From contig NZ_CP045643.1 of the NCBI RefSeq assembly GCF_009498275.1, forward strand, positions 3,472,001 through 3,536,000: a stretch of DNA of 64,000 nucleotides, in the 5' to 3' direction. The position numbers were made by a program, and so were the translations under genes. Shown in pieces: positions 1 through 64,000 of the stretch; positions within the stretch are counted from its first letter, which is position 1, and each line of letters opens with the position of its first letter. The notes under the pieces were generated by a model. That model had not been told where the DNA came from, made no database searches, and saw only the letters and a list, made by a program, of their open reading frames with translations. The stretch comes from Streptomyces fagopyri. Lineage in GTDB: Bacteria; Actinomycetota; Actinomycetes; Streptomycetales; Streptomycetaceae.

Positions 1-97
1 GCAGGCGACGACGGCGACCGTGTAGCCCTCCGGCCAGCTCGGCACAACGCCGCCGGAGGCCGCCAATACCAGCGCTACCGAAGACGGTTCCCGGATA

Positions 98-115
98 CCC
101 CAGGGCGACCTGGGG
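98..115 (+). terminator. Possible terminator at left edge
   Basis: A 7-bp stem (CCCCAGG / CCTGGGG) with a GCGA loop is followed by CTTCT. It could end a plus-strand gene whose last codons lie before the TAG at 22-24, but too little of that gene is in the window to judge. The rest of 1-263 holds no recognisable gene. Confidence 0.3.
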
Positions 116-263
116 CTTCTGAGTAACCCCCGGGCGCCCCCGATCTCACGGCACGCGCCCCCTTGTTGACCGTCCCTTTAACTGCAACTCTGAGAGTCCC
201 CCCACTTGTGAACTTGTGAATCCGCTCGCAAGCTCGACGGATTCGTAGGAGGTGGCTCCTTCC

Positions 264-656
264 ATGCTCGTCCGCGACGCCATGAGCACGGTGGTCCTCA
301 CCATCGGCCCGGCACACACCCTCCGCCAGGCGGCCCGTCTGATGTCCGCACGCCGCGTCGGCGCGGCCGTCGTCCTCGACGAGGACGCCGGCGGTCTCGG
401 CATCCTCACGGAACGTGACATCCTCAACTCGCTCGCCCTCGGCCAGGACCCCGACGCCGAGACCGCCGACACCCACACCACCACCGAGGTCGTCTTCGCC
501 GCCCCCGTCTGGACCCTGGAGGAGGCCGCGACGGCGATGTCGCACGGTGGTTTCCGCCATCTGATCGTGCTCGACGGCAGCGGTCCCGTCGGCATCGTCT
601 CGGTGCGCGACATCATCCGCTGCTGGGCACCGGCCAGGCAGCGCGTACCGGCCTGA
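264..656 (+). CDS. CBS domain-containing protein
   Basis: A 130-residue protein made of two CBS motifs, at about residues 5-60 and 75-125. Pairs of CBS motifs form a Bateman module that binds adenosine nucleotides and acts as an energy or ligand sensor, here as a stand-alone protein with no attached catalytic domain. The second motif shows the usual ending, GIVSVRDIIR. The start is the ATG at 264 because AGGAGG (247-252) lies 11 nt upstream; the GTG at 252 overlaps that ribosome-binding site and is unlikely. It is monocistronic, with the convergent catalase gene downstream. The ligand cannot be told from sequence. Confidence 0.9.
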   Translation: MLVRDAMSTVVLTIGPAHTLRQAARLMSARRVGAAVVLDEDAGGLGILTERDILNSLALGQDPDAETADTHTTTEVVFAAPVWTLEEAATAMSHGGFRHLIVLDGSGPVGIVSVRDIIRCWAPARQRVPA

Positions 657-681
657 GCGGGTCCCCCAACGCCCACGCCGA

Positions 682-720
682 CGGGCCGGACCCCCTCGTC
701 GTCCGAGGAGATCCGGCCCG
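682..720. terminator. Hairpin between convergent CBS and catalase genes
   Basis: CGGGCCGGA (682-690) pairs with TCCGGCCCG (712-720) across a 21-nt loop. It lies between the ends of two convergent genes and could terminate both. There is no T-tract, so the call is moderate. Confidence 0.4.
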
Positions 721-751
721 CCGTCGACGACAAGCGGTCCAGTGCTGGTGA

Positions 752-2206
752 TCAGCCGCGCAGGGCCTGGACCGCGGCCTCCAGCCGCTTGCCGAAGTCT
801 CCGTCGGCCCGACGGAAGTTGTCGATCGCGCGCTCGGCGATCTCGTCACGGGAGACCTTGGCGATGAAGCCGGCAAGGTTCTCGATCAGACGGCCCCGCT
901 CGTCCTCGGACATCAGCCGGTAGAGGTCACCGGCCTGCACGAAGTCGTTGTCCTCGGAGTGGGCCGGGGCCTCGTGGTTGCCGGTTCCCGCCGTGAAACC
1001 GGCGGTCGCCTGCCACAGCGGCCGGTCCGTCTGGAACGGGCCGCCGAAGCTGTTCGGCTCGTAGTTCTTGGCGCCCCCGTGCCGGCCGTCGTACAGGGAG
1101 CCGTCACGGGCGTTGGTACGCGCCTCGGTGGCGCGCGGGCGGTTCACCGGCAGGTGGTCGGCGTTGATGCCGACGCGGTAGCGGTGCGCGTCACCGTAGG
1201 CGAACAGGCGCCCCTGGAGCATCTTGTCGGGCGAGGGACCGATGCCCGGCACGAAGTGCGCGGGCGAGAAGATCGACTGCTCCACCTCGGCGAAGACGTT
1301 CTCCGGGTTGCGGTTGAGCTCCAGCCGGCCGATCTCGATCGGCGGGTAGTCCTCGTGCGGCCACACCTTGGTGAGGTCGAACGGGTTGAAGCGGTACTTC
1401 GCCGCGTCGTCCGCCGGCATGACCTGGATCTGCACGGTCCAGGACGGGAACTCGCCGCGCTCGATGGCCTCGCGCAGGTCGCGCTGGTGGGAGTCGGGGT
1501 CGACGCCGGAGAGCCGGACGGCCTCCTCGGTGGTCAGGTTCTTGATGCCCTGGTCGGTCTTGAAGTGGTACTTGACCCAGAAGACCTCGCCGGCCTCGTT
1601 GTTCCACTGGTACGTGTGCGAGCCGTACCCGTTGAGGTGGCGGTAGGAGGCCGGGATGCCGCGGTCGCCGAAGAGCCAGGTGACCTGGTGGGTGGACTCG
1701 GGGGACAGCCCCCAGAAGTCCCACACGTTGTCGGCTTCCTGTGAACCGGTGTACGGGTCGCGCTTCTGCGTGTGGATGAAGTCGGGGAACTTGATGGCGT
1801 CCTTGATGAAGAACACCGGAGTGTTGTTGCCGACCAGGTCGTAGTTGCCCTCTTCGGTGTAGAACTTCAGCGCGAAGCCGCGGGGGTCACGGACCGCGTC
1901 CGCGGAACCGAGGTTTCCGGCCACGGTCGAGAACCGCAGGAAGGTCTCGGTCTGCTTGCCGACCTCGGACAGGAACTTCGCGCGCGTCCACCGCGACACG
2001 TCACGGGTGAGCGTGAAGGTGCCGTAGGCGGCGGCGCCCCGGGCGTGCACGACGCGCTCCGGGATGCGCTCGCGGTTGAAGTGCGCGAGCTTCTCCAGCA
2101 GCAGCTGGTCCTGGACGAGCACAGGGCCGCCGACGCCCGCGGTCTCGCTGTTCTGGTTGTCGGCCACCGGCGCGCCGGCCTCCGTCGTAAGCGGTCCCTG
2201 CGTCAC
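752..2206 (-). CDS. katA: Catalase (small-subunit, haem b)
   Basis: A 484-residue monofunctional catalase that dismutates hydrogen peroxide in the cytoplasm. The distal haem histidine lies in RVVHARG, followed by AYGTF. The conserved distal asparagine lies in NTPVFFIKD, and the proximal haem-ligand tyrosine in [12 protein letters not shown]. Its length fits small-subunit (clade 3) catalases. The start chosen is GTG at 2206, which has AGGAGG five bases upstream; an ATG at 2224 and a GTG at 2308 are in frame but lack such a site. It is transcribed divergently from a Fur-family regulator (2351), with a palindrome between them, the standard arrangement of a peroxide-responsive catalase. Confidence 0.95.
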
Positions 2207-2267
2207 GTGCGCCTCCTGCGTCATTCCTGCCCAGACCTGTTCCCTGACCAGTATCGAGTTCGATCCT

Positions 2268-2281
2268 ACAATGGACATTGT
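2268..2281. promoter_or_regulatory. Candidate Fur/CatR operator
   Basis: The 14-bp sequence ACAATGGACATTGT is a 6-2-6 inverted repeat (ACAATG / CATTGT). It sits in the 144-bp gap between the divergent catalase and Fur-family genes. Short AT-rich palindromes of this kind are typical operators of peroxide-sensing Fur proteins, so binding by the adjacent regulator to repress the catalase, and possibly itself, is the likely role. Confidence 0.65.
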
Positions 2282-2350
2282 CCAAGTCAAGTAACCCTCC
2301 AAAGTCACACTCGTTCGGGATCTGGTTCACCTGCTGTTAGGCTGCTCCGC

Positions 2351-2767
2351 ATGAGTGACCTGTTGGAACGACTGCGCGGACGCGGCTGGCGCATGACCGC
2401 ACAGCGGCGTGTCGTGGCCGAGGTGCTCGACGGTGACCACGTCCACTTGACGGCCGACGAGGTGCACGCGCGGGCCGTCGTCAAGCTGCCGGAGATCTCC
2501 CGGGCGACCGTCTACAACACGCTGGGTGAGCTGGTCTCGCTCGGTGAGGTGCTGGAAGTCGCCACGGACAAGCGCGCGAAGCGCTACGACCCGAACGCGC
2601 ACCGTCCGCACCACCATCTGGTCTGCGCCCGGTGCGGCGCGATCCGCGACGTCCACCCGGGCGGCAACCCGCTGGCCGACCTCCCGGACTCCGAGCGCTT
2701 CGGCTTCGCCGTCTCGGACGTCGAGGTGACGTACCGCGGCGTGTGCCCGAACTGCGCGGCGGCCTGA
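2351..2767 (+). CDS. catR: Fur-family peroxide-responsive repressor (CatR type)
   Basis: A 138-residue Fur-family protein. The N-terminal winged helix covers about residues 1-80 (GWRMTAQRRVVAEVL and ISRATVYNTLGEL are the usual signature). The metal-binding and dimer domain holds the HRPHHHL segment and two CxxC pairs (CARC, CPNC) that should bind structural zinc. Family knowledge and the divergent catalase next to it point to a peroxide-sensing repressor rather than an iron regulator. The ATG at 2351 has only a weak ribosome-binding site, so translation may be inefficient or leaderless. Confidence 0.9.
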   Translation: MSDLLERLRGRGWRMTAQRRVVAEVLDGDHVHLTADEVHARAVVKLPEISRATVYNTLGELVSLGEVLEVATDKRAKRYDPNAHRPHHHLVCARCGAIRDVHPGGNPLADLPDSERFGFAVSDVEVTYRGVCPNCAAA

Positions 2768-2789
2768 CCACCGCACCACACGCACACCG

Positions 2790-2823
2790 AAGCCCCGGCC
2801 CGCGAGAGAGCGGCCGGGGCTTT
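2790..2823 (+). terminator. Intrinsic terminator of the Fur-family gene
   Basis: AAGCCCCGGCC and GGCCGGGGCTT form an 11-bp stem starting 22 bp after the stop codon, followed by a short T run. Confidence 0.8.
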
Positions 2824-2848
2824 CCCTGTCGCACACCCCGGGAAAACA

Positions 2849-2882
2849 CCTAGGGCCCGAATCCGTAGATCCGGGCCCTAGG
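2849..2882 (-). terminator. Intrinsic terminator of tRNA-fMet copy 1
   Basis: An 11-bp perfect stem (CCTAGGGCCCG / CGGGCCCTAGG) lies 8 bp beyond the tRNA 3' end. In the minus direction it is followed by TGTTTT, which suits an intrinsic terminator. Confidence 0.75.
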
Positions 2883-2889
2883 CCTTGAG

Positions 2890-2963
2890 TAGCGGGGACA
2901 GGATTTGAACCTGCGACCTCTGGGTTATGAGCCCAGCGAGCTACCGAGCTGCTCCACCCCGCG
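2890..2963 (-). tRNA. Initiator tRNA-fMet (CAU), copy 1
   Basis: A 74-nt tRNA with anticodon CAU in the loop CTCATAA. Two initiator marks are visible: the anticodon stem ends in three G-C pairs (GGG/CCC next to the loop), and position 1 (C) cannot pair with position 72 (U). CCA is not encoded. It is identical over its whole length to the copy at 5267-5340. Confidence 0.95.
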
Positions 2964-3080
2964 TCGTTGAACTGAACGTTACGTCACCTGGGTGGACCAG
3001 CGCAAATCGTTTACCCACCGCCTGAGAACAGGGGCGTCCGGCATCTCGGGGGCGGCACGGAACGACAGCGGCGAACCTCC

Positions 3081-3129
3081 CCGCCACCCGCCACCCGCCA
3101 CCCGCCACCGGCCACCGGCCACCGGCCAC
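3081..3129. repeat. 7-bp tandem repeat array
   Basis: Seven 7-bp units in a row: four CCGCCAC, then three CGGCCAC. The array ends 10 bp before the stop codon of the Sel1-repeat gene, in its 3' untranslated region. Such short tandem arrays change copy number by slippage. Confidence 0.85.
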
Positions 3130-3139
3130 CGGCGGAGCG

Positions 3140-4972
3140 TCACGCGGACAACTCCTCCCGCAACGCGTCCCGCAGCCGAGCCGCCCGCTCCGACACCTCC
3201 GCAGGACCCAGCGAAACCGCCCGATCCGCCCACCGCTGCCCCTCGGCCAGCTCGCCCCGCCGCGCGTACACGAGTGCGAGCCGCAACGCCGCCCGCCCGT
3301 GCCCCGCGTCCGCCGCCCGGGCCCACCACAACGCGGCCTCCGGCTCACTCCCCTCCCGGGCGAGCAGCAGCCCGAGATTGAACGCCCCGTTCCGCGACCC
3401 GGCCTCGGCGGCCTCGCGGTACCACCGTGCCGCGTCCACCACGTCCCCTCGCGCCGCCGCGAGCATCCCCACCCGCACCTGCGCCCGCCGGTGCCCCTGG
3501 GACGCCGCCCGCTCGTACCACTCCTCGCACTCGCTCTTCTCGTGCGCGGGCTCCCCCAGTTCGTGCTCCGGCGCGGGTGGGCGGCGCGCGTCGAGCACCG
3601 AGGCCAGCCGGTACGCGGCCTCCGCGCTGCCACCGCCCGCCGCGCGGCGCAGATGCCGCTCCGCGGCCACCTCGTCCCCGTCCCGCAGCCGGGCGATGCC
3701 GACCTGGAGCGCGGCCTCCGTGTGTCCGTCGGCGGCGGCACGCTCGTACCAGCGCAGCGCCGCGGCGTCGTCGGCCGTGGTGCCCCGCCCGGCGTGCAGG
3801 ATTCCCAGGTTGAACGCGGCGTCGACGCTGCCCGCCTCCGCCGCCTTGGAGAACCACGGCTCGGCGCCGGCCGCGTCCCCGACCTGGAGCAGCAGGACGG
3901 CCAGGGCGTTCGCCGCCTCCCGGTGCCCGGCGTACGCGGCCTGCCGGTACCACTGCTCGGCCTGCGCGGTCCGGCCCTGTTCGGCGCAGAGCAGCGCGAG
4001 GTTGTAAGCGCCGTTGGTGTCGCCCGCGTCCATCGCGGCCCGGTACCACCGCTCGGCGGTCTGGGTCTCGCCCCGCTCCGCGTGCAGCGCGCCGAGGGCG
4101 TTCGCGGCGTTGCCGTCGCCCTCCTGAGCGGCCCGCAGCCACCACACGGCGGCGCTCTCGGTGTCGCCGGCGTCGCGCAGCAGGAACCCGAGCGCGCAGG
4201 CCGCCCGCGCCTCGCCGTCCTTGGCGGACGTCAGGTACCAGCGTCCGGCCTCCTTGAGCTCGCCGCGCTTCTCCAGGATGGCCCCCAGGTGCAGCGCGGC
4301 CCGCCGGTGCCCGCGCGCGGCGGCCTGCCGGTACCACTGCTCGGCCTCTTCGCCGGCGGCCCCGATGACACCCAGCACGCCGCTGACACCGTTGTCGGAG
4401 CCCCTTTCGCCCGCGTCGGCGGCCTTGCGGTCGAGTGTGCGCGCCAGCCGGTACGCCGCCTCGCGGTGTCCTCGCTCGGCGGCCGCCCGCATCCACTGCT
4501 CGGCGCCGACGTCGCCGCGGTGCTCCAGCAGATCGGCGAGCGCGTACGCCCCGAGGGCATGGCCCTGCTCGGCGGACTGGCGCAGCCAGTACTCGGCGGC
4601 GGGCTCGTCGCCCCGCTCGCGGTGGTAGCGGCCGAGGGCGTGCGCGGCGGCCGCGGAGCCCGCGACGGCGGCGATCCGCCACCATCCCGCGGCGTCGTCG
4701 GTGTATCCGCGCTGGTGCAGAAGGACGCCCAGGTTGTTGGCGGCGGCACGGTCACCGGCGGCGGTGGCGGCGCGCAGCTGGGGCTCGGCCGCGTCGAGAT
4801 CGCCGCGGCGCAGCAGCATCGCTCCGAGGACGCTCATCGCCTCGACGTCGCCGGATTCGGCGGCGAGCCGCTGACGCGCCTCTTCCGCCGCCTCGCCGGT
4901 TTCGTCCCGGTCCGAAGGCTGCACAAAACGCCCTGTCTCCAACAGAGTTGCCTTGTCCCCCATAACGTCCAT
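3140..4972 (-). CDS. Sel1/TPR-repeat protein
   Basis: A 610-residue solenoid of about fifteen units of 30-36 residues with the Sel1-like pattern (A..LG.....G....A..WY..AA..G). The units run from about residue 25 to the C-terminus. There is no signal peptide or membrane segment, so it is probably a cytoplasmic scaffold that binds other proteins; no enzymatic motif is visible. The ATG at 4972 is preceded by AGGTGG; an ATG at 4963 is also possible. It stands alone between the two initiator tRNA genes. Its partners are unknown. Confidence 0.88.
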   Translation of the reverse strand: MDVMGDKATLLETGRFVQPSDRDETGEAAEEARQRLAAESGDVEAMSVLGAMLLRRGDLDAAEPQLRAATAAGDRAAANNLGVLLHQRGYTDDAAGWWRIAAVAGSAAAAHALGRYHRERGDEPAAEYWLRQSAEQGHALGAYALADLLEHRGDVGAEQWMRAAAERGHREAAYRLARTLDRKAADAGERGSDNGVSGVLGVIGAAGEEAEQWYRQAAARGHRRAALHLGAILEKRGELKEAGRWYLTSAKDGEARAACALGFLLRDAGDTESAAVWWLRAAQEGDGNAANALGALHAERGETQTAERWYRAAMDAGDTNGAYNLALLCAEQGRTAQAEQWYRQAAYAGHREAANALAVLLLQVGDAAGAEPWFSKAAEAGSVDAAFNLGILHAGRGTTADDAAALRWYERAAADGHTEAALQVGIARLRDGDEVAAERHLRRAAGGGSAEAAYRLASVLDARRPPAPEHELGEPAHEKSECEEWYERAASQGHRRAQVRVGMLAAARGDVVDAARWYREAAEAGSRNGAFNLGLLLAREGSEPEAALWWARAADAGHGRAALRLALVYARRGELAEGQRWADRAVSLGPAEVSERAARLRDALREELSA

Positions 4973-5226
4973 CGTCGCACCACCTGCAACCCGGCCACAC
5001 CTGGTATACCGCAGTCAGTGAGGTCACTTCAGCGTTTTGTCGACATGCCCACAGAGAGACAAGTGAAACACAAAATCCCCAACTCCCCACGGATGGCGCA
5101 GCCTTCGCGCGTGTCGCCGACCGGTGCCGGTGCGCCCCCCGCGTACCGGCGGTACGCGGCCGGCACACGCACCTCGCGCGACCGCGGTGGCATCCGCGGG
5201 CACGGGGTGCGCGACCGCACATGACG

Positions 5227-5256
5227 AAGGCCCGGATCCTTGAGGATCCGGGCCTT
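5227..5256 (-). terminator. Intrinsic terminator of tRNA-fMet copy 2
   Basis: A 13-bp perfect stem (AAGGCCCGGATCC / GGATCCGGGCCTT) with a TTGA loop, about 10 bp beyond the tRNA 3' end. Its sequence is unrelated to the terminator of copy 1. Confidence 0.75.
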
Positions 5257-5266
5257 CGCCTTTCAG

Positions 5267-5340
5267 TAGCGGGGACAGGATTTGAACCTGCGACCTCTGG
5301 GTTATGAGCCCAGCGAGCTACCGAGCTGCTCCACCCCGCG
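5267..5340 (-). tRNA. Initiator tRNA-fMet (CAU), copy 2
   Basis: A 74-nt tRNA identical to the copy at 2890-2963, with the same initiator features: GGG/CCC base of the anticodon stem and an unpaired C1-U72. Only the tRNA body is duplicated; the flanks and terminators differ. Confidence 0.95.
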
Positions 5341-5382
5341 CCGTTGTGTTGCAACCGTACCACGGCGCGGAGGGGACTCCGT

Positions 5383-8346
5383 TCAGCTGTTCCCGGAGCT
5401 CCCGTCGCTGCTGGGAGTGCCGCTCGGGCTGCCGTTCTTGTCGCTGCCCTTGTCGCCGGCCTTGTCGCCGCTCTTGCTGCCGCCGCTGGGCTTGCCGGCC
5501 GCGTCCTGGGCGTCCTCAGCCCTCTTCAGAGCGTCCTGAAGGTCCTTCTGCGCCTGGCCGTACGCCGTCCAGTCGCCCTTCTTGAGGGCGTCCTGGCCCT
5601 CGGTGAAGGCCTTCTGGGCGTCGTCGAGCGCCTGCTGGACCGTGGGGTTGCTCGATGTCGGTGGTTTCGTGGTGCCCGTGTCGCTCGGTGGGGTGGTCGT
5701 GACGTCCGCCCCGAACACCTTGTTGAGGGCTTGGTCGAGCGTGTCCTCGAAGGCGGTGTTGCCTCCGTAGGTCACCAGCACCTTGCGCAGCAACGGGTAC
5801 TTGAGTCCACCACCCCGTACGTAGACGGGCTCCACGTAGAGCAGTCCTCCGTCGAGCGGAATCGTCAGCAGGTTGCCGTACTCGACCTCCGAGGCGCCGC
5901 CGCTGAGGAGTCTGATGGACTCGGCGATGGTCTGTTCGGAGTTGAACTGGCTCTGGACCTGTTTGGGTCCGTCGACGGGTTCGCTCGTCGGCAGTTTCAG
6001 GATTCTGATCTTGCCGTAGTCGCTGGTGCCCGCCTCGGCGTTGACCGACATGAAGGCGCTCAGGTTGTCCCGGCCGTTCGGCGTGAACGTCGTCGTCAGC
6101 GAGAACGCCTGCGCCTGCTGGTCGGGCATCTTCATGCTCAGGTAGTACGGCGGTACCGCGTTGCCCGACTTGTTGCTCGGGTCGTCGGGGACCTGCCACA
6201 CCTCGCTGCCGCTGAGGAACGTCTGCGCGTCCTTCACGTGGTAGCGGGTGAGCAGTTCCCGCTGGACCTTGAACAGGTCCTGCGGGTAGCGGAGATGGGC
6301 CATCAGCGAGGGTGAGATGTCCTGCTTCGACTTCACCGTGTGCGGGAACGCCTTCATCCAGGTCTTGAGGACCGGGTCCTTGGTGTCCCACTGGTAGAGC
6401 TTGACGTCACCGGTGTACGCGTCGACGGTGGCCTTCACGGAGTTGCGGATGTAGTTGACCTGGTTCTGCTGGGCCACCACCGCGCGCTGGTTGTTGGTCG
6501 CCGTGAGCGAGTCGGCCGTCGTGTCACCGAGGGTGGTGCGGGAGGCGTACGGATAGCCGTTGGTCGTGGTGTACGCGTCGACGATCCACTGGATCTTGCC
6601 GTCGACCACGGCCGGGTAGGCGTCGCCGTCGATGGTCAGCCAGGGCGCCACGGCCTCGACACGGTCCTTGGGGGTGCGGTTGTAGAGGATCCGGGAACCC
6701 TCGCCGATCGCGCCCGAGTACAGGATCTGCGGCTCACCGAACGCGACCGCGTACGCGGCACGGTTGACCGGGCTGGAGAGGCTGACGCCACTGCCGCCCT
6801 TGTAGCTGGTCGTCTTCTCCCCGCTGTCGTCGGAGTAGTCGATCTCCTTCTGGGGACCGCCGACGATGGAGTACTGGGTGGTCTTCTCGCCGTAGTAGAC
6901 GCGCTGCTCGTACGTCCCGAGGTCGCCCTTGGACGGCAGGTCGGACTCGGTGAAGACGGGCCGGCCGCCGGCGGTCGCCGTGGTGCCCTTGGCGGCGACC
7001 ACGCCGTAGCCGTGCGTGTAGCGGAAGTGGTCGTTGATCCAGTTGTTCTTCGGAATGCCGTTGAGGTTCAGCTCACGCAGCCCGATGACCGTGTCCTGGT
7101 CCTTGCCGTCCTTGCTGTAGCGGTCGACGTCCAGGTTGGTCGGGAACGCGTAGTAGTTCCTCATCTGCTGCAGCTGCTGGAACGTCGGGGAGACGATGTT
7201 CGGGTCCATGATCCGGATGCTCGCCGTGGAGTCGGCGTCATCGCGCAGCTTGGTCTTGTCCTTGGTGCCGCTCGTCCCCGCGTACTCCGAGACCTTGGTG
7301 CCGTCGATGCCGTAGGCCTCGCGCGTCGCCTTCAGGTTCTTCTCGACGTACGGCGCTTCCTTGGCCTGCTCGTTCGGCTGGACCTGGAACTTCTGGACGA
7401 TCGCCGGGTACAGGCCGCCGATGAGGATCGCGGAGAGCACCATCAGGCCGAAGCCGATCACGGGCAGCTGCCAGGTGCGCCGCCACAGGGTGGCGAAGAA
7501 CAGCAGTGCGCAGATGACGGCGATGCAGAAGAGGATCGTCTTGGCGGGCAGGTAGGCGTTGGCGTCGACGTACCTGAGGCCGGTCCAGTTCCCGGTCGCC
7601 TTGAAGTCGCTGGACTTCACGGCGAGTCCGTACCGGTCGAGCCAGTAGGCGACCGCCTTCAGCGCGACGAAGACACCGAGGAGCACCGAGAGGTGGCCGG
7701 TGGCCGCCGCCGTGGCACGCGCCCCCGGGCTGGTGATCCGCAGTCCTCCGTAGAGGTAGTGCGTGAGCGCGGCGGCGATCAGCGACAGCACGGCGGCGGC
7801 GAAGCCGAAGCCGAGGAGGAACCGGTACCAGGGCAGGTCGAAGGCGTAGAAGGACACGTCGAGGTGGAACTGGGGGTCCTTCTGGTCGAAGGGGACTCCG
7901 TTCACCCACATCAGCCAGGTGCGCCACTGGCCGGACGCGGACGCGCCCGCGATCAGCCCCACCAGGGCGGTGACGCCGAGCAGCAGCCACCTCTTGTAGG
8001 GCGCGATGCCCATCCGGTAGCGGTCGAGGCTCTGCTGCTCCATCGACATGGCGCTCAGTGGCGGCCGCAGCCGGTGCGCCAGCCAGATGTTCACCCCCAC
8101 CGCCGCCGCCATGAGCAGGCCGAAGACGAAGAAAAGTCCGATCTTGGTCCACAGGGTCGTCGTGAAGACGGACGAGTAGTGGACCGACCGGTACCAGAGC
8201 CAGTCCGTCCAGAACCCCGCGAACATGACGAAGGCCATGGCCAGCACGGCCAGCACGCCCAGGGTCATGAGCAGGGTCCGGACACGCCGGGAGGGTCGGC
8301 CCACTCTCATCCGTGGCCCCGTCGGGCCTCCACCGCGGTCCGGCAT
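5383..8346 (-). CDS. UPF0182 family large membrane protein
   Basis: About 987 residues. Seven or so hydrophobic segments fill the first 310 residues (for example [18 protein letters not shown] and [18 protein letters not shown]). A large, probably extracytoplasmic domain follows, and then a low-complexity tail rich in Ser, Gly, Lys and Asp that includes an alanine-lysine helix near residues 900-950. This is the UPF0182 architecture, widespread in actinobacteria and of unknown function. The ATG at 8346 is chosen because it opens the conserved MPDRGGGP sequence; the GTG at 8367 is also in frame, and neither has a clear ribosome-binding site. It is divergent from the PPA1309 gene. Confidence 0.92.
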
Positions 8347-8508
8347 CTGGAAAGCCAAGGTGCGCACCTCGAAGTCGCTGTTGATCCGTCAGGCCCCGTG
8401 AAAGCGGACCATCCATCAGGCTCCGTGATCGTGGAGCCTCACCTATGCAACTTACTCACGCTTTACTCGGTTCCCGCTTCCGGGTACTAACGAGGCAGGA
8501 TTGTGACC

Positions 8509-9051
8509 ATGTCCAACACTCCCATGGCAGCGAGCCCGCTCACCCGGGTCGTACTCGAGATCGACGAGTACGCCTCAGGCCTCGGCTGGGACCAGCCCGC
8601 CCGCCTCTTCGCCCTCGTAGACACCGCACGACTGCGCACCCAGGAACCCGGCCTCGCGGCCCAGCTCGGACTGCAGGACGAGCCCGAGAGCACCGCTCTC
8701 ACCCCCGTCGAGCAGGACGAGATCCCTGCCGGCAAGCCGCTGGACGAGTTCCTCGGCACCATCGCCTGGCCCGACGCCGTGGTCGGCTGTGCGCTGACCG
8801 TGGAGCGGCTGATGCTGCCGCCGTCCGCGGAGGCCTCCGTTCCGGAGGGGCTGAGCGACAAGAAGCTCGCGAAGTGGGTCGCCGAGCATCCGGACCGCCA
8901 GGAGGTACGGATGACGGTCGGCGTCCTGCGCGACGGCACCCGTGACTCGGCGCTGCGGCTGCGCGAGAAGGACGCGGCGACGGAGGTGCTGACGGGGGCG
9001 GGCCTGGTGCCGGGGCTCGCCGAGGCGCTGTCGGCGACGTTCGCGGAGTAG
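8509..9051 (+). CDS. PPA1309 family protein
   Basis: A soluble protein of 180 residues of the PPA1309 family, conserved in actinobacteria and without a known role. No catalytic motif, signal peptide or membrane helix is visible. The ATG at 8509 lies 8 nt after AGGA; a GTG two codons upstream is an equal alternative. The gene converges on the PDZ protease gene, sharing a hairpin that includes its own stop codon. Confidence 0.85.
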   Translation: MSNTPMAASPLTRVVLEIDEYASGLGWDQPARLFALVDTARLRTQEPGLAAQLGLQDEPESTALTPVEQDEIPAGKPLDEFLGTIAWPDAVVGCALTVERLMLPPSAEASVPEGLSDKKLAKWVAEHPDRQEVRMTVGVLRDGTRDSALRLREKDAATEVLTGAGLVPGLAEALSATFAE

Positions 9052-9070
9052 CTCCGGGGGCTACTCCGCG
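9042..9070. terminator. Bidirectional hairpin between convergent genes
   Basis: CGCGGAGTAGC (9042-9052) pairs with GCTACTCCGCG (9060-9070) around a 7-nt loop. It contains the TAG of the PPA1309 gene and lies 17 bp from the end of the convergent protease gene. Confidence 0.6.
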
Positions 9071-9086
9071 GTGCGGACCGGCCGCT

Positions 9087-10181
9087 CTACTTGGCCGTGC
9101 ACTTCGGCAGGTCGGCCGTCTTGCCGGATTTGATGTCCTTGAGGGCGCTCATCGCGTCGTCGATGGTGTTGACCTTGACGAGCGTGAGCCCCTCGGGGGT
9201 GTCCTTGGCGGCGGCCGCGCAGTTGTCCTTGGGCGTCAGGAAGTACTGGGCGCCCTTCTCGCGCGCGCCGACCGTCTTCATCTCGATGCCGCCGATCGGG
9301 CCGACGGTGCCGCCGTCGTCGATGGTGCCGGTGCCGGCCACGAACTTGCCGCCGGTGAGGTTGTCCGGGGTCAGCTTGTCCACGATGCCGAGCGCGAACA
9401 TCAGGCCGGCGCTCGGTCCGCCGACGTCGGCGAGCTTGATGTCGATGGTGAACGGGAAGGTGTGGTCCGTTCCGGCCGAGATGCCGACGATGGCGCGGGC
9501 CGCGCCCTTGTCGGCGGACTTCGCCGTGGTGATCGTGACGTCCTGCGTCTCGGTCGCCGTCTTGTTCGCCTTCTCCGCGGCGGCCTGCTCCTTGGCGGGC
9601 ACGACCGTGAAGACGACCTTCTCGCCGGGCTTGTGGCGGGTGACCAGCTTCGCGACGTCGTCGGGCGCCTTGACCGCCGTACCGTCGACCTTCTTGATCA
9701 CGTCTCCGGCGTGCAGGCGTCCCTCGGCCGGGGAGCCCTTGACGACCGTGGAGACGATCACCCAGGACTTCACCGGGATGTTCAGCTCCTTCAGGGCCGC
9801 GACCTTGGCGCTCTCCTGGGACTGGCTGAACTCCTCGGCGTTCTCCTGGGTCGACTGCTCCTCGGTCTTCCCGTCGGGGTAGAGCGTGTCGTGCGGGACG
9901 ATCTTGTTGTCGTGCGCCAGCCAGCCGTAGACGGCCTCGATCAGGTTCATCCGGTAGTCGGCGCTGGTCACCCGGACGGTGGTCATGTTCAGGTGTCCGG
10001 TGGTCGGATACGTCTTGCGCCCGGAGATCTGCAGCACCGGCTCGCCCTCGTGGTCGCCCAGCGTGTTCACCGTCGGTCCCGGTGACATCTCCGAGTACGG
10101 CACGGGGATGAACACTCCCGCGCACAGGAGCGCGATCAGGATCAGAGTGGAGGCGAGCATCGTCGCGGTGCGGCGTGGCAT
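9087..10181 (-). CDS. PDZ-domain Lon-like serine protease (YlbL family)
   Basis: A 364-residue protein with one N-terminal membrane anchor (about residues 8-27), a PDZ domain (about 125-200) and a C-terminal Lon-type S16 protease domain. The Ser-Lys dyad is Ser257 in GGPSAG and Lys302 in GGIEMK, spaced as in Lon proteases. It is predicted to be membrane-tethered with the protease outside the cytoplasm. The ATG at 10181 is chosen because the hydrophobic anchor follows it directly; the open frame continues upstream but that part is low complexity. Substrates are unknown. Confidence 0.92.
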   Translation of the reverse strand: MPRRTATMLASTLILIALLCAGVFIPVPYSEMSPGPTVNTLGDHEGEPVLQISGRKTYPTTGHLNMTTVRVTSADYRMNLIEAVYGWLAHDNKIVPHDTLYPDGKTEEQSTQENAEEFSQSQESAKVAALKELNIPVKSWVIVSTVVKGSPAEGRLHAGDVIKKVDGTAVKAPDDVAKLVTRHKPGEKVVFTVVPAKEQAAAEKANKTATETQDVTITTAKSADKGAARAIVGISAGTDHTFPFTIDIKLADVGGPSAGLMFALGIVDKLTPDNLTGGKFVAGTGTIDDGGTVGPIGGIEMKTVGAREKGAQYFLTPKDNCAAAAKDTPEGLTLVKVNTIDDAMSALKDIKSGKTADLPKCTAK

Positions 10182-10266
10182 GTCTCGACAGTACGGGACC
10201 GTGCTGTCAGCGCACCGTCGGGGCCGCCCGTACGGGGCCTCGGCCGCGTACGGGGGCGCCGCGCCC

Positions 10267-10473
10267 TCAGACCGCGTCGGAGGGGGACTTCTCCAGGGTC
10301 TCGGACCGTGGCGTGACGGCTTCGGACCGCTCCATGGCCGCACGGAAACGGGCGTAGCCCTCGAGCTCGACGCCGTCTCCGGCCGTCTTGCGATTCCGGC
10401 CGGCCCAACTTCCCCACAGTCCGGCACCGATCGCGGCCAACAGCGGAATCAGCAACCAGGCGAGCGACGCCAT
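10267..10473 (-). CDS. Small membrane protein
   Basis: Sixty-eight residues: one N-terminal transmembrane segment (about residues 4-24) and a charged cytoplasmic tail rich in Glu, Arg and Ser. It lies 85 bp upstream of the protease gene in the same direction and could be co-transcribed. I recognise no family; the clean hydrophobic/charged split suggests a real gene. Confidence 0.65.
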   Translation of the reverse strand: MASLAWLLIPLLAAIGAGLWGSWAGRNRKTAGDGVELEGYARFRAAMERSEAVTPRSETLEKSPSDAV

Positions 10474-10657
10474 GCCGACCTCCCAACCCCAACGAGCGAC
10501 CGCAACTGACTGATCAGCAGATTAACCATTCGCAGTGTTAACGCTCACGCCAGGGGGTCGGTTACGCAACCCGAGCACGCGCGGAGGACGGGTGTGCTCC
10601 TTCCGTGGCCGCGTCGGCGCCACCTCAGGGCTTCGTCCCTGCTCGGGACGGTGTTCC

Positions 10658-11119
10658 TCAGCAGGCTCCGACCCATTCCTCCGTGCCGTCGGAGAATTTC
10701 TGATGCTTCCAGATGGGCACCTCGTGCTTGAGATCGTCGATCAGTCTGCGGCACGCCGCGAAGGCCTCGGCGCGGTGCGGACACGACACGGCGACGACGA
10801 CCGCGAGGTCCCCGACGGCCAGGTCTCCGACGCGGTGCACGGCGGCCAGCGCCCGTACGGGGTACTCGGCGACCACTTTCTCGGCGATCCTGCGGATCTC
10901 CGCCTCGGCACTGGGGTGGCTCGAATACCCCAGTCCCGCGACGTCGGCACCGCCGTCGTGGTCCCGCACGGTGCCCACGAACAGCGCGGTCCCTCCGGCG
11001 GCGTCGTCCCCGACGGCCCGGAAGACCTCGTCAAGGGAGAGCGGTTCGTCACGGACCGCCACCAGCCGGACGGGATCCTGCGCCGCCCGCTCTCCGGGAT
11101 GTTCAAAGTCAGGTGCCAT
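10658..11119 (-). CDS. moaE: Molybdopterin synthase catalytic subunit MoaE
   Basis: A 153-residue MoaE, the large subunit of molybdopterin synthase, which converts precursor Z (cPMP) into molybdopterin with sulfur from MoaD thiocarboxylate. Visible family features are GTALFVGTVRDHD near residue 42, HRVGDLAVGD, and the conserved PIWKHQ with a second lysine in QKF, which are the active-site lysines. No moaD is in this window, but a MoeZ-type sulfurtransferase gene lies at 42.8 kb. The ATG at 11119 is preferred; the GTG at 11137 is possible, and neither has well-spaced ribosome-binding sequence. Confidence 0.92.
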   Translation of the reverse strand: MAPDFEHPGERAAQDPVRLVAVRDEPLSLDEVFRAVGDDAAGGTALFVGTVRDHDGGADVAGLGYSSHPSAEAEIRRIAEKVVAEYPVRALAAVHRVGDLAVGDLAVVVAVSCPHRAEAFAACRRLIDDLKHEVPIWKHQKFSDGTEEWVGAC

Positions 11120-11241
11120 GCCCCCATCGTGCCGCACCCCTCGGTACCGAGGAATACGCGTTTCCCCCGGTACCGGCGCGGGACCCTTTGGAGCGTCCTA
11201 CAGGCAGAGGCCTCCTCAAGGAAGTGGCCTCCTCCAGGGAG

Positions 11242-11269
11242 GCGCGGACGGCCGGGCGCGGACGGCCGG
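11242..11269. repeat. 14-bp direct tandem repeat
   Basis: Two adjacent perfect copies of GCGCGGACGGCCGG in the 282-bp gap between moaE and the SDR gene. The same gap holds a run of CTGCCGTCC-like units at about 11350-11395. No gene is visible in the gap. Confidence 0.7.
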
Positions 11270-11401
11270 GCGCGCCCGCGGCGGCTCTCGTCGCGCGTGT
11301 CCGGGGGCGCGTGTCCCGGGCGCGGCCCTCAGGGGCCCACCTCTCCGTCCTGCCGCCCTGCCGTCCTGCCGTCCTGCTCGTGTTCTGCCGTCCCGTCCGG
11401 T

Positions 11402-12517
11402 TCAGATCCTGCGCCGGGCCTTCCGCGCCCTGCGTACGATCGCCGCCGTGCCGAGCAACGCCACCGTCGCTCCCGCGGCCCCCGCCGCCGTCGCGTCCTT
11501 GCGGCCCAGCCGCCGCCCGGCCACCGTGTGCCGCCCTGCGACCTCCTCCAGCAGCTCCGCGAGGACCTCCTCGTTGGTCCACCGCGGCCGCCACCCGGCG
11601 TCGTGCAGCCGGCTGCCGCTCACCACCCAGGGGTACATCGTGTAGGCCAGGTCACCGGCCGGTGAGGGGGTGAGCCCGATCCGGTGAAGCCGGGCCGCCG
11701 CGCCCAGGGCGACGGCGGAGGGCAGCTCCATCCGCCGGATCCCGCTCAGCTCCTCGACCTCTTCCTGCTCCAGCCACCCGTCGCACCCGACGGCCAGCTC
11801 CCCGTCCACCTTCTCCAGAACGGCGTACTCCAGGGCACTGCACAGGTCCTCGACGTGGCAGAACTGCCAGGCGGGCCGGGACCCGGCCACCACAAGGAGC
11901 CGCGGCGACTCGAAATACCTGGTCAGCGCGGTGTCGGTACCGCCACCGACCAGCACTCCGGGGCGCACGACGGTGACATTGAGCCCGGGGTGCGCGCGGG
12001 GAGCCCGCCGCGCGAGCCGCTCGATCTCCAGGAGGTCGCCCACCCCGGTCGCCTCGGCGGTCGCCCGCAGCTCGGCGTCCTCGGAGAGCGGCAGCTCGTT
12101 GTCGGGCAGCGCCCCGTACACCATCGCGGAGGTGCACAGCACGACCCGGTGCACCCCGGCCGCGGCGGCGGCCGTGAGTACGGTCTGCGTCCCCCGGACG
12201 TTGTAGGCCGTACGGGCGGCCGCGTCCGTCTCCAGGTCGAGATCGAGTGCGAGATGCACCACGACGTCGGCTCCGCGCAGCTTCTCCGCGATCGCCGGGT
12301 CGCGCACGTCGAGGATGTACCACTGGGCGCCCGCGCACTCGCCACGGCGCTCGTCCATGGCGATGACCTGCTTGATCTCCTCACTGGCGGCGAGCCGCTC
12401 GGTGAGCATCGCGCCCACGCCGGACGCGGCTCCGGTGACCGCGACGACGGGCCCGCGCGGGAGCGGGCTGGTTGAGTGGTTTCGCGCTGCGCGAACCTGT
12501 GGATCTGGGGAACTCAC
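11402..12517 (-). CDS. SDR-fold NAD(P)-binding protein, atypical extended type
   Basis: A 371-residue extended SDR/epimerase-like protein. The nucleotide-binding motif TGAASGVG is near residue 26, and LDVRDPAIAEKLRGADVVVHLA follows the usual sugar-epimerase pattern. The catalytic YxxxK of classical members is missing: the segment that normally carries it reads GDLLEIERLARR. It may therefore bind a nucleotide without classical dehydrogenase chemistry. A basic helix with alanine-rich hydrophobic residues ends the protein. The GTG at 12517 has GGAG 8 nt upstream; the open frame continues far upstream but is a shadow of the opposite-strand gene. Confidence 0.85.
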   Translation of the reverse strand: MSSPDPQVRAARNHSTSPLPRGPVVAVTGAASGVGAMLTERLAASEEIKQVIAMDERRGECAGAQWYILDVRDPAIAEKLRGADVVVHLALDLDLETDAAARTAYNVRGTQTVLTAAAAAGVHRVVLCTSAMVYGALPDNELPLSEDAELRATAEATGVGDLLEIERLARRAPRAHPGLNVTVVRPGVLVGGGTDTALTRYFESPRLLVVAGSRPAWQFCHVEDLCSALEYAVLEKVDGELAVGCDGWLEQEEVEELSGIRRMELPSAVALGAAARLHRIGLTPSPAGDLAYTMYPWVVSGSRLHDAGWRPRWTNEEVLAELLEEVAGRHTVAGRRLGRKDATAAGAAGATVALLGTAAIVRRARKARRRI

Positions 12518-12709
12518 CGGGCGTCTCCAGCGGTTGTCTTCAGTAACGGACGCGCGTGACGCGTCCGTACCAGGTGGCATCCATCCTGCCGCAGGCCAAG
12601 AGTCGGCGAAGCACCGAGCCCCGATCGGGTTGTGGTGTCTACGCTGGGTGGTGTTGTCGGGCAGCCGCCGTCGGAACGAACCGGCGGCCCTAACCAGCCG
12701 AGGAACCCC

Positions 12710-14170
12710 GTGAGTGACACCCCATTCGGATTCGGCCTTCCGCCGGAGGAGCCGGAGAACGGCGACGAGGGCAAGAAGAAGGACCAGCAGAGCGGTGGTG
12801 GTCAGGGACCGTTCGGTTTCGGGCCGCCCGGAGCCGGCGGTCCCGGCGCCGACAATCCGCTCGCAGCCATGTTCGGCTCCATGAACCCCAACGACCTGGG
12901 CGCCGCGTTCCAGCAGCTGGGCCAGATGCTCTCGTACGAGGGCGGCCCGGTGAACTGGGACATGGCCAAGCAGATCGCCCGCCAGACGGTCTCCCAGGGC
13001 ACCTCCGACGGCACCAAGGACGCGAGTGTCGGCCCCGCCGAGCGCACCGCGGTCCAGGAGGCCGTCCGTCTGGCCGATCTGTGGCTGGACGACGCGACCT
13101 CCCTGCCGTCCGGCGCAGGCACCGCCGTGGCCTGGAGCCGCGCGGAGTGGGTCGAGGCGACCCTGCCGGTGTGGAAGGAGCTCGTGGACCCGGTCGCCGA
13201 GCGCGTCGGCGCGGCCATGGGCGACGTCCTGCCGGAGGAGATGCAGGCCATGGCGGGCCCGCTCATCGGCATGATGCGCTCCATGGGCGGCGCCATGTTC
13301 GGCACGCAGATCGGGCAGGCCGTCGGGGTGCTCGCGGGCGAGGTCGTCGGTTCCACCGACATCGGCCTGCCGCTCGGCCCGGCCGGCAAGGCCGCGCTGC
13401 TGCCGCTGAACATCGCGTCGTTCGGCAAGGACCTCGGCATCAGCGAGGACGAGGTGCGGCTCTACCTCGCCCTGCGCGAGGCCGCCCACCAGCGGCTCTT
13501 CGCGCACGTGCCGTGGCTGCGCTCGCACCTCTTCGGCGCCGTCGAGGGCTACGCGCGCGGGATCAAGGTCGACACGGCCAAGCTGGAGGACGTGGTCGGC
13601 CAGCTCGACCCGCAGAACCCGGAGCAGTTGCAGGACGCCCTCCAGCAGGGCATGTTCCAGCCGGAGGACACGCCCGCGCAGAAGGCCGCGCTGGCCCGTC
13701 TGGAGACGGCGCTCGCACTCGTCGAGGGCTGGGTCGACGCGGTCGTGCACGCGGCCGCGAAGCCGCGCCTGACGTCCGCGGACGCGTTGCGCGAGACGCT
13801 GCGCCGCCGCCGGGCGACGGGCGGTCCCGCCGAGCAGACGTTCGCCACGCTCATCGGCCTGGAGCTGCGCCCGCGCAGGCTGCGGGACGCCTCCCGGCTG
13901 TGGGCCTCGCTCACCGACGCGCGCGGTGTCGACGGCCGGGACGGCCTGTGGGCCCACCCGGACATGCTGCCGAACGCGTCCGACCTGGACGACCCGGACG
14001 GCTTCGTGCACCGCGAGCAGCTGGACTTCTCCGAGCTCGACAAGATGCTCGGCGAGGCGGCGTCGGGTTCCGCCGAACGGCCGAACCTGACGAAGGACGA
14101 CGGCAAGCCAGGCCGGGACGACCAGGACGGCGACGGCGGCGTCGACGGCAAGAGCGACGGCGCCGAGTGA
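12710..14170 (+). CDS. DUF2342 zincin-like protein
   Basis: A 486-residue protein. A Gly/Pro-rich, probably disordered N-terminal 60 residues contain two GPFGFG-type motifs, then a mostly helical DUF2342 domain follows, with the segment REAAHQRLFAHVPWL near residues 253-267. The family is annotated as zinc-dependent metalloprotease, but no classical HExxH is present, so enzymatic activity is unproven. The last 40 residues are acidic. The GTG at 12710 follows GAGGA. The stop overlaps the Nudix gene start by 3 bp (GTGA), implying translational coupling. Confidence 0.9.
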   Translation: MSDTPFGFGLPPEEPENGDEGKKKDQQSGGGQGPFGFGPPGAGGPGADNPLAAMFGSMNPNDLGAAFQQLGQMLSYEGGPVNWDMAKQIARQTVSQGTSDGTKDASVGPAERTAVQEAVRLADLWLDDATSLPSGAGTAVAWSRAEWVEATLPVWKELVDPVAERVGAAMGDVLPEEMQAMAGPLIGMMRSMGGAMFGTQIGQAVGVLAGEVVGSTDIGLPLGPAGKAALLPLNIASFGKDLGISEDEVRLYLALREAAHQRLFAHVPWLRSHLFGAVEGYARGIKVDTAKLEDVVGQLDPQNPEQLQDALQQGMFQPEDTPAQKAALARLETALALVEGWVDAVVHAAAKPRLTSADALRETLRRRRATGGPAEQTFATLIGLELRPRRLRDASRLWASLTDARGVDGRDGLWAHPDMLPNASDLDDPDGFVHREQLDFSELDKMLGEAASGSAERPNLTKDDGKPGRDDQDGDGGVDGKSDGAE

Positions 14171-14694
14171 CCCTCCACGACGACGCGGTCCTCGTACTGA
14201 AGGGTTACGAGGGCCAGGAAGAGCTGCGGCAGGTGTATCTGGACCACCTGTCCGCGCACCCGGACGGCATGTGGAAGTCGTGCACGGCGGGGCATGTCAC
14301 GGCGAGCGCGCTGGTCGTGGACCCCGAGGGCGGCCGTGTCCTGCTGACGCTGCACCGCAAGTTGCGGATGTGGCTTCAGATGGGCGGCCACTGCGAGCCG
14401 GGTGACCCGACGCTGGCGTCGGCCGCGCGGCGCGAGGCGGCCGAGGAGTCCGGCATCGAGGGTCTGACGCTGCTGCCGGGCGGTCCCGTGACCCTGGACC
14501 GGCACGCCATCCCGGCGCCGTGCAACTGGCACCTGGACGTCCAGTACGCCGCGCTGGCCCCGGCCGGGTCCGTGGCGGCGATCAGTGACGAGTCCCTCGA
14601 CCTGCGCTGGTTCCGCTACGACGAGGTCGCGGAGGTGGCCGACGCGTCGGTCGTGCGCCTGCTGGACGCGACCCGCGCGAGGCTCTCGGTCTGA
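14167..14694 (+). CDS. Nudix hydrolase
   Basis: A 175-residue Nudix protein, expected to hydrolyse a nucleoside-diphosphate-linked substrate with Mg2+. The Nudix box near residues 76-102 has an intact REAAEESG helix carrying the metal-binding glutamates. The preceding loop (GGHCEPGDPTLASAA) has one extra residue and Asp in place of the first Glu compared with the consensus GX5EX7REUXEEXGU, a common variant. It starts at a GTG overlapping the stop of the DUF2342 gene, so the two are coupled. Substrate unknown. Confidence 0.92.
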   Translation: MTLHDDAVLVLKGYEGQEELRQVYLDHLSAHPDGMWKSCTAGHVTASALVVDPEGGRVLLTLHRKLRMWLQMGGHCEPGDPTLASAARREAAEESGIEGLTLLPGGPVTLDRHAIPAPCNWHLDVQYAALAPAGSVAAISDESLDLRWFRYDEVAEVADASVVRLLDATRARLSV

Positions 14695-14721
14695 GACCGG
14701 GGCCCTCCGCCTGAGACACGC

Positions 14722-14755
14722 GTAAGGGGCGACCGCCCGGGCGGTCGCCCCTTAC
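14722..14755. terminator. Perfect palindrome terminator between convergent genes
   Basis: A 34-bp perfect palindrome centred at 14738/14739, with arms beginning GTAAGGGGCGACCGCC. It lies 27 bp after the Nudix gene and 24 bp from the end of the convergent AIM24 gene. Either strand gives a very stable hairpin flanked by AA/TT, so it should serve both. Confidence 0.75.
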
Positions 14756-14778
14756 CGTCGCTCCTGCCGGTCCGTCGC

Positions 14779-15534
14779 TCAGCTCCAGGCGTTGCCCTGG
14801 TTCTGTGCGTGGACGCCCTGCTGTCCCATGCCGTACTGGGCACGCAGTCCCTGGCCGATCGCCGCGTTCTGCGGCGGCAGCATCTCGCTGGGCTGGACGA
14901 GCGCGTACCCCTGGCCCATGAAGCTGAGCTCCCAGCCCTCGCCGGTGTTGCCGCGCCGCCGCCACACCCCGGAGGAGTGCGTCTGCGCCTGCATCTGCAC
15001 CCGCAGGCCGGTGGACCACGCGACGATGGCGTCGGCGTCGCAGTTGACGTACTTGTCGGGCGTGACCTGCATCATCAGCGGCGCCCCCGAGGTCATCAGG
15101 GCGACCTTGCCGCGTCCGGTGATGTTGAGCTGGTACTTGCCGGATCCGGAGATGCCGTACTGACTGTCCACGGCGATCACCTCGTGGTGCAGCGCGGAGT
15201 CCATGGCCAGCACATAGCTGCTGTCGACGGTGAGGCCGTCCTGGTCCACGTCGACCACATGCACGTGCTGGGCGAGGTTCGCGAGGTAGACCGTCCCCTG
15301 CCCGTGGCAGCGCATCAGGTCAAGTCCCTCACCGGTGTACGCACGCGCGCGGTGCTGGCTGTTGTTCTGGTACTCGGCGTCGAACTCGACGAGCCCCTGG
15401 TAGGCGACCATCGTGCCCTTGCGGGCCAGGATGTCGTCGTGGCCCTCCATGACGACCCGCAGCATCTGCGAGTTCTGCAGGCTGTAGCGCTCCTGGGTCT
15501 GCTGTTCGTTGTAGCCGAAAAGCGGGCTCTGCAT
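14779..15534 (-). CDS. AIM24 family protein (third gene of cluster)
   Basis: A 251-residue AIM24-domain protein (TRAP-like beta barrel). The family pattern is visible: LMRCHGQGTVYLA, VHVVDVDQDGLTVDSSYVLAMD and GQGYALVQPSE near the end of the domain, then a Gln/Gly-rich tail (residues about 220-251). Bacterial AIM24 proteins often sit with TerD genes and are thought to be structural or membrane-stress proteins, but no activity is established. The gene lies 16 bp downstream of the next AIM24 gene and completes a three-gene operon. Confidence 0.88.
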   Translation of the reverse strand: MQSPLFGYNEQQTQERYSLQNSQMLRVVMEGHDDILARKGTMVAYQGLVEFDAEYQNNSQHRARAYTGEGLDLMRCHGQGTVYLANLAQHVHVVDVDQDGLTVDSSYVLAMDSALHHEVIAVDSQYGISGSGKYQLNITGRGKVALMTSGAPLMMQVTPDKYVNCDADAIVAWSTGLRVQMQAQTHSSGVWRRRGNTGEGWELSFMGQGYALVQPSEMLPPQNAAIGQGLRAQYGMGQQGVHAQNQGNAWS

Positions 15535-15550
15535 GATGTCCTGCTCCCCC

Positions 15551-16231
15551 TCAGCCCCGGATCCGGAGGCGGTCGGTGCTGTCCTCGCTGGGCTGGACGA
15601 CGACGATGCCCTGCCCGGAGAACGCCATCTGGTACGCCTCGCCGCTGCCGCGGCCGATCAGCGACTGTGCCTTGAAGCTGCGCTTGCCCTTCACCTTGAG
15701 GTTCGGGGACCAGGCGACCAGCGCGTCCGGATCGACGTAGGTCTCGTCCTCGCCGCCCCCGCAGTCGACCACGATCGGTTCCCCGCGGGAGGTCAGCGCG
15801 ACCCAGCCCTGGCCGGAGATCTTGGTGTTCCACAGGCCCTGGCCGGCGAACTTGGCGAGCCCCTTGACGCGCTCGACGCCCCAGGTGAGGTGCGCGTCGA
15901 AGGCGAGCAGGTTGGTGGCGTTCACGGAGATCGCGTCCCCGTTGAGGTTGATGACGACGACGTTCGCCCCGTAGTCGGCGAGATACAGCAGACCGTCGCC
16001 GTGGCACCTCATGAGGGGCGCGCCCTCGCCGGTCATCCAGTCCCGCGCGATCTGCCGGACCGCGGGCGGGTTGGGCTCGTACTGGACGAAGCCCTCGTAG
16101 GCGACCATCGAGCCGACGCGCGCGAAGAGGTCGCTTCCGGTCTGCATGGCGACCTTCAGCATGTGATTGCCGTGGTTCTCCATGCGGGCGGTGACGGGTG
16201 CCGGGGCGTAGCCCGTAAGTGGCTGGTTCAT
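15551..16231 (-). CDS. AIM24 family protein (second gene of cluster)
   Basis: A 226-residue stand-alone AIM24 domain, a paralogue of its neighbours: LMRCHGDGLLYLADYGANV, ISVNATNLLAFD and GQGIVVVQPSE line up with the other two. There is no signal peptide or membrane segment. The ATG at 16231 has GAGGGAG 7 nt upstream, and the gene begins 11 bp after the stop of the TerD-AIM24 gene. Confidence 0.88.
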   Translation of the reverse strand: MNQPLTGYAPAPVTARMENHGNHMLKVAMQTGSDLFARVGSMVAYEGFVQYEPNPPAVRQIARDWMTGEGAPLMRCHGDGLLYLADYGANVVVINLNGDAISVNATNLLAFDAHLTWGVERVKGLAKFAGQGLWNTKISGQGWVALTSRGEPIVVDCGGGEDETYVDPDALVAWSPNLKVKGKRSFKAQSLIGRGSGEAYQMAFSGQGIVVVQPSEDSTDRLRIRG

Positions 16232-16242
16232 GACGGGCTCCC

Positions 16243-17913
16243 TCAGACCTCGTACGGCTGGACGACGATGAAATTGCCGGGAGCGCCGCGGAACTGAAGG
16301 TTCACGCTCTCCCCCGTGTCGCCCGGGTAGGCGTTGCGCCGCATCCGCACCTGACTGGAGACGATCACCTGGGAGGCCGCCGACCACGCGACGACGGCGT
16401 TGCAGTCGGCGAACGTCGTCGGTGTCACGGGCAGCACGACGGGCGCGCCGTGGGTCTTCACCACGACCGTGCCGGTCCCCTGGAACTGCATGGTGAACAG
16501 CGCGCCCCCGGGAATGCCGTGGCCCTCGATCCTGCGTACCTCGTACTGGAGCGTCTCGTCGAAGGCGAGGACGTTCTCGGAGGACACACAGATCGCGTCG
16601 CCCTGGAGTTCGATGGGGTGCACATGGGTGGCGTTCTCGGCGAGGAACACCTGACCACGGCCCGAGCAGCGCATCAGCTGCATCTCCTGCCCGGTCGCGT
16701 TGCCCACGATCCGTCCGGCGAACCCGGCGCCCTTGTAGCTGAAATCGACCTTGCCCTGGTAGAGCACCATGCTGCCCTGGCGGGCCAGCACGGGCTGGTC
16801 GCCGATGCCGAGGTCGACGCGGATGAGCTTCTTGTTCTGCTGCGTCCACCGCTGTCCGGTGGGTGTCTCCTTGAACGCGCCCAGCGCGGCGGCCACACCG
16901 GCCCCGCCCTGCGGAGCGCCTTGGGGAACACCGTACGGGGAGGGCGCGCCGGGCTGTCCGGGGTACTGCCCCGGGACCTGTCCGTACGACGGCTGCTGCC
17001 CGTAACCGGGAGGTGCCGGCGGAGCCTGCTGCCCGTATCCGGGCGGCGCCGGCGGGGCCTGCTGGCCGTAACCGGGCGGCATGGGGGCGCTCTGCCCGGG
17101 AGGCTGCCCGCCGTAGCCCGGCGGCGGACCGGGCGGACCGGGCGGACCGGGCGGCTGCGCGTACGGGGCGGGACCCGGCGGCGGCACGGTGCCGCCGGGC
17201 GGGCTGTGCAGCGGCGCGATGATGGTCGGCGCGGCGTGCACCGACGGCGCGGACGGGGCGTGCGGCGGCGTGAACCCCTGCGCGGCGGGGGCCGGCGCTC
17301 CGAACGCGGGCGCCGCGCCCACCTGGGTGGGAGGCGAGAACGAGGGCGCGGCAACGCCCTGCGGCGGCTGCGCGGCGGGCTCCTCGTCGGCGACCTCACC
17401 GCCGAAGTTCTTCAGCAGCGCGTCGAGACCGCCGTCGAAACCCTGTCCCACGGCGGCGAAGCGCCAGACGTCCTTCAGGTAGAAGTCGCCCAGCATCACG
17501 GCACGCTCGGTGGAGAACTCCGCGCCGGTGAACGAGTACCGGGCCACCTCCTCGCCACCCGCGACGACGCGGAGATATCCCGGGGCGATCTGGGACATCT
17601 GTCCGGTCCCGTCGAGCGTCGCCGTGAACGACAGCTTCTGGATCTGCGCCGGGATCCGGTCGAGGGTGACACGGAAGGACTCCGTGTCACCCGACTGGGC
17701 GCCAAGGAGCTGGACGGATTCCTCGGGGGTCTTCGGCTGGTTGAAGAAGACGAAGTACCGGTCGTCCGAAAGCCGTTCGTCGGCGTCCAGACCGAAGCAA
17801 CTGATGTCGAAGGTCAGTCCGGGGCCGGTGATCTGCACACCCACGTACAGATCGGTGCCCGCGGTGAGGTCACTGATTCTGGCCTTGTGGCCGCGTTGGA
17901 ATTCCCTGGCCAT
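16243..17913 (-). CDS. TerD-AIM24 fusion protein with Pro/Gly-rich linker
   Basis: A 556-residue fusion. Residues 1-175 are a TerD domain (LYVGVQITGPGLTFDISCFGLD, RYFVFFNQPKTPEESVQLLG, AVMLGDFYLKDVWRFAAVGQGF), the tellurite-resistance, calcium-binding fold. Residues 180-350 are a Pro/Gly/Ala linker with three PPGYGQQ units. Residues 355-556 are an AIM24 domain (LMRCSGRGQVFLAENATHVH, NFIVVQPYEV). It opens an operon with two more AIM24 genes, so the three proteins probably assemble together. The TerD link suggests a stress or envelope role; this is inference. Confidence 0.92.
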   Translation of the reverse strand: MAREFQRGHKARISDLTAGTDLYVGVQITGPGLTFDISCFGLDADERLSDDRYFVFFNQPKTPEESVQLLGAQSGDTESFRVTLDRIPAQIQKLSFTATLDGTGQMSQIAPGYLRVVAGGEEVARYSFTGAEFSTERAVMLGDFYLKDVWRFAAVGQGFDGGLDALLKNFGGEVADEEPAAQPPQGVAAPSFSPPTQVGAAPAFGAPAPAAQGFTPPHAPSAPSVHAAPTIIAPLHSPPGGTVPPPGPAPYAQPPGPPGPPGPPPGYGGQPPGQSAPMPPGYGQQAPPAPPGYGQQAPPAPPGYGQQPSYGQVPGQYPGQPGAPSPYGVPQGAPQGGAGVAAALGAFKETPTGQRWTQQNKKLIRVDLGIGDQPVLARQGSMVLYQGKVDFSYKGAGFAGRIVGNATGQEMQLMRCSGRGQVFLAENATHVHPIELQGDAICVSSENVLAFDETLQYEVRRIEGHGIPGGALFTMQFQGTGTVVVKTHGAPVVLPVTPTTFADCNAVVAWSAASQVIVSSQVRMRRNAYPGDTGESVNLQFRGAPGNFIVVQPYEV

Positions 17914-18048
17914 GCGTAACGACCGTCCCCCATCCCGAATGCGATTGCGTCGCGTCAGGCTAACGGGAAACCCCGGAAGTGAACGCGGCCGGTACAGACC
18001 CGGTACACAATCACCCCCCGTCCGGGACGGACCGCGGCCGCCGGCCCG

Positions 18049-18645
18049 CTATTCGTCGCGGCCGACGGGCAGGTGGGGCAGCCGGGCGGCCGCGACCACC
18101 CCCTCCAGGTAGCCACGCGCCCGCTCCGTCCGCGGATACGCCTCCAACAGCCGCCAGAAGCGCGGACCGTGTCCGGGCACCAGCAGATGCGCGAGTTCGT
18201 GGACGAGAACGTAGTCGACGACGTACTCGGGCATGCCCTGCAAACGGTGCGAAAGACGGATACTGCCCTCGGCCGGGGTGCACGAACCCCATCGCGTGTT
18301 CTGATTGGTCACCCAGCGGACCGAGGTGGGCCGGGCCCGCCCGTCGAAGTACTGGTCCGACAGCCGCGCGGCACGCTCGGTCAGCTCGGCGTCACCGAGC
18401 ACCCGCTTGCTCTCCTGGGCGGCCAGTTTGTCGAGCATGACGGTCACCCAGCGCTGTTCCTCCGCCTCGGACATCCGGGCGGGGATGAGCACGACAGTGC
18501 GATCACCCTCGCGGTACGCGGAGACCGTCCTGCGCCGTCGCGCACTCCTGCGAACCTCGATCGCACTCGCCCCGGAGCCGCTTGGCGGCAGGCTCGTCGT
18601 GCTGCGCTGTGGTTTTCCGGCGCGGTGCAGTGGGTCGGCGGGCAC
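18049..18645 (-). CDS. YgjP-like zinc metallopeptidase
   Basis: A 198-residue protein of the YgjP/DUF45 (WLM-like) metallopeptidase type. The zinc site is His149-Glu-Leu-Ala-His153, with the third ligand His159 in HGPRFW. The preceding TRWGSC and YVVDYVLVHELAHL are typical of this family. There is no export signal, so it should be cytoplasmic. The gene is divergent from the ThiF-like gene and shares a 217-bp promoter region with it. Members are linked to DNA-protein crosslink or repair functions elsewhere; here the role is unknown. Confidence 0.88.
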   Translation of the reverse strand: MPADPLHRAGKPQRSTTSLPPSGSGASAIEVRRSARRRRTVSAYREGDRTVVLIPARMSEAEEQRWVTVMLDKLAAQESKRVLGDAELTERAARLSDQYFDGRARPTSVRWVTNQNTRWGSCTPAEGSIRLSHRLQGMPEYVVDYVLVHELAHLLVPGHGPRFWRLLEAYPRTERARGYLEGVVAAARLPHLPVGRDE

Positions 18646-18862
18646 GCCCCGACGTTACCCGCTGCACATGGGGGAAGTCCCGTCCCCAGGACGGTTCGGT
18701 GTCGATCCGCACCCGGCACGCTCGATTTATCCGACGAACACCACAGCCTGTGGACAACTTTCCGCACCCCCCAGCCGCCACCGTGCATCCTGGCATCCGA
18801 TCGGCGGACCCGGCACGACCCCGCCGACACACGGGGATGCTCCATGGATACGGGGGTCGGTC

Positions 18863-20044
18863 ATGCATCCGATGGTGAAACCCGCGCTGCGGCGCGGCTG
18901 GCGGGACCTCAACACCGTGCAGTTCGGCATGGCACCCGCACACGCGATGGTGCTGGGCCCCGTGGACACGGCGACAGGCAGCTTCCTCGACCTGCTCGAC
19001 GGAACCCGCGGACTCCCCCTCCTGCGCGAGGAAGGACGCGGCATGGGCCTGCCCGACGGCCACGTCGACGCGCTCGTGGAACGGCTCGCCCGCTCCGGAC
19101 TGCTCGACGACGCGACGGGCGGCGGCCCGGCCGCAGACACCCTGCGCGCGAAGAAGGCGGTCCTCGACCGGCTGCGCTCCGACCTCGGGGCTCTCTCCCT
19201 CGTCGCCCCCGCACCGGGCGACGCCCTCGGGCACCTGGCCGCCCGCCGCTCCCTGCGCGTGCAGGTGCGCGGCGCGGGCCGGGTCGGGGTCACCCTGGCG
19301 GCACTGCTGGCCGGCTCGGGCGTGGGCCGGATCGAGGTGCGCGACCTGGGCCGGGTGGAACCGTGGGACGTGGCACCCGGCGGACTGCCGCCGGACTCCA
19401 TCGGGGAGCGCCGCGAGGAAGCCGCCAGGCGGGCGGTGCGCAGAGCCGCGCCGGACCGCCCGCCCCGGCCCACCGCCGACGACGAGGAACTCGGACTCTC
19501 CCTGGTGATCATCGCGCCTCGCGACGGCCTGTCCGTCCACGCCCCCGATCTCACCGCCGCCGAACCCCTGATCGCCTCCGGCACACCCCATCTGTACGCG
19601 GGAGTCGTGGAGGCGACAGGAGTCGTCGGCCCACTCGTCCTGCCCGGCGACACCGGCTGCGCCGGATGCCTCGACCGCAGCCGCGCCGACCGGGACCCGA
19701 CCTGGCCACGGCTCCTCGCCCAGTGGCGCTCCGGCACCTCACGTCACGTACCGGCGTGCGACCTCACCGTGGCGACAGGCGTCGCCGGCCTCGCCGCCGC
19801 GCACGCGCTCGCCTTTCTCGACGGCCGGCCGCCCTCCAGCACCGGAGCCCGTTGGGAGGCCTCCGCTCCGGAGCTCCACTGGCACGCGAAACCGGTGTGG
19901 CCGCATCCGGATTGTCCGTGCGGCGCCATGGAGAAAAGTAAGAAGGGGGAACGCGCCGCCGAAGCCGAGAAGCCGCACGAGACAATGGCGGGGCAACAGC
20001 CGCATGCGGCACGGCTGTCTGGGACTTGGAGGGCGCATGTCTGA
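18863..20044 (+). CDS. ThiF/E1-like protein, partly degenerate
   Basis: A 393-residue protein with a Rossmann core (VQVRGAGRVGVTLAALLAGSGVGRIEVRD, about residues 133-161) resembling ThiF/MoeB/E1 adenylyltransferases. Zinc-ligand pairs are seen at CAGC (near residue 270) and in HPDCPCG near residue 350. The DxDxVxxSNLxRQ stretch that positions ATP in active E1 enzymes is replaced here by a WDVAPGGLP segment, so adenylation activity is doubtful. The first 125 residues look like a partner-binding domain. The ATG at 18863 has GGGGG upstream; an ATG at 18872 is possible. The 3' end overlaps the ABC1 kinase gene by 8 bp, so they are co-translated. Confidence 0.8.
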   Translation: MHPMVKPALRRGWRDLNTVQFGMAPAHAMVLGPVDTATGSFLDLLDGTRGLPLLREEGRGMGLPDGHVDALVERLARSGLLDDATGGGPAADTLRAKKAVLDRLRSDLGALSLVAPAPGDALGHLAARRSLRVQVRGAGRVGVTLAALLAGSGVGRIEVRDLGRVEPWDVAPGGLPPDSIGERREEAARRAVRRAAPDRPPRPTADDEELGLSLVIIAPRDGLSVHAPDLTAAEPLIASGTPHLYAGVVEATGVVGPLVLPGDTGCAGCLDRSRADRDPTWPRLLAQWRSGTSRHVPACDLTVATGVAGLAAAHALAFLDGRPPSSTGARWEASAPELHWHAKPVWPHPDCPCGAMEKSKKGERAAEAEKPHETMAGQQPHAARLSGTWRAHV

Positions 20045-21401
20045 TCTTCCCCGGAAGGCGGTCACCCGAACCGCCAAACTCGCCGCGCTACCGCTCGGCT
20101 ACGCCGGGCGAGCGACCTGGGGCCTGGGCAAGCGGATAGGCGGGAAGTCGGCGGAGATCGTGGGCCGCGAGCTTCAGCAGCGCACGGCCGAGCAGCTCTT
20201 CAAGGTCCTCGGCGAGCTGAAAGGCGGCGCGATGAAGTTCGGACAGGCACTGTCCGTCTTCGAATCGGCGCTGCCCGAGGAGATCGCGGGACCGTACCGG
20301 GCGGCGCTCACGAAACTCCAGGAAGCGGCGCCGCCGATGCCGACCCGCACGGTGCACGCCGTTCTCCGCGAGCGGCTCGGCGCGGACTGGCCCGAGTTGT
20401 TCCTCGAATTCGACGACAAGCCGGCCGCGGCCGCCTCGATCGGCCAGGTGCACCGGGCCGTGTGGCACGACGGCCGCGAGGTCGCCGTCAAGGTGCAGTA
20501 CCCGGGAGCCGGCGAGGCCCTGCTCTCCGACCTCACCCAGCTCAGCCGATTCGCCCGGCTGCTGGGCCCGCTCATCCCCGGCATGGACATCAAGCCCCTC
20601 ATCGCGGAACTCCGCGACCGGGTCTCCGAGGAGCTCGACTACGCACTGGAGGCACAGGCCCAGGAAGCCCACGCCACGGAGTTCTCCGGCGACCCCGACG
20701 TCCTGGTACCGGCGGTGGTCCACCAGTGCGACCAGATCCTCGTCACCGAATGGATCGACGGAACACCTCTGTCGGAGGTGATCTCCGACGGCACCCAGGA
20801 GCAGCGGGACCGCGCGGGGCAACTGCTGGCCCGCTTCCTCTTCTCCGGCCCCGCCCGCACCGGACTGCTGCACGCCGACCCGCACCCGGGAAACTTCCGC
20901 CTCCTCCCGGACGAGAAGAGCGGCTGGCGCCTCGGCGTCCTGGACTTCGGCACGGTCGACCGCCTCCCCGGCGGTCTGCCCTCACCGATCGGCGACTCCC
21001 TCCGCATGACCCTCGACGGCGACGCCGAGGCGGTCTACGACCTGCTGCGCGAGGAAGGCTTCGTCAAGGAGTCGATAGAACTCGAACCCGACGCGGTCCT
21101 CGACTACCTCCTGCCGATCATCGAACCGGCCCAGCTGGACGAGTTCACCTTCACCCGGGGCTGGATGCGCAGCCAGGCCGCCCGGGTGGCCGACCCCCGC
21201 TCCCCCGCCCACCAGTTGGGCAGGCTCCTCAACCTGCCACCGTCGTACCTGCTGATCCACCGTGTGACGTTGAGCACCATCGGCGTCCTGTGCCAGCTGG
21301 GCGCGACGGTCAGGCTCCGCGACGAACTGGAGGAGTGGCTGCCGGGGTTCGTTCCCACCGAAGAACTGCCGGACGAGGAGGACTCGGCGGCCGGGGCGTG
21401 A
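20037..21401 (+). CDS. ABC1/ADCK atypical kinase family protein
   Basis: A 454-residue ABC1 (UbiB/ADCK) protein. The family-defining KxGQ motif is KFGQ at residues 67-70, and the Ala-rich loop reads PAAAASIGQVHRA. The kinase features are VAVKVQYPG (Lys), HADPHPGNF (catalytic loop) and LGVLDFGTVD (DFG-like). In ubiquinone producers the family supports quinone synthesis; streptomycetes make menaquinone, so the target here is uncertain. There is no clear C-terminal membrane pair. The ATG at 20037 follows GGAGGG and overlaps the ThiF-like gene. Confidence 0.92.
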   Translation: MSDLPRKAVTRTAKLAALPLGYAGRATWGLGKRIGGKSAEIVGRELQQRTAEQLFKVLGELKGGAMKFGQALSVFESALPEEIAGPYRAALTKLQEAAPPMPTRTVHAVLRERLGADWPELFLEFDDKPAAAASIGQVHRAVWHDGREVAVKVQYPGAGEALLSDLTQLSRFARLLGPLIPGMDIKPLIAELRDRVSEELDYALEAQAQEAHATEFSGDPDVLVPAVVHQCDQILVTEWIDGTPLSEVISDGTQEQRDRAGQLLARFLFSGPARTGLLHADPHPGNFRLLPDEKSGWRLGVLDFGTVDRLPGGLPSPIGDSLRMTLDGDAEAVYDLLREEGFVKESIELEPDAVLDYLLPIIEPAQLDEFTFTRGWMRSQAARVADPRSPAHQLGRLLNLPPSYLLIHRVTLSTIGVLCQLGATVRLRDELEEWLPGFVPTEELPDEEDSAAGA

Positions 21402-21426
21402 ATTAGGGCTGTCTTCGGACGGCTGT

Positions 21427-21457
21427 GGGGGTGGGGTGGGAGGGGAGGGGGGAGGGG
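21427..21457 (+). other. G-quadruplex-forming tract
   Basis: Six runs of 3-6 guanines separated by single T or A bases, then a run of seven cytosines at 21460-21466. It lies between the ends of the convergent ABC1 and zinc-ribbon genes. The single-base loops predict an unusually stable parallel G-quadruplex on the plus strand, here in the 3' untranslated region of the ABC1 kinase mRNA. Confidence 0.6.
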
Positions 21458-21492
21458 AGCCCCCCCAGAAGAAGCCCCGGCACAAGCACCAC

Positions 21493-21717
21493 CTACCACC
21501 AGGCCGAATCCAGCCGTCCCTCGATCGCCCGCAGATGTTCCCGGGCGCAGTCGTCGCAGAGGTAGTGGCGGCTGCCGTTCTCCACGGAGCAGGTCCAGGT
21601 CGGTTGGGGGCCGTCCGCCGGGGTGCCGCAGCGGGCGCACGCGATGCGCTGGGCCTGGGCCGTGTCGGGCCGTTCGGTGGTGCCGCTGCTGTCACTGTCC
21701 CCGGGAAGACTCGTCAC
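21493..21717 (-). CDS. Small zinc-ribbon protein
   Basis: A 74-residue protein with two CxxC pairs (CARCGTPADG and LCDDCAREHL) that should bind one zinc, plus a short C-terminal helix. Comparable small proteins are common in Streptomyces and have no assigned role. The GTG at 21717 is chosen because the text upstream in frame is arginine/proline-rich shadow; the ribosome-binding site is weak. It could also be transcribed by read-through from the wblC operon, but a strong hairpin intervenes. Confidence 0.75.
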   Translation of the reverse strand: MTSLPGDSDSSGTTERPDTAQAQRIACARCGTPADGPQPTWTCSVENGSRHYLCDDCAREHLRAIEGRLDSAWW

Positions 21718-21762
21718 CCGCCGACGATAGCGCCGTGGCCCGGTGTTCGCCCGGTGCAACGC

Positions 21763-21800
21763 ACCGCGGGGGTCGGTCCGGACGGACCGACCCCCGCGGT
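21763..21800 (-). terminator. Terminator after the wblC operon
   Basis: An 18-bp perfect inverted repeat (arms ACCGCGGGGGTCGGTCCG and its complement, 2 nt apart) placed 36 bp beyond the stop of the 107-residue gene. This is one of the most stable hairpins in the window. Confidence 0.75.
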
Positions 21801-21835
21801 GGAGTGGGTGTCTCCAAGCGACTGCCTCCGGCTGC

Positions 21836-22159
21836 TTACTGCATGACCGCCATGGCCAGCGCACGGCGGGCGCGCATGGAGGCGCGCTCGGCCCGGCGCT
21901 GCATCCGGCGGGCGGTGGCCAGGCGCGCGGCCTGACGCTCCTGCTCAGCCTCTTGCAGTCGCTCGCGCATATGCGCACGAGCCAGGGCTTCTGGAATGAG
22001 TTGCATCTCTCGGGTCCTGTTCTCACGCGAGTCGTTCGCGCCGGTGGTGGTGAAGTCTGGAATGGCGGAGCCGGTGGGCTCACTCGTGGACGGCTTCATC
22101 GGGGCCTGTTTCTTGGGGTCGTGCGTGAGGGGGCGATCGATCGTTCCTGCGGTGTTCAT
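21836..22159 (-). CDS. Coupled small protein downstream of wblC
   Basis: A 107-residue protein with no recognised domain. The first 50 residues are polar and disordered; residues 52-107 form one long Arg/Ala/Glu/Met-rich amphipathic helix (ARAHMRERLQEAEQERQ onward). The start codon overlaps the wblC stop as ATGA, so it is read by ribosomes leaving wblC. Internal ATG codons at 22099 and 22006 are possible alternative starts. Its position suggests a role tied to WblC, but nothing more can be said. Confidence 0.6.
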   Translation of the reverse strand: MNTAGTIDRPLTHDPKKQAPMKPSTSEPTGSAIPDFTTTGANDSRENRTREMQLIPEALARAHMRERLQEAEQERQAARLATARRMQRRAERASMRARRALAMAVMQ

Positions 22160-22524
22160 GCTGTGACCGGGTTCTTGCGCGGGCGGCCACGGGGCCGCTT
22201 GCGGGCCACTACGACACCCTGGACGAACAGCTCGCCGCCCCAGACCCCCCAGGGCTCACGCCGCTCCTTGGCGCCGGCGAGGCAGGCCTCGATCAGCGGG
22301 CAGGTACGGCAGAGGGACTTGGCGTACTCGACGTCGGCCGGCGACTCGGCGAAGAAGACTTCCGGGTCGTAAGAACGGCAGGGGACGGGTACGCCGAGGT
22401 TCTCGATGGCGTCGTCGAGCGCGGTGAGCGCGGTGAGCGGGATCAAGGTGGAGTCCTCCGTGAGGCCGGGCGGGGAGATCGTTTCGGAAGGCGGTACGGA
22501 CGGGGCGTGCGCTTCGAGTTGCAC
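22156..22524 (-). CDS. wblC: WhiB7/WblC antibiotic-response transcription regulator
   Basis: A 122-residue WhiB-family Fe-S protein. Four cysteines (one in VPCRSY, then SLCRTCPLIEAC) bind the [4Fe-4S] cluster, and GVWGGE is the family turn that contacts the housekeeping sigma factor. The C-terminus has the AT-hook RGRPRK that marks the WhiB7/WblC subgroup, the activator of intrinsic resistance to ribosome-targeting antibiotics. The GTG at 22524 has GAGGAAG 7 nt upstream. A leader of about 600 nt with an upstream ORF, a terminator and a WhiB7-type promoter precedes it, and the next gene overlaps by 4 bp. Confidence 0.95.
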   Translation of the reverse strand: MQLEAHAPSVPPSETISPPGLTEDSTLIPLTALTALDDAIENLGVPVPCRSYDPEVFFAESPADVEYAKSLCRTCPLIEACLAGAKERREPWGVWGGELFVQGVVVARKRPRGRPRKNPVTA

Positions 22525-22640
22525 GGTTGGTCTTCCTCGTCTGGTCGTGCCGGCCGGTTGGCCGGTTGGCGGCTGGTACCGGGTTCTTTTCTTGTCCCGA
22601 GGCCCCTTCGCTCTGCCGTCCCCGGTCGGGGACAAACAGA

Positions 22641-22675
22641 AGGGCCGCGGATCCCGGGTGGGGTTCCGCGGCCCT
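22641..22675 (-). promoter_or_regulatory. Leader terminator (attenuator) of wblC
   Basis: AGGGCCGCGGA and TCCGCGGCCCT form a perfect 11-bp stem with a 13-nt loop. In the minus direction it is followed by TCTGTTTGT. It lies inside the wblC leader, 23 bp after the upstream ORF and 117 bp before wblC, so it should stop most transcripts early unless refolded. Confidence 0.75.
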
Positions 22676-22685
22676 GAAGGCGCCG

Positions 22686-22704
22686 GCCTGATCGAGGATC
22701 AGGC
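22686..22704 (-). promoter_or_regulatory. Hairpin covering the upstream-ORF stop codon
   Basis: GCCTGATC and GATCAGGC form a perfect 8-bp stem with a 3-nt loop; the TGA of the upstream ORF (22699-22701) is within it. A ribosome at that stop must open the hairpin, linking translation to folding of the terminator just downstream. Confidence 0.65.
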
Positions 22705-23022
22705 TGGATCACTCCAGGGTTCAGGCCCACGGAAGGCCCACATCGTGTGGTGCTGCTTGGTCTGCTTCAGGGATCCGGCACCGGCTGCCGCAAAGGCATA
22801 GACATGCGCCTCTGCCACTACTGCCGCTTCCAGTGCCTGGATCGGTCGCTCATTGCGCTCACGGATGGGAAGACCCGCGAGGGACAGGGAGGACGTCGGC
22901 CGGACGGCAGCGATGCCGGACAGACCGGTGCCCAGGTTCGAGACGCCGAGCAGGCACGTGGAGACGACGGAGGGATCGGTCATTTTGACGGTCGTGTTGG
23001 AGCTGGTCTTGATGCTGATCAC
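22699..23022 (-). CDS. Upstream ORF in the wblC leader
   Basis: A 107-codon reading frame starting at GTG 23022 with a perfect AGGAGG 8 nt upstream, one of the best ribosome-binding sites in the window. The product has no recognised domain. Its first half is Ser/Thr/Val/Leu-rich, and it ends with Lys/Gln/His residues then MWAFRGPEPWSDPA. It occupies most of the wblC leader and stops inside a hairpin just before the attenuator. Its role is more likely to sense translation rate, as described for the uORF of whiB7/wblC genes, than to supply a protein, though the length is unusual for a sensing ORF. Confidence 0.7.
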   Translation of the reverse strand: MISIKTSSNTTVKMTDPSVVSTCLLGVSNLGTGLSGIAAVRPTSSLSLAGLPIRERNERPIQALEAAVVAEAHVYAFAAAGAGSLKQTKQHHTMWAFRGPEPWSDPA

Positions 23023-23132
23023 TGGAATCGCCTCCTCTCGGCGTCTTGGGGGACTGGGGTGAGCCAGTCCGACGGCTATTAAGTACAGCACGGAACCGGG
23101 GCTTCGGAGAAGCCCGCCGCTTCCGTGTTAAG

Positions 23133-23172
23133 AACCTATGGGGCTTGCCGGGGCATGCGCAAACTATTTTTT
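23133..23172 (-). promoter_or_regulatory. WhiB7-type autoregulated promoter of wblC
   Basis: Read on the minus strand: an AT-rich block AAAAAATAGT (23163-23172) abuts TTGCGC (23157-23162), then 18 nt, then TAGGTT (23133-23138). An A-rich block directly upstream of the -35 is the hallmark of WhiB7-activated promoters, bound by the AT-hook. The start of transcription should be near 23126. A 7-bp hairpin (23099-23115) would lie near the mRNA 5' end. Confidence 0.7.
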
Positions 23173-23185
23173 CGACGAGTTTGAA

Positions 23186-25381
23186 TCAGTCGTCGTGCCG
23201 GGCCTCGTCGGGCTCTTGGCCTGCGCAGATGGCCAGCACGTCGGCTCCGAAGCGGTTGAGCTTGCGTACGCCGACTCCGGGGATCCGTGCGAGCTCTCCC
23301 TCGTCGTCGGGCACGGTCTCGGCGATGGCCATGAGTGTCTTGTCGGTGAAGACGCAGAACGCGGGCTGTCCGCTGCGCTGCGCCTGTACCGCCCGCCAGT
23401 CCCGCAGCCGTTCGTAGAGACCCTCGTCCATGTCGGAGGGGCAGTCCTCACAGCGCATCAGTTTCATCTCGCCGGCGTCGGTCAGTGTGCGGCCGCAGAC
23501 GCGGCAGCGGGCCGGGGTTCGGCTCGTCCGCCGTACGACGGTGCCTCCGCTGCTTCCGATGCCTCGCTCGACGCCTCCCGGACCGCCTCCGTTCGTGCGG
23601 CCGGCGGTGGTGACGGAGCCGGGTCGCAGTCCGTCGAGGAAGCGGCTGGGCCGCCGGTTGGCTCTGCCGCCGGGTGAGCGGGACAGGGCCCAGGAGACGG
23701 AGAGGTGTTCCCTGGCGCGGGTGACGCCGACGTAGAGGAGGCGGCGTTCCTCTTCGATCTGCTCGTCGGTCTTTGCGTAGGTGATCGGCATCATTCCCTC
23801 GGCGACGCCGACGAGGAAGACGACGTCCCACTCCAGCCCTTTGGCGGAGTGCAGGGAGGCGAGGGTGACGCCCTGGACGGTCGGGGCGTGCTGCGCGCCG
23901 GCGCGCTCGTCGAGTTCGGCGACCAGGTCGCCGAGGGTGGCGTCCTGTTTGGCGGCGGCGAAGTCCTGGGCGAGGTGGACGAGCGCGGCCAGGGATTCCC
24001 AGCGCTCTCTGACCGCGCCGGAGCCGGCGGGGGGTTGGCCGGTCCAGCCTTCGCCGGAGAGTACGGCGCGGACCTGGGAGGGCAGGTCGACGACGTCGTC
24101 GAGAAGGGAGTCGTTGGCTCCGAATCGGGCGGCCGCGCGGAGGGCCGATCCGGCTTTGCGCACTTCGGGGCGGTCGAAGAACCGCTCGGCGCCGCGCAAC
24201 TGGTAGGGCACTCCGGCGTCGGCGAGGGCCTGCTCGTGGATCTCGGACTGGGAGTTCGTACGGAAGAGGACGGCGATCTCGGCTGCGGGGACGCCGGAGG
24301 CGATGAGGTCGCGGATGCGGCGGGCGGCGCCTTCGGCCTCGGCGGGTTCGTCGGTGTATTCGGTGTAGACGGGTTCGGGGCCGGGCGCGCGCTGCGAGAT
24401 CAGTTCCAGACGGTGGTCGGCGGCGCGGCCGCGGGCCTGTGAGAGCAGGCCGTTGGCGAGGTGGACGACCTGGGGTGAGGAGCGGTAGTCGCGGACGAGT
24501 TTGACGACGGTGGCTCCGGGGTGGCGGGTGCGGAAGTCGAGCAGGTGGTCGGGAGTTGCACCGGTGAACGAATAGATCGTCTGGCTGGCGTCGCCGACGA
24601 CGCAGAGGCTGTCGCGTTCGCCGAGCCACAGGTCGAGCAGGCGTTGCTGGAGGGGGCTGACGTCCTGGTACTCGTCGACGACGAAGTGCTGGTACTGGGA
24701 GCGGACCTGGTCGGCGATGTCGTGGCGGTCCTGGAGGATGCCGACGGTGAGCAGCAGGACGTCCTCGAAGTCGATGAGCGACCGGTCGCGTTTGACGTAT
24801 TCGTAGGTGGCGTACAGCTGGGCGATCTCCGCGGGGGCGCGGGGGGACTCGCGGCCGGTCTTGGCGGCGGCGGCCGCGTAGTCGGAGGGGACGGTCTGAG
24901 TGACCTTGGACCATTCGATCTCGGCGGTGACGTCGCGGAGCTCGCCGCGGTCGAGGCGGATGCGGCAGGCGGCGGCCGCGTCGGCGACGAGCTGGATCTT
25001 GCGGTCGATGAGTCGGGGGAGGCTGCCGCCGACCGCCTTCGGCCAGAAGTACTGGAGTTGGCGCAGGGCCGCGGAGTGGAAGGTGCGGGCCTGGACGCCG
25101 CCGGCGCCGAGCTGGCGGAGGCGGCCGCGCATCTCTCCCGCGGCGCGGTTGGTGAAGGTGACGGCGAGGACGCTGGAGGGCTGGAGGATTCCGGCGCGTA
25201 CGCCGTAGGCGATGCGGTGGGTGATCGCTCGTGTCTTGCCTGTGCCGGCTCCTGCCAGCACGCACACCGGACCGTGCAGGGCGGTGGCGACTGCGCGCTG
25301 CTCGGGGTCGAGCCCGTCGAGCACCGCGTCGGCCGTGTCCGGAACCTGCGGGAAGAGGGTGGAGTGCGTTGCTGCTGTCAC
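23186..25381 (-). CDS. uvrD2: ATP-dependent DNA helicase UvrD2
   Basis: A 731-residue superfamily 1A helicase. Walker A is AGAGTGKT near residue 43, motif II is VVDEYQDVSPLQQ, and SLHSAKGLEWDVVFLVG and LYVGVTRARE are motifs V and VI. After the motor comes a tetracysteine segment (CRVC and CEDC) and a C-terminal HRDC domain (RIPGVGVRKLNRFG). That order is typical of actinobacterial UvrD2, whose tetracysteine module supports ATPase-helicase coupling. The GTG at 25381 is the best start; upstream in-frame sequence is unlike the family. It is divergent from mycoredoxin. Confidence 0.95.
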   Translation of the reverse strand: MTAATHSTLFPQVPDTADAVLDGLDPEQRAVATALHGPVCVLAGAGTGKTRAITHRIAYGVRAGILQPSSVLAVTFTNRAAGEMRGRLRQLGAGGVQARTFHSAALRQLQYFWPKAVGGSLPRLIDRKIQLVADAAAACRIRLDRGELRDVTAEIEWSKVTQTVPSDYAAAAAKTGRESPRAPAEIAQLYATYEYVKRDRSLIDFEDVLLLTVGILQDRHDIADQVRSQYQHFVVDEYQDVSPLQQRLLDLWLGERDSLCVVGDASQTIYSFTGATPDHLLDFRTRHPGATVVKLVRDYRSSPQVVHLANGLLSQARGRAADHRLELISQRAPGPEPVYTEYTDEPAEAEGAARRIRDLIASGVPAAEIAVLFRTNSQSEIHEQALADAGVPYQLRGAERFFDRPEVRKAGSALRAAARFGANDSLLDDVVDLPSQVRAVLSGEGWTGQPPAGSGAVRERWESLAALVHLAQDFAAAKQDATLGDLVAELDERAGAQHAPTVQGVTLASLHSAKGLEWDVVFLVGVAEGMMPITYAKTDEQIEEERRLLYVGVTRAREHLSVSWALSRSPGGRANRRPSRFLDGLRPGSVTTAGRTNGGGPGGVERGIGSSGGTVVRRTSRTPARCRVCGRTLTDAGEMKLMRCEDCPSDMDEGLYERLRDWRAVQAQRSGQPAFCVFTDKTLMAIAETVPDDEGELARIPGVGVRKLNRFGADVLAICAGQEPDEARHDD

Positions 25382-25577
25382 CCCGCCATGCTGCCAGGTC
25401 GCCGGGGGCGGGTGAGTCGGTTGTCCACAGGGAGGGTCTTGTGGTCGTACTAATGCGGCAGGCGTCGGGGGGTGCTCGTGTACGGGGCAGGGGTACCCGG
25501 GTGCGGGAATGGCAGGTGTCCGACGTACGTTCCCCTTCTGCGATGAAGCACCCCACCAGTAGAGGAGCGCGAGAGAC

Positions 25578-25835
25578 ATGCCGGGCACTGTGACGATGTA
25601 CAGCACCACGTGGTGCGGATACTGCACGCGGTTGAAGGGCCAGCTGGACCGCGAGGGCATCACGTACAAGGAGATCAACATCGAGCACGACCCGGCGTCC
25701 GCTGCGTTCGTGGAGAAGGCGAACGGCGGGAACCAGACCGTGCCGACGGTTCAGGTGGTTCCCTCCAACGGTGGGGTCGAGGTCGTGATGACCAACCCGA
25801 GTCTCGCCCAGGTGAAGCGCGCGCTCGGCGTCTGA
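25578..25835 (+). CDS. mrx1: Mycoredoxin (glutaredoxin-like)
   Basis: An 85-residue glutaredoxin-fold protein with active site CGYC at residues 12-15, following STTW, and a cis-proline in TVPTV. Actinobacteria lack glutathione, and this family uses mycothiol to reduce mixed disulfides, hence mycoredoxin. The ATG follows GAGGAGCGCGAGAG. It is divergent from uvrD2 and convergent with nudC, an order I recall from mycobacteria. Confidence 0.93.
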   Translation: MPGTVTMYSTTWCGYCTRLKGQLDREGITYKEINIEHDPASAAFVEKANGGNQTVPTVQVVPSNGGVEVVMTNPSLAQVKRALGV

Positions 25836-25848
25836 TCCGGACGTCGCA

Positions 25849-25884
25849 CGAGACCCGGCCCGATGATCACGGGCGCGGGTCTCG
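25849..25884 (+). terminator. Terminator after mycoredoxin; then empty region
   Basis: CGAGACCC and GGGTCTCG, with further GC pairing inward, form the stem, 13 bp after the stop. The rest of the gap, 25885-26170, shows only GC-rich inverted fragments and no gene that I can support. Confidence 0.65.
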
Positions 25885-26170
25885 TCGTCGTTGTGGGGGC
25901 CGGCGGCGGGGGTGCTGGTCTCAGCAGTACGGCTGCTGGTCGGTGAGTGCCGATGCCACTCGCAGAAGGACACCGAAGAGGCGGTAGAGCTGGGGGATCG
26001 GTCCGGTCACCTCGACCTGATGATCACGTCACCGCGTGCCGGGGCCCCTCCGGGCCCGGTAGAGGCGTGCCTCTCCGCGTCCGGCGGCGACGCCGGTCCG
26101 GGTCCGGTGACCGCGGCCCTCCGCTCCGGACGGCCGGGGCGGACGGCCGGGGCCGCTGTGTGTCCGGGGG

Positions 26171-27112
26171 TTACGGCTCTCTGCGGGGCAGGGGCTTCCC
26201 GTACCAGAGTTCGATCAGGCGGGCCGCGATGGAGATGCCGTACGGCGGCAGTACCTTGCCGGACTCGAAGGCGATGCGCAGGTCCTCGCGGGAGAACCAG
26301 CGGGCTTCCTGGATCTCCTCGCCGTCGACGTTGATCTCGCGGGAGGTGGCGCGGGCCATGAAGCCGAGCATGAGGCTGGAGGGGAACGGCCAGGGCTGGC
26401 TGGCCACGTACTCGACCTCGCCGACGGTGACGCCCGCCTCCTCGAAGACCTCGCGGCGCACGGACTGCTCGATGGATTCGCCGGGTTCGACGAAGCCCGC
26501 GAGTGTCGAGAAGCGGCCCTCGGGCCAGTGCACCTGGCGGCCGAGCAGGATGCGGTCCTCGTCGTCGGTGACCGCCATGATCACGGCGGGGTCGGTGCGC
26601 GGGTAGTGCTCGGCACCGCACGCGGGGCAGCGGCGGATGTGGCCGGCCGCCGCGATCACGGTGCGCTCGCCGCAGCGTGAGCAGAAGCGGTGCAGCCGCT
26701 GCCAGTTCTCCAGGGCGACGGCGTGCACCATGAGGCCGGCTTCACGGGGCGAGAGCAGGAGTCCCGCCTCGCGCAGGCCCGCGGGGCGTGCGGACTGGTC
26801 GATGCGGCCGGGCAGTGCGTCCTTCTGGAGTGCGAAATAGCTCACACCGTCGTCGTCCGTGCCGAGGAAGTAGCGGTGCGCTTCGGTGAGGGGCGCCTCG
26901 AAGGACGGGGTCATGACGAGTTCGGTGGTGCCGTCCGCGGTCTCGTCGATGAGGACCTGACCACCGGAGACCACGAAGGCGCGGGTCGTGGGGTGACTCC
27001 AGGCCGCCGCGAGCCAGGCCTCGTCGAGCCGGTGGTGGGCGGCCCGGTCGATGCCGCTCGGGGCGGTGAGCGAGATGGGACGGTCGGCGGTGCGGTCGGT
27101 CCAGGTGGTCAC
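26171..27112 (-). CDS. nudC: NAD(+) diphosphatase / NAD-capped RNA hydrolase NudC
   Basis: A 313-residue NudC. A Zn ribbon (CSRC and CPAC, residues about 142-164) precedes a canonical Nudix box, G-FVEPG-E-SIEQSVR-REVFEEAG. The NudC-specific SQPWPFPSS motif follows it. The enzyme cleaves NADH to NMNH and AMP, and removes NAD caps from RNA. The N-terminal 120 residues are the usual poorly conserved domain. The GTG at 27112 has GGAAG upstream. Confidence 0.93.
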   Translation of the reverse strand: MTTWTDRTADRPISLTAPSGIDRAAHHRLDEAWLAAAWSHPTTRAFVVSGGQVLIDETADGTTELVMTPSFEAPLTEAHRYFLGTDDDGVSYFALQKDALPGRIDQSARPAGLREAGLLLSPREAGLMVHAVALENWQRLHRFCSRCGERTVIAAAGHIRRCPACGAEHYPRTDPAVIMAVTDDEDRILLGRQVHWPEGRFSTLAGFVEPGESIEQSVRREVFEEAGVTVGEVEYVASQPWPFPSSLMLGFMARATSREINVDGEEIQEARWFSREDLRIAFESGKVLPPYGISIAARLIELWYGKPLPRREP

Positions 27113-27240
27113 GGGTGCTTCCAACTCCCCCGGTGGAACGGTTATTTCGGCGGGCGGTTCAGCAGGACGTACGGCGGGGCGGGTGTGCGGGGCGCTCTTG
27201 TGGGTGTGAATGGGTTTCTTCCGGATATGAGCGGGTTTCC

Positions 27241-28653
27241 TCAGTGTGCCTCGCGCCAGTTCTCGGCCAGGTCGTCCCACAGGTGGGCGCTGGTCTCGAC
27301 GCCTTTCATGAGGAGGTCGAGTTCGACCTTCTCGTTGGGGGCGTGCCAGCCGTCGGAGGGGACGGAGATGCCCAGGAAGAGCACGGGGGCGTCGAGGACT
27401 TCCTGGAGGTCGGCAGCGGGGCCCGAGCCGCCTTCGCGGGTGAAGCGGACGGGCTGCTCGAAGGCGCGGCCCATGGCCCGTACGACGGACTGCAGGGCGG
27501 GGTGGTCGAGGGGGGTGAGGCAGGGGCGGGTGGCGGAGCCGAAGGTGATCTCGTGCCGGATGCCTTCCGGGAGCTGTTCGGCGGCCCAGGCGCGTACGGC
27601 CTTCTCGATGTGGTCGGGGTCCTGGCCCGCGACCAGCCGGAAGGAGAGCTTCACCATGGCGGAGGACGGGATGATCGTCTTGCTGCCGGGGCCCTGGTAG
27701 CCGCCGCCGATGCCGTTGACCTCGGCGGTGGGGCGGGCCCAGATGCGCTCCAGGGTGGTGTGTCCGGCCTCTCCGTGGGTGGCTGACGACTTGGCGGTGG
27801 TCAGCCAGCGTGTTTCGTCGAAGGGCAGTTCGGCGAAGAGTTCGCGCTCGCGGTCGGTGAGTTCGGTGACGCCTTCGTAGAAGCCGGGGACGGCCACGCG
27901 CGCGTGGTCGTCGTGGAGGGCGGCGACGAGGCGTGCGGCGGCGGCGGCGGGGTTGGGCACGGCGCCGCCGAAGGAGCCGGAGTGGATGTCCTGGGCGGGT
28001 CCGCGCAGGACGATCTCGCATTCGGCGAGCCCGCGCATGCCGGTGCACACGGTGGGGGTGTCCTCGGACCACATGCCGGTGTCGGAGACGATCACCGCGT
28101 CGGCGGCCAGCCGGTCGGCGTGGGTTTCGACGAGGTGACGGAAGTGCGGGGACCCGGATTCTTCCTCTCCCTCGATCAGGAGTTTGAGGTGGACGGCCGG
28201 GGTGGCGCGTCCGGTGGCGGCGAGGTGGGCGCGGACGCCGAGTGTGTGGAAGAACACCTGGCCTTTGTCGTCGGCGGCTCCGCGCGCGTGGAGGCGGTTT
28301 CCGCGGATCACCGGTTCGAAGGGGTCGGTGTCCCAGCCGTCCTCGCGGGCGGCGGGCTGTACGTCGTGGTGCCCGTAGACGAGGACCGTGGGGGCCTGGG
28401 GGTCTTCGGACGGCCATTCGGCGAAGACGGCGGGGGCGCCCCGGGTCTCCCAGACCTCCGTGGTGGGGAAGCCGGTCTCCTGGAGTTTGGCGGCGAGCCA
28501 GTCGGCGCTGCGCCTCACGTCCGCGGCGTGGTCGGGCTGGGCCGACACGGAGGGGATGCGCAGCCATTCGGCGAGGTCGTCGAGGAAGGCCGTGCGGTGG
28601 TCCTCGATGTAGGCGCGGACGGTGCTGACGGCGTTGTCAACGGGCTTGCTCAT
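27241..28653 (-). CDS. M20-family dipeptidase
   Basis: A 470-residue zinc peptidase of the M20 family. The metal and catalytic residues lie in GHHDVQP (His, Asp), RGAADDKGQ, IEGEEESGSPHF (Glu pair), SDTGMW (Asp) and SDGWHAPNE (His). A central dimerisation or lid domain spans roughly residues 200-310. It should act on dipeptides in the cytoplasm. Of two ATGs, 28653 has TAGG 9 nt upstream; 28659 is only 3 nt away from it. It starts 11 bp after the stop of adnB and is probably co-transcribed with adnAB. Confidence 0.92.
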   Translation of the reverse strand: MSKPVDNAVSTVRAYIEDHRTAFLDDLAEWLRIPSVSAQPDHAADVRRSADWLAAKLQETGFPTTEVWETRGAPAVFAEWPSEDPQAPTVLVYGHHDVQPAAREDGWDTDPFEPVIRGNRLHARGAADDKGQVFFHTLGVRAHLAATGRATPAVHLKLLIEGEEESGSPHFRHLVETHADRLAADAVIVSDTGMWSEDTPTVCTGMRGLAECEIVLRGPAQDIHSGSFGGAVPNPAAAAARLVAALHDDHARVAVPGFYEGVTELTDRERELFAELPFDETRWLTTAKSSATHGEAGHTTLERIWARPTAEVNGIGGGYQGPGSKTIIPSSAMVKLSFRLVAGQDPDHIEKAVRAWAAEQLPEGIRHEITFGSATRPCLTPLDHPALQSVVRAMGRAFEQPVRFTREGGSGPAADLQEVLDAPVLFLGISVPSDGWHAPNEKVELDLLMKGVETSAHLWDDLAENWREAH

Positions 28654-28663
28654 GCTCATGAGC

Positions 28664-31600
28664 CTAGCCGCCCGCGGAGGTGTGTCGGTCCGGCGGTTCT
28701 TCGGCCGGCTCCTGTCGCGGGTCCCGTGTGTCCTGGGTGAGCAGCCGTTCCAGGGCGGCTCGGTCGGGGAGGTTGCGGGGGCGGACGATCTCGCCGCTGC
28801 GGATGTATACGAACGTGGCCTTGACGGCCTCCGGGGGGACGCCCTGCTGCTCGGCCCAGGCGAGGCGGTAGACGGCGAGCTGGAGGGGGTCGGCGGTGCG
28901 GGTGCGGCTGGTCTTCCAGTCGACGATCTCGTACGTGGTGCCGTCGCCGTCGTCCTCCTTGTAGACGGCGTCGATGCGGCCCCGGACGACGCGTCCGGCG
29001 ATGGTGAGCTGGAAGGGGGTCTCGACACGGTGGGGCGTGCGGTGTGCGTAGGGCGTGCGTTCGAAGGCGTCCTTGAGGTCCTCCAGGTCGCGTTCGTCGG
29101 CGATCTCGGCGTCGCTGCCGGGCAGGTCCTCCGGTTCGAGCATGGGCAGCCGCAGTTCCTCGAAGCGGGACTCCACCCAGGCGTGGAAGCGGGTTCCGCG
29201 GCGGGCGGCGGGTTGTGGGGGGCGCGGCATGGGGCGCGCGAGTTCCTGTGCGAAGCCGTCGGGGTCGGCGGCCAGGTGCAGTACCTGTGAGGCGGTGAGC
29301 GAGGCGGGCAGGGGGACGTCGGTGACGCTCGCGCGGGCGCGCTGGAGCTCTCCGGTGAGTGCGTCGAGGTCGCGGTCCCAGGAGGCGAGGGTGCGGGTTT
29401 CCTCGGGGGTGAGGCGGACGGGGGCGTCTTGCGGGTGGGGGCGGCCGTCCTGGGTCCCTGGGGGCCCGGGGGCCGGTCGGGTCTCCGGTGCGGGCGCCTG
29501 GTGCGGGAGCGTCGGGCGGTGGGTCGTCCAGGAGTCCCAGTCGGAGTCGTCACCCACGGGGAGATCGTCGTCCGCCACGAGGACGGTGCCGTCGTCTTCG
29601 GGGAGGGCGTCGTTTTCTTCGGGGGGGAACTCGTCCGCGAAGGGGGTCTCGTCGTCGTCCGGCGGGGGCGGCCACTCCGGGTCGTCGTGGGAGGACGGGT
29701 CGTGGGCGGCGGGGTGGGGGTCTTCGTGGGAGGCCACCCGCTCCAGGTGGGCGAGTACGGTCTCGGCGGCCGCGCGGCGGCGGGCGAGTGCCGTGTCGTC
29801 GAGCGGGAGCGGCCACGCGTGGTCCGCCGCCGCTTCGTGCAGGGCCGGGTTGTCCTCGTCCTCCGCCGGTTCGTCGGCCCAGGCCTCGATCTCCCCGTGT
29901 CCGGCCGCGCAGTGGTCGTACAGGGCGTGCAGGAAGTCGGAGGGGCCGCGCGGGCGCTTCTGGGAGGGGCCCCACCAGTGGCCGGAGCCGAGCAGGAGCG
30001 AGCGGGGGCGGGTGAAGGTCACGTAGCCGAGGCGGAGCTCCTCGGTGCGCTGGTGGTCCTTCATGGCCTCGTGGAAGGCCTTGATGCCCTTGGCGTCCCA
30101 GGTGTCGATGTCGGGCAGGGTGTCGGCGTCTCCGCGCAGTTCGTGCGGGAGGACCTTGCCCTGGGCTGTCCATTTCTCGCGCCCCTGGGTGCTGGGGAAG
30201 GTTCCGGTGACGAGGCCGGGGACGGCGACGACGTCCCATTCCAGGCCCTTGGACTTGTGGGCGGTGAGCACTTTGACGGTGTTCTCACCGCCGGGCAGCG
30301 CGTTGTCGAGGCCCTTCTCGTACTGCGCGGCGGTGCGCAGGAAGCCGAGGAAGGCGAGCAGGGTCGCCTCGCCGTCGCCCGCGGCGAAGGACGCCGCGGC
30401 GTCGAGGAAGTTCGAGAGGGTCTCGCGGCGGCGCGCGGCGAGGGCGTGCGGGGACGCGGAGAGTTCGACCTCCAGGCCGGTGACGGCGAGCACCCGGTGC
30501 AGGACGTCCATCAGGGGGTCGGCGAGTGAGCGGCGCAGGTCGCGCAGTTCGGTGGCGAGCCGTGCGAAGCGCACCCGGGCGTCCGGTGAGAAGGGCAGTC
30601 CGTCGTCCCTCCCGGCCTCGACGGGCATCTCCAGGAACGTGTCGAGGGCGTCGGCGAGCGATATCACCTCGGCGGGATCGACCCCCTCGACGGCGGCGGC
30701 GAGCCGGCGGTCGGCGTCGTCGTCGGCGCCCACGCGCGTGTGGGACACGAGGAGGCGGGCGCGCCGTCCCAGGAGGGCGAGGTCGCGCGGGCCGATCCGC
30801 CAGCGTGGTCCGGTGAGCAGGCGTACCAGGGAGGCGTTGGCGCCGGGGTCCTGGAGGACTTCGCAGACGGCGACGAGGTCGGCGACCTCGGGGAGGTGCA
30901 GCAGCCCGGAGAGGCCGACGACCTCGACGGGGATGTCGCGGGCGACGAGCGCGCCCTGGATCTCGGCGAAGTCGCCCGCCGTGCGGCACAGCACGGCGAT
31001 CTCGCCGGGGGCTTTCCCGGTGCGTACGAGGTGGGCGAGGGAGTCGGCGAGCCAGTCGATCTCCTCGGCGTGGGTGGGCAGCAGGGCGCAGTGGACGACG
31101 CCGTCGTGCTCGGCTCCGGGGGCGGGCCGCAGGGCCTCCACGCCCGCGTGCATCGCGCGCAGGGGTTCGGCGAGGCCGTTGGCGAGGTCGAGGAGGCGGC
31201 CGCCGCTGCGGCGGTTCTCGCTGAGTGACTGGCGGGTGGCGGGGCGGCCGTCGGCGTGCGCGAAGTGTTCGGGGAAGTCGTCGAGGTTGGCGACGGAGGC
31301 GCCGCGCCAGCCGTAGATGGCCTGGCACGGGTCGCCGACCGCGGTCACGGGGTGTCCCGTGCCGGCTCCGAAGAGTCCGGCGAGCAGTACGCGCTGCGCC
31401 ACCGAGGTGTCCTGGTACTCGTCGAGCAGGACCACGCGGAACTCGTCGCGGAGGATGCCCCCGACCTCGGGGCGGGTGCGGGCCAGGGTGGCCGAGAGGG
31501 CGATCTGGTCACCGAAGTCGAGGAGGTCGCGTTCGCGTTTGGCCGCGCGGTAGCGGACGACCAGTTCGGCGAGTTCGCGCCGGGCGGCGGCTGCCTCGGG

Positions 31601-32257
31601 GACCTTGCGGAGGTCGGCGTTGGTGAGTTTGGCGCTCTCCAGGGCGCGCAGCAGTGCGGCGTCGTGGGCGCGCAGGTCCTCGGGGCGTACGAGGTGTTCG
31701 GCGAGTTCGGAGTCGAGGGTGAGGAGGTCGCCGACGAGGTCGGGGAAGGAGCGGGTGAGTGCCGGGTACGGTCCGGGTGACTCGCGCAGGACGCGGGCGG
31801 CGAGCTGGTAGCGGGTGGCGTCGGCGAGCAGGCGGGACGTCGGTTCGAGGCCGATGCGCAGTCCGTGGTCGGTCAGCAGGCGGCCGGCGAAGGCGTGGTA
31901 GGTGGAGATGACGGGTTCGCCGGGCGGATTGTCGGGGTCGATCACGTCCGGGTCGGTGACGCCGGCCCTGATGAGTGCCTTGCGGACGCGTTCGGCGAGT
32001 TCGCCCGCGGCCTTGTTGGTGAACGTCAGGCCGAGGACCTGTTCGGGGGCGACCTGTCCCGTGCCGACGAGCCAGACCACGCGTGCCGCCATCACCGTGG
32101 TCTTCCCGGATCCGGCTCCGGCCACGATCACCTGCGGGGCGGGCGGTGCGGTGATGCAGGCCGTCTGCTCCGGGGTGAAGGGGATGCCGAGGAGCTCCTT
32201 GAGCTGCTCGGGATCGGTGATACGGGCGGGCACGTCAGAGAGGCTAGCCGCGCCCAC
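28664..32257 (-). CDS. adnB: AdnB-type helicase-nuclease subunit
   Basis: A 1197-residue SF1 helicase with a C-terminal nuclease. Walker A is AGAGSGKT (residues 46-53), motif II is LLDEYQDTS and motif V/VI is TAHKSKGLEWDVVAVPG. A long acidic linker rich in Asp, Glu and Pro (about 790-900) precedes the PD-(D/E)xK nuclease, seen as RGRIDAVY and EIVDWKTSR. Together with the upstream subunit it forms AdnAB, the actinobacterial motor-nuclease that resects DNA double-strand breaks. The GTG at 32257 and another at 32233 are both possible starts; neither has a good ribosome-binding site. Confidence 0.92.
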   Translation of the reverse strand: MGAASLSDVPARITDPEQLKELLGIPFTPEQTACITAPPAPQVIVAGAGSGKTTVMAARVVWLVGTGQVAPEQVLGLTFTNKAAGELAERVRKALIRAGVTDPDVIDPDNPPGEPVISTYHAFAGRLLTDHGLRIGLEPTSRLLADATRYQLAARVLRESPGPYPALTRSFPDLVGDLLTLDSELAEHLVRPEDLRAHDAALLRALESAKLTNADLRKVPEAAAARRELAELVVRYRAAKRERDLLDFGDQIALSATLARTRPEVGGILRDEFRVVLLDEYQDTSVAQRVLLAGLFGAGTGHPVTAVGDPCQAIYGWRGASVANLDDFPEHFAHADGRPATRQSLSENRRSGGRLLDLANGLAEPLRAMHAGVEALRPAPGAEHDGVVHCALLPTHAEEIDWLADSLAHLVRTGKAPGEIAVLCRTAGDFAEIQGALVARDIPVEVVGLSGLLHLPEVADLVAVCEVLQDPGANASLVRLLTGPRWRIGPRDLALLGRRARLLVSHTRVGADDDADRRLAAAVEGVDPAEVISLADALDTFLEMPVEAGRDDGLPFSPDARVRFARLATELRDLRRSLADPLMDVLHRVLAVTGLEVELSASPHALAARRRETLSNFLDAAASFAAGDGEATLLAFLGFLRTAAQYEKGLDNALPGGENTVKVLTAHKSKGLEWDVVAVPGLVTGTFPSTQGREKWTAQGKVLPHELRGDADTLPDIDTWDAKGIKAFHEAMKDHQRTEELRLGYVTFTRPRSLLLGSGHWWGPSQKRPRGPSDFLHALYDHCAAGHGEIEAWADEPAEDEDNPALHEAAADHAWPLPLDDTALARRRAAAETVLAHLERVASHEDPHPAAHDPSSHDDPEWPPPPDDDETPFADEFPPEENDALPEDDGTVLVADDDLPVGDDSDWDSWTTHRPTLPHQAPAPETRPAPGPPGTQDGRPHPQDAPVRLTPEETRTLASWDRDLDALTGELQRARASVTDVPLPASLTASQVLHLAADPDGFAQELARPMPRPPQPAARRGTRFHAWVESRFEELRLPMLEPEDLPGSDAEIADERDLEDLKDAFERTPYAHRTPHRVETPFQLTIAGRVVRGRIDAVYKEDDGDGTTYEIVDWKTSRTRTADPLQLAVYRLAWAEQQGVPPEAVKATFVYIRSGEIVRPRNLPDRAALERLLTQDTRDPRQEPAEEPPDRHTSAGG

Positions 32258-32403
32258 TGACAGCGGGTGCCAGATCGGCTGTCGGGGTGTGGGAACCGCT
32301 GGTCAGCACGTGTGGTGTCGTACGTCACTCAGGTCGCGTCCGAATGACATCGCGCACCCGGGGGCCACCACCGGGGTGGGTGGCGGCGGACGGCCGGCGG
32401 CCG

Positions 32404-35400
32404 TCACTCGACGACGTGACGTCCCTCCGCGCGGGCGCTGCAGGACGCCCGGAACGCGCAGTGCGTGCAGTGCTGGCCGGTGGTCGGTGAGAACCGTTCG
32501 TCGAGGACCTTGCCCGCGGCGGTGGCCAGCAGGTCGCCGACCCACTCCCCCGTGAGGGGTTCCTGGGCCTGCACCTTGGGGAGGGTCTCGCCGCCGTTCT
32601 TCTGGGCGGCGCCCTGACGGAGCTGGACGAGTTCGGCGCCGCCCGGCGCGGGGCGCACGCCGTCGAAGGCGTCGTCGACGGCGCCTTCGCGGACGGCGAG
32701 CTGGTAGACGGCGAGCTGTGGATGGTGGGCGACCTCGGCGGCACTGGGCGCGTGTTTGCCGGTCTTGAAGTCGACCACGTAGGCGCGGCCCTCGGTGTCC
32801 GTCTCGACGCGGTCCATGGAGCCGCGGATGCGTACTTCGTAGGAGCCCGCTTCGAGGGTCACGTCGAAGTCGTGCTCGCTGGCCACGGGCGTACGGCCGG
32901 GGCGGACCTGGTTGGAGTCGATGTGCCACTTCAGGAAGCGTTCGAGCGCCACGCGCGCGTGCTCCTTCTCCTGCGCCGACTTCCAGGGAGCGTCGAAGGC
33001 GAGCGCGTTCCACACGGAGTCCAGGCGTTCCATGAGGACGTCGAGGTCGGCGGGGGTGCGTCCGGAGGCGACCTCGTCGGCGAGGACGTGCACCACGTTG
33101 CCGAAGCCCTGGGCCGCGGTCGCGGGCGCGTCTGCCTTCACCTCGCGGCCCAGGAACCACTGCAGGGCACAGGTGTTGGCGAGTTGGTCGAGGGCGCTTC
33201 CGGAGAGCACGACGGGGTGGTCGCGGTCGCGGAGCGGGACTTTGCTCTCGGTGGGGTCGTACATGCCCCACCAGCGGTAGGGGTGGGCGGACGGCACCAG
33301 GGGGCGGCCGTCGTCGTCGGCGAGGGCGGCGAGCCTGGCCAGGCGGTGGGCGGCGGCCTGCCGGAGGGGTTCGGAGACGCGTGGGTCGACGGTGGTGGCG
33401 CGCAGTTCGGCGACGAGTGCGGCGACGGACAGCGGGCGGCGGGGCCGGCCGGTGACGTCCTTGGGTTCCACGCCGAGTTCGGTGAGGAAGCGGGAGGGCT
33501 GGTCGCCGTCGTCGGCGGGTGCCTTCACCGCGGTGACGACGAGGCGTTCGCGCGCGCGTGTGGCCGCCACGTAGAACAGGCGGCGTTCTTCGGAGAGGAG
33601 TGCTCCGGGGGTGAGGGGTTCGGCGAGGCCGTCGCGTCCGATGCGGTCGGCCTCCAGCAGGGAGCCGCGGCGGCGCAGGTCGGGCCAGAGACCTTCCTGG
33701 ACGCCCGCGACGACGACGAGGCGCCATTGCAGGCCCTTGGAGCGGTGCGCGGTCATCAGGCGGACGGCCTCGGGGCGTACGGCCCGGCGGCTGAGGGTGT
33801 CGGCGGCGATGTCCTGGGCGTCGATCTCCTCCAGGAAGTTGAGGGCGCCGCGGCCGCCGGTGCGTTCCTCGGCGCGGGCCGCGGTCGCGAACAGCGCGCA
33901 CACGGCGTCGAGGTCGCGGTCGGCGTTGCGTCCGGCGGCGCCGCCGCGCCGGGCGGCCCGCTCCAGGCGCTGTGGCCAGGGTGTGCCTGCCCAGAGGTCC
34001 CAGAGGGCCTCCTCGGCCGTCCCACCGCCCGCCAGACGCTCCCGTGCCGTGCGCAGGAGCGCGCCGAGGCGCTGGGCTCCGCGGGCGTAGGCGGGGTCGT
34101 GGGCGACGAGCCGCTCCGGTTCGGCCAGTGCGAGGGTGAGGAGCTCGTCGGAGGGAGGCGGTACGTGGTTGCCGGCGGTGCGCTCCTCCTCGCGCAGTGC
34201 GCGGCCCAGGCGCCGCAGGTCGGCGGCGTCCATGCCGGCGAGGGGTGACGCGAGGAGGGTGAGCGCGGTCTCGGTGTCGAGCCAGGAGACCGTCTCCTGG
34301 AGGGCGGCGTCTTCGGACGGTGTGCGCGCGGCTTCAGGGGCGTCGTTGTCGGCGCCCGGCCTCGGTGCCGGGCCCGTCCCCGTCCCGGACTCGGCGCGGG
34401 CGACCGCCCGCAGTGCCGTCAGCAACGGCGTCACCGCGGGTTCGTGCCGCAGGGGCAGGTCGTCGCCGTCGATGTCGAGCGGTACGCCGGCCGCGGTGAG
34501 CGAGCGGCGGATCACCGGGATCGTGCGGGAGCCGGCGCGCACCAGGACGGCCATCTCGCCCCAGGGGACGCCGTCCTCCAGGTGGGCGCGGCGCAGGATG
34601 TCCGCGATGTTGTCCAGTTCCGTGCCCGCCGTCGGGTACGTGCAGACCTCGACGGTGCCGCCGTCCCGTACCGGCGTCAGCTCGCGGTGGGCGCGTACCT
34701 TCTGCGCGGGCAGCCGGGTCAGGGGCATGCGCTGGGTGAGCCGGCGGGTGGCGGCGAGCAGGGTGGCGTCCGAGCGGCGGGAGGTGCGCAGCACCTCGAC
34801 CGGGGCGGGGTGGCCGTCCGCGCGCGGGAAGGCGTCGGGAAAGTCCAGGATGCCGTTCACGTCGGCGCCCCTGAAGGCGTAGATCGACTGGTCGGGGTCG
34901 CCGAAGGCGACCAGGGTGCGGCCGCCGCCGGCCAGGGCACGCAGGAGCCGCACCTGGGCGGGGTCGGTGTCCTGGTACTCGTCCACGTAGACGGCGTCGT
35001 ACTGCGCGGCGAGACGTTCGGCGACGCCTTGGCGCCCCGTGAGCAGGACCGCGCGGTGGACGAGTTCCGCGTAGTCGAGCACTCCTTGCAGGTCGAGAAC
35101 GTCGAGGTACTCGGCGAGGAAGGCCGCGGCGGCGCCCCAGTCGGGGCGGCCGATCCGGCGGGCGAAGGCGTTCAGGGCGTCGGGGTCCAGCCCCAGTTCG
35201 CGGCTGCGTGCCAGGACGGCGCGGACCTCGTCGGCGAAGCCTCGGGTGGTCAGGCAGGCGCGCAGTTCGTCGGGCCAGCGGACATGGGCGAGGCCGAGCC
35301 GTTCCAGGTCGGGCTGGCCGGCGAGCAGCTCGCGCACCGCCACGTCCTGTTCGGGTCCGGACAGCAGCCGCAGTGGTTCCACGAACAGGTCGCTGTCCTG

Positions 35401-35781
35401 GTGGGCGCGGACCAGGGCGTAGCAGAACGAGTGGAAGGTGGTGGCCCGGGGGGCGCGGGCGGCCCCGATGCGCAGCGCCATGCGGTCGCGCAGTTCGACG
35501 GCCGCCTTGCGGCTGAAGGTGAGCACCAGGATGCGTTCCGGGTCGCCGCCGTGTGCGATCCGGGCCGCCACGGATTCGACGAGGGTGGTCGTCTTGCCGG
35601 TGCCGGGTCCCGCCAGCACGAGGAGCGGGCCCGAGCCGTGGTCAACCACCGCGCGCTGTCCTGCGTCCAGACGAGGGGGGCCCACCCGGACCGGCGCGGT
35701 GCGCACCAGTCGGTACGCGCCGCGGGTCCCCTGCCGCACCTGGGGGTGCGGCGGGCGCCTGGTGGAGGAAGAGGAGCTCAC
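32404..35781 (-). CDS. adnA: AdnA-type helicase-nuclease subunit with Fe-S nuclease
   Basis: An 1125-residue SF1 helicase-nuclease. Walker A is AGPGTGKT (residues 57-64), motif II is VYVDEYQDTD and motif VI is FYVAATRARERLV. The C-terminal nuclease shows RIRGSMDR and VVDFKTGK. A cysteine in NTCALQWF plus three near the end (Cys1105, Cys1108, Cys1114) give the C-x(n)-CxxCx5C iron-staple pattern, so a [4Fe-4S] cluster is expected in the nuclease. It precedes adnB by 146 bp. The GTG at 35781 opens the S-rich N-terminus; the longer reading frame upstream is a shadow. Confidence 0.92.
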   Translation of the reverse strand: MSSSSSTRRPPHPQVRQGTRGAYRLVRTAPVRVGPPRLDAGQRAVVDHGSGPLLVLAGPGTGKTTTLVESVAARIAHGGDPERILVLTFSRKAAVELRDRMALRIGAARAPRATTFHSFCYALVRAHQDSDLFVEPLRLLSGPEQDVAVRELLAGQPDLERLGLAHVRWPDELRACLTTRGFADEVRAVLARSRELGLDPDALNAFARRIGRPDWGAAAAFLAEYLDVLDLQGVLDYAELVHRAVLLTGRQGVAERLAAQYDAVYVDEYQDTDPAQVRLLRALAGGGRTLVAFGDPDQSIYAFRGADVNGILDFPDAFPRADGHPAPVEVLRTSRRSDATLLAATRRLTQRMPLTRLPAQKVRAHRELTPVRDGGTVEVCTYPTAGTELDNIADILRRAHLEDGVPWGEMAVLVRAGSRTIPVIRRSLTAAGVPLDIDGDDLPLRHEPAVTPLLTALRAVARAESGTGTGPAPRPGADNDAPEAARTPSEDAALQETVSWLDTETALTLLASPLAGMDAADLRRLGRALREEERTAGNHVPPPSDELLTLALAEPERLVAHDPAYARGAQRLGALLRTARERLAGGGTAEEALWDLWAGTPWPQRLERAARRGGAAGRNADRDLDAVCALFATAARAEERTGGRGALNFLEEIDAQDIAADTLSRRAVRPEAVRLMTAHRSKGLQWRLVVVAGVQEGLWPDLRRRGSLLEADRIGRDGLAEPLTPGALLSEERRLFYVAATRARERLVVTAVKAPADDGDQPSRFLTELGVEPKDVTGRPRRPLSVAALVAELRATTVDPRVSEPLRQAAAHRLARLAALADDDGRPLVPSAHPYRWWGMYDPTESKVPLRDRDHPVVLSGSALDQLANTCALQWFLGREVKADAPATAAQGFGNVVHVLADEVASGRTPADLDVLMERLDSVWNALAFDAPWKSAQEKEHARVALERFLKWHIDSNQVRPGRTPVASEHDFDVTLEAGSYEVRIRGSMDRVETDTEGRAYVVDFKTGKHAPSAAEVAHHPQLAVYQLAVREGAVDDAFDGVRPAPGGAELVQLRQGAAQKNGGETLPKVQAQEPLTGEWVGDLLATAAGKVLDERFSPTTGQHCTHCAFRASCSARAEGRHVVE

Positions 35782-36029
35782 GTGGTTCGCCGGTCCTGGG
35801 GGTTGTGCTGGTGGGCGGTGCGCCGCGGGTCGAGGGAGGTGGCCGCGGGGTGAGGGGGACGCGCGCCGTCGACGGTACGCCGGTGGGCATCGCGGAAGGG
35901 CGGCTTCCCGTCCTTCCCTCACCCCCGGTGCTTCCCTCGCTCGTCGAACGTACGGCATGTCACGGACGTGCCTCGTTTCCCCCGTACGGGCCACAGACGT
36001 CCCGTCCGCCCGTCCGATGGCGGAAGCTG

Positions 36030-36395
36030 TCAGGTGTGACCCTGCGCGCGTTCGTCGCCGTCCCATCGTGCTCGTCTCATGTCGACGCGCGGCACATGTC
36101 CCTCGGAGGCCCTGCTCGCCTCCTTCAGCGGCGTGGCCTCCTCGCGGTAGTGGTCCAGGGCCTCGAGTTCGTGGCCCGGCAGGAGGACGCCGTCCGCGCG
36201 GACGACCCGCCACCACGGGACCGCTCCTCCGTAGAGGGCCATCACGCGTCCCACCTGGCGCGGCCCGCCCTCCTCCAGCCACTCCGCGACATCCCCGTAC
36301 GTCATGACGCGCCCGGGGGGAATGAGGTCGGCGACCTCAAGGACCCGCTCCGCGTAGTCCGGCAGCTCGTCCGCCGGAAGGCTCTCCTCGCTCAT
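36030..36395 (-). CDS. Alkyltransferase-like (ATL) DNA-binding protein
   Basis: A 121-residue protein with the DNA-binding half of O6-alkylguanine methyltransferase: IPPGRVMTYGDVAEWL, then GGPRQVGRVM, and the active-site loop reading PWWRVV. Methyltransferases have PCHRV there, so the alkyl-accepting cysteine is replaced by tryptophan. This is the ATL class, which binds damaged guanine and flags it for nucleotide excision repair. ATG 36395 or 36404 could both serve. It lies just upstream of adnAB, in line with a repair role. Confidence 0.85.
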   Translation of the reverse strand: MSEESLPADELPDYAERVLEVADLIPPGRVMTYGDVAEWLEEGGPRQVGRVMALYGGAVPWWRVVRADGVLLPGHELEALDHYREEATPLKEASRASEGHVPRVDMRRARWDGDERAQGHT

Positions 36396-36581
36396 CCGCC
36401 CCATCCTGCCCCACCCCACCGACAGTGTGACGCGACGGCGACGGTCGGTGTCCCTCGCCCCGAGGGCGCACTTCGGGCAGACTGTGCGCCCCCGCATTTG
36501 CACCCTGATGCCCCCGTGTGTCGGTGGGGCATGCCACCATCGTGCGGGCGGTGACTGGTGATACGAGATCAAGAAGAGACC

Positions 36582-39398
36582 ATGAGGCAGCAGGGCGTGC
36601 ACCCCGAAGGCGCGGAGAGTGCCTCCGCCGCTTCGTCGCGCCCGGAAGCCGGCGAAGCCGCCGCCGAGGGCAGTGACAAGACGGCCGGCGAGCCCGCCGC
36701 GAGGACCGATTCCCCTTCCAGGGCGGACGAAAAGCCCTCCCCCGCGGCGCACGGCACCGGGACTCGACGGGTGACGCGCGACGACGACTGCGGTGACGAG
36801 GTCCACAACGACGAGGTCGAGGGCGACGAACCGCTGCTGCCCGCGCGCGTGCACCGGCCGTCGGATCTGATGCGGCTGCTGGTCGGCTTCCTCGCGATCG
36901 TCGTGCTGCTCGCCATCGCGGCATTCGCGCACGGGACGACCTCGGGGCTCGAACAGGACATCAACAAGGGCACCGGTCAGGCCCCCGATCTGCTGATCAA
37001 GATCGCGGGGCTCGCGTCGAGCATCGCGATCCTGCTGGTGCCGGTCGCCTTCGCGATCGAGCGCCTGATCAAGCGGGACGGGCTGCGCATCGCCGACGGC
37101 GTGCTCGCCGCGGTCCTCGCACACGGAGTGACCCTCGCCACCGACCTGTGGGTCGCGAAGGCCGCGCCGGGCTCCATCCAGGAGGCCCTCACCCAGCCCT
37201 CGCCGGGTGACATCCACGCCCTCACCGACCCGGTGCACGGCTACCTGGCGCCCGTGATCGCGTACATGACGGCCGTCGGCATGTCCCGCAGACCCCGCTG
37301 GCGCTCGGTGCTGTGGGTGGTGCTCCTCCTGGACGCCTTCTCCATGCTGGTCACCGGCTACACGACACCGTTCTCGATCATCCTGACGGTGCTGATCGGC
37401 TGGACCATCGCCTACGGCACGCTGTACGCGGTGGGGTCGCCGAACGTCCGGCCGACCGGGCGGACGCTGATGGCGGGGCTGCGGCACGTCGGTTTCCATC
37501 CCGTCAGCGCGGCCCGCGAGGAGACTCCGGACACCTCCGACAACGGCGACCGCGGCCGGCGCTACTTCGTCACCCTGGAGGACGGCCCGCCGCTGGACGT
37601 CACGGTGGTCGACCGGGAGCAGCAGGCGCAGGGCTTCTTCTACCGGGTGTGGCGCAATCTGACCCTGCGCGGGCTCGCCACCCGTCGCAGCCTCCAGTCG
37701 CTGCGCCAGGCCCTGGAGCAGGAGGCGCTCCTCGCGTACGCGGCCATCGCGGCCGGTGCCAACGCGCCGAAGCTGATCGCGACCTCCGAGCTCGGTCCGG
37801 ACGCCGTGATGCTCGTCTACGAGCACACGGGCGGACGCACCCTGGACTCGCTGCCCGGGGAGCTCATCACCGACGGTCTGCTGCGCGACACGTGGCATCA
37901 GGTGCAAGCGCTGCAGTCACGGCGCATCGCGCACCGCAGGCTCGCGGGTGACGCGATTTTGGTGGATCGTTCCGGCACGGTGATCCTCACCGATCTGCGG
38001 GGCGGCGAGATCGCGGCCGGGGATCTGCTGCTGCGCATGGACATCGCCCAGCTGCTGACCACTCTGGGGCTGCGTGTCGGTGCCGAGCGCACGGTGGCGT
38101 CCGCGGTCGGTGTGCTGGGTCCGGACGCCGTCGCCGACTGCTTGCCCCTGCTGCAGCCCATCGCGCTGACCCGCTCCACGCGCGCGACGCTGCGCAAACT
38201 GGCCCGGGAACGTGCCCAGCGCGAGCGTGACGCGGTGCTGGAGGCCTCCCGGCAGGACAAGCTCGCGCGCGCGGAGCAGGCCCAGCACGCCGAGACCGTG
38301 GCGGAGAAGCCCGGCAAGAAGGCCGTACGGGCGGAGCAGCGGGCCGAGAAGCGGGCGCTGGACGAAGCGCTGGACGAGGCCCGCGAGGAGGACCTGCTCA
38401 CCCAGATCCGCCATCAGGTGCTGCGGATCAGACCGCAGGCACCGGTCGAGCCTGCCCGCCTGGAGCGGATCAAGCCGCGCACGCTGATCAGTTTCATCGC
38501 CGGTGCCATCGGCGCGTACTTCCTTCTGACCCAGCTCACCCACATCGAGTTCGCGAGCCTGTTCGAGAGCGCGGAGTGGGGCTGGGTCGCGGCGGCCGTG
38601 CTGTTCTCGGCGCTGAGCTACTTCGCGGCGGCGATGAGCCTGCTCGGCTTCGTGCCCGAACGGGTGCCGTTCCTGCGGACGGTGGCCGCGCAGGTGGCCG
38701 GCTCGTTCGTGAAGATCGTGGCGCCCGCGGCGGTCGGCGGTGTCGCTCTCAACACGCGCTTCCTGCAGCGTGCCGGGGTGCGGCCGGGGCTCGCGGTGGC
38801 GAGCGTCGGCGCGTCGCAGCTGTTCGGTCTCGGCTGTCACATCCTGATGCTGCTGTCCTTCGGCTATCTGACCGGCACGGAGAAGACGCCGTCGCTGTCG
38901 CCCTCCCGCACGGTCATCGCCGGTCTGCTGACGGTCGCGGTGCTGGTCCTCGTCGTGACGTCCGTGCCGTTCCTGCGGAAGTTCATCGTCACCCGTGTCA
39001 GGTCGCTGTTCGCCGGCGTCGTGCCGCGGATGCTGGACGTGCTGCAGCGGCCGCAGAAGCTCGTCACCGGCATCGGCGGCATGCTGCTGCTGACCGCCTG
39101 CTTCGTGATGTGCCTGGACGCGTCGATCCGTGCCTTCGGTCATGAGGAGACCACCACGCTCAGCCTCGCCAGCGTGGCCGTCGTCTTCCTCGCCGGCAAC
39201 GCGCTCGGCTCGGCGGCGCCGACGCCCGGCGGTGTCGGCGCGGTCGAGGCGACGCTCACGGTCGGTCTGATCGCCGTCGGTCTCCCCAAGGAGGTCGCCG
39301 CGCCCGCGGTGCTGCTGTACCGGCTGCTGACGCTGTGGCTGCCGGTGCTGCCCGGCTGGCTGTTCTTCAACCACCTCACGCGCAAGGGCGCCCTGTAG
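36582..39398 (+). CDS. Kinase-like plus LPG-synthase-type membrane flippase protein
   Basis: A 938-residue membrane protein. After an acidic disordered head (1-90) come about five transmembrane helices, then a soluble lipopolysaccharide-kinase/RIO-like segment (residues 320-520: RALEQEALLAYAAIAAGANAP, VMLVYEHTGGRTL, IAHRRLAGDAILVD). It ends in a lysylphosphatidylglycerol-synthase-type transmembrane domain (about residues 630-930, GSAAPTPGGVGAVEATLT). This last domain moves lipids across the membrane in related proteins. The ATG at 36582 is chosen after GAAGAG; a GTG at 36558 is also open. Divergent from the ATL gene. Confidence 0.85.
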   Translation: MRQQGVHPEGAESASAASSRPEAGEAAAEGSDKTAGEPAARTDSPSRADEKPSPAAHGTGTRRVTRDDDCGDEVHNDEVEGDEPLLPARVHRPSDLMRLLVGFLAIVVLLAIAAFAHGTTSGLEQDINKGTGQAPDLLIKIAGLASSIAILLVPVAFAIERLIKRDGLRIADGVLAAVLAHGVTLATDLWVAKAAPGSIQEALTQPSPGDIHALTDPVHGYLAPVIAYMTAVGMSRRPRWRSVLWVVLLLDAFSMLVTGYTTPFSIILTVLIGWTIAYGTLYAVGSPNVRPTGRTLMAGLRHVGFHPVSAAREETPDTSDNGDRGRRYFVTLEDGPPLDVTVVDREQQAQGFFYRVWRNLTLRGLATRRSLQSLRQALEQEALLAYAAIAAGANAPKLIATSELGPDAVMLVYEHTGGRTLDSLPGELITDGLLRDTWHQVQALQSRRIAHRRLAGDAILVDRSGTVILTDLRGGEIAAGDLLLRMDIAQLLTTLGLRVGAERTVASAVGVLGPDAVADCLPLLQPIALTRSTRATLRKLARERAQRERDAVLEASRQDKLARAEQAQHAETVAEKPGKKAVRAEQRAEKRALDEALDEAREEDLLTQIRHQVLRIRPQAPVEPARLERIKPRTLISFIAGAIGAYFLLTQLTHIEFASLFESAEWGWVAAAVLFSALSYFAAAMSLLGFVPERVPFLRTVAAQVAGSFVKIVAPAAVGGVALNTRFLQRAGVRPGLAVASVGASQLFGLGCHILMLLSFGYLTGTEKTPSLSPSRTVIAGLLTVAVLVLVVTSVPFLRKFIVTRVRSLFAGVVPRMLDVLQRPQKLVTGIGGMLLLTACFVMCLDASIRAFGHEETTTLSLASVAVVFLAGNALGSAAPTPGGVGAVEATLTVGLIAVGLPKEVAAPAVLLYRLLTLWLPVLPGWLFFNHLTRKGAL

Positions 39399-39509
39399 GA
39401 AGCGGTGACGGCCGCCCCACCCCGGCCGTACCGGCACGGGGCGCCGCGTTCTCACCCGCACGGCCCGCGTCCCGAGCGCACCGCGCGACGCGACCGCAGG
39501 ATGGGAGAC

Positions 39510-41054
39510 ATGCCGAACCCGTCCCTGTCACGTGCCGCTGCCCTCACCGTGACCGCCGTCCTGCTGCCCTGTGTGCTGACAGGCTGCGGCGACGGACCCA
39601 GGGACGGGGATCTGACGGCCCAGAAGCTGAGCTGGAAGGACTGCCCGGCCCCCTCCGAGTCGGAGGGCGGCGGGAACGTCCCCTCTCCTCTGCCGGGCGG
39701 TGCGCGGTGGCAGTGCGCCACCATGGAGGCTCCCCTCGACTGGTCCGACCCCAAGGGCGACACGATCGGCATCGCGCTGATCCGGGCGCGGACGAGCGGC
39801 GACCCGGGCAGACGCATCGGCTCCCTCGTCTTCAACTTCGGTGGCCCCGGCGGCTCGGGCGTCACCACGCTGCCCGCCTTCGGCGGGGACTACGCGAAGC
39901 TGCGCACCCGCTACGACCTGGTGAGCTTCGATCCGCGTGGGGTCGGCCGCAGCGACGGGGTGAAGTGCGAGGACGACAGCCAGCTCGACGCGTACTTCCA
40001 GCAGGACGCCATCCCCGACGACGCCGCCCAGCAAAAGGCCCTCCTGAACAACACGAGGACGTTCAACGCGGCCTGTGAGAAGAACTCGGGGCGGACCATC
40101 CCGCACGTGCGCACCACCGACGCGGCCCGCGACATGGACCTCATGCGGCAGGTCCTCGGAGACGCCAAGCTGCACTACTTCGGCATCTCCTACGGCACCG
40201 AACTCGGCGGCGTGTACGCCCATCTGTTCCCCGAGCACGTGGGGCGCGCCGTGTTCGACGGAGTGGTCGACCCGACACAGGACCCGGAACAGGGCGCGCT
40301 CGGGCAGGCCAAGGGCTTCCAGCTCGCGCTGGACAACTTCGCCGAGGACTGCACCTCGAAGACGGATCCCTGCCCGATCGGCGACACCCCGCAGGACGTC
40401 AAGGACCGTATCGCCAAGCTCCTGACCAGCCTGGAGAGCAAACCGATCCCCGGTGTCTTCCCCCGTGAGCTGACCCAGACCGCGGCGACCAACGGCATCG
40501 CGCAGGCTCTGTACTCCAAGGACTTCTGGGAGTACCTGACGGAGGGCCTGGACCAGGCGTACAGCGGTGACGGCAAGGAGCTGATGCTGCTGTCGGACTC
40601 GATGAACGGGCGCAGCGAGGACGGCCAGTACAGCAATCTCACCGCGGCGAACGTGTCCATCAACTGCGCTGACGAGAAGCCGCGTTACACCACCGCCGAC
40701 GTCGAGGCGAAACTTCCGGAGTTCCGGGCCGCGTCCCCCTTGTTCGGCGACTATCTGGCCTGGGGCATGCTCAGTTGCACCGACTGGGCCGTCCCGGGCG
40801 CCGCCGACCACCCGGACGTCAGCGCCGTCGGCGCGGCGCCGATCCTCGTGGTCGGCAACACCGGTGACCCGGCCACACCGTACGAGGGCGCGAGGAAGAT
40901 GGTGGAGGCGCTGGGCAAGGGCGTCGGCGTCGAGCTGACCTACAAGGGCCAGGGGCACGGCGCGTACGACAGCGGGAACAAGTGCGTGCACAACGCCGTG
41001 GACGGCTATCTACTGAACGGGACCGTGCCCCCCGCCGGAACCGTCTGCACTTAG
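39510..41054 (+). CDS. Secreted alpha/beta-hydrolase lipoprotein, copy 1
   Basis: A 514-residue alpha/beta hydrolase of the tripeptidyl-aminopeptidase type. A signal peptide ends in a lipobox (LTGC), so it is lipid-anchored outside the membrane. The catalytic triad is Ser in HYFGISYGTELGG, Asp in NTGDPATPYEGA and His in GQGHGAYD; the oxyanion stretch NFGGPGGSG precedes the Ser. These enzymes release N-terminal tripeptides or act on amino-acid derivatives. It lies upstream of a paralogue with which it shares most motifs. Confidence 0.9.
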   Translation: MPNPSLSRAAALTVTAVLLPCVLTGCGDGPRDGDLTAQKLSWKDCPAPSESEGGGNVPSPLPGGARWQCATMEAPLDWSDPKGDTIGIALIRARTSGDPGRRIGSLVFNFGGPGGSGVTTLPAFGGDYAKLRTRYDLVSFDPRGVGRSDGVKCEDDSQLDAYFQQDAIPDDAAQQKALLNNTRTFNAACEKNSGRTIPHVRTTDAARDMDLMRQVLGDAKLHYFGISYGTELGGVYAHLFPEHVGRAVFDGVVDPTQDPEQGALGQAKGFQLALDNFAEDCTSKTDPCPIGDTPQDVKDRIAKLLTSLESKPIPGVFPRELTQTAATNGIAQALYSKDFWEYLTEGLDQAYSGDGKELMLLSDSMNGRSEDGQYSNLTAANVSINCADEKPRYTTADVEAKLPEFRAASPLFGDYLAWGMLSCTDWAVPGAADHPDVSAVGAAPILVVGNTGDPATPYEGARKMVEALGKGVGVELTYKGQGHGAYDSGNKCVHNAVDGYLLNGTVPPAGTVCT

Positions 41055-41082
41055 AAAAGTGCAGGTCAGACAGTTATCCACA

Positions 41083-41111
41083 GGCGCCCGAGGCTGCTCG
41101 CCACGGGCGCC
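41083..41111 (+). terminator. Hairpin between the two hydrolase genes
   Basis: GGCGCCCG pairs with CGGGCGCC (8 bp, 13-nt loop). A second 8-bp hairpin, CTGCACTT / AAGTGCAG (41045-41064), contains the stop codon of the first gene. Either may uncouple the two transcripts. Confidence 0.5.
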
Positions 41112-41169
41112 TACTATGGCGTGCAGGTGATCCGCGGCATCCGGCGGACCACGGGTGAGGGGGAATCTC

Positions 41170-42720
41170 ATGACGCGTTTCGCACGGTGGACGGCCCTGG
41201 TGGCGACCGCTCTGCTGGTGGCCGGCTGCGGCGGTTCGTCCGGGAACGGCAAGGACGAGGGGAAGGACAGTGACACCCCGTCGGCCACCACGTCCTCGTC
41301 CGCGGCCGCCTCGGCACTGCCGGCCTCGCTCACCTCTCAGAAGCCCGACTGGGGTCGCTGCAAGGGCACTTCGAGCGCGGCCGCCCAGGGCGACGGCTGG
41401 CAGTGCGCGACGCTCAAGGTGCCGCTCGACTACGCGAAGCCGGACGGCGGGACGATCGGACTCGCGCTGATCCGATCGAAGGCGACCGGCGGCCAGGGCA
41501 AGCGCCTCGGCTCACTCCTGTTCAACTTCGGCGGCCCCGGCGGCTCGGGCGTCTCCACCATGCCCTACTACGAGAGCCTCGTCGGCCCGCTCCACGAGCG
41601 CTACGACCTGGTGAGCTGGGACCCACGCGGTGTCGCCGCCAGCGAGGGCGTGCGCTGCCGCGGTGACAAGGCGATCCAGGCCGCCGAGTCGGTGGACGCC
41701 ACCCCGGACGACGCAGCCGAGGAGAGCGCCTACTTCAAGGACGCCACCGACTTCGGCAAGGGCTGCGCGAAAGCCGCCGGAAAGCTGATGTCGCACGTCT
41801 CGACGACCGACACCGCCCGCGACATGGACCTGATGCGCCAGGTCCTCGGTGACAGCCGGATGCACTACTTCGGTATCTCCTACGGCACCGAACTCGGCGG
41901 CGTGTACGCCCACTTGTTCCCCAAGAACGTGGGACGCCTGGTGCTGGACGCAGTCGTCGACCCGAGCGCCGACACGGTGGGCCACGCCAAGAACCAGACC
42001 CTGGGCTTCCAGCGCGCCCTGGACGACTACCTCAAGTCCACCGGCCAGGACCCCGCGCAGGGCTCCGCGAAGATCGTGGACCTTCTGGACCGGATCGACG
42101 CGAAGCCGCTGCCGACCGGCGGGGGGCGAAAGCTCACCCAGACCCTGGCCCTCACCGGCATCGTCCAGCCGCTGTACAGCAAGGCGGGCTGGCCGCGCCT
42201 GACCGCCGCGCTCCAGAGCGCCGAGGACGGCGACGGCACGGACCTGCTCGCGCTCGCCGACGGGTACAACGACCGTGACTCCTCGGGGCACTACGGCACG
42301 ACGACCCATTCACAACGGCTCATATCCTGCTTGGACGACAAGCAGCGTCCGACTCCCGGCGAGACGAGGAAGCTCCTGCCGGAGTTCGAGAAGATCTCGC
42401 CGGTCTTCGGCGATTTCATGGGCTGGGACACGGCGGGCTGGTGTCACGACTGGCCGGTCGGCGGTCAGTACGACACCCCGGAGGTCAGCGCCCCGGGAGC
42501 GGCACCCGTCCTGGTCGTGGGCAACACCGGGGACCCGGCGACGCCGTACGAGGGCGCCCGCAGGATGGCCGACGAGCTGGGCAGGGGCGTCGGGGTGGAA
42601 CTCACCTGGAAGGGCGAGGGCCATGGCGCGTACGGAAGCGGCAGCGAGTGTGTCGACTCCACGGTGAACGGCTATCTGCTGAACGGGACGGTGCCGAAGG
42701 ACGGCAAGGTCTGTTCATGA
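41170..42720 (+). CDS. Secreted alpha/beta-hydrolase lipoprotein, copy 2
   Basis: A 516-residue paralogue of the preceding gene. A lipobox ends the signal peptide (VAGC), followed by a Ser/Ala/Asp linker. The same triad is seen: GISYGTELGG, NTGDPATPYEGA and GEGHGAYG. The N-terminus differs in length from copy 1, but the catalytic core aligns throughout. The ATG at 41170 has GAGGGGGAA upstream. Tandem duplication with divergence is the simplest explanation. Confidence 0.9.
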   Translation: MTRFARWTALVATALLVAGCGGSSGNGKDEGKDSDTPSATTSSSAAASALPASLTSQKPDWGRCKGTSSAAAQGDGWQCATLKVPLDYAKPDGGTIGLALIRSKATGGQGKRLGSLLFNFGGPGGSGVSTMPYYESLVGPLHERYDLVSWDPRGVAASEGVRCRGDKAIQAAESVDATPDDAAEESAYFKDATDFGKGCAKAAGKLMSHVSTTDTARDMDLMRQVLGDSRMHYFGISYGTELGGVYAHLFPKNVGRLVLDAVVDPSADTVGHAKNQTLGFQRALDDYLKSTGQDPAQGSAKIVDLLDRIDAKPLPTGGGRKLTQTLALTGIVQPLYSKAGWPRLTAALQSAEDGDGTDLLALADGYNDRDSSGHYGTTTHSQRLISCLDDKQRPTPGETRKLLPEFEKISPVFGDFMGWDTAGWCHDWPVGGQYDTPEVSAPGAAPVLVVGNTGDPATPYEGARRMADELGRGVGVELTWKGEGHGAYGSGSECVDSTVNGYLLNGTVPKDGKVCS

Positions 42721-42769
42721 CGGCGGCGGGGGTCCCGCACACCTGTCGTGTACGGGACCCCCGCCGCCG
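42721..42769. terminator. Bidirectional terminator between hydrolase and moeZ
   Basis: A 17-bp perfect stem (CGGCGGCGGGGGTCCCG with its complement) around a 15-nt loop, beginning right after the stop of the lipoprotein gene. It lies 46 bp from the end of moeZ on the other strand. Confidence 0.65.
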
Positions 42770-42815
42770 GAAGTACGGGACGGTCCGGTGCTCAGCGCAC
42801 CGGCTCACCGGGTGC

Positions 42816-43994
42816 TCAGTAGATCGGCTTGTCCGGTTCGATCTGGTTGACCCAGCCGATCACGCCGCCGCCGACGTGCACCGCGTCCGAGAAGCCCGCG
42901 GACTTCAGGACGGCGAGGACCTCCGCGCTGCGCACACCCGTCTTGCAGTGCAGGACGATCTTCTTGTCCTGCGGAAGGGTCTCCAGGGCGGTGCCCATGA
43001 GGAACTCGTTCTTCGGGATCAGCTTGGCGCCGGGGATCGAGACGATCTCGTACTCGTTGATCTCGCGGACGTCGATGATCTCGATGTTCTCGCCGTCGTC
43101 GATCCACTCCTTGAGCTGCTTGGGAGTGATCGTGGAGCCGGCCGCCGCCTGCTGGGCCTCCTCGGACACGACACCGCAGAAGGCCTCGTAGTCGATGAGT
43201 TCGGTGACGGTGGGGTTCTCGCCGCAGACCGCGCAGTCCGGGTCCTTGCGGACCTTGACCTGGCGGTACTGCATCTCCAGGGCGTCGTAGATCATCAGGC
43301 GGCCCACCAGGGGCTCGCCGATGCCTGCGAGCAGCTTGATCGCCTCGTTGACCTGGATGGAGCCGATGGACGCGCACAGCACGCCCAGGACACCGCCCTC
43401 GGCGCAGGAGGGGACCATGCCGGGGGGCGGGGGCTCCGGGTAGAGGCAGCGGTAGCAGGGGCCGTGCTCGGACCAGAAGACGGACGCCTGGCCGTCGAAG
43501 CGGTAGATCGAGCCCCACACGTACGGCTTGTCGAGGAGCACGCACGCGTCGTTGACCAGGTAGCGGGTCGCGAAGTTGTCCGTGCCGTCGACGATCAGGT
43601 CGTACTGGCTGAAGATGTCCATCACGTTCTCGGCCTCGAGCCGCTCTTCGTGCAGGACCACCTTCACGTACGGGTTGATGCCCAGCACGGAATCGCGCGC
43701 CGACTCGGCCTTGGAGCGGCCGATGTCCGCCTGGCTGTGGATGATCTGCCGCTGCAGGTTCGACTCGTCGACCTCGTCGAACTCCACGATGCCGAGCGTG
43801 CCCACGCCCGCCGCGGCCAGGTACATCAGCGCCGGGGACCCGAGGCCGCCGGCGCCCACACACAGCACCTTGGCGTTCTTCAGCCGCTTCTGCCCGTCCA
43901 TGCCCACGTCGGGGATGATCAGGTGGCGGGAGTACCTGCGGACCTCGTCTACGGTGAGCTCGGCAGCCGGCTCGACCAGGGGTGGCAGCGACAC
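42816..43994 (-). CDS. moeZ: Adenylyltransferase/sulfurtransferase MoeZ
   Basis: A 392-residue fusion of a ThiF/MoeB adenylyltransferase (residues 1-270) and a rhodanese domain (285-392). The E1 part has GAGGLGSP, the intact ESNLQRQI, and zinc pairs CYRC and CAVC; the rhodanese has the loop cysteine in HCKTGVRS. It activates and thiolates the C-terminus of ubiquitin-fold sulfur carriers for molybdopterin, cysteine or thiamin-type pathways. Unlike the ThiF-like protein at 18.9 kb, all E1 residues are present. The GTG at 43994 has GGAG upstream. It lies 63 bp after the spherulin-type gene. Confidence 0.94.
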   Translation of the reverse strand: MSLPPLVEPAAELTVDEVRRYSRHLIIPDVGMDGQKRLKNAKVLCVGAGGLGSPALMYLAAAGVGTLGIVEFDEVDESNLQRQIIHSQADIGRSKAESARDSVLGINPYVKVVLHEERLEAENVMDIFSQYDLIVDGTDNFATRYLVNDACVLLDKPYVWGSIYRFDGQASVFWSEHGPCYRCLYPEPPPPGMVPSCAEGGVLGVLCASIGSIQVNEAIKLLAGIGEPLVGRLMIYDALEMQYRQVKVRKDPDCAVCGENPTVTELIDYEAFCGVVSEEAQQAAAGSTITPKQLKEWIDDGENIEIIDVREINEYEIVSIPGAKLIPKNEFLMGTALETLPQDKKIVLHCKTGVRSAEVLAVLKSAGFSDAVHVGGGVIGWVNQIEPDKPIY

Positions 43995-44057
43995 GGGGAC
44001 TCCGTTGGTCGGTCAATCACTACAGTTGTTCTCCCCGTAACACTGCCACGCCCTTCT

Positions 44058-44807
44058 TCATTCCGAGACACCCGTTCCGATCCGCGAGACGATCTCGTCC
44101 CAGTAGCCGGGCATCGTCTCCCAGGGGTCGGTACGGCCGCCCTGATCCGTGCGGTCGGTGAAGTAGATGGTCGAGGCGCCCTGCCAGCGCGCGATGCGCA
44201 GCGCCTCGTCCAGATGGCCGCGCGGCACGCCGTGCACGAAGTGGCAGAAGCGCTCGGGCGCGTAGTCGGCGGTCCACTCGGCGACCTGCGACCACCGGTA
44301 GTCGCTCCACGGGCCGGAGAACGTCACCAGCTGGTCGGCGTTCTCGGCATAGCCGGGGTAGGGGTGGGTGCCGTGACCGAGCACGATGTGCGGGTCGTCG
44401 AGGAGCGCGCGGAGCCCGGTGACCGCCCGGCGGACCTCGGGAAGCGCGGCGCGCTCGGTGGGGCAGCGGTGCAGGAGGAACCCGCCGACCCGGTACCAGT
44501 CGAGATACCGGTGGGCGTCGGAGATCACCTCGCCGACGGCACGTGCGCCGTAGGAGACGTCCAAGTGCCCGAGCACGCGCACACCGGCGTTGCGGAGCCG
44601 GCCGACGGCTTCCAGGCAGTGCGGGTCGGGGCGGACGCCGGGACCTTCGGCCACGTTCAGGACGACCCAGTGCAGTGGGGTGCCGGGGCGGGTGAGCGCG
44701 CCCCACTCCCCCGGTGCGACGAGGGGGTGCGCGTAGCCGGGGATGCCGAAACCGGTTCTCAGGTTCGTGCTCGCGGTGCCCGCCGTGGCGCTGGTCAGAT
44801 GCGGCAT
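44058..44807 (-). CDS. Spherulin-4-type glycoside hydrolase-like protein
   Basis: A 249-residue TIM-barrel protein of the spherulation-specific family 4 group: GFGIPGYAHPLVAPGEW, WVVLNVAEGPGVRPD, VRVLGHLDVSYGARAV and the segment IVLGHGTHPYPGY. In fungi, family members hydrolyse galactosaminogalactan, and a related domain acts in the Pel polysaccharide system. No signal peptide is seen, so it may be cytoplasmic or exported in another way. The start overlaps the epimerase stop by 13 bp, and the ATG has GGAGG upstream. Confidence 0.85.
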   Translation of the reverse strand: MPHLTSATAGTASTNLRTGFGIPGYAHPLVAPGEWGALTRPGTPLHWVVLNVAEGPGVRPDPHCLEAVGRLRNAGVRVLGHLDVSYGARAVGEVISDAHRYLDWYRVGGFLLHRCPTERAALPEVRRAVTGLRALLDDPHIVLGHGTHPYPGYAENADQLVTFSGPWSDYRWSQVAEWTADYAPERFCHFVHGVPRGHLDEALRIARWQGASTIYFTDRTDQGGRTDPWETMPGYWDEIVSRIGTGVSE

Positions 44808-45754
44808 GCCGCCTCCATCCAGATGTCGGCGAGGGACTCCTCCAGGTTGATCCGGGGCCGCCAGCCGAGGCGGTCGCGCGCGGTGCGTACGTCGGCCTGT
44901 TGCCAGCTGCCGCAGCCGTCCGGGTAGGGGTAGGCGGCCGGGCCCGCGTGGTCGGGTTCGGGGCGGGGGTGGCCGATGGGTGCCCTCATGGGTCCGGGCG
45001 GGCCGTCGAGTTCGTGCAGCGTGCCGCCGTAGCCGGCGACGCGGGCGAGGACGGCGGCGGCGTCGCGCAGACGGATGGCCCGCCCCGAGCCGATGTTGAT
45101 GACGCCCTGTGCGGCGGAGAGGGAGGCGGCGTGGACGGCACGGGCGACGTCGCGGACGTCGATGAAGTCGCGCTGGACGCCGAGCCCGCCGAGTTTGAGT
45201 TCGCCGTCGCCGGACTGCATGGCGCGCCGCATGGCCTCGGCGAGGCGGCCGAGCGGGGATCCGGCGGGCGTGCCGGGCCCGGCGGGCGAGAAGACGCGCA
45301 GGACGACGGCGTCGAGTCCGGAGCCGAGGACCAGTTCGGTGGCCGCGAGTTTGCTGACGCCGTACGGGCCGCCGGGGCGCGGGACGGCGTCCTCGGCGGT
45401 GGACGAACCGGGCTGGCTGGGCCCGTACTCGGCGCCGCAGCCGATCTGCACGAGCCGCGCCCCGCACCCGCTGCGCCGCAGGGCCTCGCAGACGGTGGCG
45501 ACGGCGACGGTGTTGTGCCGGGTCAGTTCGCGGGCGCCGCCGCGGGTGGCACCGGCGCAGTTGATGACGACCCCGGGGTGCACGGCGTCCAGGAAGCGGG
45601 TGAGCGCGCCGGGGCTGCCCGAGGCGAGGTCGAACCGTACGTCGGCGTCGTCGCCCCGGCCGAGCGCGGTGAGTTGCACGGCCGGGTCGGCGAGCAGTCT
45701 GTCGGCGACGAAACGGCCGAGGTATCCGTTGGCTCCGATCAGCAGGACCCTCAT
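44795..45754 (-). CDS. NAD-dependent sugar epimerase/dehydratase
   Basis: A 319-residue extended SDR. The nucleotide-binding GANGYLG is at residues 8-14, and the YGVSK pair supplies the catalytic Tyr and Lys near residue 130. The pattern fits NAD-dependent nucleotide-sugar epimerases or dehydratases. Given its neighbours it may act on UDP-GlcNAc/GalNAc, but this cannot be read from the sequence. It starts with an ATG overlapping a 15-codon ORF by ATGA and also has GGGAG 7 nt upstream. Confidence 0.88.
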   Translation of the reverse strand: MRVLLIGANGYLGRFVADRLLADPAVQLTALGRGDDADVRFDLASGSPGALTRFLDAVHPGVVINCAGATRGGARELTRHNTVAVATVCEALRRSGCGARLVQIGCGAEYGPSQPGSSTAEDAVPRPGGPYGVSKLAATELVLGSGLDAVVLRVFSPAGPGTPAGSPLGRLAEAMRRAMQSGDGELKLGGLGVQRDFIDVRDVARAVHAASLSAAQGVINIGSGRAIRLRDAAAVLARVAGYGGTLHELDGPPGPMRAPIGHPRPEPDHAGPAAYPYPDGCGSWQQADVRTARDRLGWRPRINLEESLADIWMEAACRI

Positions 45755-45798
45755 CGGGCGGCTCCCGGGGCGGATTCTCCGGTTCGGGAGGTGATCAT
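45751..45798 (-). CDS. 15-codon leader ORF coupled to the epimerase
   Basis: An ATG 8 nt after AAGGAG opens the short frame MITSRTGESAPGAAR, whose TGA overlaps the epimerase ATG (ATGA). Translating this ORF would deliver ribosomes to the epimerase start. It is too short to judge on composition, so it may be accidental. The remaining 236 bp up to the membrane gene hold nothing recognisable. Confidence 0.4.
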   Translation of the reverse strand: MITSRTGESAPGAAR

Positions 45799-46034
45799 CT
45801 GGCGTTCTCCTTCGGGGTGGTGCCGTGGGTCGGAAGGGAGGCCCGCGGTGTCGGCCCCGCGGGAGAGGTGGGCCCGGCGGCGGGGCCGGGCCCTCGGGTG
45901 GCGCTCACGACGGTTCGCGGCGGCGGAGGGCGCCGCGGGCCGGGGCGAGGTGCGCGGGTCGTGGTCCGCGGCGGGCGGTGCGCAGCGCTGTTCGCCGCCG
46001 TGTGCGCGGCCCGGGCCAGGCGCGGGGGCGGTGC

Positions 46035-47804
46035 TCACGGCGTCCCGTCGGGTACGGCGTGGGCCGAGGCCCGGGTCAGGGTGCGGGTCGCGTGGATCAG
46101 CAGGACGAGGGCGCCCGTGCCGCACACCAGGGCCGGGACGGCGGCGGGTCCCCACGCGGAGGCGACGGTCTCGACGGGCGTGCCCAGGAACGAACAGCCG
46201 GGCAGCCGGCCGGCGAAGACCGTGGCCGTCGCGGTGGTCTCGGCCGCGCCGGCCGCGCCGAGCACGACGGCGGGGGCGTGGGTGAAGCCGCGCACCACGA
46301 GCAGTCGCGCGAGCAGCAGCAACGCGCCGAGGGCGCCCGCTCCGGCGTAGGCGGGGGGCTCGTCCAGGGCCGCGCCGCAGAGCGCGAGCAGGGCGCCGAG
46401 TGAGCACAGGAAGAGGGCGAACACGCCCAGGAGCAGAGGTCTCACGGAGACCGCGAACTCCTTCAGGCCCCGGCTGGCGGCCAGTCCGCGGCGGGCGCGC
46501 GCCATGAAGAGGTGGGCGCACCAGGCGGCGGGGGCGCAGGACAGGGCGAGGGCGAGTACGGGCGCCGTGGTCGGCGGCCAGGGGTCGTCGGGGCCGCCGG
46601 AGAGGGCTGCGCTCAGCAGTCCGTCACCGAACAGGGCGTACACGATCAGCCAACAGGTCCACGCCCGGGTGCCGTTCGTCGTGCGGTGGGCGGTGCTGAG
46701 GGGGCCGCGGCGCAGAGCGGCGCGCAGGCCGAGTGTCACGGCGAGGGTTCCGGCCGCGGCGACGGCGAGATGGGCCTGCCCTTCGGTGAACCGCAGTCCG
46801 GTCACGGTTGCCGCGCACAGCGCGCCCGGCAGCAGGGCGAGCACGGCCCAGCCGGCGCGTGCGCCGGAGTGTGCCACGGGCGCGGATTGCGGGGCCGGTT
46901 CCACGTCGCGCGCCCGGCGTGCGTACATCTCCTCGGCGAGGGAGAACACGTCCCGGTGCCGGAAGCGGGTGGCGGTCCGGTCGGTCAGCCCGTGCGCCTC
47001 CAGGCCCGCCGCGATCTCCAGCGGGTCGACGGCGCGTTCGCAGAGTTCGCGGTGCCGGTGCATCAGGGCCTTCACCGGGTCCACGGCGTTCCGGCGGCCG
47101 GGGGGCCTTGGGGAGCGTCCGGGGAAGCCGCTCATGTCGTTCGACGCGTCGGGCACCGCGCTCGTGTTGATGCCCTCAGCCGGTACCTCAGTCGCTGGCT
47201 CAGTCGGTGCCTCTGCCGGTGCCTCTGCCGGTGCCTCTGACGCTGTCCCAGTTCCTGTCCCCGCCGCAGCTCCGGCCTCAACTCCGGCGTCGGCTCCGGC
47301 CTCAACTCCGGCGTCGGCTCGGGCATCGACTCCGGCGTCGGCTCCGGCTCCGGCCTCGGTTCCGAGAGGCGCGGAACCGGATGTGGCACCGGACGTGGGG
47401 CCGGTCATGGGACAAGGCGTGGGGACCGATCCGTCCGACAGTGCCGGTGGGACCGTCGCTACGGCCACCGATTCAGCCACCGATTCGGCCACCGCCACGG
47501 CCCCCGGCGCAGCGGCCGGTGCCGATGCGCGCACCGGCGCATCCCCGGAACTGCCCGCAGCCGCGCTCGCGGCAGCGGCTGCGGCTCCGGTCGCGGTGAC
47601 TGCGGCGCCGGCCGCGGCCCCCGTCGGACCCCCGCCGTTCCGGACGGTCGCCCGCGCACGAGGGTCCGCCTCCCCGTCTCCCACGAGACCCTCGTCCCCC
47701 AGGAACCACTCCACCGACTGTTCGTCCCAGGCCCCGGAGGTCTCCGCTGTCGCGGGCCGGCCCAGTTCGCCGAGTCGTCCTTCGGTTCGGCCCGGTTCGC
47801 CCAT
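46035..47804 (-). CDS. Membrane protein with Ala-rich N-terminal domain
   Basis: A 589-residue protein. The first 220 residues are low complexity, rich in Ala, Gly, Glu, Pro and Thr, with 8-residue units such as DAGVEAGA. Residues 240-310 look like a soluble helical domain. The rest has about eight transmembrane segments (for example AHLAVAAAGTLAVTLGLRAAL and LLLGVFALFLCSLGALLALC). There is no known-domain match, although its place after a PelF-like glycosyltransferase suggests it takes the role of a PelG/PelE-type membrane partner. Its ATG overlaps the glycosyltransferase stop as TGATG. Confidence 0.75.
   Translation of the reverse strand: MGEPGRTEGRLGELGRPATAETSGAWDEQSVEWFLGDEGLVGDGEADPRARATVRNGGGPTGAAAGAAVTATGAAAAAASAAAGSSGDAPVRASAPAAAPGAVAVAESVAESVAVATVPPALSDGSVPTPCPMTGPTSGATSGSAPLGTEAGAGADAGVDARADAGVEAGADAGVEAGAAAGTGTGTASEAPAEAPAEAPTEPATEVPAEGINTSAVPDASNDMSGFPGRSPRPPGRRNAVDPVKALMHRHRELCERAVDPLEIAAGLEAHGLTDRTATRFRHRDVFSLAEEMYARRARDVEPAPQSAPVAHSGARAGWAVLALLPGALCAATVTGLRFTEGQAHLAVAAAGTLAVTLGLRAALRRGPLSTAHRTTNGTRAWTCWLIVYALFGDGLLSAALSGGPDDPWPPTTAPVLALALSCAPAAWCAHLFMARARRGLAASRGLKEFAVSVRPLLLGVFALFLCSLGALLALCGAALDEPPAYAGAGALGALLLLARLLVVRGFTHAPAVVLGAAGAAETTATATVFAGRLPGCSFLGTPVETVASAWGPAAVPALVCGTGALVLLIHATRTLTRASAHAVPDGTP
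47269..47340 (-). repeat. 24-bp tandem repeat in the membrane protein gene
   Basis: Three 24-bp units; the first two are identical, the third differs at a few bases. They code for 8-residue units (DAGVEAGA-type) in the disordered N-terminal part of the protein. Similar looser repeats flank them between about 47200 and 47380. Confidence 0.8.
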
Positions 47805-49681
47805 CACGCGCCCTCCCCCGCGGTCAGCGGAAGGCTCACGCGTCCCGGGACCCCCGACGCCCAGCGCGACCGCCCGGCGGCGACGAGGCCGGCCTCGGTC
47901 CAGCGGCCGGGTACGTGGGCCTCGGCGGGTACGCCGAAGGGCAGCGGTTCGCCTGCCGCGTCCACGAGGACCCGCAGGATCGGGGAGCGCGAGACGATCT
48001 CCAGGTAAATGCCGTGAAATGCCTCGACGTTCTGCTCCACGGTGAACAGTTCGAGGGCACGCGCGCGTGCCGCCGCGCCGAGGCGTGCGCGCCGTCCGGG
48101 GTCGCGCAGCAGCGCCACGCACGCCTCGGCGAGCGCCCGCGGATTGCGTGGTGGCACCACCAGTCCCGTACCGCCGATGACTTCGACGACCGCGCCGACG
48201 TCGGTGGACACCGTGGCGCGGCCGCAGAACATCGCCTCGACGAGACTGATCGGAAAGCCCTCGACGACGCTGGACAGGACGACCAGGGCACCGGACGCGT
48301 ACGCCTCCGCGAGTCCCGGAGCCTCCGGACCGCCGATCTCCTCGAAGGACACCGGGTTGTCGCCGACGGCGTGCGCACCCTCGGCCTCGTCGGGGAAGAG
48401 ATGGGCGGCCAGCGCCTTGCAGTGCGCCAGATAGAGCGCGCCGTCCGGGCCCTCGGCGGGTGCTCCGAAGATCCGCAGCCGGGTCTTCGGCTCCTCCTTG
48501 CGGATCTCGGCGAACGAGTGCAGCAGGGAGACCAGGTCCTTCGACGGCTCGACGCGGCCGACCCAGACCAGCGTGTCCGGGTCCGCGCAGCCGGTGCCCT
48601 CGGCGCTCTCCCCCACTTCCGCGAAGCGGGACGCCTCCATGCCGGGGTAGACGGTGCGCAGTTTGGCGCGGTCGGCGCCGCAGCGCTCCTGCCAGCGCCG
48701 GGCGTGGATGTTGCCGGGCGTGATGAGCGCGGCCCGGCGGTAGACCTCGGTGGCCAGCCTGCCGTGGAAGGCGGCGAGCAGCGCCCGTACGGCCGGGGCT
48801 TCCTCGGTGGCGGCGGAGGCCAGGTAGTGCGCGCGCAACGGCACTCCGTACTCCGTGACGAGCAGCGGGACCGAGGCGAAGTGCCGGGCGAGCAGACCGG
48901 GCAGGGCCGCCGAGCCGCCGGCGGCCGCGTGGCAGAGGTCGACCGCGCCGAGCCCGTCGTCGGCGTACCAGTCCAGTGAGAGGGGGCGCAGCGACCGCTC
49001 GACGTGAGCGGCGACGGTGAGCAGATCGGGCACGCGAGCGGTGCGCGCGGCACGCAGTGCGCCCGGCGCGCGACAGGCGCGTTCCCATGCGCGCACGGCG
49101 GCCTCGGAGCGCAGCGCCCCGGCCAGGCCGCCCTCGTCGCGGGCGAGGTCCGCGAGTCCGTACAGCGCGGTGGCGAAACGGTCCGCCTCAAGGCCGAAGG
49201 AGCCCCCAGAGCCCCCGACCGCCCCCGCCCCCGCCCCCGCCCCACCGAAATCACGGGAAACACCGGCCGCACGGGCCGCACCGACCCCACCGGCCGCACC
49301 GGACGCACCGGCCGTGCCGGTCGCGCCGACCGCACCGACCCCACCGACCGCACCGGAACCGTCCACGCTCCCCGGGCCCGCGCAGACGGCCGCCGCCAGT
49401 TCCCCGAAGCACTCGGCGTACCGCCGCCGCGTCCGGCGTCCGTGCACCCGGCGCCCGTGCACCGCCCCGTCGCCCTCGGCCGTCCAGAGCGGAGCCGTCC
49501 GTACGCGGCTGACCTGGGGCGGCAGTGAGACCCAGCCCTCGTCCTCCTGCCGTCGGCTGCGGCTGAGCGCGTAGATGTCGAACTCGTGCTGCCCGAGCCC
49601 GCGCACGAGCCGGTCGCACCAGAGCTTGGCGTCACCGCTCACATACGGATAGCCACCCTCCGTAAGCAGTCCGATGCGCAC
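47804..49681 (-). CDS. DUF3492/PelF-like GT4 glycosyltransferase
   Basis: A 625-residue glycosyltransferase. The N-terminal LLTEGGYPYVSGDAKLW resembles the DUF3492/PelF signature, and the C-terminal half is a GT4 domain (VWVGRVEPSKDLVSLLHSF, VVLSSVVEGFPISLVEAMFCGRATVSTDVGAVVEV) with the EGFPISLVEAM donor-binding motif. PelF makes the Pel polysaccharide from UDP-sugars; the product here is unknown. An insertion of Gly/Ala/Val repeats (about residues 104-160) breaks the N-terminal domain. The GTG at 49681 has GGGGG 7 nt upstream. Confidence 0.85.
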   Translation of the reverse strand: MRIGLLTEGGYPYVSGDAKLWCDRLVRGLGQHEFDIYALSRSRRQEDEGWVSLPPQVSRVRTAPLWTAEGDGAVHGRRVHGRRTRRRYAECFGELAAAVCAGPGSVDGSGAVGGVGAVGATGTAGASGAAGGVGAARAAGVSRDFGGAGAGAGAVGGSGGSFGLEADRFATALYGLADLARDEGGLAGALRSEAAVRAWERACRAPGALRAARTARVPDLLTVAAHVERSLRPLSLDWYADDGLGAVDLCHAAAGGSAALPGLLARHFASVPLLVTEYGVPLRAHYLASAATEEAPAVRALLAAFHGRLATEVYRRAALITPGNIHARRWQERCGADRAKLRTVYPGMEASRFAEVGESAEGTGCADPDTLVWVGRVEPSKDLVSLLHSFAEIRKEEPKTRLRIFGAPAEGPDGALYLAHCKALAAHLFPDEAEGAHAVGDNPVSFEEIGGPEAPGLAEAYASGALVVLSSVVEGFPISLVEAMFCGRATVSTDVGAVVEVIGGTGLVVPPRNPRALAEACVALLRDPGRRARLGAAARARALELFTVEQNVEAFHGIYLEIVSRSPILRVLVDAAGEPLPFGVPAEAHVPGRWTEAGLVAAGRSRWASGVPGRVSLPLTAGEGA

Positions 49682-49761
49682 GAGTGCACCCCCGATCTCC
49701 CTTGTGGGGAGCCGCCGTTGACCCGGCGGCTCGCAGCGGGAAGAACGTATGCGGACATGAC

Positions 49762-49795
49762 GGTGGCGCGATGGACGGTTGTCCATCGCGCCACC
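49762..49795. terminator. Stable hairpin between the dpp and glycosyltransferase operons
   Basis: A 15-bp perfect stem (GGTGGCGCGATGGAC and complement) with a GGTT loop, 77 bp beyond the end of the dpp ATPase gene. No T run follows in the minus direction, so termination may need help. Confidence 0.55.
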
Positions 49796-49871
49796 AAAAG
49801 GGGTGAACGGTCGTAACTTTCCCGCGCAAGTTGCGTTCTGTCGCGCTAGGGAATCATTCGGTGACTTCCCG

Positions 49872-51563
49872 TCACGCTGTGGCCAGTTGCCCGCGGGCCC
49901 TGCGCCGCTCCGCCGCGACCTCCGGATCGAGCGCCGGCACGGCTGCCAGCAGCTGCTTGGTGTACGGATCCTGCGGGGACTCGTACACCTCGTCGGCGGG
50001 ACCGTGTTCGACGATCCGGCCGCGTCGCATCACCGCGACGCGGTCGCTGACCTGGCGTACGACGGCCAGGTCGTGCGCCACGAAGACGAGCGCGAGACCG
50101 AGTTCGCGCTGGAGTTCGGCGAGCAGGGCGACCACCTGGGCCTGGGTCGTGACGTCGAGCGCGGAGACCGGTTCGTCGCAGACGATGACGCGCGGGTCGG
50201 CGGCGAGTGCCCGCGCGATACCGACGCGCTGGCGCTGTCCGCCGCTGAACTCGTGCGGGTAGCGGTCGTAGTGCGCCGCTTCCAGCCCTACGCGCTCCAG
50301 CAGCCCCCGTACGCGCCCCCGGATGCGGGTCTCGTCCCGTTCACCCCGTGCCCGGAGCGGGTCGGCGACCGACTCGCCCACACTGCGCCGGGGATTGAGG
50401 GAGGAGACGGGATCCTGGAAGACCATCTGGACGCTGGGGCGGACACCGGACTGTGCCCGGCCCTCGTACCGGACCGACCCGGCGGTCGGCTCCAGCAGGC
50501 CGACCAGCATCCGCCCGAGCGTGGTCTTGCCGCTGCCGCTCTCACCGACGACGCCGAGCGTCTCCCCGCGCCGTACCGTGAGCGACACCCCGTCCACGGC
50601 GGTGAACCGCCGTCTGCCGCGCCCGAACTCGCGCCGCAGGTCCACCGCTTCGAGCACGACCTCACCGACCGCCCCGCCCCCGCTCCCCCCGGCAGCAGCC
50701 GGCGCGGTCACGGGCCGGACGCGTGGCGCGTCCACGCGTGGCACCGCGCCCAGCAGTTCGCGCGTGTACGCCTCTCGCGGAGCCCCGAGGACCGACGCGA
50801 CCGGCCCGTGCTCGACCGCCCTCCCGTGCCGCATGACGAGCACGTCGTCGACGCTCCCGGCGGCCACGCCCACGTCGTGCGTGACCAGCAGCAGCCCCAT
50901 CCCGGTCTCCTCCCGCAGGGTGTGCAGCAGGTCGAGGATCTGGGCCTGGACGGTCACGTCGAGGGCCGTGGTCGGCTCGTCGGCGATCAGCAGGTCGGGC
51001 GCGCAGGCCAGCGCCATCGCGATCAGCGCGCGCTGCCGCATGCCGCCGCTGAACTCGTGCGGGCGCGAGCGCGCGCGGCGGGCGGCGTCCGCGATGCCGA
51101 CACGGTCGAGCACCTCGACGGCACGCGCGCGTGCGGCGCGCCGGGAGGCCTTCGCATGGACGCGGTACACCTCGGCGATCTGGTCGCCGACCGCGTAGTA
51201 CGGGTCGAGGGACGACAGCGGGTCCTGGAAGACCATCGCGGCCTTCCCGCCCCGCAGCCGCCGCAGTTCGTCGTCGGAGGCGGCCTGTACGTCCACTCCC
51301 GCCACCCGCACCGCGCCGCCGACGCGCGCTCCGGTGCCCCGGTGCAGCGCCAGCAGCGCGGAGGCCACGGTGGACTTGCCGGAGCCGGACTCGCCGACCA
51401 GCCCGAGCGCGGCGCCCTTCCCGAGGGTGAAGGAGAGCCCGTCGACGGCGCGCAGGTCCCCGAACTCGACGACGAGGTCGCGGACGTCCACGAGGGTGTC
51501 ACCGGTGTCGTCCGGCCCGTCGTCCGGCGTTCCGCCGGTGTTCACGGGTTTCACGAGACTCAC
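49872..51563 (-). CDS. Dipeptide ABC transporter ATPase, DppD-DppF fusion
   Basis: A 563-residue protein with two complete ABC cassettes, each with Walker A (GESGSGKS and GESGSGKT), signature (FSGGMRQR and FSGGQRQR) and Walker B with DEP(T/V). They sit at about residues 20-260 and 290-545, joined by a Gly/Ala/Pro linker. In most dipeptide systems these are two proteins, DppD and DppF; here they are fused. It energises import of di- or oligopeptides by the permeases upstream. It starts with GTGA overlapping the permease stop. Confidence 0.93.
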
Positions 51564-52576
51564 GACAGCACCACCCGTCGGTCGGCCACCGCGTACAGGA
51601 CGTCCGCGACGGCGTTGGCCAGGACCACGAAGAAGCCGGTGACCAGGACCATCCCGACGACCACCGGAAGGTCGACGACCTGCACGGCGTGCACGAGTTC
51701 CCGTCCGAGGCCGGGCAGTCCGAACATCGTCTCGGTGAGCACGGCGCCGCCGATCGCCGAACCGACGTCGTTGGCGTTCAGCGCGATGACCGGCGCGATC
51801 GCACCGCGCAGGGCGTGCCGTCCGATGATCGAGCGTTCCCCCACGCCGTACGCGCGGAAGGTGCGGACATGGTCCTCGGCGAGGGTCTCCAGCATCGAGG
51901 CCCGGGTCAGCCGGGCGTACTTGGCGGCCTCGATCAGCGCGAACGCCAGCCAGGGGAGCAGCAGGTTCCACGCCCACTGCTCGGGGTCCTCGGTGAGGGG
52001 CACGTACTGCGGGAAGGGCAGCCACTGCAACTGTCCGCAGACGACGATCATCAGCACCAGGCCGATGACGAAGACGGGTGTCGCGGTGCCGGCGAGCGTG
52101 ACGCCCGTCAGCACGCGCTCGGTGACCCGGCCGCGGCGCCACGCGGAGAGCACGCCGGTGCCGACGCCGAGGACCAGCCACAGCACCATCGCGCCGAGCA
52201 CGAGCGAGAGGGTGACCGGAAGCTTCGTCCAGATCAGGTGGGTGACCTGCTGGTCGCTCTGGTAGGAGAGGCCGAGGCAGGGCGCGCCGCAGTGCTGCAC
52301 GGAGGTGCCCGTCGAGTAGTCGTGTCCTACGACGATGCCCTGCAGGAAGTGCCCGTAGCGCAGGTACAGCGGATCGCCGAGCTTCAACTGCGCGGAGACC
52401 TGGTGCACCTGGGCGGGCGAGCAGCGCGGGCCGCAGGTGATCTGGGCGACGTCGCCGGGGGCGACGTAGAAGACGAGATAGATGATCACGGAGATCGCGA
52501 GCAGGGTGACGACGGCGCCGACCAGACGCCGCAGGGCGAATCCGGTGAATCCGCCCGCTCCGGGCAGGCCGCTCAT
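51560..52576 (-). CDS. dppB: Dipeptide ABC transporter permease (DppB type)
   Basis: A 338-residue inner-membrane permease with about six helices; the first starts after FALRRLVGAVVTLLAISVIIY. The EAA-type cytoplasmic loop with conserved glycine is near YARLTRASMLETLAEDHVRTFRAYG. It carries unusual Cys pairs in its extracytoplasmic loop (TCGPRC and HCGAPC). The ATG overlaps the DppC stop and the stop overlaps the ATPase start, each by a few bases. Confidence 0.92.
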   Translation of the reverse strand: MSGLPGAGGFTGFALRRLVGAVVTLLAISVIIYLVFYVAPGDVAQITCGPRCSPAQVHQVSAQLKLGDPLYLRYGHFLQGIVVGHDYSTGTSVQHCGAPCLGLSYQSDQQVTHLIWTKLPVTLSLVLGAMVLWLVLGVGTGVLSAWRRGRVTERVLTGVTLAGTATPVFVIGLVLMIVVCGQLQWLPFPQYVPLTEDPEQWAWNLLLPWLAFALIEAAKYARLTRASMLETLAEDHVRTFRAYGVGERSIIGRHALRGAIAPVIALNANDVGSAIGGAVLTETMFGLPGLGRELVHAVQVVDLPVVVGMVLVTGFFVVLANAVADVLYAVADRRVVLS

Positions 52577-53565
52577 GCCCTGGCCTCCCGCTTGCGTCCG
52601 GTGCCGACGCGCAGCCGCGAGGCCGCGCGCGGGTCGAGGGCGGTGCGCACCCCGTCGCCGAGGACGGTCAGCGCGAGGACGGTGAGGAAGAGCGAGCCCG
52701 CCGGCAGCAGCAGGTACTGCGGCGCCGCCTGGTACCAGACGTCGGCCGCGGTCAGCATCTGGCCCCAGGAGGGGGTCGGCGGCTTCACTCCGACGCCGAG
52801 GAAGCTGAGCGCCGCCTCGACGGTGATGTTCATGGGGACGAGGAGGGCGGCGTACGTGATGACGGGCGCGGCCAGGGCGGGCAGGAGTTCGCGGCGGGCG
52901 ACACGCCAGGGGCCCCAGCCGCTGAGCCGGGCCGCCGCCACGTGATCGAGCTCCTTGAGGGTCAGCGCGTGGGCGCGCACGATCTTCGCGGTCGAGCCCC
53001 AGGCCACCAGGCCGATGATGAGGGCGACCAGGACCGGACGCGGGAAGCCGCTGGGCACGATCGCGAGCAGCGCGAGGGACATGATCATCAGCGGCATCGC
53101 GATGATGATGTCCGTGACCCGGCTGAGGAGTTGGTCGACCCATCGGTTGCCCAGGGCGGCCGCGACACCGACGACGACGCCGATGAGGACCTGCACGAGG
53201 GTGGCCGCGAAGGCGACCCCGAGGGAGACCCGGGCGCCGTTGACGAGCCGGGCGAAGAGGTCGCGGCCCGTCTGCGGTTCGACGCCGAGCCAGTGGTCGC
53301 CGCTGACACCGCCGAACGAGCCGAGCGGTACGCCGCCGCGCGCGGAGTCTACGAGGGTCGGGTGGTAGGTGGTCGGGTCCTGGCCCTCGACCGCGGTGAG
53401 CAGCGGTGCGGCGAGGGCGACCAGGACGAGCAGCGCGACGACGGCCGCGGCGACGAGGGCGGCGGGCTGGGTGCGCAGCCGCCGCCAGAACTGACGGGCC
53501 CCGGAGGCCCCCGGGACGGAGATGTCCGTCCCGGGGGCCTGGGAGGCGACGATGACCTCGGTCAC
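52573..53565 (-). CDS. dppC: Dipeptide ABC transporter permease (DppC type)
   Basis: A 330-residue permease with an N-terminal helix (LVAAAVVALLVLVALAAPLL) and five more, plus the EAA loop (HALTLKELDHVAAARLSGW). Pairs with the DppB-type permease to form the peptide channel. It starts at a GTG 4 bp after the end of the binding-protein gene, so the operon is tightly spaced. Confidence 0.92.
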   Translation of the reverse strand: MTEVIVASQAPGTDISVPGASGARQFWRRLRTQPAALVAAAVVALLVLVALAAPLLTAVEGQDPTTYHPTLVDSARGGVPLGSFGGVSGDHWLGVEPQTGRDLFARLVNGARVSLGVAFAATLVQVLIGVVVGVAAALGNRWVDQLLSRVTDIIIAMPLMIMSLALLAIVPSGFPRPVLVALIIGLVAWGSTAKIVRAHALTLKELDHVAAARLSGWGPWRVARRELLPALAAPVITYAALLVPMNITVEAALSFLGVGVKPPTPSWGQMLTAADVWYQAAPQYLLLPAGSLFLTVLALTVLGDGVRTALDPRAASRLRVGTGRKREARA

Positions 53566-53569
53566 GGTG

Positions 53570-55288
53570 CTACTTCACCGCGACCTGGGAGATGTCCAGC
53601 ACGCCGGTCCAGTCGCTGATCACGATGTTCTTGACGTCGTTGCCGTAGAGGCGCTTGTACACCGGGTGGAACAGCGGCACGGTCAGGGCCTGTTCGCCGA
53701 TCTTCTTGTCGAGCGCGCCCCAGCGTCGCGCGGCCTCGTCGAGGTCGGTCAGCTTGTTGATCGCGTCGATCTCGGCGTTGACGGCCTTGTCGTCGAGGAA
53801 GCCGGTGTTGAAGTTGGCGCCGTCCTCGACGATCTGGCGGCCGTCGAAGATCGGGGCGAGGAAGGGGCCGCCGGAGGGCCAGTCGGCACCCCAGTGGGCG
53901 AGGAAGAAGCCGGGCTCGGTCTTCGCGCCGTGGATCTTGTCCTTGTAGTCGTTGGACTCCAGGCCCTGGAGCTTGACGGTGATGCCGGCCTTCTTCAGGG
54001 CGTCCTGGACGGCGGTGGCGATCTCCGGGCTGGTCTCGAAGTCCTTGTCGTTGGAGTGCGTGAGCGTGATGGTGAGGCCGTTGCCGTGGCCGGCCTTCTT
54101 CAGGAGTTCCCTGGCCTTGGCCGGGTCGCCGGACGCGCCCGCCGGGAAGTGGTCGTAGGGCGTGTAGCCGAAGGACTTCTGGTTCGGCAGGTAGGTGGTC
54201 GCCGCCTCGGCGAGGGAGGAGCCGCCGGCGGCGTTGATCACCGAGGTGCGGTCGATGGCGTACGAGATCGCCTGCCGCACCTTCGGGTCGTCGAACGGCT
54301 TCACCTTCGGGTTGAAGGCGATGTAGTTCGTGTAGCCGAAGTGCCCGGTGCCCACGCGCGCGGCGAGTTCCTTGTCACCGGTGACCTTGGCGAGTTCGGC
54401 CGGGCCGAGGTTGGTGTCGGTGGTGACGGCGGCGGCGTCCGCGCCCTGGGAGGAGGACAGCCGCTGGTTGATGACGGACGAGTCCAGGCCGGACCGTACG
54501 TCGATCCTGTCGGGGTAGGCCTTGCGTTCGGCGTCGGTCGACGCGGACCAGTGCGGGTTGCGCTCCAGGATCAGCCGCTCGCCGTCGTTCTCGTTCTTGA
54601 CGACCTTGTACGGGCCCGAGGAGACCGGGTGCTCCTCGTACTTGGTGCCGGTGTCCTTGGCCTGCGGGACGGGCGTGAACTGCGTCTGGGTGGCGAGGTA
54701 GGGGAACTCGCCCTCGGGCTTGTTCAGGTGGAAGACGATCGTCAGGTCGTCGGGCGTCTCGATCGAGTCGAGGCCCTTCTTGTCCTTGTAGGGGCCCTGG
54801 TAGGCGGCGCCGCCGATGAGCCAGTCCCTCAGGTAGGGCGCGCCGCCTGAGAGTTCGGCCGCGAAGGAACGCTCGATGCCGTACTTGATGTCGGCGGAGG
54901 TGATCGGCGTGCCGTCCTCGTACGTGAGGCCCTTCTTCAGGGTGTACGTCCACACGGTCGCGTCCTTGTTCGGACGGCCGGTGTCGGTGGCGAGGTCGGG
55001 GACGACCTTGGCGCCGGCGGCCCCGTTCTCGCGGTTGCGCGTGGTGAGCGTGCGGAAGACGAGGGAGGGGACGTTGCCGCCGCCGGAGGTGTACAGGCGC
55101 GCCGGGTCGAAGTCCTCCTGCGCGTTGGCGTTGAGGACGGTGAGCGTTCCTCCCTTGCGCAGCTCGGAGTCGCCGCCGGCGCCCTTGGCATCGTTGTCCT
55201 CGGGCCCGCAGGCGGCGGCGCCCGCTGCCACGACCAGGGCAAGCGAAACGGTCGCCACACGGGCTCTGTTCACGGACGGTTGACGCAT
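53570..55288 (-). CDS. dppA: Dipeptide-binding lipoprotein (DppA type)
   Basis: A 572-residue solute-binding protein of family 5. The signal peptide ends in AAAC, giving a lipidated cysteine at about residue 27. Family features include TYTLKKGLTYEDGTPITSADIKYGIER and NPKVKPFDDPKVRQAISYAIDR. It captures peptides outside the membrane and hands them to the permeases. The ATG at 55288 is used, 10 nt after AGAGG; the GTG at 55318 is also in frame but adds only eight polar residues. It is first in the operon after the leader peptide. Confidence 0.93.
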   Translation of the reverse strand: MRQPSVNRARVATVSLALVVAAGAAACGPEDNDAKGAGGDSELRKGGTLTVLNANAQEDFDPARLYTSGGGNVPSLVFRTLTTRNRENGAAGAKVVPDLATDTGRPNKDATVWTYTLKKGLTYEDGTPITSADIKYGIERSFAAELSGGAPYLRDWLIGGAAYQGPYKDKKGLDSIETPDDLTIVFHLNKPEGEFPYLATQTQFTPVPQAKDTGTKYEEHPVSSGPYKVVKNENDGERLILERNPHWSASTDAERKAYPDRIDVRSGLDSSVINQRLSSSQGADAAAVTTDTNLGPAELAKVTGDKELAARVGTGHFGYTNYIAFNPKVKPFDDPKVRQAISYAIDRTSVINAAGGSSLAEAATTYLPNQKSFGYTPYDHFPAGASGDPAKARELLKKAGHGNGLTITLTHSNDKDFETSPEIATAVQDALKKAGITVKLQGLESNDYKDKIHGAKTEPGFFLAHWGADWPSGGPFLAPIFDGRQIVEDGANFNTGFLDDKAVNAEIDAINKLTDLDEAARRWGALDKKIGEQALTVPLFHPVYKRLYGNDVKNIVISDWTGVLDISQVAVK

Positions 55289-55354
55289 GGGAAGACGACC
55301 TCTCGGATGGTGAGACACATTGACGAGGAGTGAGACGAAAATGAACAGACGTCT

Positions 55355-55433
55355 CCCCCGGCGTCAGGTCGCCGAAAGGTCACGGACCGGTACGGTCACG
55401 CGGGGAACGGAATCGCGACGAGCACGCCGGGGG
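55355..55433 (-). promoter_or_regulatory. Long-range inverted repeat in the dpp leader
   Basis: CCCCCGGCGT (55355-55364) pairs exactly with ACGCCGGGGG (55424-55433), with 59 nt between. Inside is a smaller hairpin, GACCG-GTA-CGGTC (55385-55397). In the minus direction the second arm is followed by GTTCATTTTCG. It lies between the leader peptide and dppA and is a candidate attenuator. Confidence 0.45.
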
Positions 55434-55439
55434 CGGACG

Positions 55440-55532
55440 TCAGCGACAGTGGATGTCGGCCACGCAGAGCGCGGTCACGCCGATCAGCGCCAGCTCGATG
55501 GCGGCGCGACGGACGGCAGGACTGGACCACAT
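55440..55532 (-). CDS. Leader peptide upstream of the dpp operon
   Basis: A 30-residue peptide, Met-Trp-Ser-Ser-Pro at the start and ending ALCVADIHCR, hydrophobic in the middle. No ribosome-binding site precedes its ATG. A good -10 ends 8 nt before the ATG, so transcription should begin at or next to it, making it leaderless. Cysteine codons at positions 22 and 29 close to the stop are what a cysteine-sensing leader would need; this is inference. It precedes dppA by 151 bp. Confidence 0.7.
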   Translation of the reverse strand: MWSSPAVRRAAIELALIGVTALCVADIHCR

Positions 55533-55539
55533 GCGCAGA

Positions 55540-55568
55540 AATATGAACGAACTTTCGGAGCATGTCAA
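55540..55568 (-). promoter_or_regulatory. Promoter of the dpp operon
   Basis: On the minus strand: TTGACA (55563-55568), 17-nt spacer, CATATT (55540-55545). The -35 is a perfect consensus. The spacer contains the small inverted repeat CGAA-AG-TTCG (55548-55557), a possible operator. Confidence 0.65.
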
Positions 55569-55611
55569 TGCGGTCCGGCCCGTGACGGCTGTGACTCCTG
55601 TCGTCTCCGGG

Positions 55612-57363
55612 TCAACTGCCCGGGTACGGCCAGGGGTTGGGCAGGCAGTGGATCCCGTCGTGGTCGAGGAACTTCGTCTGCTGCTGCATGACCGGAGCGA
55701 GCGCACCGTCCTTCTGGCAGCTGACGTGGCCGTATCCGAGCCGGTGGCCGACCTCGTGGTTGATGAGCATCTGCCGGTAGGGATGGATCGCGTCGCCGTA
55801 CGTCCTGGAGCCCTGGGCCCACCGATAGGCGTTGATCATGACGCGGTCGGTGGAGGCCGAGTCGCAGGACACGTTGTCCTCGGTCGTGTCCAGACCCGAC
55901 TTGGCGCACCACTCGGCGGTGGTGCCCGGGCTGGCCAGCGTGATCACGAAGTCGGGCCTGCCGGAGGAGATCCGCTCGAAGGCGCGGGAGTCGCCGTGGG
56001 CCCAACTCCTGCGGTCGTTCAGCGTCTTCTGCACGGCCTGCGCGAAGAGCGCGCCGTCAAGTCCGAGGCCCTGTTCCACATCCACTCGATAGGTGTACTT
56101 CCGGCCCTCGCCTGGCGCCTTGTCGAACCCGGCGACGGCGGCGAACCTGCCCGACGCCTTGAGCTTCGCGCCGAGTGCGTACTTCTCGCCCATCTTCTGG
56201 TCGTACGTCAGTGCCTTCACGGGTTTCGCGGCCGGTGCGCCGGACGCGGCGGTCCGGCCGTCGCCGCGTGAGGCGGAGCCGAGGGTGCCCCGGCCGGCAC
56301 CGGCGGCGGACTGCGTGCGCGTGCCGCCGCCGTCGCGTCCGGTGGCCACCTGTCCGGCGACCACGACGGCGAGCACGGTGGTGACGGCCGCCGCGGCGAT
56401 GCCGGTGAACGTCCGCCCCTTGCCGCCCTTCGACCTGGTCTCCTCACCGGGCCGCGCCGCCGGCTCCTCGGCGACCCGCGGATCCCGGTCGGCGACGGGG
56501 GCGTCGCGGTCGGTGACGGGACCGTGGGGGTCACCGCGGAGCGCGGTGGCCTGCCGGGGCGCGAACAGGTCGGCGTCTCCCGTGCCGTCACCGGTGCCGC
56601 CCTCGTCGAAGGCGTCGACATAGGCCTGCCGGGGTCCACGCCCGGACCACGACCCGGATCCGAACCCGGTTGCCGCTCCTTGTCGTTGCCCTTGCCCTTG
56701 CCCTGCTCCTGCTCCTGCCCCTGTTCCGGGCTCCTGGCGCTGGCCGGGGACGCGAGGTCCGCCCGGCGCCATGGGCCCGGAGAGGCCGGTGGGCGCGGCC
56801 TGGGGGGTCACCCGGGGGCCGCCGTACGCGGCTCCGTTCGGCGGTCCGCCCCTGAACTCGCCCCAGCCACCGCCGGTCTCACGCTGCTCCGGGTGCCCAC
56901 CACGCGTCCGGACCGGCCCTCGCGCGGCGGTGCCGTCGGCCACCCGCGGGACACCGCGCACGGGCGTCCCGTCGGCCGTCCTCGGGATACCCCGCGCGGG
57001 CGTCCCGTCGGCGAAGCGCGGCACCCCGTGAGCCGGGGTCCCGTCAGGAAAACGCGGTATCCCCTGGGCCGAGGTCCCGCCGGACGGCCGGGGAATGCCG
57101 TGGGCCGGGGTCCCGTCCTGGAAACGGTCCTGGAAGGCCGGCACTCCGCGCGCCGGAGTCCCGTCCGTCCCGCCGGGCGCTCCCGAGGCCGGTGTCCCGC
57201 CCGCGCGAGGGCGCGGCGGCTGGGGACCCAGGGCGCCGCGCGGGGTCTCCTGCGGCGCGCCTCCCGGCCTCTGAGCCGCACGCGGCACCGCACCGGGTGC
57301 CGCCGCCGGCTTCTCCCCCGTGTCGCTCTTCTCCGCCCGTCCCCGGCGACTGTGACGTCCCAC
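55612..57363 (-). CDS. DUF3152 zincin-like membrane-anchored protein
   Basis: A 583-residue protein. The first 320 residues are disordered and rich in Pro, Gly, Arg, with 12-residue repeats. A membrane segment (about 325-345) is followed by a DUF3152 domain with the zinc-binding motif HEVGHRLGYGH starting at residue 536. The domain should lie outside the cytoplasm, tethered by the single helix. The GTG at 57363 has GAGG upstream and follows the hydrolase stop by 8 bp. I recall the same gene pair near moeZ in mycobacteria. Confidence 0.88.
   Translation of the reverse strand: MGRHSRRGRAEKSDTGEKPAAAPGAVPRAAQRPGGAPQETPRGALGPQPPRPRAGGTPASGAPGGTDGTPARGVPAFQDRFQDGTPAHGIPRPSGGTSAQGIPRFPDGTPAHGVPRFADGTPARGIPRTADGTPVRGVPRVADGTAARGPVRTRGGHPEQRETGGGWGEFRGGPPNGAAYGGPRVTPQAAPTGLSGPMAPGGPRVPGQRQEPGTGAGAGAGQGQGQRQGAATGFGSGSWSGRGPRQAYVDAFDEGGTGDGTGDADLFAPRQATALRGDPHGPVTDRDAPVADRDPRVAEEPAARPGEETRSKGGKGRTFTGIAAAAVTTVLAVVVAGQVATGRDGGGTRTQSAAGAGRGTLGSASRGDGRTAASGAPAAKPVKALTYDQKMGEKYALGAKLKASGRFAAVAGFDKAPGEGRKYTYRVDVEQGLGLDGALFAQAVQKTLNDRRSWAHGDSRAFERISSGRPDFVITLASPGTTAEWCAKSGLDTTEDNVSCDSASTDRVMINAYRWAQGSRTYGDAIHPYRQMLINHEVGHRLGYGHVSCQKDGALAPVMQQQTKFLDHDGIHCLPNPWPYPGS
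56917..57162 (-). repeat. 36-bp tandem repeats in the DUF3152 gene
   Basis: Five consecutive imperfect 36-bp units encode the 12-residue motif G-T-P-A-H/R-G-I/V-P-R-x-x-D (residues about 84-143), flanked by a longer unit before and a truncated one after. The region is in the disordered cytoplasmic part of the protein. Confidence 0.8.
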
Positions 57364-57371
57364 GCCCCGCC

Positions 57372-58361
57372 TCAGCTCCCCGCACCGGTGACGGCCGACG
57401 AGGTCGACTCGGCGGATTCCGCGAGGAGTTCACGGAAGGCCGTGGCCACCGTCTCCGGGTACTCCATCATCGCGACGTGCCCCGCCTCCGGCAGGGACAG
57501 CAGCCGGCCGTCGCGGAAGGCGCGCGCGGCGCGGCGCGCCATGCGGTAGCCGACGAGCTGGTCACGGCCGCCGTAGACGAGCAGCGTCGGCGCGAGCACC
57601 CGCTCGGCCTGCCGCCACAGTCCGTGCTGGCCACCCAGCGTGTACGCGTTCACGATCCCGCGCGCCGAGCGTGTCATGGCGTCCCAGAAGTACGGCAGCG
57701 CGAGCCGCCGCTCCATCTCCTCGACCGCCTCGCGAAATCCCTCGGGCGACACGTTGCCGGGATCCCCGTAGCAGAGCGCCGTGACCCCGCGGACGCGCTG
57801 TTCGGCGTTCCAGTCCTTGGTGAGCCGGGTGAACAGACCCGCCACCCCGGGCACGGCGAGCAGCGCCGTCGGCCACGCGGTGCGCTGCACGCGGATCTCC
57901 GGGAGCGCGGGCGACACGAGCGTGAGCGTGCGCACGAGGTCGGGCCGTACGGCCGCGACCCGGGTGGCGACGGCGCCGCCCAGCGAGTTTCCGAACAGGT
58001 GTACGGGGCCGCGCTCCGCGGCGTCCAGGTAGCGGATGACCGCGCGCGCGTGCCCGGTGATGCCGTAGTCCCCGTCGTCCGGTGGCGGTGAGTCCCCGAA
58101 GCCCGGCAGGTCGAGGGCCTCGCTGTCCACGAGCCCGTCGAGCAGCATCATCAGGGCCGACCAGTTCTGCGAGGAACCGCCCAGCCCGTGCACGTACAGC
58201 GCCGGCGGCAGCCCCTCGCGGGCGGGGGGCCGGGAACGCACGGTCAGCGTGATCCCGGGCAGACCGACCGATCTCAGCCGTTCCCCCTCCGCGACCCGGA
58301 CGGTCCCGACCCTCGGCGTGACGGTGGCGGCCAGCACGGAGGGCAGCTCGGTCGAAGACAT
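57372..58361 (-). CDS. Alpha/beta hydrolase
   Basis: A 329-residue cytoplasmic alpha/beta hydrolase. The oxyanion segment reads VHGLGGSS, the nucleophile elbow GNSLGG, the acid lies near VYGGRDQLVG and the His in PEAGHVAMMEYPE. The pattern is that of general esterases or lactonases; the substrate is unknown. It is 8 bp upstream of the DUF3152 gene and co-directional, so likely co-transcribed. Confidence 0.9.
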   Translation of the reverse strand: MSSTELPSVLAATVTPRVGTVRVAEGERLRSVGLPGITLTVRSRPPAREGLPPALYVHGLGGSSQNWSALMMLLDGLVDSEALDLPGFGDSPPPDDGDYGITGHARAVIRYLDAAERGPVHLFGNSLGGAVATRVAAVRPDLVRTLTLVSPALPEIRVQRTAWPTALLAVPGVAGLFTRLTKDWNAEQRVRGVTALCYGDPGNVSPEGFREAVEEMERRLALPYFWDAMTRSARGIVNAYTLGGQHGLWRQAERVLAPTLLVYGGRDQLVGYRMARRAARAFRDGRLLSLPEAGHVAMMEYPETVATAFRELLAESAESTSSAVTGAGS

Positions 58362-58519
58362 GCGGCAATGTTACGAGACGATCACACAGTGGTTCACGTG
58401 TTCGCCGTCACAGATGGGAGGCGAATCGCATGGCGTCCGGATCGGGTGTCTCCTAGGCTTCAGACGAGGGCACTCGCAGACACACGGGAGCGCGCTCGCA
58501 CCACTCGGGAAGAGGAACC

Positions 58520-58738
58520 ATGACAGTCGACCCCACGGACCCCGAGACCTTCACCGCAGTTGACGAGAGCCCGGACCTCGACCCGGAGGCCCCGGAGGCC
58601 GACGCCGCCGAACAGCACGCGGATCTGACACCGCGGGACGACGGCCTCCAGGCCGTGGGCGAGTCCCTCGACGCCAACGAGGCGGACCTCGCCGAGCAGG
58701 CCAGAGTCGTGGAGCTCAACGAGGACGACTACCGCTAG
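58520..58738 (+). CDS. Small acidic protein
   Basis: A 72-residue, very acidic protein (Asp and Glu near one third of residues) with no known domain and no hydrophobic stretch. The ATG has GAAGAGGAACC upstream. It ends LNEDDYR. The 247 bp after it, up to the TetR gene, show no further gene. Confidence 0.7.
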   Translation: MTVDPTDPETFTAVDESPDLDPEAPEADAAEQHADLTPRDDGLQAVGESLDANEADLAEQARVVELNEDDYR

Positions 58739-58985
58739 GCCGCACGGGCCGGCCGGAGGACGGGACGGACCCGCTCGCACATATGACCGACGGCCCAGGA
58801 CGGCCGGGCGACCGGGGTGATCCGGGTGCCGCGGCGCCCGACCTGCCACCGTTGGGCATGCTCTGTGCCGCTATCGCCCGCGTCCGGTCCGTGAAATTCT
58901 GCGCTCGCACCGCGCACACCAGGGTTACCGAAAAGTACGATGGCGGCGCGGCGCACACCGCAAGTGGACAATTTTGGGAGGCGGC

Positions 58986-59627
58986 GTGACAGCCATCGAG
59001 CAGACAGAGGCGGCGCGCCCGCGGGGCACTCGCCTGCCGCGCCGTGCCCGACGCAACCAGCTCCTCGGCGCCGCCCAGGAAGTGTTCGTTGCTCAGGGGT
59101 ACCACTCGGCCGCCATGGACGACATCGCCGAGCGCGCGGGCGTCAGCAAGCCGGTCCTCTACCAGCACTTCCCGGGCAAGCTGGACCTGTATCTCGCCCT
59201 GCTTGACCAGCACTGCGAGTCCTTGCTCCAGGCGGTACGGACGGCGCTCGCGTCCACCACGGACAACTCGCTGCGCGTCCGCGCCACCATGGACGCGTAC
59301 TTCGCGTACATCGAGGACGACGGCGGCGCATTCCGACTGGTGTTCGAGTCCGATCTGACGAACGAGCCGGCGGTCCGCGAGCGCGTGGACAAGGTGACGC
59401 ACGAGTGCGCGGAGGCCATCTGCGACGTCATCGCGGAGGACACGGGACTGTCGCGCGCCGAGTCGATGCTCCTCGCCTCCGGTCTGGGCGGTCTGGCCCA
59501 GGTGGTGGCCCGCTCCTGGCTGCACAGCGACCGCAGCGTGCCGCGCGACCAGGCGGTCCAGCTGCTGACCTCGCTGGCGTGGCGGGGCATCGCGGGCTTC
59601 CCGCTGCACGGCACCGACCACCACTGA
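58986..59627 (+). CDS. TetR-family transcription regulator
   Basis: A 213-residue TetR protein: helix-turn-helix at about residues 35-60 (MDDIAERAGVSKPVLYQHFPGKLDLYLAL) and a helical ligand-binding domain with SWLHSDRSVP. The GTG at 58986 has GGGAGG upstream. It stands alone but is co-directional with the next small gene. The ligand and targets are unknown; from memory, the mycobacterial counterpart also lies next to a DUF3107 gene. Confidence 0.93.
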   Translation: MTAIEQTEAARPRGTRLPRRARRNQLLGAAQEVFVAQGYHSAAMDDIAERAGVSKPVLYQHFPGKLDLYLALLDQHCESLLQAVRTALASTTDNSLRVRATMDAYFAYIEDDGGAFRLVFESDLTNEPAVRERVDKVTHECAEAICDVIAEDTGLSRAESMLLASGLGGLAQVVARSWLHSDRSVPRDQAVQLLTSLAWRGIAGFPLHGTDHH

Positions 59628-59773
59628 CCACCGGCTGACCGCCACTTTGTTCCCACCCGCTGTTCGCTCCTGGCGTTCTCGGGCGGAGCGTGTACGTCCC
59701 CTCACCGGGCTAATGTGTGCTGCGTACGGCGCGGATGAACGCGCACATGACTGACCGTCGGAGGGACAAAGCC

Positions 59774-60001
59774 GTGGAGGTCAAGATCGGCGTGCAGCAC
59801 GCGCCCCGCGAGATCGTTCTGGAGAGCGGTCAGACCCCGGAAGAGGTCGAGCGCGCGGTGTCCGAGGCGCTGGCCGGCAAGTCGCAGCTGCTGAGCCTCG
59901 TGGACGACCACGGGCGCAAGGTCCTGGTTCCGGCCGACCGCCTCGCCTACGTGGAGCTCGGCGAGCCCACGCAGCGCAAGGTGGGATTCAGCGCGCTGTA
60001 G
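59774..60001 (+). CDS. DUF3107 family protein
   Basis: A 75-residue protein with the DUF3107 pattern VKIGVQHAPREIVLES near the start and VPADRLAYVELGEP near the end. Small and soluble, of unknown role. The GTG at 59774 is 7 nt after GGAGGG. Confidence 0.88.
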   Translation: MEVKIGVQHAPREIVLESGQTPEEVERAVSEALAGKSQLLSLVDDHGRKVLVPADRLAYVELGEPTQRKVGFSAL

Positions 60002-60011
60002 TCAGCCAAGC

Positions 60012-60044
60012 GAGGGGCCCGGTGACACTGTCGCCGGGCCCCTC
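60012..60044 (+). terminator. Terminator of the DUF3107 gene
   Basis: GAGGGGCCCGG (60012-60022) and CCGGGCCCCTC (60034-60044) form an 11-bp stem with an 11-nt loop, starting 10 bp after the stop. Confidence 0.75.
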
Positions 60045-60060
60045 CGCACATCCGGCCGGA

Positions 60061-60104
60061 ACCCGTCCCGGCGACGCCCGCGACCCGTCCCGGCGACGCC
60101 CGCG
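60061..60104. repeat. 22-bp tandem repeat
   Basis: Two exact 22-bp copies (beginning ACCCGTCCCGGCGACGCC), followed by diverged copies to about 60165. They lie in the gap before the small membrane protein; no gene is visible among them. Confidence 0.75.
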
Positions 60105-60295
60105 ATGCACCCGGCACGACGGCCGCGATCCACCTCCCGGACGACGCCCGTGAACCGTCCCCGCGCCCCTCGCGACTTGGCCCCGTCGCCACAGACGGAG
60201 CACAGATCGATCACAGAGGAGGGTTGCGTTCCGCACGTCACGGGTAGACCGGCTACGACCGATTTGCACGTGCTGTGCGGGAGGGACCCCTCACC

Positions 60296-60565
60296 ATGTT
60301 CTTGGAAGCGCTCGGCGCCGCGGCGCTCGGTCTGGCCCTGGCGTGGGCCGTCTCGCGCCGCCTGCCGCACCGCCTGCCCGCCCGCAGCCTGGTCCTGTCG
60401 ACCGGCGTCGCGGGAGGCCTGTTCGGAGCCTTCCTCACCCACACGGCACTGGGCTCCGCGTACTACCCGGTGATCCTCTTCGGCGCGGCGATCGTCTCCG
60501 CGGCGCTGCTCTCGCTGCTGCTGCGCCCGGCGGAAAGATTTCGCCGCCGCTCGGCGACGGCGTGA
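60296..60565 (+). CDS. Small membrane protein (two to three helices)
   Basis: An 89-residue protein with hydrophobic segments at about residues 3-20, 35-50 and 58-77, and an Arg-rich tail. No known domain. The ATG at 60296 has GGAGGG 11 nt upstream; a GTG at 60275 is an alternative. Function unknown. Confidence 0.65.
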   Translation: MFLEALGAAALGLALAWAVSRRLPHRLPARSLVLSTGVAGGLFGAFLTHTALGSAYYPVILFGAAIVSAALLSLLLRPAERFRRRSATA

Positions 60566-60632
60566 CCGTACCGGGCGACGGCGCATCCCGTAGGGACCGG
60601 CCCCAGGCCGGGTCGGACAGGACCCTGAGGCG

Positions 60633-61394
60633 CTAGGCCGCCAGGCCCAGCGCCGCCATCCGCTTCGTGTGGGCCTCGGTGATCCGCGAGAACATCCGCC
60701 CGACCTCCGCGAGGTCGAACCCGTCCGCCACCCCGCCCACGAGCATCGTCGACAGCGCGTCGCGGTCCGCCACCACCCGCTGCGACTGGGACAGGGCCTC
60801 GCCCATCAGCCGCCGCGCCCACAGCGCCAGCCGGCCGCCCACCCGGGGGTCCGCGTCGATCGCGCCGCGGACCTTCTCCACGGCGAAACTCGCGTGCCCG
60901 GTGTCGTCCAGGACACCGAGGACGAGACCGCGCGTGTCCTCGTCCAGGCGCGAGGCGACCTCCCGGTAGAAGTCACTGGCGATCGAGTCGCCGACGTAGG
61001 CCTTGACGAGCCCCTCCAGCCAGTCCGAGGGCGCGGTCTGCTTGTGGAAACCGTCGTACGCGGCGACGAACGGCTCCATCGCCCCGGTCGGCTCCTCGCC
61101 GATCCCGGACAGCCGGTCCCGCAGCCGCTCGAAGTGGTGGAACTCGGCCGACGCCATCTTGGCCAGCTCCGCCTTGTCGCTCAGCGTCGGCGCCAGCTTG
61201 GCGTCCTCGGCGAGCCGCTCGAACGCCGCCAGCTCGCCGTACGCGAGCGCTCCGAGCAGGTCCACGACCGCGGCACGGTACTGGGGGTCGGCGGAGGCCG
61301 TGTCCCAGTTCTGCGCGGCGACCCCGGTGGCCGCGGGGGCGGTGTCGCCGGATGCCTCGGCGGACGTGTCAGCGGCGTTGTCAGGCGTCGTCAT
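60633..61394 (-). CDS. Ferritin-like fold protein (tRNA hydroxylase-like)
   Basis: A 253-residue helical protein of the ferritin-like group. Iron-ligand-type positions are visible: Glu in YGELAAFERLAED, the ExxH-type FHHFERLRD, and Asp/His in DDTGHASFAVEK. It resembles MiaE-like tRNA hydroxylases in sequence pattern but may not share the substrate. The first 28 residues are disordered. The ATG at 61394 lacks an evident ribosome-binding site. Confidence 0.8.
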   Translation of the reverse strand: MTTPDNAADTSAEASGDTAPAATGVAAQNWDTASADPQYRAAVVDLLGALAYGELAAFERLAEDAKLAPTLSDKAELAKMASAEFHHFERLRDRLSGIGEEPTGAMEPFVAAYDGFHKQTAPSDWLEGLVKAYVGDSIASDFYREVASRLDEDTRGLVLGVLDDTGHASFAVEKVRGAIDADPRVGGRLALWARRLMGEALSQSQRVVADRDALSTMLVGGVADGFDLAEVGRMFSRITEAHTKRMAALGLAA

Positions 61395-61773
61395 GAAGCG
61401 CACAATAGCCCGCTCGCCGCGACAGGGAAGTCCCTGCTCATCCACTGTGACGGCGACTACGTGACCAAATCGGCCATCGCATATGCGCGAATCCGGGGTA
61501 TGGTGGTAATGCGCCCGGCGAGTATTCGACGGGCCGCACGAATGAGGATGCCCGGTCGGTGGCCCGATCGGCTCCGACCCGACAGCCCTCCTCACCGGTA
61601 CGGCACATCGCGTACGGCATCCGGAGGGAACCCTCAGCGGCACGAGAGCTCGAGCGTCGGCAGTGGTCCCATGCCACTCGGCCCGCCCGTCACAGAGCGG
61701 CCGACGTCCCCGGCACGGTCCCGTCACGACCCCCGCGCTCGCCTCGTACCGCGTACACAGAAGAGGCAGCACC
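61395..61773. other. Intergenic region between divergent genes
   Basis: A 379-bp gap with the ferritin-like gene leaving to the left and the helicase to the right. It should hold both promoters; I cannot assign a -10 or -35 with confidence. Frames crossing it are arginine/proline-rich and not gene-like. Confidence 0.6.
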
Positions 61774-64000
61774 CTGACTACGACTTTCCGAGAGCTCGGA
61801 ATCCTTCCCGAGACGGCCGAAGCCCTTGAGGCCGTCGGCATCATCAACCCCTTCCCCATCCAGGAGATGACGCTCCCCGTCGCCCTTTCGGGCAGCGACG
61901 TCATCGGCCAGGCGAAGACCGGCACCGGCAAGACGCTGGGCTTCGGCCTCCCGCTCCTGGAGCGCGTCACCGTCCCCGCGGACGTCGAGGCGGGCCGGGC
62001 CACGCCCGAGCAGCTCACCGACGCCCCGCAGGCCCTCGTCGTCGTCCCGACGCGCGAGCTGTGCACCCAGGTGACGAACGACCTGCTCACCGCGGGCAAG
62101 GTCCGCAACGTCCGCGTGCTCGCCATCTACGGCGGCCGGGCGTACGAGCCCCAGGTGGAGGCCCTCAAGAAGGGCGTCGACGTCATCGTCGGCACCCCGG
62201 GCCGTCTGCTGGACCTCGCGGGCCAGAAGAAGCTCGACCTCAAGCACATCAGGGCCCTCGTCCTCGACGAGGCCGACGAGATGCTCGACCTGGGCTTCCT
62301 GCCCGACGTCGAGAAGATCATGAACATGCTGCCGGCCCGCCGCCAGACCATGCTGTTCTCGGCGACCATGCCGGGCGCGGTCATCGGCCTCGCGCGCCGC
62401 TACATGTCGCAGCCCACGCACATCCGCGCCTCCGAGCCGGACGACTCGGGTGCGACGGTCCGCAACACCGCGCAGTTCATCTACCGCGCGCACAACATGG
62501 ACAAGCCCGAGCTGGTCGCGCGCATACTGCAGGCCGACGGCCGCGGTCTCGCGATGGTCTTCTGCCGCACCAAGCGGACAGCCGCCGACCTCGCCGACCA
62601 GCTCCAGCAGCGCGGCTTCGCCTCCGGCGCGGTCCACGGCGACCTCGGCCAGGGCGCCCGCGAGCAGGCGCTGCGCGCCTTCCGCAACGGCAAGGTCGAC
62701 GTCCTCGTCTGCACCGACGTCGCCGCCCGCGGCATCGACGTCGAGGGCGTCACCCACGTCATCAACTACCAGTCCCCCGAGGACGAGAAGACGTACCTGC
62801 ACCGCATCGGCCGGACCGGCCGCGCGGGTGCCAAGGGCATCGCCATCACCCTCGTCGACTGGGACGACATCCCGCGCTGGCAGCTCATCAACAAGGCGCT
62901 GGACCTCGGCTTCGGCAACCCGCCGGAGACGTACTCCACGTCCCCGCACCTCTTCGAGGAACTCAGCATCCCGGCCGGCACCAAGGGTGTCCTGCCGCGC
63001 TCCGAGCGCACCCGCGCCGGGCTCTCGGCCGAGGCGGTCGAGGACCTCGGCGAGACCGGCGGCCGCGGTCCGCGCGGCCGCGGTGGCCGTGCCGCGGCGC
63101 CCGTCGTCGAGCGCGAGAAGGAGCGGGAGCGTTCCGAACGCGGCCCGCGCCGTCGCCGCCGTACGCGCAACGGCACGCCGCTGGACGAGACCTCCGGCAC
63201 CGTCACGCCGACGGCATCACCGTCGCAGGCTCCGGCCGAGCCCGCCGCCGCGGAGGCCACCGAGTCCCGTACGCCGCGCCGCCGTCGCCGTACGCGCGCC
63301 GGTGGATCGTCCGAGCCGGTGGCGGTCGCCACGGAGACGGTCGAGCCGTCGGCCGCGCCCGAGGCCGCGGAGAGCGCGGTCGCGACGGCCGAGGGCGTGG
63401 AAGCGACGGCCGCCAAGCCGCGCCGCCGCACCCGCAGGACGACACAGGCCCCGGCCGAGACCGTCACGGTCGTCGCGGAGCCCGTCGTGGTCGCGGAGAC
63501 CGTCGCCGCGGCGCCCGCCGAGGCTGTCGCGGAGGCTCCGGCCGCCAAGCCGCGCCGCCGCACCCGCAAGGCCGCGGAGGCCGTCGAGGCCGTCCTCGAC
63601 ACGGTCGAGGGCACGCCCGAGGTCACCGAGTCCAAGCCGCGCCGCACCCGCGCCAAGGCCACCACGGCGGCAACTCCCGCCGTGGACAGCGCCGTTGACA
63701 CCGCGGAGGTCGCGGAGACCAAGCCCCGTCGCCGTACCCGCAAGGCCGCCGCGGCGAGTGTCGAGGCGGACAGCGCGCCCCTGACGCCCGCCGTCGAGGA
63801 GCCGGAGGCGGCGCCCCGCCGCCGCACCCGAAAGGCCGCCGAAGCCGCGGTCGACACGGCGGAGGGCGTCGCCGCGGCGCCGGCCGCCAAGCCCCGCCGT
63901 ACCCGCAAGGCCGCGGTGGCCACGGCCGAGGCACCCGCCGAGGTGGTGGCCGACGCCGCGGAGCCGAAGCCGCGCCGTACGCGCGCCAAGGCGACCACCA
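61774..64000 (+). CDS. DEAD-box RNA helicase, RhlE-type (partial)
   Basis: The first 742 codons of a DEAD-box RNA helicase that continues past the window. Q motif (INPFPIQEMTLPVAL), Walker A (AKTGTGKT), PTRELCTQV, LVLDEADEMLDLG, SAT and HRIGRTGRAG are all present by residue 350. From about residue 410 the tail alternates acidic/Ala stretches with basic PRRRTRKA modules (nine seen), likely RNA contacts. The start proposed is CTG at 61774, 7 nt after GAGG; no ATG, GTG or TTG occurs in frame nearby, and the next ATG (61867) would remove the Q motif. From memory it corresponds to Rv3211. Confidence 0.88.
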   Translation, partial: MTTTFRELGILPETAEALEAVGIINPFPIQEMTLPVALSGSDVIGQAKTGTGKTLGFGLPLLERVTVPADVEAGRATPEQLTDAPQALVVVPTRELCTQVTNDLLTAGKVRNVRVLAIYGGRAYEPQVEALKKGVDVIVGTPGRLLDLAGQKKLDLKHIRALVLDEADEMLDLGFLPDVEKIMNMLPARRQTMLFSATMPGAVIGLARRYMSQPTHIRASEPDDSGATVRNTAQFIYRAHNMDKPELVARILQADGRGLAMVFCRTKRTAADLADQLQQRGFASGAVHGDLGQGAREQALRAFRNGKVDVLVCTDVAARGIDVEGVTHVINYQSPEDEKTYLHRIGRTGRAGAKGIAITLVDWDDIPRWQLINKALDLGFGNPPETYSTSPHLFEELSIPAGTKGVLPRSERTRAGLSAEAVEDLGETGGRGPRGRGGRAAAPVVEREKERERSERGPRRRRRTRNGTPLDETSGTVTPTASPSQAPAEPAAAEATESRTPRRRRRTRAGGSSEPVAVATETVEPSAAPEAAESAVATAEGVEATAAKPRRRTRRTTQAPAETVTVVAEPVVVAETVAAAPAEAVAEAPAAKPRRRTRKAAEAVEAVLDTVEGTPEVTESKPRRTRAKATTAATPAVDSAVDTAEVAETKPRRRTRKAAAASVEADSAPLTPAVEEPEAAPRRRTRKAAEAAVDTAEGVAAAPAAKPRRTRKAAVATAEAPAEVVADAAEPKPRRTRAKATT

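What the first reader, a model, noticed from the sequence alone, without database searches (positions are those of the whole stretch)
44058..49681. Pel-like exopolysaccharide cluster between moeZ and dpp
Four genes, three of them overlapping: a DUF3492/PelF-type glycosyltransferase, a polytopic membrane protein, a sugar epimerase and a spherulin-4-type hydrolase. In Pel and fungal galactosaminogalactan systems, a related glycosyltransferase, membrane partner, UDP-HexNAc epimerase and hydrolase work together. PelD/PelE and a PelA deacetylase are not seen. This may be a reduced actinobacterial version making an aminosugar polymer.
Basis: inference. Interest (0 to 1): 0.75.

Follow-up and report, generated by a model that had tools for sequence, protein, structure and literature searches.

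The report
Remodelled Pel/GAG-like locus in Streptomyces
A four-gene cluster found next to moeZ in every Streptomyces genome examined descends from a bacterial sugar-polymer (Pel/galactosaminogalactan-like) factory, but its exporter is shortened and its polymer-cutting enzyme has lost a key catalytic residue, so it has probably been turned to a different and still unknown job.

Summary
The four genes are real: GT, membrane protein (MP), SDR and spherulin-4 protein (SPH). Pel/GAG kinship is real by descent. The GT's best curated family is PelF, just under its cut-off. The MP is homologous to the MP of Agd3-type actinobacterial clusters, predicted to have a MATE/MOP fold. The GT tree places the locus beside a complete Agd3-type cluster (L085).

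But it is a remodelled derivative. Agd3, GH114, dehydratase/GalE and nucleotidyltransferase genes are absent. The MP has about 8 instead of 12 TM helices. The SPH acid/base Glu is missing in 20 of 20 Streptomyces rows and 79 of 79 further rows. The SDR's catalytic Ser is Cys in 22 of 22 and 80 of 80 (both second sets chosen by SDR similarity), and its nearest solved relative is a 4-ketohexose reductase. The GT donor motif is intact in 22 of 22.

GT-MP-SDR(-SPH)-moeZ order holds in all 38 moeZ-linked loci fetched. A promoter-like element stands before the GT, once per genome, in 21 of 22 Streptomyces and 0 of 224 other genomes.

An exported aminosugar polymer is doubtful. A repurposed, membrane-docked GT complex fits better. 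Function is untested.

The parts
47804..49681 (-). DUF3492/GT4 glycosyltransferase (625 aa; an in-frame ATG upstream would begin at 49786), EX7E donor motif EGFPISLVEA intact
46035..47804 (-). Polytopic membrane protein (589 aa): low-complexity N-terminus, conserved motif before the TM part (HRHRELCERAVDPLEIAAGLEAHG...), about 8 TM helices; homolog of the 12-TM MATE/MOP-fold protein of Agd3-type clusters with about four TM helices missing
44795..45754 (-). Extended SDR (319 aa), GxxGxxG and YxxxK kept, Cys at the catalytic Ser position (IGCGAEYG); nearest solved relative is a 4-ketohexose reductase
44058..44807 (-). Spherulin-4 (GH135-like) protein; nucleophile Asp replaced by His (GFLLHRCP), acid/base Glu by Ser (VTFSG); no signal peptide seen by eye
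42816..43994 (-). moeZ, constant downstream neighbour (66 nt from SPH coding end here and in most Streptomyces loci)
49744..49817 (-). Conserved promoter-like element, one copy in this genome: GTTACG-N4-TTCACCCCTT (49798-49817), 15-bp inverted repeat with AACC centre (49762-49795), TAnnnT (49744-49749) 23 nt from GGACAACCGTCC

Best explanation
The locus is a copy of a complete Agd3-type (bacterial galactosaminogalactan-like) cluster that settled upstream of moeZ in an ancestor of much of Streptomycetaceae and was then remodelled. Supported by sequence: descent; absence of Agd3, GH114, 4,6-dehydratase and nucleotidyltransferase genes; shortening of the MATE/MOP-like membrane protein; loss of the GH135 acid/base residue; Cys for Ser in the SDR; intact GT donor site in Streptomyces; a dedicated promoter-like element. 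Inferred mechanism: the GT4 enzyme still transfers a sugar (probably a HexNAc from a UDP donor) at the cytoplasmic membrane face, docked on the 8-TM protein through its conserved N-terminal domain. The SDR and the inactive spherulin-4 barrel act as binding or regulatory subunits. The product is more likely a short glycan or glycolipid, or an internally kept product, than a long exported cationic polymer.
Against: No product, substrate or phenotype is known. Four moeZ-linked loci of other genera have degraded GT donor residues (L081, L087, L089, L091), so the GT reaction cannot be all that keeps the locus. The core MP model is poor (pLDDT 51), so its fold and which helices are missing rest on alignment. 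In the Agd3-type MP match Foldseek TM-scores on the query are only 0.40-0.47 for the nine best. SPH and GT evolve fairly fast. In 12 of 101 family genomes the GT search found nothing stronger than E 5e-22; these were not examined. Loss of catalysis in SPH does not exclude a polymer exported by another route.
Confidence: 0.5

Rival explanations
1. Reduced Pel/GAG factory: GT and MP make and export an aminosugar polymer, the SDR supplies UDP-HexNAc and SPH trims it.
For: GT nearest to PelF, donor site intact, MP homologous to a predicted MATE/MOP-fold protein, Spherulin4 domain present. PMC7229062 reports Agd3 operons with GT, membrane protein, mostly GH114, and spherulin-4 in some Actinobacteria (passages).
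Against: MP lacks about four TM helices; SPH acid/base Glu absent in 20 of 20 and 79 of 79 rows; SDR nearest to a 4-keto reductase with Cys for Ser; no deacetylase or PelG at the locus.
Confidence: 0.25
2. The enzyme that matters is the SDR: it makes or modifies a sugar nucleotide or another ketone, and GT, MP and SPH are accessory or drifting.
For: SDR and moeZ have equally low median dN/dS (0.14) while GT and SPH are at 0.37-0.38. The SDR is in all 38 moeZ-linked loci fetched, including those with degraded GT or no SPH. In L037 its homolog sits with a LegB-like dehydratase and a nucleotidyltransferase.
Against: Catalytic Ser is Cys in all Streptomyces rows. No dehydratase or nucleotidyltransferase match is left at the moeZ-linked loci. 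The GT donor site is kept in Streptomyces.
Confidence: 0.15
3. A decaying relic without function.
For: Stepwise loss of catalytic residues; SPH not found in 2 of 22 Streptomyces and 5 of 16 other moeZ-linked loci; GT frame interrupted in L092; GT donor residues lost in four loci.
Against: Kept in 22 of 22 Streptomyces. In the SDR-selected named set, moeZ follows in 78 of 78 and GT and MP precede in 71 of 71 loci with enough sequence. SDR dN/dS 0.14. Element with fixed spacing.
Confidence: 0.1

Closest known systems
Agd3-containing bacterial exopolysaccharide operons (CE18 deacetylase, GT, membrane protein, GH114, in some spherulin-4), reported in PMC7229062
   Same: Homologous GT, membrane protein, SDR and spherulin-4 in the loci I fetched; common ancestry by GT tree
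   Different: Window locus has no Agd3, GH114, GalE/LegB-type or nucleotidyltransferase gene; MP shortened; SPH and SDR catalytic residues changed
Fungal galactosaminogalactan cluster (uge3, gtb3, agd3, ega3, sph3)
   Same: Spherulin-4 domain (Sph3 5c5g, E 2.3e-8); an SDR; GT plus membrane part
   Different: Sph3 is an active GH135 with Asp and Glu; the window SPH has neither. Gtb3 was not compared here
Pel systems, Gram-negative pelABCDEFG and Gram-positive pelDEADAFG (PMC7112168)
   Same: PelF-type GT with a polytopic membrane partner
   Different: No PF16933 PelG hit at the locus, no PelD, PelE or PelA-type gene among the four; two PelF rows used as outgroup have long branches

Membership tests
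Pel operon | PelF glycosyltransferase (NCBIfam NF038011) | tested here: inconclusive
   Best family, but 90.6 bits under the cut-off of 100; Agd3-type GTs L042 and L044 score 173 and 149
Pel operon | PelG (PF16933) beside PelF | tested here: not met
   No PF16933 match at the locus; own genome has only a 25.5-bit hit elsewhere, below the cut-off of 29
Pel operon | PelD, PelE and PelA-type deacetylase at the locus | tested here: not met
   Pfam and NCBIfam scans of the four genes show none; flanks are moeZ and an ABC transporter
Agd3-type (GAG-like) cluster | DUF3492 GT in the Agd3-type lineage | tested here: met
   Nested among Agd3-type GTs with L085 as sister
Agd3-type (GAG-like) cluster | Homologous membrane protein | tested here: met
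   hhalign 99.7%, E 8.5e-26; search with the L042 MP reaches P0104, also a hit of the window MP, at E 7.8e-5 over 11% of the query
Agd3-type (GAG-like) cluster | 12-TM exporter | tested here: not met
   5-8 hydropathy peaks in usable moeZ-linked rows against 10-12 in Agd3-type rows; about 100 or more columns missing; core model too poor to confirm by fold
Agd3-type (GAG-like) cluster | Agd3/CE18 gene | tested here: not met
   None among the four genes nor by tblastn in the 38 moeZ-linked loci; whole-genome search empty but without a positive control
Agd3-type (GAG-like) cluster | GH114 gene in the cluster | tested here: not met
   No tblastn match at the locus; one GH114 elsewhere in the genome. 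Not every Agd3-type locus fetched shows one either
GH135 endo-alpha-1,4-N-acetylgalactosaminidase | Spherulin4 domain | tested here: met
   82.9 bits, cut-off 30.2; Sph3 5c5g E 2.3e-8. In the genome survey PF12138 itself finds only 8 moeZ-locus SPHs among the 22 Streptomyces; the others were found by tblastn
GH135 endo-alpha-1,4-N-acetylgalactosaminidase | Asp nucleophile and Glu acid/base | tested here: not met
   His and Ser in the window; Glu absent in 20 of 20 and 79 of 79 Streptomyces rows; residue pair named in PMC12054363
UDP-HexNAc 4-epimerase (GalE/Uge3) | GalE-type sequence with Ser-Tyr-Lys triad | tested here: not met
   NCBIfam galE 31.7 bits, cut-off 262; Cys for Ser; activity not tested
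GAG or Pel production | Partly deacetylated GalNAc-rich polymer | not testable with these tools
   Needs deletion strains and carbohydrate analysis

The most novel reading that the evidence does not exclude
A complete exopolysaccharide synthesis-and-export machine was converted, in an ancestor of Streptomyces and sister genera, into a non-exporting membrane complex made of an active GT4 enzyme, a truncated flippase used as a platform, an altered SDR and a pseudo-glycosidase used as a glycan or protein binder. It is controlled by its own promoter element and may tie envelope glycan status to growth or to moeZ-dependent sulfur metabolism.
Probability: 0.35. Interest if true: 0.8.

Novelty: new variant of a known kind. 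Interest (0 to 1): 0.62.

Why it matters
Each of the 22 Streptomyces genomes sampled carries this locus, and my literature searches found no function for it. If repurposed, it would be a clear case of a Pel/GAG-type machine turned into something else, with living intermediates (L085 complete, L080 with SPH Glu and SDR Ser still present) that make the steps testable. If it still makes a polymer, Streptomyces would have a matrix polysaccharide system besides CslA/GlxA (recalled) and MatAB (search listing of PMC5972031), bearing on pellet formation. It also warns that 'spherulation-specific family 4' and 'PelF' labels in Streptomyces do not by themselves show GAG hydrolysis or Pel production.

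Tried and rejected
Trehalose, glycogen or mycothiol GT: rejected, PelF scores higher. PelG identity: no PF16933 match at the locus. Rfam family for the upstream element: none at gathering threshold, three far-below-cut-off hits in the lax search. Sigma-70 consensus and terminator scan of the upstream region: nothing. Literature: of SCO5178-5183, the names SCO5179-5182 occurred in no paper, SCO5183 in two that I did not open, SCO5178 in two of which I saw passages; DUF3492 with Streptomyces gave 0 papers; the spherulation-specific term gave one listing that I did not open; the promoter words gave 47 papers, 10 listed, none with a title on Streptomyces among those.

AlphaFold of the core MP was too poor for a fold search, so only the Agd3-type MP was compared with solved structures; no PelG was among the rows shown there. 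Coincident loss of SDR Ser and SPH Glu was considered: L080 keeps both, and all Cys loci that have SPH lack Glu, but parsimony gives 2 changes on the SDR tree and L080/L081 placement is unresolved, so a single event is not shown. In that SDR tree the moeZ-linked rows apart from L085 group only at 89/44. RNA versus DNA reading of the palindrome is not decided; the 23-nt distance to TAnnnT favours a promoter/operator.

Rows left out: SPH not found in L053, L067 and L045; L036 and L046 are the same place, so the 15 comparison rows are 14 places; L082 and L092 GT not scored (L092 frame interrupted; L082 only a 39-residue tblastn piece, though one search finds a GT there); L056 left out of alignment A1; the L079, L081 and L088 rows were wrongly cropped or framed and not used, and only 11 of 23 aligned rows were printed; the upstream rows are 34 of 35, one being partly masked, and L087, L089 and L091 were not in them. 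In one search a pattern missed 2 GT rows and several SPH residues; one search recounted them by alignment.
Full report
Where it is. The window lies in an 8.88-Mb single-contig genome. The closest named GT relative is from Streptomyces fagopyri, 96% identical. The genome has one DUF3492 gene and one Spherulin4 gene by family search, both at this locus.

What is there. The minus strand carries GT (47804-49681), MP (46035-47804), SDR (44795-45754) and SPH (44058-44807), then moeZ (42816-43994). GT/MP and SDR/SPH overlap; MP and SDR do not. A dipeptide ABC transporter lies upstream of the GT, and two TAP-like hydrolase genes lie beyond moeZ on the other strand.

Conservation. A search of 246 Actinomycetia genomes with the GT found strong matches in 22 of 22 Streptomyces. 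Of the other 224 genomes only G203, G006, G095 and G128 had a best match stronger than E 1e-40, and theirs lie in Agd3-type loci. I examined the locus in all 22 Streptomyces: GT, MP, SDR and moeZ are in the same order in 22 of 22, SPH in 20 of 22. The MP was recognised in several only through its N-terminal motif region. In a search of 101 Streptomycetaceae genomes (21 of them Streptomyces) 12 had no GT match stronger than E 5e-22; I did not examine those. I chose 20 regions from 18 non-Streptomyces genomes of that search; 16 of the 20 are moeZ-linked, all with SDR, MP and at least a GT piece in the same order, and SPH is found in 11 of 16. A separate scan for the SDR kept its best 80 loci, 79 titled Streptomyces and one Actinobacteria bacterium. 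With enough flank, moeZ follows in 78 of 78, SPH in 77 of 78, and GT and MP precede in 71 of 71. That set was chosen by SDR similarity, so it shows linkage, not prevalence.

The related clusters. Other DUF3492 GT loci carry an Agd3-like protein with the GT and a 442-620-residue MP without a Pfam hit where scanned, plus varied sets of Spherulin4, GH114, GalE (L042) or a LegB-like dehydratase with nucleotidyltransferase and SDR (L037). L045 shows no SPH or GH114 in the part fetched; L039 and L041 show only Agd3, GT, MP and SPH. The Pfam Agd3 match is above cut-off in L045 and below it in L044, L037 and L048; the L045 protein matches those of L044 and L048 at 25-27% identity, E 3e-24 or better. 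A named example is the Streptomyces californicus plasmid NZ_CP070247. Such Agd3 operons, some with spherulin-4, were reported in PMC7229062 (passages). Gram-positive Pel was reported in PMC7112168 (passages), including PelD proteins with an N-terminal epimerase-like domain judged likely inactive in several groups; an altered SDR in such a machine therefore has a precedent.

Descent. In the GT tree, 23 moeZ-linked rows (11 of 22 Streptomyces, 12 of 16 others) form one group (SH-aLRT 99) whose sister (98) is L085, a complete Agd3-type cluster; PelF rows from Cetobacterium and Cupriavidus were the outgroup and have long branches, and three rows have unusual letter make-up. The SDR tree separates L085 and the moeZ-linked rows from six other Agd3-type rows at 100/100, but groups the moeZ-linked rows without L085 only at 89/44.

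Spherulin-4 protein. PMC12054363 names the Asp nucleophile and Glu acid/base pair of these families and gives Glu222 for Sph3 (passages). In the Sph3 alignment the window has His where Sph3 has the Asp and Ser where it has the Glu. Asp and Glu are both present in 15 of 15 Agd3-type or unlinked rows (14 places) and in L085, L086, L088 and L090. In Streptomyces, Glu is present in 0 of 20 rows and Asp in 13 of 20. In the 79 further rows Glu is present in 0 and Asp in 63. In 11 other moeZ-linked rows Asp is in 11, Glu only in L080, and L092 has Asp at the Glu position. I infer that the acid/base went first and the nucleophile later. No signal peptide is evident in either group, by inspection only, so location does not set them apart.

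SDR. GxxGxxG and YxxxK are kept in all 22 Streptomyces. The catalytic Ser position is Cys in 22 of 22, in 12 of 16 other moeZ-linked loci and in 80 of 80 named loci; it is Ser in 9 of 9 Agd3-type rows that have this SDR and in L080, L087, L089 and L091. That the position is the catalytic one is by comparison with E. coli GalE from memory. The best solved relative is a GDP-4-keto-6-deoxyhexose reductase.

GT. Both Glu of EX7E and the Lys are kept in 22 of 22 Streptomyces, the Arg in 21 of 22; 16 of 16 Agd3-type rows are intact; of 14 other moeZ-linked rows scored, 10 are intact and 4 (one genome each of four genera) are degraded. In the named set 73 of 73 have both Glu.

Selection. Median pairwise dN/dS (a simple NG86 estimate on tblastn-matched parts) is 0.14 for SDR and moeZ, 0.37 for SPH and 0.38 for GT. 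SPH is thus constrained, but not strongly.

Upstream element. GTTACG-N4-TTCACCCCTT, an inverted repeat around GGACAACCGTCC and TAnnnT stand 5' of the GT. With up to 3 mismatches the pattern occurs once in each of 21 of 22 Streptomyces genomes and in 0 of 224 others, and the reversed control never matches; in the 22nd genome the stretch is partly masked. It is present in 13 of 16 other moeZ-linked loci (not L087, L089, L091) and in none of 17 Agd3-type loci checked. All 34 unmasked rows of 35 have GACAACCGTC, and TAnnnT stands at 23 nt in 32 of 34. In the named set GGACAACCGTCC is in 69 of 71, with TAnnnT at 23 nt in those 69; both blocks are found in 66, at the same 13-nt gap in 65.

What else the genome offers. 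One GH114 gene lies elsewhere. No Agd3 match was found, a weak negative without a positive control genome. PelG has no match over cut-off.

How it probably works. The part that synthesises (GT) is kept; the parts that export, cut, deacetylate and supply precursors are lost or altered. I therefore infer a membrane-docked GT complex with a short or non-exported product. That genomes of four other genera keep MP, SDR and moeZ linkage with a degraded GT argues that part of the retained role is not the GT reaction. No step of this mechanism has been tested.

Novelty. I found no paper on this locus in the held library; most subscription papers are not held. The family of clusters is known; this remodelled, moeZ-linked form, found in all Streptomyces sampled, is a new variant.

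Noticed in passing
window 49744-49817: Locus-specific promoter-like element with a 15-bp inverted repeat and fixed spacing to TAnnnT, conserved across Streptomyces and sister genera; regulator unknown.
   Followed up: partly
L085 (G259:C2:747000-763000): Intermediate cluster: complete Agd3-type set, but MP, SDR and SPH most like the moeZ-linked versions, with SPH Asp and Glu intact.
   Followed up: yes
L081, L087, L089, L091: moeZ-linked loci whose GT has lost EX7E and other donor-site residues.
   Followed up: partly
L037, L094: Agd3-type clusters of Streptomyces carry a LegB-like (L037) or SDR-family (L094) protein, a nucleotidyltransferase and a reductase-like SDR, which hints at a 6-deoxy amino sugar in the polymer.
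   Followed up: no
L098 (Kocuria rosea plasmid NZ_CP126484): DUF3492 GT cluster with spherulin-4 and polygalactosaminidase flanked by two copies of one transposase gene (same protein accession), a possible composite transposon.
   Followed up: no
P0294: 802-residue protein with a Spherulin4 domain that also matches the Agd3-type MP (24% of the query, 49% identity), a possible natural fusion.
   Followed up: no
window 2889-2963 and 5266-5340: Two tRNA-Met genes on the minus strand about 2.3 kb apart.
   Followed up: no
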